DNA of 34,824 bases, taken from positions 1 to 34,824 of the forward strand of contig CAUJFM010000030.1 in assembly GCA_963169595.1 (NCBI GenBank), written 5' to 3'. Position 1 is the stretch's first letter, and every line of letters begins with the position of its first letter. The position numbers and the translations under genes are program-made. The notes beneath the pieces are model-generated. The model did not search any database and was not told the origin of the DNA. It saw only the letters and a program-made list of their open reading frames with translations. Below are positions 1 through 34,824 of the stretch, piece by piece. Source of the DNA: Bacteroidota bacterium (lineage in GTDB: Bacteria; Bacteroidota; Bacteroidia; Flavobacteriales_F; PHOS-HE28).

Positions 1-1398
1 GACCTCAACGACAAGATCGATTCCATCGACCTGTACATCACAACCCCGGAAGGCTACCGCGCGGGCTCGAACGGCCTGCTCGTATCCGAGGTCATGGGGA
101 ATGGGCATGTGACCTACCACTGGCGGCACCGTTATCCCATCGCCACCTACCTGATCTCCATGGCGGTGGCCGACTACCTCGTATTCACGCACGACATCGT
201 CATCGGCACGGATACCATTCCCATGCTCACGTACTCTTGGCACGACGACCCCGGCATGGCGGAACTGAATGGGTACGATGCTGGAGAACAGATGACCCTG
301 TACAGCGAGCTGTTCGGCCTGTATCCTTTCGCCGAGGAGAAATACGGCCACGCACAGTTCGGTTGGGGCGGTGGCATGGAACACCAGACCATGACGAGCA
401 TGGGGGGCTGGAGCTACGAATTGAGTGCGCACGAACTGGCCCACCAGTGGTTCGGCGACAAGGTGACCTGCGGCAGCTGGCAGGACATCTGGTTGAACGA
501 GGGCTTTGCCACCTACCTCAGTGGGCTCTGCTACGAGTACCTGGAGCCGGAGTATTGGATGCCCTTCAAGCGTGGGCGTCGCGACTTCGTGGTGTCGCAG
601 CCCGATGGCAGTGTGCGCTGCACCGACACCACCCAGATCGCCCGGCTCTTCAGCGGTCGGCTCTCCTATGCCAAAGGCGCCTACGTGTTGCACATGCTGC
701 GTTGGGTCACCGGCGACAGCGCGTTCTTCGCCGCCTGCCGCAACTACCTGAGCGACCCCGAACTGGCGCACCGGAGCGCACTGACACCACAATGGGTGGC
801 CCACTTGGAAGCCGCCAGTGGACTTGATCTGACGGAGTTCATGAACGACTGGTACATCGGTGAAGGGCATCCGCAGTACCAGATGACGTGGTCGCAGAAC
901 AGTTCCGGCCTTGCGGTGATCGAACTGGGCCAGACCACCTCGCACCCCAGCGTGGACTTCTTTGAGATGCCCGTTCCCGTGCGCTTCAAGAACGCCGAAC
1001 AGGATACCACGGTGGTCCTTGATCACACCTTCAGTGGTCAGATCTTCACCGTGCAGCTCCCCTTCCAGGCGGACAGTGCGTTGTTCGACCCCGATCTGTG
1101 GCTGCTGCACGGCCAGAGCCTGGTGGTGGGCATGGAAGGCCGGGATGTGCGTTCCGATCGCCCGGTGATCTTCCCGAATCCCGCTCGGAACATGGTGCAT
1201 GTGCAATGGACCACATTGCCCGATGAACACCTGACGTACTTCATTACCGATGCCACCGGTCGCCTGATGCGGCGTGACGTCGGTGCCCTGCGCAACAGCT
1301 CGCTGGACGTGCCCCTTGAGGACCTTGCACCGGGCGCGTACTGGCTGGTGGTGAATACCGAAGGCGGGCGCTTGACCCTGCCCTTCGTGAAGGAGTGA
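1..1398 (+). CDS. M1-family metallopeptidase with T9SS type A C-terminal sorting domain (5' truncated by window edge)
   Basis: Frame is open from base 1 (DLNDKIDSIDLYITTPEGYR...). Zinc motif HELAHQWFGDKVTCGSWQDIWLNEGFATY (HExxH-18-E) is present. C-terminus FPNPARNMVHVQW...GRLMRRDV...LAPGAYWLVV...LPFVKE resembles the T9SS type A sorting domain. Confidence 0.93.
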   Translation, partial: DLNDKIDSIDLYITTPEGYRAGSNGLLVSEVMGNGHVTYHWRHRYPIATYLISMAVADYLVFTHDIVIGTDTIPMLTYSWHDDPGMAELNGYDAGEQMTLYSELFGLYPFAEEKYGHAQFGWGGGMEHQTMTSMGGWSYELSAHELAHQWFGDKVTCGSWQDIWLNEGFATYLSGLCYEYLEPEYWMPFKRGRRDFVVSQPDGSVRCTDTTQIARLFSGRLSYAKGAYVLHMLRWVTGDSAFFAACRNYLSDPELAHRSALTPQWVAHLEAASGLDLTEFMNDWYIGEGHPQYQMTWSQNSSGLAVIELGQTTSHPSVDFFEMPVPVRFKNAEQDTTVVLDHTFSGQIFTVQLPFQADSALFDPDLWLLHGQSLVVGMEGRDVRSDRPVIFPNPARNMVHVQWTTLPDEHLTYFITDATGRLMRRDVGALRNSSLDVPLEDLAPGAYWLVVNTEGGRLTLPFVKE

Positions 1399-1405
1399 TC
1401 GCGGC

Positions 1406-1990
1406 TTACCGGCCTGCCATCATCCGTTCCACATACTTGCCCAGCACATCGAACTCCACGTTCACCTGGTGGCCGGGCTGCAGGTGCTGGAACGTGGTGT
1501 GCGCGTAGGTGTACGGGATGATCGCCACACTGAACTGCTGATCGTCCAGCGAGGCGATCGTCAGGCTCACACCGTTCAGGCAGATGCTCCCTTTGGGAAC
1601 GAGCAGGTGACGCTGGGCTGGTGTGCGGAAGCTGAAGCGCCAGCTGCCGCCGAGATCCTCCACGGCCAGGCATTCGGTCACCGTGTCCACATGGCCCTGC
1701 ACCAGGTGCCCATCCAGTCGGTCGCCCAGTCGCAGGCTGCGTTCCAGGTCGATGCCATCGCCCGGCCGAAGGTCACCCAGGTTGGTGCGGTCCAGGGTCT
1801 CCTGCACGGCGGTCACGGTGTAGGTGTCGCCTTCGATGCCCACTACGGTGAGGCAGACCCCGTTGTGGGAGACGCTCTGGTCGATGCGCAGTTCGGGGGT
1901 CATGCGCGCGCGCACCTGGAAATGGCGGTTGCTGCCCTCATCGGACACGCGCACCACGGTGCCGACCTCTTCCACGATCCCGGTGAACAT
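1406..1990 (-). CDS. ribE: Riboflavin synthase, alpha subunit
   Basis: MFTGIVEEVGTV... and two lumazine-binding repeats (MFTGIVEE..., LVQGHVDTV...GSICLNGVSLTI). ATG at 1990 is preferred over the TTG at 1993 in the track; it overlaps the upstream stop as TGATG. Confidence 0.95.
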   Translation of the reverse strand: MFTGIVEEVGTVVRVSDEGSNRHFQVRARMTPELRIDQSVSHNGVCLTVVGIEGDTYTVTAVQETLDRTNLGDLRPGDGIDLERSLRLGDRLDGHLVQGHVDTVTECLAVEDLGGSWRFSFRTPAQRHLLVPKGSICLNGVSLTIASLDDQQFSVAIIPYTYAHTTFQHLQPGHQVNVEFDVLGKYVERMMAGR

Positions 1991-4599
1991 CAATCCACGG
2001 TTGAGTTGACCCCGGTGCCCAGGATGTGCACATAGCCGGTGAGCATGCGCACCTCTTCACCGGTAAGCCGAATGAAGTTCACGCGGCAGGTGTAATAGTA
2101 GACCCCATCAGGAAGGGTGCCACCATCCTTGTGCGTGCCGTCCCAGTTGATGTCCGGGTCGGTGGCGGTGAACACCACCTGTCCCCAGCGGTTGAAGACC
2201 TGCAGGTCGATCTCCTTCACCCCGCGGTAGGGGAAGGGGCCGAACAGGTCGTTCTGCCCATCGCGGTTCGGGGTGAAGACATTGGGCAGCTCATAGCCGG
2301 CACAGGCATTATCCCCGCAGACCGGTTCGCTGAACGCGCTTTCGTTCCCTACGCTGTCCACGGCCGTCACCACGTAGCAACCCGCCACGGAGAGCCCGTC
2401 GGCATGGGTGAACACGGTGTCCTCCACGGGGATGTTGGTGCCGATGAGGCGATAGGACCCACCCAGCGGATCGGTGAAGTACACGTTGTAGTACCAGGTG
2501 TCCTGGTCCCCACAGGCGTTCGCCGGGTTGGTCCAGGTGAGCGTGTTCAGGGGGATGTCGCAGCTGTTGTCGATGGTGACCGTCGGAACACAGGGCGGGG
2601 TCAGGTCAACCGGAGAGCCGCAGACCTCCTGGCTGAAGTTGATCAAGGGGGCCGTGATGTCCGGGTCGCTGTAGGCGCCGATGCTCTTCACCAGATAGCA
2701 GTAAGTGGCGCCGTTCTCCAGCCCGGTGTCCGTGTAGCTGCCGGTGGTGCTCGTGCCGATCAGGGTCCAGGTGCCGCCCACATCGCGGTACACCTCGTAC
2801 AGGCTGTTCGTCCACGGGGTGCTCAGCGACCACTGCACGGTGAGCTGCTCATCGTTCGGCACGGTGGAGATGAACACCGAGGAGGCCGGACTGCTGGACC
2901 CCACCAGGTCGGCGCCGTTGTTGCCCCACAATTCCACCCGGTAGACATGGGGCTGGAGCACGGTGTTCAGTCCGTTGTCCAGGAAACTGGTGTCCGGATG
3001 GTCCAGGAAGGGATGCAGGGGGCTCGTCCAGATGAGGTTGTTGGCGGTGGCGAGCCCGGTGCCGCGGTACAACCTGAACTGGTAGGGACCGGGCCGTGCC
3101 ATGGTGTCCAGAGCGAAGGCATTGCTCCAGCGCACGGTGTCGATACCGGCCGCCACATCGGTCGCCCCCACGCTCACATGGGTCATTACCGGCACCTGGC
3201 GGTCCAGGATGGTGCAGAACTCCACGCTGGCATAGCTCTGGGCGCCATCGGCAAAGGTGGCCACCACCATGTAGCAGTATTGGTTGCCGATCACCAGGTC
3301 GCCATTGTCCACGAAGCTGGTGCTGCTCACACCGGTGGTGGACCCGATCAGCGAATAGCCGGTGTACGCGGGCACGCCGGTCTCGCAATTGTCCGGGGTG
3401 AAGCCGTAGAGGCCGCTGCGCCGGTAGATGAGGTAGCCCGTGGCATTGGTGCATGGGCTGGGCGACCAGCTCAGTTCGATGGTGTTGCCCACGGGCGTGG
3501 CGGATGGGTCCACCGGTGCCGGCGCCACCACGGTGATGAGCATGGTGCTGTAGTCGTAGAGCTGCACCTCGTCATTGTCGCGGGCTGAGAACACCACCTG
3601 GTAGGGTTGGAGCCGCACATGGCTGCAGTTGGTGCTCCAGTTGAAGGTGCCGGTCACGGACTGCGCCGGTGGTGGGGTGTTGAAGACGGCGGGGGAGCTG
3701 GGCACTTCGAAGGGCTGGCCGAGGGCATTGAGGATCACCTGCTGGCCGAAGTTCGGGTCGCTGGCCTGCACGTCAAAGCTCAGGAAGGTGCCGGCGGTGA
3801 CGCAGGTGTCGGGCACATCCGTGATCACCGGCGGGATGTTGGAGCAGGGCACCACGGTCACCTGCATGTCGCGGGTCACCCAGCCCACGTTGCGCCATTC
3901 CCCGTTCACCCGCCGCCACTCACGCACGATGAAGGCGATGTTGTATTCACCGGCCACGGTGGGGGCGTTCCACGTGATGGTGCCGCTCGTGGGGTCGATG
4001 CTGTAGTTGGGGCCGGGGAAGGAGTACCCGGAGATCGGGGCGCAGTTCAGGCCCAGGCACACCACGGGTTCGTAGGAAAGGCTGTCCCCATCCAGGTCGA
4101 TGGCCACCGGATTGTGCACCCAGGGCTGGTTGATGCAGGCGTTCTGGATGGGTGAGTTCAGGAAGCGTGCACTACAATTCCCGCCTGTGATGGGGGAGAT
4201 CACCAGCTGGGTCTTCACGCAGAAGGACTGCGCGATGGAGTTGGGCACGTTGATGACCCCCCCGTTCCGGTTCTGATCGTCGAACTGCAGGGTGAACACG
4301 CCCGGGCCAGCATAGAGGTGTGTGGCCACGTAGGTGTTCCGGCGCAGGTCCTGGTCGGGGAAGTTCTCGATGGTGGTGCGGGCGATGGTATCCAAGGGTG
4401 AGCCATCGCCCCAGTCCAGGACCAGCTCGGGTCGGTCGGCCGGTGCACTGAGCTTGGTGTGGGTGATGATGGTGGCCTGGTACGTGAAGCCGGAGACCTG
4501 GCACACGATGATCTCGCCCGCACGGTTGTGCGTGGCCTCCACCCGCAGGCTCAGGACAAGCACTGCGAGAAGGACCAGGAGGGGGCGGAGGCCGCGCAT
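1990..4599 (-). CDS. Large secreted protein with fibronectin-III-like repeats and gliding-motility-associated (CHU_C, T9SS type B) C-terminal domain
   Basis: Signal peptide MRGLRPLLVLLAVLVLSLRVEA starts at 4599. C-terminus LPNVFTPNRDGQNDLFGPFPYRGVKEIDLQVFNRWGQVVF...GTLPDGVYYYTCRV is the classic CHU_C pattern. The track's extension to 5169 is antisense to the next gene and was not used. Confidence 0.88.
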   Translation of the reverse strand: MRGLRPLLVLLAVLVLSLRVEATHNRAGEIIVCQVSGFTYQATIITHTKLSAPADRPELVLDWGDGSPLDTIARTTIENFPDQDLRRNTYVATHLYAGPGVFTLQFDDQNRNGGVINVPNSIAQSFCVKTQLVISPITGGNCSARFLNSPIQNACINQPWVHNPVAIDLDGDSLSYEPVVCLGLNCAPISGYSFPGPNYSIDPTSGTITWNAPTVAGEYNIAFIVREWRRVNGEWRNVGWVTRDMQVTVVPCSNIPPVITDVPDTCVTAGTFLSFDVQASDPNFGQQVILNALGQPFEVPSSPAVFNTPPPAQSVTGTFNWSTNCSHVRLQPYQVVFSARDNDEVQLYDYSTMLITVVAPAPVDPSATPVGNTIELSWSPSPCTNATGYLIYRRSGLYGFTPDNCETGVPAYTGYSLIGSTTGVSSTSFVDNGDLVIGNQYCYMVVATFADGAQSYASVEFCTILDRQVPVMTHVSVGATDVAAGIDTVRWSNAFALDTMARPGPYQFRLYRGTGLATANNLIWTSPLHPFLDHPDTSFLDNGLNTVLQPHVYRVELWGNNGADLVGSSSPASSVFISTVPNDEQLTVQWSLSTPWTNSLYEVYRDVGGTWTLIGTSTTGSYTDTGLENGATYCYLVKSIGAYSDPDITAPLINFSQEVCGSPVDLTPPCVPTVTIDNSCDIPLNTLTWTNPANACGDQDTWYYNVYFTDPLGGSYRLIGTNIPVEDTVFTHADGLSVAGCYVVTAVDSVGNESAFSEPVCGDNACAGYELPNVFTPNRDGQNDLFGPFPYRGVKEIDLQVFNRWGQVVFTATDPDINWDGTHKDGGTLPDGVYYYTCRVNFIRLTGEEVRMLTGYVHILGTGVNSTVD

Positions 4600-4821
4600 C
4601 GTCACGTACAAAGTTCGTGGATCCGGGGCTGGAACGCGCACCGCAGCTTGTGAATTGCGCCCGCTTGTTGGCCCGGATGCCCCGTGCCTCCTGCGGAAGG
4701 CCGGTCTCCTGCCGCTCATCACCGACCCCTTGCCGTTCATCCCAGGAAGGGAGTCCACCTGTAACTGCGGGCAGGGCAGGCCCGTCCCATGGGTGTAATG
4801 AACCTTCAAACCGCCACCGCC

Positions 4822-5202
4822 ATGAGAACCCGTTCCATCCGTCTGCTCCTTGTTTTCGCCTCGGTCCTTACCCTGGGCTACACCCGGGCTGCAGGCCCCG
4901 CCACCACCGCCACCACCACGGTCGCCGGCGTCAGCGCGGCCATGGAGCGCGCCCTCGACCACCAGCTGAACAAGCACCTCGCCTTCCCCGTACTCGCCAA
5001 GGAGCGTATGCTGGGTGAAGTGTTCGTGAGCTTCGTGATCGACAAGGAGGGCAAGGTCGAAGTGGTCCACTGCTCCTCGGACAATGAGGCCCTGAAGGCT
5101 TATGTGCTGCGCAAGCTGGCCCGGGTCGACATCGGTGACAACCCCGAGGGCATGTGGAAGACCACCCACCTGCGCATCACCTTCCGTCCGGAGAAGGCCT
5201 GA
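4822..5202 (+). CDS. Small exported protein with TonB-C-terminal-like (energy transducer) fold
   Basis: Signal peptide MRTRSIRLLLVFASVLTLGYTRA. GEVFVSFVIDKEGKVEVVHCSSDNEALKAYVLRKLARV resembles TonB_C domains. ATGs at 4789 and 4798 are alternative starts. Confidence 0.6.
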   Translation: MRTRSIRLLLVFASVLTLGYTRAAGPATTATTTVAGVSAAMERALDHQLNKHLAFPVLAKERMLGEVFVSFVIDKEGKVEVVHCSSDNEALKAYVLRKLARVDIGDNPEGMWKTTHLRITFRPEKA

Positions 5203-5220
5203 TCCCTGCTGCCATCCACG

Positions 5221-5252
5221 AAAGGCCCCGATCTCGGGGCCTTTCTTTTTTT
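5221..5252 (+). terminator. Intrinsic (rho-independent) terminator
   Basis: Perfect 11-bp inverted repeat AAAGGCCCCGA/TCGGGGCCTTT followed by CTTTTTTT, 19 nt after the stop of the TonB-like gene. Confidence 0.9.
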
Positions 5253-5312
5253 CGCGCCCCTGTAACTCCGTGTTCCCCGGCCCGTCCTACGAATACAAAC
5301 CGCATCGTCATC

Positions 5313-6482
5313 ATGAGAGCGTTGCACCTTCTATTCGGCCTGCTGGCCAGCACGGCGGGCCTCGTGGCCCAGCCGGACACCCTGGTCGCACCAGTGCCTC
5401 CGGCGCCCTTGGCCCCGCCCGTGCCACCTGTGCCGCCCGTACCACCGGTCACCACGATCATCGAGGACCTGGAGGCCGGCCAGCGTATCGTGGTGACCAA
5501 GCGGGATACCACCATCATTATCACCACCGATGCGGACGGCCGCACGGTGACCAAGGTGATCGTGGGGGATGTCACCTCCGAAAGTGTGGTCAATGACGGT
5601 CCTGCTACCCTGCACATGGGCATCGACGGACGCCATGGCGCCTACGTGAAGGTGGAGGATGGCGACACCACCCGGAAGGAACCGGTCACCATCACCACCC
5701 GGCGGAAGATCATCAAGATCTTCTCCGAGGACCGCGAGGTGCCCTCCGACAGCGCCAGGATGGCCGAACGCCTCAAGGAGCTGCGCACCGAACGTCGCAA
5801 CCTGTTCACCTATTGGAGCGGGCTTGACCTGGGCCTCAACACCCTGCTGGGCCCCGATGGCAGCTCGGACCTGGACAAGGACGCCGAGTTCATGGAGATC
5901 GATCAGGGCCGGTCGCGCTTCTTCGCCATCAACTTCATGGAGCAGAAGATCGAGTTCGGCAGCTCCAACGTGGGTCTGCTCACGGGCCTGGGATGGGAGT
6001 TCGTCAACTACCACCTGAAGAACAATGTGCAGCTGCAGTACAACGCGGACTCCGTCCATGGCGTGACCCTGGATAGCCCGGAGTTCAGCAAGAACAAGTT
6101 GCGCCAGATCGGTTTCCGCCTGCCGGTGATGATCGAGTTCAACACCAAGCGCGCGCCGCTGCCCACGATGGATGAGCTGCGTTCGAAGAAGAGCTTCAGC
6201 TACGACCGGAAGCGCAACTTCCACCTGGCCGTGGGGGTGATCGGCAGCTGGTACTACGAGAACATGTACAAGCAGAAGTACCGGCAGGAGGGCAACGACC
6301 ACAAGGACCGGTACGTGGGTGACTATCAGTTGATGCCGGTGCGTGCGGCCCTGAGCGCGCGTGTGGGCTATGGGGGGCTCAACCTGTTCGCCGAGTATGC
6401 GCTCACCCCGCTGTTCAAGGACGGCAAGGGACCGGAGCTCACCCCCCTCAATGTGGGCATCACCTTGGTCGGGTTCAACTAG
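5313..6482 (+). CDS. Outer-membrane beta-barrel protein with N-terminal Pro/Val-rich segment
   Basis: Signal peptide MRALHLLFGLLASTAGLVAQ, then PVPPAPLAPPVPPVPPVPPV. C-terminal half has alternating aromatic/polar strands ending in ...NVGITLVGFN. Confidence 0.7.
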   Translation: MRALHLLFGLLASTAGLVAQPDTLVAPVPPAPLAPPVPPVPPVPPVTTIIEDLEAGQRIVVTKRDTTIIITTDADGRTVTKVIVGDVTSESVVNDGPATLHMGIDGRHGAYVKVEDGDTTRKEPVTITTRRKIIKIFSEDREVPSDSARMAERLKELRTERRNLFTYWSGLDLGLNTLLGPDGSSDLDKDAEFMEIDQGRSRFFAINFMEQKIEFGSSNVGLLTGLGWEFVNYHLKNNVQLQYNADSVHGVTLDSPEFSKNKLRQIGFRLPVMIEFNTKRAPLPTMDELRSKKSFSYDRKRNFHLAVGVIGSWYYENMYKQKYRQEGNDHKDRYVGDYQLMPVRAALSARVGYGGLNLFAEYALTPLFKDGKGPELTPLNVGITLVGFN

Positions 6483-6486
6483 CCAA

Positions 6487-6510
6487 GGGCCGCTGCCACG
6501 GCGGCGGCCC
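6487..6510. other. Hairpin-forming inverted repeat (first of tandem pair)
   Basis: GGGCCGCTGCC / GGCGGCGGCCC, 11-bp stem with one wobble; immediately after the stop of the beta-barrel gene. Confidence 0.6.
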
Positions 6511-6540
6511 CGCGCTACGAGGGGTTGGACCTGCAGTGCT

Positions 6541-6575
6541 GCGGGGCCGTCCACCGGAAGGTGGACCGGCCCCGC
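6541..6575. other. Strong hairpin with GNRA-type (GGAA) loop (second of tandem pair)
   Basis: GCGGGGCCGTCCACC-GGAA-GGTGGACCGGCCCCGC: 15 paired positions with one bulged base; no U-tract follows. Confidence 0.65.
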
Positions 6576-6612
6576 GGCCGTTCCGGGCGGCCTGCAATGG
6601 CCGTCGCTGCCC

Positions 6613-6620
6613 TATTTTTG
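6613..6620 (+). promoter_or_regulatory. Bacteroidota-type -7 element (TATTTTTG) upstream of yebC
   Basis: Matches TAnnTTTG; 37 nt before the ATG. Confidence 0.6.
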
Positions 6621-6657
6621 CCGGCCTCCCGCCTCATCCGGGACAAGCCACAGCACC

Positions 6658-7410
6658 ATGGGCCGCATTTTCGAGAAACGCAAGCACAAGATCTTCGCCC
6701 GTAACGCGAAGCTCAGCAAGCTCTTCACCCGCATCGGCAAGGAGATCGCCATGGCCGTGAAGGCCGGTGGCCCCAACCCTGATGCCAATTCGCGCCTGAA
6801 GGTGGCCATCCAGAACGCCCGGGGTATGAACATGCCCAAGGATAATGTGGACCGCGCCATCAAGAAGGCCGCCGGTGGTGAGGAGGCGGATTACCATGAG
6901 GTGACCTACGAAGGGTATGCGCCCGGTGGCGTGGCGGTTTTCGTCGATGCCGCCACCAATAACGTGAACCGTACCGTGGGCAATGTGCGCAGCTACTTCA
7001 GCAAGTGCGGAGGCAACCTGGGCACCAGCGGTTCATTGGGCCACATGTTCGAGCGCAAGGCCGAGTTCGTGATCGACACCGCCGCACTGAAAGGCCGCGA
7101 CCTCGATGAGTTCGAGATGGAAGTGATCGATGGTGGCGCCGATGATGTGGTGCGTGACGAGGATGGTCTGGTCATTTACGCGCCGTTCCAGTCGTTCGGG
7201 CAGATGCAGCAGAAGCTTGACCAGCTCGGGGTGGAGGTGAAAAGTGCCGAACTGAAGCGCTTCCCCCTGGTGACCGCTCCGGCGGACATCACCACGGCCC
7301 GCGCGGTGCTCAAGCTGGTGGACATGTTGGAGGAGGACGACGATGTGAACGCCGTCTACCACAACATGGACCTCACCGAGGAGGTGGAGGCTGAGCTGGA
7401 GAAGGGCTGA
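6658..7410 (+). CDS. yebC: YebC/PmpR (TACO1-like) family protein
   Basis: MGRIFEKRKHKIFARNAKLSKLFTRIGKEIAMAVKAGGPNPDANSRLKVAIQNARGMNMPKDNVDRAIKKA is a family hallmark. Confidence 0.93.
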   Translation: MGRIFEKRKHKIFARNAKLSKLFTRIGKEIAMAVKAGGPNPDANSRLKVAIQNARGMNMPKDNVDRAIKKAAGGEEADYHEVTYEGYAPGGVAVFVDAATNNVNRTVGNVRSYFSKCGGNLGTSGSLGHMFERKAEFVIDTAALKGRDLDEFEMEVIDGGADDVVRDEDGLVIYAPFQSFGQMQQKLDQLGVEVKSAELKRFPLVTAPADITTARAVLKLVDMLEEDDDVNAVYHNMDLTEEVEAELEKG

Positions 7411-7419
7411 TCCCTCCTG

Positions 7420-9348
7420 CTAGGCGTGGGCGGCCCGCCCCCTGAAGCGGATGTGGTACACGGTGCCCTCGCTGCTGCTGTCCACCGTCATGCGGCCATT
7501 GAGCTGGTCCACCAGGCTTTCGATGAGGGTGGTGCCCAGCGTGGTGCCGTCCGGCTGCAGCTTCTCCATGGGGAAACCCACGCCGTTGTCACCCAGCCGC
7601 AGGTCGTAAGCATCGCCCTCCACGCGGTGGATGGACAAGCGGACCAGCCCTTCGGACCGCCCCTTGAAGGCGTGCTTGAGTGAATTGGTGATGAGCTCAT
7701 TCAGCAGGAGCCCGAGCGGCACCATGGTGGTGAGGTCGAAGGCGAGCCCGGGGTCGATCTCGCTTTCATAGCCGATGGTATCGCTCACATCGTTGAGGCG
7801 CACCAGGTCCGTGAACAGGTCCTCGATGTACTGGCCCACATCCACGGTGGCCAGCTCATCGCCCTTGTAGAGCTTCTCGTGGATCAGGGCCATGGCGTTC
7901 ACCCTGTTCTGGCTTTGTTCGAAGGCCTGCTGCAGCCGGTCGTCGGTGAAGGTGGCGGCCTGGAGACGCAGGAGGCTGGCGATCACCTGCAGGTTGTTCT
8001 TCACCCGGTGATGCATCTCCTTGATGAGCATCTGGATGCGCTCGTTCGCCTGCTCCAGCTTCAGCTTCTCGCTTTGCAGGGCCGCGGTCTGTTCGTCGTC
8101 GCGAAGCCGCGCGGCCTTGAGGTTCTCCTTCATCCGCGCCAGTGCCAGGCCCAGCACGTCCTGCGGCCCGCGCACGTTCACCGGTGTGTCGTAATCGCCC
8201 CGGCCGATGGACTCGGCGCTGCTGGCCAGCGAACGGATGTTCAGGATCAGCTCATTGAACGACCGGGCCATCTGGCCGATCTCGTCGTTGGTGGTCACCG
8301 GCACCTCGGCGCTGACATCACCTGCGGCCAGCGCCCTGGCGGCCTGGCCCACCTCGGTCACCGTGCTGCGGATGCCACGCAGGATCATGAAGCCCATGAC
8401 CACCACCGCACCGACCACCCCGATGAGGGCGCCCAGCACGATGAGCAGACGCACCTGTGCATTGCGTGAGTTCTCGGCTGTTCCCTGCACGATGAGCGCC
8501 AGGGAGCGGTCCTCCACCTGCTTGAGCTTGTCCATGGCCTGCATGGACAGGTCCCACCATTCCTTGGGCGCGATGCCCAATTGGGAGACCACGCCATGCT
8601 CCTTCACCGTGCCGATGAGGCTGCGCATGAAGTTGACATCCGTGCCTTGGAACAGTTGGCGGTGCAGGGCGAGGACCTCGGGCGGTGCATCCTGTTCAAA
8701 GAGCAGCATGTTGGTCTCGTACTGCGACACCTGGCCGGCGAGCTCGCCCAGCTCGTTGCGGCTGAGGGCTTCGTCCGAGAACCCGATGCTGATCAGGTCG
8801 CGCACCTCACTGAGCGATTCCTTGGCACGGAGCAGGCGCAGATGCGCGTACATCCGGTCCTTGGTCTCCGGGTCGAGGGCCAGCTTGCCACGGCGGCCCA
8901 GTTCATCCATCACCGCACGGGACATGGTTCGGAATCGCTGGGCGGTCTCTTCGGCCGAGATGGTCCGGTCCTTCACCCTGGTACGCAGCAGTTCCAGCCC
9001 GTCGAAGGGCAGCCGCTCGGTGATGGATGGGCGCAGGGGCCTCAGGGGATCGTGCAGGGTGGCCAGTGCCGCATCGGTGCGGGTGCGCTGCACGTTGAGC
9101 TTGATGGCGTTCACCGGGCGGCCCGTGAGGTAGCCCACGGACAGGGCGGTCTCCTTTTGCAGTTCATGCGCCACGTTGGCGTACCCACCGATGAGGTCGG
9201 CCTGGGTATTGATGTAGTCCATCACCCGCCGCCGCTTCAGGCTGCCGTCCACCTGCTTGCCGATCAACAGCACCATCCCCAGCACCGGGATGCCGAGGGT
9301 GATCATGAACTTGACGCGGACCGGGAGGTCGGCAAAGCGCAACTGCAT
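7420..9348 (-). CDS. Sensor histidine kinase: NIT-like sensor domain, HAMP, HisKA_2/HATPase
   Basis: N-terminal TM and nitrate/nitrite-sensor-like helical region, HAMP (ILRGIRSTVTEVGQAARALAAGDVSAEVPV), phosphoacceptor MHHRVKNNLQVIASLLRLQ, ATPase N-box NELITNSLKHAF. Start MQLRFADLPVRVKFMITL at 9348; the extension to 10947 is antisense artefact. Confidence 0.85.
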   Translation of the reverse strand: MQLRFADLPVRVKFMITLGIPVLGMVLLIGKQVDGSLKRRRVMDYINTQADLIGGYANVAHELQKETALSVGYLTGRPVNAIKLNVQRTRTDAALATLHDPLRPLRPSITERLPFDGLELLRTRVKDRTISAEETAQRFRTMSRAVMDELGRRGKLALDPETKDRMYAHLRLLRAKESLSEVRDLISIGFSDEALSRNELGELAGQVSQYETNMLLFEQDAPPEVLALHRQLFQGTDVNFMRSLIGTVKEHGVVSQLGIAPKEWWDLSMQAMDKLKQVEDRSLALIVQGTAENSRNAQVRLLIVLGALIGVVGAVVVMGFMILRGIRSTVTEVGQAARALAAGDVSAEVPVTTNDEIGQMARSFNELILNIRSLASSAESIGRGDYDTPVNVRGPQDVLGLALARMKENLKAARLRDDEQTAALQSEKLKLEQANERIQMLIKEMHHRVKNNLQVIASLLRLQAATFTDDRLQQAFEQSQNRVNAMALIHEKLYKGDELATVDVGQYIEDLFTDLVRLNDVSDTIGYESEIDPGLAFDLTTMVPLGLLLNELITNSLKHAFKGRSEGLVRLSIHRVEGDAYDLRLGDNGVGFPMEKLQPDGTTLGTTLIESLVDQLNGRMTVDSSSEGTVYHIRFRGRAAHA

Positions 9349-9390
9349 GGCCTGCAAAGTACACAAGTGGCCCGCTCCGCGCATGCCCGT

Positions 9391-9398
9391 TAACTTCG
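9391..9398 (+). promoter_or_regulatory. -7-like element (TAACTTCG) upstream of the acyl-CoA carboxylase gene
   Basis: TAnnTTYG match, 25 nt before the ATG at 9424. Confidence 0.4.
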
Positions 9399-9423
9399 GC
9401 GCCGCCCGAAGGGGACATCGACC

Positions 9424-10965
9424 ATGGAACAACAGTTCAACGCGCTTGATGCGCGCATTGCGCAGGCCCTGGAGGGCGGAGGCGCCGAGCGGATCGCCGC
9501 CCAGCACAAGAAGGGGAAGCTCACCGCCCGGGAGCGCATCCACCTGCTCCTCGATGAAGGCAGCTTCCAGGAGATCGGTCAGTTGGTGACCCACCGCAGC
9601 ACGAACTTCGGCCTCGACAAGCAGAAATTCCTGGGCGATGGTGTGGTGACCGGCTTCGGCACCATCGATGGGCGCCTGGTCTACGTGTTCTCGCAGGATT
9701 TCACCGTGCTGGGTGGTTCGCTGGCCGAGGCGCATGCCCAGAAGATCTGCCGCATCATGGACCTGGCCATGCAGAACGGCGCGCCCGTGATCGGGCTCAA
9801 TGACAGCGGCGGAGCGCGCATCCAGGAGGGTGTGGTGTCCCTGGGCGGCTACGCGGACATCTTCTACCGCAACGTGCGCGCCAGCGGGGTCATCCCCCAG
9901 ATCAGCGCCATCCTGGGTCCCTGTGCGGGAGGCGCGGTGTACAGCCCGGCCCTCACCGATTTCGTACTCATGGCCGAGGGCACCAGCTACATGTTCGTCA
10001 CCGGGCCCAATGTGGTCAAGACGGTGACCCACGAGGAGGTGAGCAGCGAGGACCTGGGCGGGGCCATGACCCATGCGAGCAAGAGCGGCGTGGCCCACTT
10101 CACGGCGGCCAATGAGATCGAGGCCATCCGGCAGCTGCGGCAGCTGGTGGGCTACATCCCCAGCAATTGCGAGGAGGAGCCGCCAGCATTGCCCTATACC
10201 CCGGGTGATGAACTGCGGCCCGAGCTGGATACGATAATCCCCGAGAACCCCAACCAGCCGTACGACATCCGGCAGGTGATGAACGCGGTGATCGATCCCG
10301 ACAGCAGCATGGAGGTGCATGCCGAGTATGCCCGCAACATGGTCATCGGCTTCGCCCGCGTGGGGGGACGTACTGTGGGCTGCGTGGCCAACCAGCCCGC
10401 GGTGCTCGCCGGGGTGCTCGACATCGATGCCAGCACCAAGGCCGCACGCTTCGTGCGCTTCTGCGATGCCTTCAACATCCCCCTGCTGGTGTTCGTGGAC
10501 GTACCCGGCTTCCTGCCTGGTACCGACCAGGAATGGCGGGGCATCATCAACCATGGGGCGAAGCTGCTCTATGCCTTCAGCGAGGCCACCGTGCCGCGCA
10601 TCACGGTCATTACCCGCAAGGCGTACGGCGGGGCCTACGATGTGATGAACTCCAAGCACATCGGGTGCGACATGAACTATGCGTGGCCGAGCGCGGAGAT
10701 CGCCGTGATGGGCGCGAAAGGCGCTGCGGAGATCATCTTCAAGAGCGAGATCGCCAAGGCCGACGACCCCGCCGCCAAGTGGCAGGAGAAGGAGGCCCAG
10801 TACAAGGAGCAGTTCGCCAATCCCTACGAGGCGGCCGCGCGGGGCTATGTGGACGAGGTGATCCGGCCCAGCCAGACCCGCATGAAGGTGATGGCGGCCC
10901 TGGAGATGTTGCGCAACAAGGTGGACAAACTGCCCCGCAAGAAGCACGGGAACATCCCCTTATGA
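9424..10965 (+). CDS. Acyl-CoA carboxylase carboxyltransferase (beta) subunit, propionyl-/methylmalonyl-CoA type
   Basis: [102 protein letters not shown]. Confidence 0.94.
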
Positions 10966-12887
10966 ACGGGCTGCGCAGATGGACCCTGCTCATGGTCCTG
11001 CTGGTGGGTGCGCAGGCTCACGCGCAGGTCACCCAGGCGCAGGTGGATTCCGTCCTTGCCCTGCGGGATGATACGGTCAAGGTCATCGCCCTTTCGGACC
11101 TCTGTTTCGCATACCGGCGGGTGGATGGTGACTCCGCCCTCCACTTCGGCCGGTCAGCCGCGGAACTGGCCCGCAAGCTGGACTTCCCGCGTGGCGAGGC
11201 CCAAGCGTTCAACGACATGGCCATCATCCATATCGACCGCAGCGATTTCCGTGCGGCCGATAGTGCCCTGCACCGTGCGTTGTCCATCCGGCTCGCGCTG
11301 AAGGACTCGGCCGGGATAGGGGCCGTGTACAACAAGCTGGGCAACATGCACCAGGCGCAGTCGCGGTTCGAGGAGGCGCTGGCCGAGAACCTCGAGGCCC
11401 TCCGCATCTTCGAGCGCATCGGACCGAAGGCCAAGGAGGCGTTGATCCTCAACAACATCGCCATTCTCCAGAACAACCTCCGGCGCCATGCTGATGCCCT
11501 GGCCACGCAGGAACGCGTCGTGGACCTGTTGTCGTCCATCGGCGATTCCACCGGCCTGGCCACCTCCTGGGGGAACATGGCGAACTCCTACCTGGCCTTG
11601 GGCGATACCGGGCGCGCCATCAGCCATTACGAAGCCGCAGCGCAGGTGTTCCGCCGGCGTGATATGCAGCGTGAGCTGGGTGTGCAGTTGCACAACCTGG
11701 CCGGTGCCGTATTGGAGCAGGGCGATCGCCAACGTGCGGAGCGGCTCTATCGGGAGGCGCTGGCCATCCGTGAACGCACCGGGGAGAAGAAGGCGATCGC
11801 CTCTTCGCTCATCGGCCTTGGCAAGACCCTGATGAAGGCCGGCAAATGGTCCGCTGCACTGCCGCTGCAACGCCGCGCGCTCGCCATAAGCCGTGAGGTG
11901 AACGCCCGGAACGAGCGCATGCAGGCCCTGCTCGACATTGCGCTGGTCCACGCGCGGATGAACAATGGGGACAGCAGCTACTGGTATCATGATCGGTACG
12001 TGCAGCTGAAGGATTCGGTCTTCAACGAGGACCTTTCGGCGCAGGTGGCCGAGATGCAGGAGCGTTACCAGGCCGAGAAGCGGGAGCGCGAACTGCTGGA
12101 GCAACGTGCACAGATCGCCGTGCTTGCGCAGGAATCCGAGCGACGGCGTTCCTGGCTCGTACTGGCGGCCGCAGGCGCAGGCATGGTCCTGCTGGCCGCA
12201 CTGCTCATGGTGCAGGTGCAGCGCCGTCGCGCCCGCGCCCAGCGCGATGCGGCCATCATCCGTGAACGGGAGGCCGGACTGAAGGCCGTGATCGAGGCCA
12301 CCGAGGAGGAACGCCGCCGGCTGGCCCGCGAACTGCACGATGGGGTGGGTCAGCAGCTGGGCGGCCTCAAGCACAGGTTGGAGCATCTGCGCGGAGCCAT
12401 GGATGCCCCGGGTCTGCAGGACACCATCACCATTGTGGACGATACGGCCCGCGAGGTGCGCGACCTGGCCCACCAACTGATGCCCAAGACCCTGAGCCGG
12501 CTGGGATTGGTGCCGGCCGTGGAGGACCTCTTGCACAAGGCGTTCAATGGGACCGGCACCAGCGTGGAGCTGGACCATGTGGGGCTGGAGGCGGGGGTGC
12601 CCGACAGCATCGCCACCGGGCTCTATCGCATGATGCAGGAACTGGTGGGCAACATCCTCAAGCATGCCCACGCCACCGCGGTCGAGGTGCAGTTGTTGCG
12701 CAACAAGGGCCACGTGGTGTTGATCGTGCAGGACAATGGCCGGGGGCTGGTGCGCACGGAAGGTGCCGGTGGCCTGGGGTTGATGAACATCGCCGATCGC
12801 GCCCGGGCACTTGGTGGCACCTTTACCATTGAAGCTGCCCCAGGCCATGGCACCGTGGCCACGATACGTGTTCCTTTGCCGCAGTAG
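10962..12887 (+). CDS. TPR-repeat sensor histidine kinase (HisKA_3/NarX-DesK type)
   Basis: Signal peptide [22 protein letters not shown], multiple TPRs ([30 protein letters not shown]...), one [31 protein letters not shown], HATPase ([19 protein letters not shown]...DNGRGL...GLGLMNI). ATGA overlap with the preceding gene. Confidence 0.9.
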
Positions 12888-12896
12888 TGCCGGTCC

Positions 12897-13547
12897 ATGA
12901 GCGTTGCCAAGGTCATCCGTGTGTTGCTGGCCGATGATCACCGGATCATCACCGACGGCCTGAGCTTGCTCCTCGAAGGGGTGTCGGACATGGAATGTGT
13001 CGGCGCATGCGCCAATGGGGCCGAGGTGCTCGAGAGTATCGCCCACCTTGGTGTGGATGTGGTGCTGATGGACATCGACATGCCCGTGCTGGACGGGATC
13101 GCCGCCACGGAACGGATCAAGCGCGACCATCCCGCCGTGAAGGTCGTCGTCCTGAGCATGCACGATGAACCTGCGGTGGTGAAACGCGTCATGGAGCTGG
13201 GTGCCGATGGCTACCTGGTGAAGAACTGCGGCCGCGATGAACTGCTCTATGCCATCCGGGCGGTGCACGCCGGTCAACGCCATTTCACCGGTGCGGTGGT
13301 CGATGGCCTGGTGCGCCAACGCAACGAACAGGCGGCCCAGCATGAACTGCTGAAGGACCTCAGCGAACGGGAGGTGGAGGTGCTGGCAGCGCTGGCCGAA
13401 GGGCTGGGCAACAAGGAGATCGGCGATCGGCTCTTCATCAGTCCGCGCACCGTGGATACCCACCGCACCAACCTGATGCGCAAGCTCGACATCCACAACC
13501 TGGCCGGACTGGTGCGGGTGGCCATGAAGGCCGGTCTGGTGAGGTAG
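12897..13547 (+). CDS. NarL/LuxR-family response regulator
   Basis: VLLADDHRIITDGL, phospho-Asp VVLMDIDMPVLDG, C-terminal LuxR HTH LSEREVEVLAALAEGLGNKEIGDRLFISPRTVDTHRTNLMRKL. Confidence 0.94.
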   Translation: MSVAKVIRVLLADDHRIITDGLSLLLEGVSDMECVGACANGAEVLESIAHLGVDVVLMDIDMPVLDGIAATERIKRDHPAVKVVVLSMHDEPAVVKRVMELGADGYLVKNCGRDELLYAIRAVHAGQRHFTGAVVDGLVRQRNEQAAQHELLKDLSEREVEVLAALAEGLGNKEIGDRLFISPRTVDTHRTNLMRKLDIHNLAGLVRVAMKAGLVR

Positions 13548-13630
13548 GACCGATCGTTAAGCCTTGTGAACGGGAGGGCGACCGCTCAACAAGCGGGTGA
13601 CCCCCGTGTTACTTTGGTGTCCTACAACCA

Positions 13631-14269
13631 ATGACCATGATCATCAAGCTCGCTTCCGTAGCCGCTGTGGCCCTGCTGGCCGCCCTTCCGCACGACCCGC
13701 TGCCCGACCTGCAGATCGGGGCCGCACTGCCCAAGGCCGATCATCGCATGAAGGACGTTTCCGGCAAGGAGATCGCCCTCAAGGAACTGGTGGGTGGCAA
13801 GGGTGTGCTGGTGATCTTCTCGTGCAACACCTGCCCCTTCGTGGTGGGGTCCGAGGGAAGTGAAGGCTGGGAGGGACGCTATCCGGAGCTCGCCGCCTTT
13901 GCCCAACGCTACGGTGTCGGGGTGGCCTTCATCAACAGCAATGAGGCCAAGCGGAACGACGGTGATTCCTATGCCGACATGCAGGCCCGGTACAAGGAGA
14001 AGGGCTACCAGGGTGCCTACCTGTTGGACAAGGACCACGTGGTGGCCGATGCCTTCGGTGCGCGCACCACGCCCCATGTGTTCCTCTTCGACAAGGACAT
14101 GAAGCTCGTGTACAAGGGCGCCATCGACGATAACGTGGCGAAGGCCGCCGAGGTGAAGGAGCGTTGGCTCCACAATGCCATCGAGCGGCTCGCCGAGGGC
14201 AAGGCGATCGAGCCGACCATGACCCGCAACATCGGTTGCAGCATCAAGCGCATGCCGCACAAGCACTGA
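13631..14269 (+). CDS. Exported redoxin/thioredoxin-like protein
   Basis: Signal-like N-terminus; GKGVLVIFSCNTCPFVVGSEGSEGWEGRYPELAAFAQRYGVGVAFINSNEAKR; CxxC motif; C-terminal NIGCSIK. Confidence 0.82.
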   Translation: MTMIIKLASVAAVALLAALPHDPLPDLQIGAALPKADHRMKDVSGKEIALKELVGGKGVLVIFSCNTCPFVVGSEGSEGWEGRYPELAAFAQRYGVGVAFINSNEAKRNDGDSYADMQARYKEKGYQGAYLLDKDHVVADAFGARTTPHVFLFDKDMKLVYKGAIDDNVAKAAEVKERWLHNAIERLAEGKAIEPTMTRNIGCSIKRMPHKH

Positions 14270-14294
14270 GCGCGTGCGCACCAGTTGGTGAAAG

Positions 14295-14328
14295 GCAAGG
14301 CGCCGGGCCACGTGGTCCGGCGCTTTGC
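14295..14328 (+). terminator. Hairpin between redoxin and purD genes (possible terminator)
   Basis: GCAAGGCGCCGGGCCA-CG-TGGTCCGGCGCTTTGC: 16-bp stem with two G-U wobbles, only a weak T-rich tail (TGTTG). Confidence 0.45.
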
Positions 14329-14454
14329 TGTTGATGGGTCCAGGCAACTAACAGGACGGTCTGTGTTCCCCATTGGCGGCGGGCCCGCACTGTTGAAAAC
14401 AAAGGGCCACAAGGGCCGACACTGCGGTGTTCCTTTGCACGAAATTCCATCGGC

Positions 14455-15768
14455 ATGAACGTCCTGTTGATCGGTAGCGGTGGCCGTGAGCACGCCATGG
14501 CCTGGAAGATCGCCCAGAGCTCGCTGCTCGACAGCCTGTGGGTGGTGCCCGGGAACCCCGGCATGGTGCGGCATGGTCGCATCGCCGAGGTGGACATCAA
14601 CGACCACAAGGCGCTGCGTCGCTTCCTGCTGGAGAAGTCCATCCGCATCGTGGTGGTGGGCCCGGAGGGACCGCTGGTCGAAGGGCTGCATGACCGCATC
14701 GCCGACGATCCCCAGCTGGCCGGTCAGGTCACGGTGATCGGGCCGCGTAAGGAGGCCGCACAGCTCGAAGGCAGCAAGGATTTCGCCAAGGAGTTCATGT
14801 TCCGGCACAACATTCCCACGGCTGCGCACCGCACGTTCGTGAAAGGTCAGTTGCAGGATGCGGTGGAGCACTTGGAACGCATGTCATCGCCCTACGTGAT
14901 CAAGGCCGATGGCCTCGCCGCGGGCAAGGGCGTGGTGATCACCAGCGACCGCAAGGAGGCCACGGCGGTGATCAAGGGCATGCTCGATGGCAGCAGCTTC
15001 GGTGCAGCCGGCGAGCGCGTGGTGATCGAGCAGTTCCTGAACGGGGTCGAGCTCAGCGCCTTCCTCATCACCGATGGGGAGGCCTTCAAGATGCTGCCGG
15101 CCGCCAAGGACTACAAGCGGTTGGGCGATGGCGACTCCGGGCCGAACACCGGCGGCATGGGGGCCGTTTCACCCGTGCCTTTCGCTGACAAGGAGTTCAT
15201 GCAGAAGGTGCACGATCGCATCGCGGCGCCCACGATCCGCGGTCTGCGCAAGGATGGCATTGCCTACAGCGGCTTCCTGTTCATGGGCCTGATGAACGTG
15301 AACGGGGAACCGTACGTGATCGAGTACAACGTCCGCATGGGCGATCCGGAGACGGAGGCCGTGCTGCCACGCCTGCGGAGCGATCTTCTCGACCTCTTCG
15401 AGGGCATCGCCACAGGTACCCTCAGCGAGCGCCACGTGGATGTGGACGACCGCACGGCCGTGACCATCGTGATGGCCTCGGAAGGCTATCCGGGCAAGGT
15501 GGTGACGGGCCGCGCCATCGGTGGGCTGGAACTGGTGCGGGAGGCCTATGTGTTCCATGCCGGAACGGCCGAGAAGGATGGTCAACTGGTCACGGCCGGA
15601 GGCCGTGTGCTGGCGGTCACCGCGTTCGGCAAGGACCTGGAGCAGGCCATTGCCTCCGCTTACCGCAGCGCGTCACTGATCGACTTCGAAGGAAAGGTGA
15701 TGCGCACGGACATCGGCCATGACCTGGTGCGCATGCGCACGCCCAAGGGGGCGCAGCAGCAGGCCTGA
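14455..15768 (+). CDS. purD: Phosphoribosylamine--glycine ligase
   Basis: MNVLLIGSGGREHAMAWKIAQS, VVVGPEGPLVEGLHDRI, ADGLAAGKGVVI, YNVRMGDPETEAVLPRLRSDL. Confidence 0.97.
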   Translation: MNVLLIGSGGREHAMAWKIAQSSLLDSLWVVPGNPGMVRHGRIAEVDINDHKALRRFLLEKSIRIVVVGPEGPLVEGLHDRIADDPQLAGQVTVIGPRKEAAQLEGSKDFAKEFMFRHNIPTAAHRTFVKGQLQDAVEHLERMSSPYVIKADGLAAGKGVVITSDRKEATAVIKGMLDGSSFGAAGERVVIEQFLNGVELSAFLITDGEAFKMLPAAKDYKRLGDGDSGPNTGGMGAVSPVPFADKEFMQKVHDRIAAPTIRGLRKDGIAYSGFLFMGLMNVNGEPYVIEYNVRMGDPETEAVLPRLRSDLLDLFEGIATGTLSERHVDVDDRTAVTIVMASEGYPGKVVTGRAIGGLELVREAYVFHAGTAEKDGQLVTAGGRVLAVTAFGKDLEQAIASAYRSASLIDFEGKVMRTDIGHDLVRMRTPKGAQQQA

Positions 15769-15771
15769 TCC

Positions 15772-15951
15772 TCAGGCGATGGTGCCGTCCTGCTTGGCCT
15801 TGCGGTTGTACTTGCCCTGCAGGTTCAACCAGTAGACCATGCCCACGAACAGCAGCACGGAAATGGCGATGCTCGGCAGCCAACCCATGGCGGGGAGGAT
15901 CTTCATGGTCCACTCCAGGAAATGTCCGATGGCGAAGGAGATCTGTTGCAT
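15772..15951 (-). CDS. Small single-TM protein, DUF6341-like
   Basis: 59 aa MQQISFAIGHFLEWTMKILPAMGWLPSIAISVLLFVGMVYWLNLQGKYNRKAKQDGTIA. Context (purD on one side, DUF6427-like gene divergent) matches the arrangement recalled from Flavobacteriia. Confidence 0.6.
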   Translation of the reverse strand: MQQISFAIGHFLEWTMKILPAMGWLPSIAISVLLFVGMVYWLNLQGKYNRKAKQDGTIA

Positions 15952-15973
15952 CGTGCGTAAGCTTGGGGCCGCG

Positions 15974-15981
15974 CAAATATA
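15974..15981 (-). promoter_or_regulatory. -7 element (TATATTTG) for the DUF6341-like gene
   Basis: TAnnTTTG on the minus strand, 22 nt upstream of the ATG at 15951. Confidence 0.55.
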
Positions 15982-16007
15982 GCGCCCGGTCCATTCCACG
16001 GCCATCC

Positions 16008-16979
16008 ATGCTCACAGGCCTTTTCCGAAGCAACCAGCCCGCCGTGCTGCTCACCGCCTTGGTGCTGGTGCCGTTGCTCTTCGCCGGTGCGTTCACCGGT
16101 GCTCCGGTCCCGGAAGGGGTGCACATGGTCCTGTTCCAGGTGTTGCTGGACAAGGCGGGTGCTTCGGCAGCCGTGCAGGGGGGCATCGCCATCGGCCTGG
16201 TGCTCATCCTCACCCTGCAGCTCGCATCACTGGTGAACAACACCGAGCAGACCGACCGGCGCAACCACTTGGTGGTCTTCCTGTTCCCGGTGCTGTTCGC
16301 CCTGTTCCACCGCTCCGTGCTGCTGGACCCCGCGCTGGCCGGCATGCCACTGGTCATCTGGGCCATGCGGAGGGCCTGGTCCATCACCAACGTGGGTCCG
16401 GCGCTGGGTCCCCTCTTTGACGCTGGGCTGCTGCTCGGGCTGGCGGCGCTCGTCTACTTGCCGTACACGTTCCTGGTGGTGGTGGTCTGGGCCTCCGTCT
16501 CGGTGATCAGGCCCTTCCAATGGCGGGAGTACCTGATGCCCGCGTTGGGTGCCGCCGTGGTGTTCTACCTGGCCTGGGGGGTGCTTCATTTGAACGGCCT
16601 CACCCCCTGGCGCCCGCTGCTCACGGTGGCCGATACCCGTCTCCCGGCGCTGGAGGCCGCACCGTGGGCCTGGCGTTGGCTGCGTGCCGGTGTACTTGTT
16701 CCCGTGCTGCTGGCCGCCTTGTACGAGTTCACGGTGAGCTACCAGCGGGGGGTGATGCAGGTGAAGAACCTCCGTTCCTCCTTCCTGGCCCTGGGGGCCG
16801 CCCTTTCGGTGGTGGTGGGCGGGGTGTACGCGTTGAACAACGCCTTTCCGCCCGTGCTGCTGGCCGTTCCGGTCTCGGTGGTGGCCGTGCACGGTTTCCT
16901 GGGGAACCGCCGCATGGCGTTGCGGGAGCTGGCCTTGTGGGTGCTGCTGGCGCTCGCGCTCTGGGCGCAATGGACCTGA
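16008..16979 (+). CDS. Multi-TM membrane protein, DUF6427-like
   Basis: MLTGLFRSNQPAVLL...; conserved-looking VNNTEQTDRRNHLVVFLFPVLFALFHRSVLL; about 10 hydrophobic segments. Confidence 0.72.
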   Translation: MLTGLFRSNQPAVLLTALVLVPLLFAGAFTGAPVPEGVHMVLFQVLLDKAGASAAVQGGIAIGLVLILTLQLASLVNNTEQTDRRNHLVVFLFPVLFALFHRSVLLDPALAGMPLVIWAMRRAWSITNVGPALGPLFDAGLLLGLAALVYLPYTFLVVVVWASVSVIRPFQWREYLMPALGAAVVFYLAWGVLHLNGLTPWRPLLTVADTRLPALEAAPWAWRWLRAGVLVPVLLAALYEFTVSYQRGVMQVKNLRSSFLALGAALSVVVGGVYALNNAFPPVLLAVPVSVVAVHGFLGNRRMALRELALWVLLALALWAQWT

Positions 16980-17005
16980 GGTCCGGCGGACCGGTGCCTG
17001 CCGAC

Positions 17006-17013
17006 TACCTTTG
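17006..17013 (+). promoter_or_regulatory. -7 element (TACCTTTG) upstream of purQ
   Basis: TAnnTTTG, 34 nt before the ATG. Confidence 0.55.
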
Positions 17014-17047
17014 CCGCGGCCTGCAACCATGCGGGCCAGTGCTCCTG

Positions 17048-17737
17048 ATGAAGTTCGGCGTGGTGACCTTCCCCGGTTCCAATTGCGATGAGGACATGAT
17101 CAACGTCCTGGAGTCGCTCACCAGCAAACCCGTGGAGCGTCTCTGGCACAAGGAGCATGACCTCCGCGGCGTGGACATGGTGGTGCTGCCCGGCGGGTTC
17201 TCCTACGGCGACTACCTGCGCAGTGGGGCCATCGCGCGCTTCTCGCCCATCATGCAGGAGGTGGCCGCCCATGCCGCGAAAGGTGGCCTGGTGTTCGGGG
17301 TGTGCAACGGGTTCCAGGTGCTGTGCGAGGCCGGTCTGGTGCCGGGTGCACTGCTCCACAACGCGGGCCAGAAGTTCATCTCGAAGAACGTCCACATCCG
17401 CCGCGGCACCGCCAACACGGCCCTCACGAACGCTGTGCCCGACAAGGCGCTGAAGATCCCCATCGCGCACGGCGAGGGCCGCTACCACGCCGATGCCGCC
17501 ACCCTGAAGGCGCTGAAGGACAACGATCAGGTGCTCTTCCGTTACTGCGACGCCGAGGGCCGCATCACCGACACCGCCAACCCCAATGGCAGCCAGGACA
17601 ATATCGCCGGGGTGTGCAACAAGGGCCGCAACGTGTTCGGCATGATGCCGCACCCGGAACGGGCCTGCGATGAACGCCTGGGCAACACGGACGGCCGTTC
17701 GCTCTTCGCCTCCCTGTTGAAGGAGGTGCTCGCTTAA
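17048..17737 (+). CDS. purQ: Phosphoribosylformylglycinamidine synthase subunit PurQ
   Basis: [74 protein letters not shown]. Confidence 0.96.
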
Positions 17738-19794
17738 GGAACCGTCACCCGGAGCCGCGGGGCGATGGTGCCCATCCGGGAAAGGTCGGCGACCTGCACC
17801 ACCGGGCCTCCGCGCACACCGCGCCATCCAGCGAACTCATGACCTGCGGCCGGCTCGATCGCCAGCGTGGCCGGTATCCCCGAAAGGCATAGCACCTGGC
17901 GACGCCCAGGAGGCAGTGCCAGGCCATTCAGCAGCACACGGCCCTGATCGGGTGGAGGCACCTCCACGGTCACGCGTTCCACCCGCCGTCCCGTTCGCTG
18001 TCCGAGGTAGGTGAACAGGTGCTGGGGGCGCTGGGAAACGAAGGCCTTCATCGCTTCCAAGGAGGCCGTGGGGGAGGGCCGGTCCAGTTCGTTGGACCAG
18101 CGGGCCTGGTCGGCTTCGAGCAGGTGTGCGTCCGCCGCGTGGATGCTGTCCGCGAGGTGGATGAGGTGGTCGGTGGCCCACGCCGAGGCCTGCAGTGCCG
18201 TGAGGCGGGCCAGCAGGCGCACTTGCAGGTCCGGATGACCGAGCAGCTGCGGGATGAAGGGTGTCTCCGGCTGGCTGGCGGCGCACATCCGCTCCACGCT
18301 GTTCTCATCGGCCGGTGCCCAGAGGTCCAGGTCGAAGAGCACCCACCGCCAGCGTCCACCCGGCATCCGGGGGCGGTAGCAGCGCACGTTCAGGTCGTGG
18401 TCCGCGCGGCCCGTGTACAGGTCCATGCAGGCCAGGTCGATGAGGCTCGCCAGGTCCAGCCAGGCTTCCAGGCTGTCGACTGGAGCGCCTGCTAGCAGGG
18501 CATCCCGTGCCGCCAGGAAACGCTCGTCGTTGCCCGACCGTTCCACCAGGGCAGGACCTTCCAGCACGTCCACGGCCTCGGCGCCACTGCATTGGGCCAG
18601 CCATTGCGCATCCTTGGGCGGCATGCGCCGGTAGAGCCCCCAGTGCGTGCCGTTCAGCCAGAGGTCCACCGGTGCGGAAGGCTGCACCTCCAGGGCGAGA
18701 CCATGCTGCTGCACCACCACCTCCATCAGCCGGTTGCGCAGGTAGGCGTGCGGACCGGCATCGGCGCGCAGCATCAATTCATCGCAGCGGGTCCCGTCCG
18801 CGAAGGCGAACAGCGCATCCTCCTCCGCGTACAGCTTCAACGACCGTTTGGCCAGCCCCCGTGAGCCGCTGCCGCTGATCCGCAGCTGCACAGGGGACAT
18901 GCGCCCATCGATGTCCTGGAAATGACCGGGTCGTTCCCAGAGGGCGCCTTGGCGGGTGTGGTTGGCCTGGGCACCGCTCACGAGGATCCCGAGGCTGTCG
19001 CTCCATAGGTGATGCGGGTCGGCCACCAGGTCCACGCGTTCCACCGGGCGTTGCTGCACATCCACCACCACGCAGCGCTCGGGTCCGGCCAGCTTGCCCG
19101 GCGCAACGACCTGGGCGCGCAGCACCGAGGTCCGCTCCACAGGGACCGGTCCGATGGCGGTCCGCGCTTCAGCCCGTGAGGGGTCCGATCCGTCCAGGGT
19201 GTAGCGGACGGCACATCCCTCCGGCGCCACCAGACGAATGGCGCAGGGACCGGCCAGGCACGCATCGAGGCCTTCCACCTCGGGCATCGGTGCACGGCCA
19301 CGCAGCGGTCCTTCTGCGCCGGCGCGGTTCGCCAGTCCGGGGCTGGTGCGGGTGAAGAAGCTCCATTCCGCAGCACCATCGGGCAGGCGGCCCACACCCA
19401 CGTCGAACGGCAGGGACGGGTAGGTGAAGAGGTCGCTGATGGTGAAGCCGTCCGCTGCGATGAGCAGCACCGTGCCGCCCGTGCGGTCCAGGGTGAAGCC
19501 CAGGTGCTCGGGTCCGCGCTCGGGATGCGCATCCGCCAGCAGCACCAGGTGGGCCTTGGGTGCCAGCGTGAGCGGGGCATCGATCACATGCTGCCGGCCC
19601 TGATAGGCGATGCGCATGCCGGCCAGCTGTGCGGTGCGGTTGCCAGCGTTGTACAGTTCGATCCAATCCGGTGTGCCGCCGTTCACCTCCAGCGCATGCT
19701 GGTTGGAGGCCAGCAGCTCGTTGATCACCACACGGGGCTGTGCATCGGCCAGGAAGGCGGAGAGCAGGAGGCCGATGGATGACGCGATACGCAC
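17734..19794 (-). CDS. Lamin-tail-domain + CotH kinase family surface protein (GTG start)
   Basis: LTD-like N-terminus (VVINELLASNQHALEVNGGTPDWIELYNAG), chitobiase-C-like CAVRYTLDGSDPS, CotH-like GSGSRGLAKRSLKLYAEED...LRADAGPHAYLRNRLMEVVV...VDLWLNGTHWGLYRRM...ACMDLYTGRADHDLNVRCYRP...GRWRWVLFDLDLW. Codon at 19794-19792 reads GTG, shown as M in the track. Confidence 0.85.
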   Translation of the reverse strand: MRIASSIGLLLSAFLADAQPRVVINELLASNQHALEVNGGTPDWIELYNAGNRTAQLAGMRIAYQGRQHVIDAPLTLAPKAHLVLLADAHPERGPEHLGFTLDRTGGTVLLIAADGFTISDLFTYPSLPFDVGVGRLPDGAAEWSFFTRTSPGLANRAGAEGPLRGRAPMPEVEGLDACLAGPCAIRLVAPEGCAVRYTLDGSDPSRAEARTAIGPVPVERTSVLRAQVVAPGKLAGPERCVVVDVQQRPVERVDLVADPHHLWSDSLGILVSGAQANHTRQGALWERPGHFQDIDGRMSPVQLRISGSGSRGLAKRSLKLYAEEDALFAFADGTRCDELMLRADAGPHAYLRNRLMEVVVQQHGLALEVQPSAPVDLWLNGTHWGLYRRMPPKDAQWLAQCSGAEAVDVLEGPALVERSGNDERFLAARDALLAGAPVDSLEAWLDLASLIDLACMDLYTGRADHDLNVRCYRPRMPGGRWRWVLFDLDLWAPADENSVERMCAASQPETPFIPQLLGHPDLQVRLLARLTALQASAWATDHLIHLADSIHAADAHLLEADQARWSNELDRPSPTASLEAMKAFVSQRPQHLFTYLGQRTGRRVERVTVEVPPPDQGRVLLNGLALPPGRRQVLCLSGIPATLAIEPAAGHEFAGWRGVRGGPVVQVADLSRMGTIAPRLRVTVP

Positions 19795-19826
19795 CGGCCG
19801 AAATTAGGGGGATCGCCCCGGTGCGT

Positions 19827-19970
19827 TCAAAGGGCCTTGCGGGTGACGAAGTACCGCCAGGCCACGATGGCCTTCTGGAGCTTGGTGAGCCGCGTGAGGT
19901 CCTTGTCCCAGAGCTTGGGCAGCAGCAGCCGGTTCAGGCGGGCGAGCAGGCGGAAGAACGCGCGTTCCAT
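19827..19970 (-). CDS. Small 47-aa basic protein (short ORF not in supplied track)
   Basis: ATG at 19970, stop 19829-19827: MERAFFRLLARLNRLLLPKLWDKDLTRLTKLQKAIVAWRYFVTRKAL. Resembles the ~50-aa Bacteroidota proteins ending ..WRYFVTxxAL; sits 3 nt after the CDF transporter stop. Confidence 0.65.
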   Translation of the reverse strand: MERAFFRLLARLNRLLLPKLWDKDLTRLTKLQKAIVAWRYFVTRKAL

Positions 19971-19973
19971 GGC

Positions 19974-20900
19974 TCAGTGGTGCTGGAGGTCACAGGGCTC
20001 GTGGGCCCATTCCAGTTCGATGGTGGCGTGGTGGATGCCCAGCGCGTGCAGCTCATCCCGCGCCTTGCACTTGATGGCCTGGGCCTGCGGAAGGTCCGCC
20101 GCGTCCACCACGATGTGCACGGTATGCACCACGAAGCTGCCATCGAGCGTCCACGTGTGCTGGTCGTGCAGGTCCTTCACATGGGGGATGGCCATGAGGC
20201 GTGTGCGCACCTCCTGCATGTCAAGGCCCGCCGGGATCTCCTGCATGAGGATGCCGGTTCCCTTCCGGAGTGTGCCGAGGGCATTCACGAGGATGAACAC
20301 GCTGATGGCCACGCTGAGCAGGGGGTCCATGATGGTCCAGCCGGTGAAGTGGATGATGACCGCACCGAGCAGCACGGCCGCCCAGCCGAGGACGTCCTCC
20401 AGCAGGTGCAGGTAGGCACCGCGTTCGTTCAGGGTGCCGCCGCCATGGAGCTTCCACGCCGCCAGTCCGTTCATCGCCAGACCGAACAGGGCGATGCCGA
20501 TCATGCCGGTGGCGTCGGGCGCGCCCGGGTCCCACAGCTTGGGCACGCTCACGGACAGCATGATCACGGACCCGATGATCAGCACCACGCTGGTGAGCCA
20601 GCCGCCCAGCATGCTGTACCGGCCATACCCGTAGCTGTATTGCGCATCCCTCCCCCGCAGGGCCACGCGCTGCAGGTACCACGCGGTGCCCAGCACCAGG
20701 CAGTCGCCGGCATCGTGCAGGGCATCGGTCAGTACGGCGATGCTGTGGGTCCAGAGACCGCCGGCCACTTCCACCCCGGTGAAGGCCAGGTTGATGAGGA
20801 AGGCCGTGCGCAGCGCCCGCGCACCCGCGGCGTTCACATGGCCATGCGGATGCTCATGGGGGTGATGGCCCGCGTGATCATGAGCATGGACGTGCGCCAT
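19974..20900 (-). CDS. Cation diffusion facilitator family transporter
   Basis: His-rich N-terminus MAHVHAHDHAGHHPHEHPHGH; TM metal sites TDALHDAGDCL and HLLEDVLGW; six TM segments; cytoplasmic C-terminal domain. Confidence 0.93.
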   Translation of the reverse strand: MAHVHAHDHAGHHPHEHPHGHVNAAGARALRTAFLINLAFTGVEVAGGLWTHSIAVLTDALHDAGDCLVLGTAWYLQRVALRGRDAQYSYGYGRYSMLGGWLTSVVLIIGSVIMLSVSVPKLWDPGAPDATGMIGIALFGLAMNGLAAWKLHGGGTLNERGAYLHLLEDVLGWAAVLLGAVIIHFTGWTIMDPLLSVAISVFILVNALGTLRKGTGILMQEIPAGLDMQEVRTRLMAIPHVKDLHDQHTWTLDGSFVVHTVHIVVDAADLPQAQAIKCKARDELHALGIHHATIELEWAHEPCDLQHH

Positions 20901-20918
20901 GTGGCGAAGGTAACCGCC

Positions 20919-22871
20919 TCACCCCACGATGACCCGGCCCGTGCGCTTGGCCAGTTTCACTTTGATTGGCTCAAGTCGCATTTTCTCAGCAAGGATCACC
21001 AGTTGGTCTTCATACGAAGTACAAGAAAGTAGCTTCTCAGCCAGTTCCTTCAGCATACGATCCAACCGGCGCTCCTTCAGGATGTCGATGGCCTCCTCCA
21101 GCGCATGATAGAGCTGTTCGTTCTCGCGCTTCACATGGATCTTGTGGCGCTCCTTCCAGTTGGGGCTCAGCACGTGCCGTTCGGTGAGCAGGTCGATCGC
21201 GGTGCGGCGCCAATGCTCCTGGTCATGGCCTACATACCGGCCGGGGTCCACGGCATGGCCCAGGTTGCGGGTGTGGCGGTAATCCAGGTAGATCTCGCGG
21301 AACAGCGGGTCGTCGAAGAGGATGTCGTCGTGTGCGAGCAGCTCGAACATCAGTTCGGCCAGGCTCATCTCGTCCTCGGCCGGATTGCCGTGCTCGTCCT
21401 GCACCGGCACGCGGACCTGCTCATGGCCGTAGGCCAGCAGCATTCGCAGCAGGTCGCGTTCCTGCGGCGTGGTGCCGAGGTCCTCGACGGTGGGCTGCGG
21501 CGCGGCGATCTCCGGGGCCACCAGTTCCTCCGGCACGGCCTCTTCGCCGCCCAGCTTCTTCCGGAACTGCCGCCGCAGCACCTTGTTGGTCTCGCTGATC
21601 AGCGCCTGCTCGGGGATCTCCAGCAGCCGGCTGCACTGCTGCAGGTAGAGCGAGCGCAGCACCTGGTCGGGCACCAGGGCGATGCTCTCCACGATGTCGT
21701 GGATGGCGGCCGCCTTCTTCACCGGGTCGTTACCCACGTCCTGCATCAGCAGCCCGGCCTTGAACACCAGGAAATCCTGCGCGGTCCGCGTCAGGTGGTC
21801 CAGCACCTCGCTGCTGCTGTGGCCCTTGGCGAAGCTGTCGGGGTCCTCCCCCTCGGGGAAGGTCACCACCTTCACGTTGAGGCCTTCCTTCAGCACCAGG
21901 TCGATGCCGCGCAGGCTGGCCTTCATCCCCGCCGCATCGCCATCGTAGAGGATGCACACCGTGGGCGCGTAGCGCTTGATCAGGCGCACCTGATCCTCGG
22001 TGAGGCTGGTGCCGCTGCTGGCCACCACGTTGGTGATGCCCGCCTGGTGCAGGCTGATCACATCGGTGTAGCCCTCCACCAGGTAGCAGAGCTGCTGCTC
22101 CACGATGGCCTTCTTCGCCAGGAAGATGCCGTAGAGCGAGCGACTCTTGTTGTAGAGCGCGCTCTCGGGGCTGTTGAAGTACTTGGGCAGCTTCTTGTCG
22201 CTGCGCAGCGTGCGGGCACCGAAGGCGATGGGTTGACCACTAAGCCCCTGCACGGGGAAGGTGACGCGTCCGGCGAAGAAGTCCCAGGCCGTGCCGTCCT
22301 CGCGCCGCTTGATCCAGCCGGCCTTCTCCAGCACCTCGGGGTCGAAGCCGTGGGCCAGCGCCGCGCTGGCGAAGGTGCTGCCCTGCTCGGGCACATAGCC
22401 CAGCTGGAAGGCGCGGATGGTGGCATCGGTGAAGCCGCGCTCGTGGAAGTAGGAGAGGCCGATGCGGCGGCCCTCGTCCGTGTTCCAAAGCTGGTCCACG
22501 CTCCAGTTCAACGCCCACTGCTGCACCACGGCGAGGCTCTCGCGCTCGCTCTGTTCCAGCTGCTGTTCCGGTGTGCTCTCTTCCTCCGGCAGCTCGATCT
22601 GGTAGCGCTTGGCCAGCCAGCGGATCGTCTCCACGTAGCTGAGGTGCTCGTGCTTCTGGAGGAAGGTGATGGCATCGCCGCTCTCCCCGCAACCGAAGCA
22701 CTTGAAGATGCCGAGGTTGGGGCTGACGTTGAAGCTGGGCGTCTTCTCGTTGTGGAAGGGGCACAGGCCCAGGTAGCGGGGGCCTTTGCGCTTCAGCGCC
22801 ACGAACTCGCCCACGACCTCCTCCACGCGGACGGCGTCCTTCACCTGTTGGATGGCGTGCGGAGAGATCAT
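20919..22871 (-). CDS. dnaG: DNA primase
   Basis: MISPHAIQQVKDAVRVEEVVGEFVALKRKGPRYLGLCPFHNEKTPSFNVSPNLGIFKCFGCGESGDAITFL; TOPRIM LVEGYTDVISLHQAGITNVVASSGTSLT, ILYDGDAAGMKASLRGID. Confidence 0.97.
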   Translation of the reverse strand: MISPHAIQQVKDAVRVEEVVGEFVALKRKGPRYLGLCPFHNEKTPSFNVSPNLGIFKCFGCGESGDAITFLQKHEHLSYVETIRWLAKRYQIELPEEESTPEQQLEQSERESLAVVQQWALNWSVDQLWNTDEGRRIGLSYFHERGFTDATIRAFQLGYVPEQGSTFASAALAHGFDPEVLEKAGWIKRREDGTAWDFFAGRVTFPVQGLSGQPIAFGARTLRSDKKLPKYFNSPESALYNKSRSLYGIFLAKKAIVEQQLCYLVEGYTDVISLHQAGITNVVASSGTSLTEDQVRLIKRYAPTVCILYDGDAAGMKASLRGIDLVLKEGLNVKVVTFPEGEDPDSFAKGHSSSEVLDHLTRTAQDFLVFKAGLLMQDVGNDPVKKAAAIHDIVESIALVPDQVLRSLYLQQCSRLLEIPEQALISETNKVLRRQFRKKLGGEEAVPEELVAPEIAAPQPTVEDLGTTPQERDLLRMLLAYGHEQVRVPVQDEHGNPAEDEMSLAELMFELLAHDDILFDDPLFREIYLDYRHTRNLGHAVDPGRYVGHDQEHWRRTAIDLLTERHVLSPNWKERHKIHVKRENEQLYHALEEAIDILKERRLDRMLKELAEKLLSCTSYEDQLVILAEKMRLEPIKVKLAKRTGRVIVG

Positions 22872-22889
22872 GGATGGCGGAGCGGGGCG

Positions 22890-22897
22890 CGAATTTA
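22890..22897 (-). promoter_or_regulatory. -7-like element (TAAATTCG) upstream of dnaG
   Basis: TAnnTTYG on the minus strand, 18 nt before the ATG at 22871. Confidence 0.4.
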
Positions 22898-23002
22898 CCG
22901 GTTCACGCGTGCTGTTCCGGAGGAGGAACAACGCTCAGACCCCGTCCCAGAAATACAAGCTCAAAATGCGAACAACCGTCCAACCGGTTGTCCACAGTCG
23001 CT

Positions 23003-23440
23003 TCAGCGCTGCGCCACCCCGGTGCTGTCGTAGGTCACGCGCCTCACCTCCTTGCCCAGGGGGTCGTAGAAGACCCAATCGCCCACGGTGAGGCCTTGGT
23101 GGTAGTGGCCGGTGTAGTAGGGCATCCCGTTCGCGTGGAACACCTCGGTGGGGCCCTCCTCCTTGCCGTTCCGGTAGGTCACCCGGCTGCGCACGCTGCC
23201 ATCGGGGAAGTAGGAGGTCCACGGGCCGGTGCGCACGCCTTCGATCAGTTCGCCTTCCATGCGCCCGCCATCCTTCGTGTGGATCACCTGGGGGCCGTTG
23301 GCCGGAGCGGCCGGCGTGCTGGCCGTGGTGTCCGCGGCGGGCGTGCTTGCAGGCGTTCCGGCATTGGGCGGGGTGCATCCCTGGGACAGGGCCAGCATCA
23401 GGACGAAGCAGGAGCTGCGCAGCATGGCGGTCACGGTCAT
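23003..23440 (-). CDS. Lipoprotein with MORN-like/YwqK-type repeats
   Basis: Lipobox-like LALSQGC, Thr/Pro/Ala-rich linker, then GGRMEGELIEGVRTGPWTSYFPDGSVRSRVTYRNGKEEGPTEVFHANGMPYYTGHYHQGLTVGDWVFYDPLGKEVRRVTYDSTG. Confidence 0.75.
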   Translation of the reverse strand: MTVTAMLRSSCFVLMLALSQGCTPPNAGTPASTPAADTTASTPAAPANGPQVIHTKDGGRMEGELIEGVRTGPWTSYFPDGSVRSRVTYRNGKEEGPTEVFHANGMPYYTGHYHQGLTVGDWVFYDPLGKEVRRVTYDSTGVAQR

Positions 23441-24411
23441 TTGATGCGTTCCACGGTGAGCTGCACCAGGGCCTCGAGGCTGTCCCGGGCGTCGTTGCGC
23501 GGGAAGGTGTGCAGCACGGCGATGGCCTCGTCGCGGTAGGCGTACATGCGTTCCCGGGCGTGGTCGATGCCGCCGGCCTTGGCCACGAGCTCCACCACGC
23601 GGGCCACGGCCTTGCTGTCCTCGTTGTTGTTCTTCACGGTGTTCACCATCCACCGGCGGTCGGCGGCGGACACGTGCTGCAGGGCATGGATCAGCGGCAG
23701 GGTGAGCTTCTTCTCCTTGATGTCCAGTCCCGTGGGCTTGCCGGTCTCGGCCCCGCTGCCATAGTCGAACAGGTCGTCCTTGATCTGGAAGGCGATGCCC
23801 ACCAGCTCACCGAACTTCCGCATGCGCTCCACCTCCTCCACGGGCCTGCCGGCCGCGCTGGCCCCGCTGGCGCAGCACGCGGCGATGAGGCTGGCGGTCT
23901 TCTGCCGGATGATGGTGAAGTAGACCTCCTCGCTGAAGTTGAGGTTGCGGCTCTTCTCCAATTGGAGCAGCTCGCCCTCGCTCATCTCGCGCACCGCATG
24001 GCTCACGATGCGGAGCAGCTCGAACTCGCCCTTGTCGATGGCCAGCAGCAGGCCTCGGCTCAGCAGATAATCGCCCACCAGCACGGCGATCTTGTTCTTC
24101 CACAGGGCGTTGATGCTGAAGAAGCCGCGCCGCAGGGGGCTGCCGTCCACCACATCGTCGTGCACCAGGGTGGCCGTGTGCAGCAGTTCGATCAGGCTGG
24201 CCGCGGTGAAGGCGCTCTCGTTCACCGGCCCGAACAGCCGGGCGCTGAGCAGGGTGAACATGGGCCGCATCTGCTTGCCCTTGCGCTTCACGATGTAGTG
24301 CATGATGCGGTCCAGCAGCGCGGCGCGGCTCCGCATGGCCTCGCGGAAATGGGGCTCGAAGGCCTTCATCTCCGCAGCGATCGGCCGCTGGATCTCGTCA
24401 ATGGACAGCAT
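23437..24411 (-). CDS. Polyprenyl synthetase family protein (trans-prenyltransferase)
   Basis: First Asp-rich motif LLHTATLVHDDVVD, second Asp-rich motif GIAFQIKDDLFDY, GDYLLSRGLLLA. Confidence 0.93.
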   Translation of the reverse strand: MLSIDEIQRPIAAEMKAFEPHFREAMRSRAALLDRIMHYIVKRKGKQMRPMFTLLSARLFGPVNESAFTAASLIELLHTATLVHDDVVDGSPLRRGFFSINALWKNKIAVLVGDYLLSRGLLLAIDKGEFELLRIVSHAVREMSEGELLQLEKSRNLNFSEEVYFTIIRQKTASLIAACCASGASAAGRPVEEVERMRKFGELVGIAFQIKDDLFDYGSGAETGKPTGLDIKEKKLTLPLIHALQHVSAADRRWMVNTVKNNNEDSKAVARVVELVAKAGGIDHARERMYAYRDEAIAVLHTFPRNDARDSLEALVQLTVERIK

Positions 24412-24508
24412 CGGGGGACTAAGTTCGGCACGATCGGCGTTCCGGAAGCCTCGGCACGCAACCGGTCACCGGTTCCTGCGTCCATGCTGAGGACGTGCCG
24501 CTGCCGCC

Positions 24509-24516
24509 TACCTTCG
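24509..24516 (+). promoter_or_regulatory. -7-like element (TACCTTCG) just upstream of the 24523 gene
   Basis: TAnnTTYG ending 6 nt before the ATG. Confidence 0.35.
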
Positions 24517-24522
24517 CTCAAC

Positions 24523-25236
24523 ATGCCAATGCCCCGCCCTGTTCACCGCACCTGGACGACCCTGCTCCTGGCCGTTCTGGCCACGGCGGCCCTCTCCCAG
24601 CCCCAGAAGGCGAAGGTGGTGCTGTACAAGGACCGCTTAGCGGCCCAGTTCGACACGGTGGATTGCGTGAAGAACGTGGTCAAGGTCAACCCGCTGCTCT
24701 TCTTCCGCGGCGAGATCCCCATCTATTACGAGCGCGCCCTCACCCCGCGCCTCAGCCTCGAGGTGGGCCTCGGGGTCACCCTGCGCGACTACCTCGCCCT
24801 GGGCTTCACGGAGGATGCCGATGATTTCGGCGCTGGCACGCAGATCATCCCCAACCCCAGCTTCCATATCGCCGCGCGGTTCTACCTGGTGGACGACCTG
24901 GAGCCACAGGGCTGGTACCTGCAGCCGGAGTTCGCCCATCTGGTCTACACCAAGGACATCCAGAAGCGGGGCGATGATGGCCAGTTCACGGGCGAGGAAC
25001 TGCGCGATGAGCGCACCTACAACGACCTGCGCCTGCTGGCCGGCTACCAGGTGCTGGGCCTCAGCAGCAACTGGCTGCTCGATTTCTACGGCGGGATCGG
25101 CTTCCGCTCGCGCAACCGGATCAAGGTGAGCGAGACCATCGACCTGGCCTCGCAGGTCTACGCCTACGACGTCACCGAGGAGTCGGACAACGTGCCGATG
25201 TTCTACTTCGGGATGAAGCTCGGCCTGGGCTGGTAG
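24523..25236 (+). CDS. Exported, likely outer-membrane beta-barrel protein of unknown function
   Basis: Signal peptide, then VKVNPLLFFRGEIPIYYERALTPRLSLEVGLGVTLRDY...SFHIAARFYL...YLQPEFAHLVYT...DFYGGIGFRSRNR; C-terminal MFYFGMKLGLGW. Confidence 0.7.
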   Translation: MPMPRPVHRTWTTLLLAVLATAALSQPQKAKVVLYKDRLAAQFDTVDCVKNVVKVNPLLFFRGEIPIYYERALTPRLSLEVGLGVTLRDYLALGFTEDADDFGAGTQIIPNPSFHIAARFYLVDDLEPQGWYLQPEFAHLVYTKDIQKRGDDGQFTGEELRDERTYNDLRLLAGYQVLGLSSNWLLDFYGGIGFRSRNRIKVSETIDLASQVYAYDVTEESDNVPMFYFGMKLGLGW

Positions 25237-25244
25237 GGCGGCGC

Positions 25245-26321
25245 CTACTTCATCACGCGTTCGCCTTCCTTCAACGCCGGCTCGTTCTTGTTGGCGAGCT
25301 GCCCGCAGGCGGCATCGATGTCGCGCCCACGGCTGCGGCGGATCCGTGCGATGATGCCCTTCTTGTCCAGGTACTGCTGGAAGGCCTCGGCATCCTGGGC
25401 GTCCGTGCGACCGAAACCGCCCTCGTCGATGGGGTTGTATTCGATCAGGTTCACCTTGGCGTGCACGTCGCTGGCGTACTTCACCAGTTCCTGCGCGTCG
25501 GCCAGTGAATCGTTGAAGCCGCGCAGCAGGATGTACTCGAAGGTGACCGGCTGGCGCGTGACCCGGGTGTAGTAGCGGAGCGCCTCCTTCAGTTCGCTGA
25601 GGGAGTTCTGCTCGTTGATGGGCATGATGCGGTCGCGCTTCGCATCGTTGGCCGCATGCAGGCTCAGCGCCAGGTTGAACTTGGTGCCATCATCGGCCAG
25701 CTTGCGGATCATCTTGGCGATGCCCGCAGTGCTCACCGTGATGCGCTTGGCGCTCATGCCCAGGCCGTCGGGTGCGGTGATGCGCTCGGCGCTGCGCAGG
25801 GTGTTGGCGTAGTTGAGCAGCGGCTCACCCATGCCCATGTACACGATGTTCGTGAGCCCCTGATGGTAGTACTTGTGCGCGAGCTGGTCGATCAGCACCA
25901 CCTGGTCCACGATCTCGCCGGCGCTGAGGTTCCGGATGCGCTTCAGCTTGCCGGTGGCGCAGAAGCTGCACGTGAGGCTGCACCCGATCTGGCTGCTGAT
26001 GCAGGCCGTGAGGCGGGTGGGGGTGGGGATGAGCACGCCTTCCACCACATGACCGTCATGGGTCTTGAACGCGCACTTCACCGTGCCATCCTGGCTGCGC
26101 TGCTCCTCGGCCAGCACCAGCGGAAGCAACACGCAACGCTCCGCCAGCTGGGCCCGGAAGGCCTTGGGCAGGTCGCTCATGTCGTCCCAACTACGCGCCT
26201 TCTTCTTCCACAGCCACTCCCACAGCTGCTTGGCGCGGTAGGGCTTCTCGCCCAGCTCCGCCACCAGGGCCTGCACCTCCTCCAGGGAGAGGTCGCGGAT
26301 ATCGGTGGCCTTGTCGCTCAT
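25245..26321 (-). CDS. rlmN: 23S rRNA (adenine(2503)-C(2))-methyltransferase
   Basis: Radical SAM cluster SSQIGCSLTCSFCATGKLKRIRNLSAGEIVDQV, NIVYMGMGEPLLNYANTL, RGRDIDAACGQLA. Confidence 0.96.
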   Translation of the reverse strand: MSDKATDIRDLSLEEVQALVAELGEKPYRAKQLWEWLWKKKARSWDDMSDLPKAFRAQLAERCVLLPLVLAEEQRSQDGTVKCAFKTHDGHVVEGVLIPTPTRLTACISSQIGCSLTCSFCATGKLKRIRNLSAGEIVDQVVLIDQLAHKYYHQGLTNIVYMGMGEPLLNYANTLRSAERITAPDGLGMSAKRITVSTAGIAKMIRKLADDGTKFNLALSLHAANDAKRDRIMPINEQNSLSELKEALRYYTRVTRQPVTFEYILLRGFNDSLADAQELVKYASDVHAKVNLIEYNPIDEGGFGRTDAQDAEAFQQYLDKKGIIARIRRSRGRDIDAACGQLANKNEPALKEGERVMK

Positions 26322-26377
26322 GTCTCAGTCGCCCAAGCCGAAAGGCGAAGGCGATGGCAAAGGTCGGGCATCCCGGC

Positions 26378-26875
26378 TCAGTAGCTGCATGCCTCCCAGC
26401 TGCCTCGCTCGATGTAGCAGCCAAAGTCGTCATGCACGCAGTCATCGTGATCGGTGCGGTATTCAATGATCGGGAACAGCACAAAGGCCTTGGCGGTCGT
26501 TAGCGTACCATAGCCGCAGCCGGTCGCGCCGTTCGGCCGGAAGTACTGGTTCACCAGGAGCATTCCCTGCCGCTTGTCCGCTTGAGGAACAGCCTTGGTC
26601 CCCGCGAATGAAAGGGCGAAGAACAAGCCTCCCAGGGAAGCTGTGAGGATGATCGGAAGGGCGAGGAGCAGGCCAAGCAACGCGGGACCCATGGCGTTGA
26701 GCCAAGTGGGGCGGAACCGATCGGAAAGAGCCAGATAGGTGAACCAGAGAACACTTGCGAGGAACACCACCACATCGGTCCAGAAGCCATAGAGCGAAAT
26801 GGGCGTGAACAGCACGACCAGTTGCCAGAGCCCAAGGCCCAGCAGGGACCAGCGGTCGGCAAGGAAGCGGGGCAT
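26378..26875 (-). CDS. Hypothetical multi-TM protein with Cys-containing C-terminus
   Basis: Hydrophobic segments (LGLGLWQLVVLFTPISLYGFW, VVVFLASVLWFTYLAL, ALLGLLLALPIILTASLGGLFFAL), C-terminal GCGYGTLTT...DHDDCVHDDFGCYIERGSWEACSY. Begins 6 nt after the RelE-like gene. Confidence 0.65.
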   Translation of the reverse strand: MPRFLADRWSLLGLGLWQLVVLFTPISLYGFWTDVVVFLASVLWFTYLALSDRFRPTWLNAMGPALLGLLLALPIILTASLGGLFFALSFAGTKAVPQADKRQGMLLVNQYFRPNGATGCGYGTLTTAKAFVLFPIIEYRTDHDDCVHDDFGCYIERGSWEACSY

Positions 26876-26881
26876 CGAGGG

Positions 26882-27139
26882 TCAGCGGTACGCGTCCTTG
26901 CGGTGGGCGACGCGTTCAACACGCACCAGCCGGACGGTATCACCTATGGCGTAGATGATGCGGTATTGCCCCACCCGGATGCGCCATAGGTCCGCATGCC
27001 CGGCGAGTTTCTTGCAGCCGGCAGGTCGTGGGTCTTGGGCCAGGCGTCCTACCGCTGCCGCTATGCGAAGCGCCATGTCGGTCGACAGGGAGCGAACCTC
27101 ACGGGCTGCGCTGCGCGACCACTCCACGGAGTAGCTCAC
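26882..27139 (-). CDS. RelE/ParE-family toxin
   Basis: MSYSVEWSRSAAREVRSLSTDMALRIAAAVGRLAQDPRPAGCKKLAGHADLWRIRVGQYRIIYAIGDTVRLVRVERVAHRKDAYR is the canonical RelE length and motifs. Confidence 0.92.
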   Translation of the reverse strand: MSYSVEWSRSAAREVRSLSTDMALRIAAAVGRLAQDPRPAGCKKLAGHADLWRIRVGQYRIIYAIGDTVRLVRVERVAHRKDAYR

Positions 27140-27333
27140 TTTCGGGCCGCGCGTTTCTTCAGGGAACGGACCACTGCCTCATGGCTGACCGTCAGTTCAT
27201 TCCGGCGTTGCTCTGCGATCAAGCCGTCCAGCAGGTCCTCAATGGCCTCAGGGTCCTTGCTCAACCGATCGAGATCGATCTGCACGATACGCTTCTTGCG
27301 GGCCTCGTCAAAGAGGATGGTGACGCCTTTCAT
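27136..27333 (-). CDS. Cognate antitoxin of the RelE/ParE system
   Basis: 65-aa charged protein directly upstream of the toxin with ATGA overlap; antitoxin call from context plus size. Confidence 0.75.
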   Translation of the reverse strand: MKGVTILFDEARKKRIVQIDLDRLSKDPEAIEDLLDGLIAEQRRNELTVSHEAVVRSLKKRAARK

Positions 27334-27354
27334 GACCGCAAGATAAGCAGGTCC

Positions 27355-28026
27355 CTACCCGGCCGCCCCCAGCACCAGTTCCGCCACCTGCAGGTCGAAG
27401 GGCGTGGTCACCTTGATGTTGTGGTCCTCGCCCTCCACCAGGTGCACATCCACACCCAGGCGCTCCACCAGGGTGGCCTCGTCGGTGAAGGCGGGGTCGT
27501 AGGGCAATTCGAAGGCCCGGCGCAGCAGCGGGACCCGGAAGCACTGCGGGGTCTGCACGGCACGCAGGCGGCTGCGGTCGATGGCCTGGGAGCCCTCCTC
27601 CGTGAGCTCGCGCACCGAGGAGGCGATGGGCACCACGGGGATCGCGGCCCCATGCGCTTCGGCTGCGGCAAAGCAGCGGGCGATGAGCGCGGTGTTCACC
27701 AGCGGCCGCACGCCGTCGTGCACGGCCACCAGCCCGTCGTGGTCCACCGTCCGCAGGCCCTCCAGGGTGCTGTGGAAGCGCTCGGCACCGCCGGCCACCA
27801 GGGTGTGCGGCACATCGAACTCGTGCTCGGCGCACAGGTCCTCCCAGGTGGTGTGGTGGTCGGCCGGCAGCACCAGCACCAGGGGCATGGCGGCATCGAA
27901 GGCGTGGAAGGCCCGCAGGGTGTGGAAGAGCAGCGGCTCACCGTGCAGCAGCAGGAACTGCTTGGGGATGGCGGCGCCCATGCGCTTGCCCGACCCGCCG
28001 GCGACGATGATGGTGGTGCGCTTCAT
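27355..28026 (-). CDS. ispD: 2-C-methyl-D-erythritol 4-phosphate cytidylyltransferase
   Basis: MKRTTIIVAGGSGKRMGAAIPKQFLLLHGEPLLFHTL, VAVHDGVRPLV, TPQCFRVPLL. Confidence 0.94.
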   Translation of the reverse strand: MKRTTIIVAGGSGKRMGAAIPKQFLLLHGEPLLFHTLRAFHAFDAAMPLVLVLPADHHTTWEDLCAEHEFDVPHTLVAGGAERFHSTLEGLRTVDHDGLVAVHDGVRPLVNTALIARCFAAAEAHGAAIPVVPIASSVRELTEEGSQAIDRSRLRAVQTPQCFRVPLLRRAFELPYDPAFTDEATLVERLGVDVHLVEGEDHNIKVTTPFDLQVAELVLGAAG

Positions 28027-28032
28027 GAATGC

Positions 28033-28121
28033 TCACCGCAAAGGCGCGGAGACACAAAGGAACGCAGAGGCGCCAGAACAAAGGGCCGCTTTCTAGGCGG
28101 CCCTTTGCGTCTTTGCGGTGA
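28033..28121. repeat. Intergenic nested inverted repeat (outer 15-bp arms, inner 11-bp hairpin)
   Basis: TCACCGCAAAGGCGC (28033-28047) / GCGTCTTTGCGGTGA (28107-28121), one G-U; inner CAAAGGGCCGC (28079-28089) / GCGGCCCTTTG (28097-28107). Confidence 0.75.
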
Positions 28122-28126
28122 AGCGA

Positions 28127-29176
28127 TCAGATGATCAGCATCGCATCCCCGTAGGAGAAGAAGCGGTACTTGTCCTTGATGGCCACCTTGTAGGCCTCCC
28201 ACACGTGCTCGTAGCCACCGAAGGCCGCCACCTGCATCAGCAGCGTGCTCTCGGGCATGTGGAAGTTGGTCACCATGCTGTCGGCAATGCTGAAGTCGTA
28301 GGGCGGGAAGATGAACTTGTTCGTCCACCCGTTCATCGGCTTCATGTGGTTCTCGGTGCTCACGCTGCTCTCAATGGCGCGCATGGTGGTGGTGCCCACG
28401 GCGCACACGCGCTTGCGGGCGTCCTTGGCGCGGTTCACGATGTCGCAGGCATCCTTGGTGATGATCACCTGCTCGCTGTCCATCTTGTGCTTGGTGAGGT
28501 CCTCCACCTCCACGGGGCGGAAGCTGCCCAGGCCCACGTGCAGGGTCACCTCGGCGAAGTTCACGCCCTTCAGCTCCATGCGCTTCATCAGCTCGCGGCT
28601 GAAGTGCAGGCCGGCGGTGGGGGCCGCCACGGCGCCTTCCTCCTTGGCGTAGATGGTCTGGTAGCGTTCGGCATCGCTGGGTTCGGTCTCGCGCTTGATG
28701 TAGCGCGGCAGCGGGGTCTCGCCCATCTCGGTGATGGTCTGCTTGAACTCCTCGTAGGTGCCGTCGAAGAGGAAGCGCAGCGTGCGGCCGCGGCTGGTGG
28801 TGTTGTCGATCACCTCCGCCACCAGCTCATCGTCCTTGCCGAAGTAGAGCTTATTGCCAATGCGGATCTTGCGGGCGGGGTCCACGATCACGTCCCACAG
28901 CAGGCTGTCGCGGTTCAGTTCGCGCAGCATGAACACCTCGATCTTGGCGCCGGTCTTCTCCTTGTTGCCCCACATCCGCGCGGGGAACACCTTGGTGTTG
29001 TTGAGGATGAAGGTGTCGCCCTCATCGAAGTAGTCCAGGATGTTCTTGAACTTCTTGTGCTCGATCTTCCCATCCTTGCGGTGCAGCACCATCAGCTTGC
29101 TGCCATCACGGTCCTTGGTGGGGTATAGGGCGATCTGCTCCTTGGGGAGGTCGAACTTGAATGCGGTAAGTTTCAT
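28127..29176 (-). CDS. queA: S-adenosylmethionine:tRNA ribosyltransferase-isomerase
   Basis: [96 protein letters not shown]. Confidence 0.96.
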
Positions 29177-29223
29177 GGGTGGGGAACGGGGCTTACGGGC
29201 CCGGTGTAATGTGAAATGGGGGC

Positions 29224-29231
29224 CGAAGATA
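29224..29231 (-). promoter_or_regulatory. -7-like element (TATCTTCG) upstream of queA, with TTTG 21 nt further upstream
   Basis: Minus strand reads CTTTG-ACGTTCGCTTAACGATCGACT-TATCTTCG, consistent with TTTG-N~19-21-TAnnTTTG. Confidence 0.5.
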
Positions 29232-29322
29232 AGTCGATCGTTAAGCGAACGTCAAAGCGGCGGAAGACCTTGATGCAGAAGGGGTTTTCAACGGGCGTGG
29301 AGCCTTGTTCGTCGGCCCTGGA

Positions 29323-30057
29323 TCAGCTTCTGTCGGGAAGCGGGGCGATCCGTTGGGCCCACACCACGGGCGGGTCGGCATCGGCCACGGTGTAGGGACC
29401 GATGGCCGTGCGGCGCAGGGCGCTGAGGTGTCCGCCGCAGCCCAGCATCTGGCCCACATCGTGCGCCAGGGACCGGATGTAGGTGCCCTTGCTCACATGC
29501 ACCTCGAAGTCCACCTCGGCACCGCGGATGGCGGTCACCTCCAGCCGGGAGATGAGCACCTTCACCGCGGGCATCTCCACTTGGGAACCCTCGCGGGCCA
29601 GGAAGTAGCCGCGTTCCCCCTCGTGCCGTTTGGCGGAGTAGAGGGGAGGGCGCTGCATCACCTCACCGGTGAAGCGGGCGAAGGCGGCGCGGATGGTGGC
29701 CTCGTCCAGCTGGTCCCAGGGCCCGGCCGGTTCGGGTGTCGTCTCCAGGTCGTAGCTCGGGGTCACGCTGCCCAGGGTCACCGTGCCGGTGTACACCTTC
29801 TCCAGTCCCGTGAGGGTGGGCAGCTGCTTGGTGCGCGGTCCGTAGGCCATGATCAGCAGGCCGCTGGCCAGGGGGTCCAGGGTGCCGGCGTGGCCCACCT
29901 TGAAGTTCTTGCGCTGCACCACACTGCGCATGGCCCCGCGGATCTTGTTCACAGCATCGAAGCTGGTCCAGCCCAGGGGCTTGTCCACCAGGATCAGGCC
30001 GCCCTCCTCGGGGGTGAACACATGGTCCGCCGCGGTGTGTCCGATGCCCGCCGTCAT
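29323..30057 (-). CDS. truB: tRNA pseudouridine(55) synthase
   Basis: GLILVDKPLGWTSFDAVNKIRGA, KVGHAGTLDPLASGLLIMAYG, PPLYSAKRHEGERGYFLAREG, VHVSKGTYIRSLAHDVGQMLGCGGHLSALRRTAIGPY. Start at 30057 (TGATG with uppP stop). Confidence 0.95.
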   Translation of the reverse strand: MTAGIGHTAADHVFTPEEGGLILVDKPLGWTSFDAVNKIRGAMRSVVQRKNFKVGHAGTLDPLASGLLIMAYGPRTKQLPTLTGLEKVYTGTVTLGSVTPSYDLETTPEPAGPWDQLDEATIRAAFARFTGEVMQRPPLYSAKRHEGERGYFLAREGSQVEMPAVKVLISRLEVTAIRGAEVDFEVHVSKGTYIRSLAHDVGQMLGCGGHLSALRRTAIGPYTVADADPPVVWAQRIAPLPDRS

Positions 30058-30851
30058 CACATCATCTGCATGGACACGCCCGCCAGGTGGAGCGCGATGA
30101 TGAGGCCGCCCACGGCGATGCGGTACCACCCGAAGGCCCGGAACCCATGCTGGCTCACGAAGGCCACGAAGGAGCGGATGGCGACAATGGCCACCACGAA
30201 GGCCACCACGTTCCCCACCGCGAAGAGCTGCAGGTGCTCGCCGGTGATGGTGCCCCCATCCTCCAGGTAGTCGTGGATGCTCTTCACCGTGGCGCCGAAC
30301 ATGGTGGGCACGGCGAGGAAGAAGCTGAACTCGGCCGCGTGCCGCCGCGTGAGGCCCTGCGTCATGCCGCCGATGATGGTGGCCGCCGAGCGCGACACGC
30401 CCGGCACCATGGCCAGGCACTGCCACAGGCCGATCACCGCGGCCTTGCGGTAGGTCATGGGCTGCTGGCCGGTGGCCGTTCCGCCCGGTGCCCAGCGGTC
30501 GATGAAGAGGAACACGATGCCGCCCAGGAAGAGCATCACGCCCACCACCAGCGCGTTCTCCAACAGCAGGTCCACCATGTCCTTGAAGAGCAGCCCGAAG
30601 ACCACTGCGGGGATGAAGCCCACGAAGAGCTTGGTGTAGAAGTCGATGCTCTGGAAGAAGCGCTTCCAGTAGAGGGCGATCACGGACAGGATGGCCCCGA
30701 ACTGGATGGCCACGGTGAAGAGCTTCACGAACTCGTCCTGCTGGATCCCCATGATGGTGGACCCGATGATCATGTGCCCCGTGCTGGAAACGGGCAGGTA
30801 CTCGGTAAGGCCCTCGATGATCGCGAGGACGATGGCCTGGACCAGGGTCAT
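30057..30851 (-). CDS. uppP: Undecaprenyl-diphosphatase
   Basis: AIVLAIIEGLTEYLPVSSTGHMII, QCLAMVPGVSRSAATIIGGMTQGLTRRHAAEFSFFLAVPTM. Confidence 0.96.
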   Translation of the reverse strand: MTLVQAIVLAIIEGLTEYLPVSSTGHMIIGSTIMGIQQDEFVKLFTVAIQFGAILSVIALYWKRFFQSIDFYTKLFVGFIPAVVFGLLFKDMVDLLLENALVVGVMLFLGGIVFLFIDRWAPGGTATGQQPMTYRKAAVIGLWQCLAMVPGVSRSAATIIGGMTQGLTRRHAAEFSFFLAVPTMFGATVKSIHDYLEDGGTITGEHLQLFAVGNVVAFVVAIVAIRSFVAFVSQHGFRAFGWYRIAVGGLIIALHLAGVSMQMM

Positions 30852-31105
30852 TGCGCGGCGCCGTTGCCCTTGTCGCGCTTCAGGATGGCGAAGGCGATGA
30901 ACAGGTAGCCGCTGAGGACCACGATGGGCGCCACGGTGATGCGGCGCGGGCTGAAGATGGCGTTCTCATCGAACGCGTTGGGGTCGCCGTTGCCGCCGCC
31001 GGCCATCAGCAGGTAGCCCACCACCACCACGGCCAGCCCGATCAGCAGCAGGCGGTAGTTCGTGGTCGTGAACGGCAGGTCGTTGAAGTGGTTCTGCTTG
31101 GCCAT
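30848..31105 (-). CDS. DUF3098-like two-TM protein
   Basis: MAKQNHFNDLPFTTTNYRLLLIGLAVVVVGYLLMAGGGNGDPNAFDENAIFSPRRITVAPIVVLSGYLFIAFAILKR; located between ftsX and uppP. Confidence 0.82.
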   Translation of the reverse strand: MAKQNHFNDLPFTTTNYRLLLIGLAVVVVGYLLMAGGGNGDPNAFDENAIFSPRRITVAPIVVLSGYLFIAFAILKRDKGNGAAQ

Positions 31106-31980
31106 CAGCTCCAGTGTAGGTCCTCGGAATTCATGCGAAGGTAGCGGCCCACGGCGAACCAGGTGGAGACCACCGAGATGAGCAGGCCCAGCCCCACCAC
31201 GCCCGCGAAGAGCAGGCCCAGGGTCACCACGTTGGTGAAGGCGAGCAGGTCGGGCACATGGTGCTGCGCCAGCTGCAGCAGCCCCACCAGCAGCCCGATG
31301 GCCAGCACCCCGCCCAGGAGGCCCTGCCACAGGCTCTGCCCCATGAAGGGCCGCTTGATGAACCATTGCGTGGCGCCCACCAGGTGCATGGTGCGGATCA
31401 GGAAGCGTTTGCTGTAGATGGCCAGGCGGATGGTGTTGTTGATCAGCGCGATGGCGATCACCAGCAGCAGCGCCGTGAAGCCCAGCACGATGAGCGTGAG
31501 CCGCCCCATGTTGGCATCGATGTTCTCCACCACGGCGGCGTTGTAGGCCACCTCGTCCACGCGGCGGTCCTGCTTCAGGTGCTCCACGATCCACTTCAGG
31601 CTGTCGGGCTGCGCATAGGCGGCCTCCAGGTTCAGCTCCACCGAGGCCAGCAGCGGGTTGCTCCCGAGCACGCCCAGGAAGTCCTCGCCCAGGTCCTGCT
31701 TCAACTGCTCGGCGGCCTCGTCGGCGGTGACGTAGCGCGTGGCCTTGGCGAAGGGCTCGGTGTCCAGCTCCTTGCGGAACTGCATGATGTCCACCTCCTT
31801 CAGGTCGCGCTTCAGGAAGAGCTCCACCCGCACGTTCTCGCGGAAGTAGCGCTCCAGGGCCTGCGCGTTCAGCACCAGGAAGCCCAGCACACCCAGCATG
31901 AACAGCACCAGCGCGATGCCGATCACCGTGCTCACGCTGGCGGTGCGGGTGCGGGCCTTGTAGTGGCGGTCTACTCCCAT
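31105..31980 (-). CDS. ftsX: Cell division protein FtsX (permease-like)
   Basis: MGVDRHYKARTRTASVSTVIGIALVLFMLGVLGFLVLNAQAL...; ABC permease C-terminal half INNTIRLAIYSKRFLIRTMHLVGATQWFIKRPFMGQSLWQGLLGGV. Confidence 0.92.
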   Translation of the reverse strand: MGVDRHYKARTRTASVSTVIGIALVLFMLGVLGFLVLNAQALERYFRENVRVELFLKRDLKEVDIMQFRKELDTEPFAKATRYVTADEAAEQLKQDLGEDFLGVLGSNPLLASVELNLEAAYAQPDSLKWIVEHLKQDRRVDEVAYNAAVVENIDANMGRLTLIVLGFTALLLVIAIALINNTIRLAIYSKRFLIRTMHLVGATQWFIKRPFMGQSLWQGLLGGVLAIGLLVGLLQLAQHHVPDLLAFTNVVTLGLLFAGVVGLGLLISVVSTWFAVGRYLRMNSEDLHWS

Positions 31981-31981
31981 C

Positions 31982-32029
31982 GCCGGCAAATGTAGGGTCG
32001 GCCAAGGCACGCCCTCTACATTTGCCGGC
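31982..32029. promoter_or_regulatory. Mirror-image divergent promoter pair (TACATTTG on both strands)
   Basis: 14-bp perfect inverted repeat GCCGGCAAATGTAG (31982-31995) / CTACATTTGCCGGC (32016-32029), each arm containing TACATTTG reading outward toward ftsX and leuS. Confidence 0.65.
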
Positions 32030-32043
32030 TGTACCTCAGGACC

Positions 32044-34824
32044 ATGCATTACGAGCACAAGGACATCGAGAAGAAGTGGCAGGATGAATGGCGCAAGCGC
32101 GGCACCTACCGGGTGACCAACGATCCGTCCAAGCCCAAGTACTACGTGCTCGACATGTTCCCCTACCCCAGTGGTGCCGGCCTGCACGTGGGGCACCCGC
32201 TCGGCTACATCGCCAGTGACATCGTGGCGCGCTACAAGCGGCACAGCGGCTTCAACGTGCTGCACCCCATGGGCTACGACAGCTTCGGCCTGCCCGCGGA
32301 GCAGTACGCCATCCAGACCGGCCAGCATCCTGCCAAGACCACCGAGATCAACCTGGCCCGCTACCGCGAACAGCTGGACCGCATCGGCTTCAGCTTCGAT
32401 TGGGACCGCGAGGTGCGCACCAGCGATCCGTCCTTCTACAAATGGACGCAGTGGATCTTCCTGCAGCTCTTCGACAGCTGGTACGACCACGCGCAGCAGA
32501 AGGCCCGTCCCATCAGCGAACTGATCGCCTGCTTCGCCGAGAAGGGCAGCGCCGGCCAGGACACCAGCGTGCTCACGGGCGACATCGAGCGCTTCGTGGG
32601 CGGCTTCTCCGCGGCGGAATGGAACGGCTTCGATGAGCGCACCAAGCAGATGGTGCTGCAGCATTTTCGCCTGGCCTACCTCAGCGATGCCTGGGTGAAC
32701 TGGTGCCCCGCGCTGGGCACCGTGCTCGCCAACGACGAGGTGAAGGACGGCGTGAGCGAGCGCGGCGGCCACCCCGTGGAGCGCAAGCGCATGAAGCAGT
32801 GGAGCCTGCGCATCACCGCCTACGCCCAGCGCTTGCTCGATGGGCTGGACGGGCTGGACTGGAGCGAGAGCATCAAGGAGGCCCAGCGCAACTGGATCGG
32901 CCGCAGCGAAGGCGCCACCGTGCGCTTCCCCATCGGTGAGGACTTCATCGAGGTCTTCACCACGCGGCCCGACACGCTCTTCGGCGTCACCTTCATCACC
33001 CTGGCCCCCGAGCATGTGTTGGTGGGCAAGTTCACCACGCCGGACCGCAAGGCCGAGGTGGAGGCCTACGTGAACACGGCCAAGAACCGCAGCGAGCGCG
33101 AGCGCCAGGCCGAGGTGGACAAGGTGAGCGGCGTGTTCACCGGCAGCTACGCGAAGCACCCCTTCACCGGCGCCCCCGTGCCCGTGTGGGTGGGCGATTA
33201 TGTGCTGGCCGGCTATGGCACCGGTGCCGTGATGGCCGTCCCCGGCGGCGACCAGCGCGACTGGCGCTTCGCGAAGCACTTCGGGCTGCCCATCATCGCG
33301 GTGACCGAGGGCGCCGACATCGAGAAGGAGGCCGACGAACGCAAGGACGCCACCATCTGCAGCGAGGGTTTCCTCCAGGGCCATAAGGTGCCGCAGGCCA
33401 TCACCCGCGCCATCCAGGAACTGGAGAAGCTGGGTGCCGGCGAGGGCCGCATCAACTTCCGCCTGCGCGATGCCGCCTTCGGGCGCCAGCGCTACTGGGG
33501 CGAGCCGATCCCCATCTACTACCAGGACGGCATCCCGTACCCGCTGCCCGAGAGCGAGCTGCCGCTGAAGCTGCCCGAGGTGGACAAGTTCCTGCCCACC
33601 GAGGATGGCGAACCACCGCTGGCCCGCGCGGCCAACTGGAGCTACAACGGCTTCCCGTTGGAGACCACCACCATGCCCGGTTGGGCCGGCAGCAGCTGGT
33701 ACTTCCTGCGCTACATGGACCCCAAGAACGAGGGCCGGTTCGCCTCACCCGAGGCCATCAATTACTGGCAGCAGGTGGACCTCTACGTGGGCGGCAGTGA
33801 GCACGCCACTGGCCACCTGCTCTACTTCCGCTTCTGGACCAAGTTCCTCTTCGACCACGGCTACATCAACTTCGATGAGCCCGCGAAGAAGCTGGTGAAC
33901 CAGGGCATGATCCAGGGGGTGTCGGCAATTGCAGGTGTGTTTAAGGTGCGCGTAGTTCCGGGACAAGAGAGTCTTTCGGGAACAACCGGATTCAAATTGG
34001 TTAGTCGATTCGAGCAAGAGGAAGTCGAAGTACTTTCCAGTTTGAATTGGCACAAGAATGAGGATCAGTCAACCTTACATGGAGTTGTAGTGGAGCGTAC
34101 ACCGACTCGTTCGCTAACTGTTCCTATTGACTATGTTGACGGCAATACCGTAGAGATTGGTCGGCTCAAAGAACTAGCTAACGTAGACGGTAGGTTTTCC
34201 TTCTTGAAGGATCAGGACTATTTGAACATTGCTCCAATCGTGGGCAGTGCAGCTCATCACATTGCTGTTCGACGCGAAGTCGATAAGATGTCGAAGTCCA
34301 AGCACAACGTTGTCAATCCTGATCGAATTATTGAAGAGTACGGCGCCGACACCCTGCGGCTGTACGAGATGTTCCTGGGCCCGCTGGAGCAAAGCAAGCC
34401 GTGGGACACCAACGGCATCGAGGGCACCTTCCGCTTCCTGCGGAAGTTCTGGAATCTCTTTCACTTGTCCGCCGAAGCCTCGGCGAAGGCGGATGGTGCT
34501 GGTGAAGCGTTCGGCGTTTCCGACGACGCCCCCACCAAGCCCGAACTGAAGGTCCTGCACGCCACGCTCAAGAAGGTGACCGAGGACATCGAGAAGATGA
34601 GCTTCAACACCAGCGTGGCGCAGTTCATGATCGCGGTGAACGAGCTGGGCAGCTTGAAATGCAATAAGCGCGCGGTGCTGGAACCGCTGGTGATCGCGCT
34701 GGCGCCCTTCGCCCCGCACATCGCCGAGGAGCTGTGGGAGAAGCTGGGCCACCCCACCAGCGTCACCACCGCACCCTGGCCGCAGTGGAGCGCCGAGCAC
34801 CTGGTGGAGGACAGCTTCAGCTAC
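32044..34824 (+). CDS. leuS: Leucine--tRNA ligase (3' truncated by window edge; mosaic)
   Basis: Open for 927 codons from ATG 32044: [89 protein letters not shown] ... [17 protein letters not shown] ... [40 protein letters not shown]. Absent from the ORF track, probably because it has no stop in the window. Confidence 0.97.
33920..34340 (+). other. Low-GC, atypical-codon patch inside leuS spanning the leucine-specific domain and KMSKS loop
   Basis: Hand count 166 G+C in 33961-34320 (about 46%) versus 39/60 (65%) at 34381-34440; frame uninterrupted; codons such as AGT, TTG, CTA, GTA, ATT, GAA dominate. Confidence 0.85.
34464..34497 (+). repeat. Putative intragenic palindromic element in leuS (CTTGTCCGCCGAAGCCTCGGCGAAGGCGGATGGT)
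   Basis: TCCGCC...GGCGGA arms flank GAAGCCTCGGCGAA, encoding an extra [11 protein letters not shown] between conserved [11 protein letters not shown] and [13 protein letters not shown]. Reverse strand encodes the low-complexity peptide FAEASADK. Confidence 0.6.

Follow-up and report, generated by a model that had tools for sequence, protein, structure and literature searches.

The gap between the ftsX and leuS genes contains a perfect inverted repeat which is very probably two ordinary promoters of the primary sigma factor (sigma-ABfr type) placed back to back, one in each arm. One promoter would drive the run of genes ftsX-DUF3098-uppP-truB-queA-ispD, and leuS would be driven by the second. 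The two would carry the same -7 sequence in the context preferred in this genus, with a C before it and a C-rich stretch after it, and because sequence and context are the same in both promoters, the two copies would form a mirror image.

Two outward boxes in a perfect inverted repeat

In the window (the whole stretch of 34,824 nucleotides analysed), the gap measures 63 bp, from the ATG of ftsX (A at 31980, minus strand), a start backed by N-terminal conservation among relatives, to the ATG of leuS (32044). According to Pfam, the minus-strand run comprises ftsX, DUF3098, uppP/BacA, TruB, QueA and IspD. The gap holds exactly one inverted repeat, with 14-nt arms that are 100% complementary and 20 nt between them, and each arm contains an outward-pointing box (Table 1). 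This reproduced both the repeat and the -7-like boxes described in the initial annotation. First-order Markov versions of the window contained on average only 0.03 perfect repeats of at least 14 bp with a loop of at most 60 bp, and the repeat therefore exceeds what composition would produce by chance. A 357 kb sample of the same genome held 9 other such perfect repeats, every one with a loop of 3-14 nt, as against 20 nt in the ftsX/leuS gap. Within leuS, the segment at 33900-34330, just ahead of the KMSKS region, has a GC content of about 0.45-0.5, compared with about 0.65 in its surroundings.

Table 1. Features of the ftsX/leuS intergenic region and its flanking genes (window coordinates)
Feature	Position	Strand	Description
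ftsX	31108..31980	-	FtsX_ECD and FtsX Pfam domains
Left arm of inverted repeat	31982..31995	-	minus strand = CTACATTTGCCGGC
Predicted ftsX promoter -7 box	31987..31994	-	TACATTTG; 6 nt to ftsX ATG
Spacer between arms, 20 bp	31996..32015	.	6 self-pairs vs shuffle mean of 5.5; palindromic no more than chance
Right arm of inverted repeat	32016..32029	+	CTACATTTGCCGGC
Predicted leuS promoter -7 box	32017..32024	+	TACATTTG; 19 nt to leuS ATG
leuS (leucyl-tRNA synthetase)	32044..34824	+	Pfam; continues past the end of the window

The -7 consensus of the Bacteroidota primary sigma factor is TAnnTTTG, refined to TAHHTTTG in F. johnsoniae, where the box usually lies 4-5 nt from the transcription start (PMC6847099; see also PMC9723704 and PMC7366714 for consensus and start spacing). 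Both boxes in the gap match TAnnTTTG, point outward and lie shortly before the start codons. With this spacing, the box next to the ftsX ATG predicts a transcription start at approximately 31981-31982 and a leader of 1-2 nt, and the box before leuS predicts a start at approximately 32029-32030 and a leader of about 14-15 nt. The predicted starts are thus about 47 bp apart, while the boxes themselves are 22 bp apart edge to edge. No motif corresponding to the -33 TTTG element was seen in the base frequencies upstream of the boxes; since this element is weak and barely evident in the RNA-seq of F. johnsoniae as well (PMC6847099), we did not count it as defining. We also considered an extended promoter element, GCCYY just before the boxes, and rejected it, as 2 occurrences were found genome-wide where 2.4 were expected.

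A perfect inverted repeat could in principle also form an RNA hairpin or terminator. However, the site is located between divergent gene starts and not downstream of a gene, has no T-run, and the predicted transcripts begin at the outer edges of the arms, so that neither RNA would hold both. This makes a hairpin or terminator extremely improbable.

Boxes and symmetry among relatives

FtsX used as bait gave a match in 72/78 relatives, those bearing names being mostly Flavobacteriales MAGs; no match was found in five same-genus genomes (G011, G029, G035, G040 and G043), four of which are less than 90% complete. The gaps compared were 41 same-genus copies from 40 genomes, including that of the window, with one genome contributing two. 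The two genes are divergent in 41/41 of these copies, and a TAnnTTYG box (Y = T or C) is present on both sides in 40/41, compared with 0.06% of shuffled gaps. The strict TTTG form occurs on both sides in 10/40 copies and TTCG on both sides in 28/40. The distance from box to ATG is 15-22 nt for leuS in 37/40 and 5-10 nt for ftsX in 31/41. Among more distant copies from the same class the divergent pair was found in 6/9, leuS being absent from the stretch taken in the other 3. The two outward TAnnTTTG promoters proposed in the initial annotation are therefore well supported as predictions, with position and direction kept in 40/41 same-genus copies and a genome-wide pattern, described below, that agrees.

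The relation between the two boxes is a different matter. Identical boxes on both sides were found in 5/40 copies, compared with a shuffle mean of 5.3 for random pairing. In the closest relatives (ftsX 90-91% identical) TACATTTG is kept on both sides, but the outer flanks are unlike between the arms (CCCGCC vs CCGGTC in L004; CCTGCC vs CCGACC in L005). Between the two boxes, the spacer is anywhere from 19 to 507 bp long among relatives, measuring 19-23 bp in 16/40, and the short or long gap class switches about 8 times on the 41-row tree. Conservation of the paired arms, which the initial annotation had put forward as a check, thus holds for the two separate boxes and fails for their symmetry, which is already lost in near relatives. 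That each box is kept while the symmetry is not suggests that there is probably no special shared switch.

Perfect palindromic spacers of 20-22 bp were observed in L005 (GGGCGAGCCATGGCTCGCCC) and in L021/L023 (GGGGCGTGGGATCCCACGCCCC), with sequences that differ between these lineages; in either case, no more than roughly 1 shuffle in 250 matched this. Such a palindrome is absent from the window and from most other short-gap relatives, and was therefore left out of the explanation.

The initial annotation had also suggested co-regulation by one factor binding the palindrome. A dimeric regulator that binds both arms and sets both promoters together would fit the perfect 14-bp dyad in the window, and likewise the palindromic spacers of L005 and L021/L023. 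However, the arms of near relatives are not kept complementary, with boxes no more often equal than in random pairing, variable box letters that drift and flanks that diverge. In addition, the box-to-box spacing varies over the whole range given above, the window's own spacer is no more symmetric than chance, and the palindromes of L005 and L021 are unlike in sequence. The exact 14-mer arm has no further copies in the whole 3.6-Mb assembly; the degenerate search covered -7 pair patterns. A single palindrome-binding factor is therefore not supported, and with arms that are neither conserved nor found elsewhere in the genome we rejected the operator as highly unlikely. The accompanying link between division and translation amounts only to the conserved neighbourhood of ftsX and leuS.

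Boxes across the genome and the likeness of the arms

TAHHTTYG occurs 12 times in the window, compared with 2.2 expected. In 391 kb of DNA from the same genome (the window and sampled contigs, L110-L129), 115 TAHHTTTG or TAHHTTCG boxes yielded 55 box-ATG pairs in which the ATG lay no more than 60 nt away and began an ORF of 100 codons or more, while 53 reversed control boxes in the same DNA gave 4, absolute counts in this sample being somewhat inflated as the contigs were picked partly for TANNTTTGCC or paired boxes. Samples from three further genomes (G009, G041 and G022; L130-L189), which were not picked by box content, showed an equal pattern of boxes near ATGs. Divergent pairs of TAnnTTTG numbered 7 in the window's genome and 0 in the control, and divergent pairs of TAnnTTYG numbered 22, with spacers of 8-38 bp, compared with 1 in the reversed control. 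This suggests that mirrored promoters are a recurring layout, of which ftsX/leuS is a very symmetric example.

Across the window's genome, G009, G041 and G022, TTCG boxes were found 3-8 nt before the ATG of a long ORF 33 times, compared with 2 for reversed-TTCG controls. TAnnTTCG thus looks like a working -7 variant, a second form of the box in this genus; a limited literature search found no paper with that form. In AT-rich relatives from the same class (G064 and G072), TTTG is dominant at this distance from the ATG (24 vs 1). Boxes abutting the ATG, with 3-8 nt between, made up 51/164 box-ATG pairs (31%) in four members of the genus, and 29/154 (19%) in three class relatives counted likewise. 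Such boxes predict that the genus makes many near-leaderless mRNAs, with that of ftsX among them; in F. psychrophilum leaderless mRNAs account for 5.5% (PMC9723704).

Beyond the -7 core, the boxes share a C before it and a C-rich stretch after it. Owing to this shared context, random pairs of 14-mers taken at boxes near ATGs in the window's genome agree on average at about 9/14 positions, with 3% agreeing at 12 or more. Between two arms that each form a -7 promoter box, much of the match is expected. A match of 14/14 is nevertheless unusual even for pairs of boxes (4e-4 per promoter pair, by an independent-column estimate). Since L003, L004 and L005, of the window's clade, have CTACATTTGC on both sides, the remaining matches may be due to luck or to one or two recent changes. 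The complete identity of the arms in the window's species would then combine the shared box context with a few matches that arose by chance or were acquired recently.

In 38/40 copies the boxes on the two sides carry the same T/C letter, and T/C changes on the tree number about 5 per arm and only 6 jointly. These figures, the 14/14 arms of the window and the fully palindromic spacers of two lineages could all reflect mutation and not selection, if strand switching between the arms of a quasi-palindrome copied one arm into the other. Few independent changes on the tree bear on this, however, with about 2 same-way and 0 opposite on the starred branches, and the T/C agreement is missing from other divergent pairs in the window's genome (7 TT, 5 CC and 10 mixed, the ftsX/leuS pair included). 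The variable NN letters are unlike between the arms in most relatives, and a lineage-wide T/C preference can partly explain the agreement, as in G022, where boxes near ATGs are almost solely TTCG. We therefore regard strand switching as very unlikely here. If strand-switch copying, or in some lineages a shared dyad-binding factor, maintained the likeness of the mirror promoter pairs in the genus, this would cover the identical arms, the palindromic spacers of L005 and L021/L023 and the T/C agreement together; we consider it quite unlikely.

Probable polymerase overlap and known promoter types

The footprint of RNA polymerase extends from about -55 to +20. With the starts predicted so close together, the footprints must overlap; in the 63-bp gap a polymerase on one box would cover the other, and the two would probably not be occupied at once. 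The mutual exclusion of polymerases proposed in the initial annotation is thus geometrically likely in the short-gap species, judging from typical footprints, but this geometry is not conserved across relatives. A stronger form, in which a polymerase at one promoter blocks the other as a tuned switch and couples the ftsX operon and leuS inversely, would be consistent with the overlap and with the 16/40 relatives that have short spacers. Against this, the short gap is repeatedly lost or gained on the tree while both genes keep their boxes, and as long-gap relatives retain both promoters without overlap, exclusion is not required. In E. coli, basal firing of the five bidirectional promoters examined was found to be insufficient for polymerase competition (PMC12825309). 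We therefore consider a tuned switch unlikely. Under the preferred explanation of two back-to-back promoters, the overlap would be a by-product of packing and not a conserved switch. With spacing that varies and arm identity that decays, the pair behaves as two independent promoters and not as a palindrome for one factor.

The ftsX/leuS mirror promoters probably belong to an already known promoter type. TACATTTG in both arms fits the TAHHTTTG of F. johnsoniae (PMC6847099), and the direction of the boxes and how far they lie from the start codons fit as well; differences from described sigma-ABfr promoters are the lack of a visible -33 motif, the additional TAnnTTCG boxes of the genus and the predicted, almost leaderless ftsX mRNA. 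The pair also resembles the symmetric bidirectional promoters of Warman, Grainger and colleagues (PMC10268837, PMC12825309) in having mirrored -10/-7 type elements that would drive transcription both ways, with possible competition for polymerase. In that type, however, 7-25 bp separate the two opposing starts, with each -10 element overlapping the other (PMC10268837), whereas the ftsX/leuS boxes are separate and the predicted starts lie further apart. As with ordinary divergent promoters that overlap between adjacent genes, each gene would have its own promoter and the two share a short intergenic region; the pair stands apart from these solely through the unusually exact match between the arms in the window's species.

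These results show how a striking perfect palindrome can arise from two ordinary back-to-back promoters, and repeats of this kind therefore need a test of conservation before they are read as operators. The TTCG boxes, and boxes that abut the ATG, further predict many near-leaderless mRNAs in this uncultured, GC-rich genus of Flavobacteriales.
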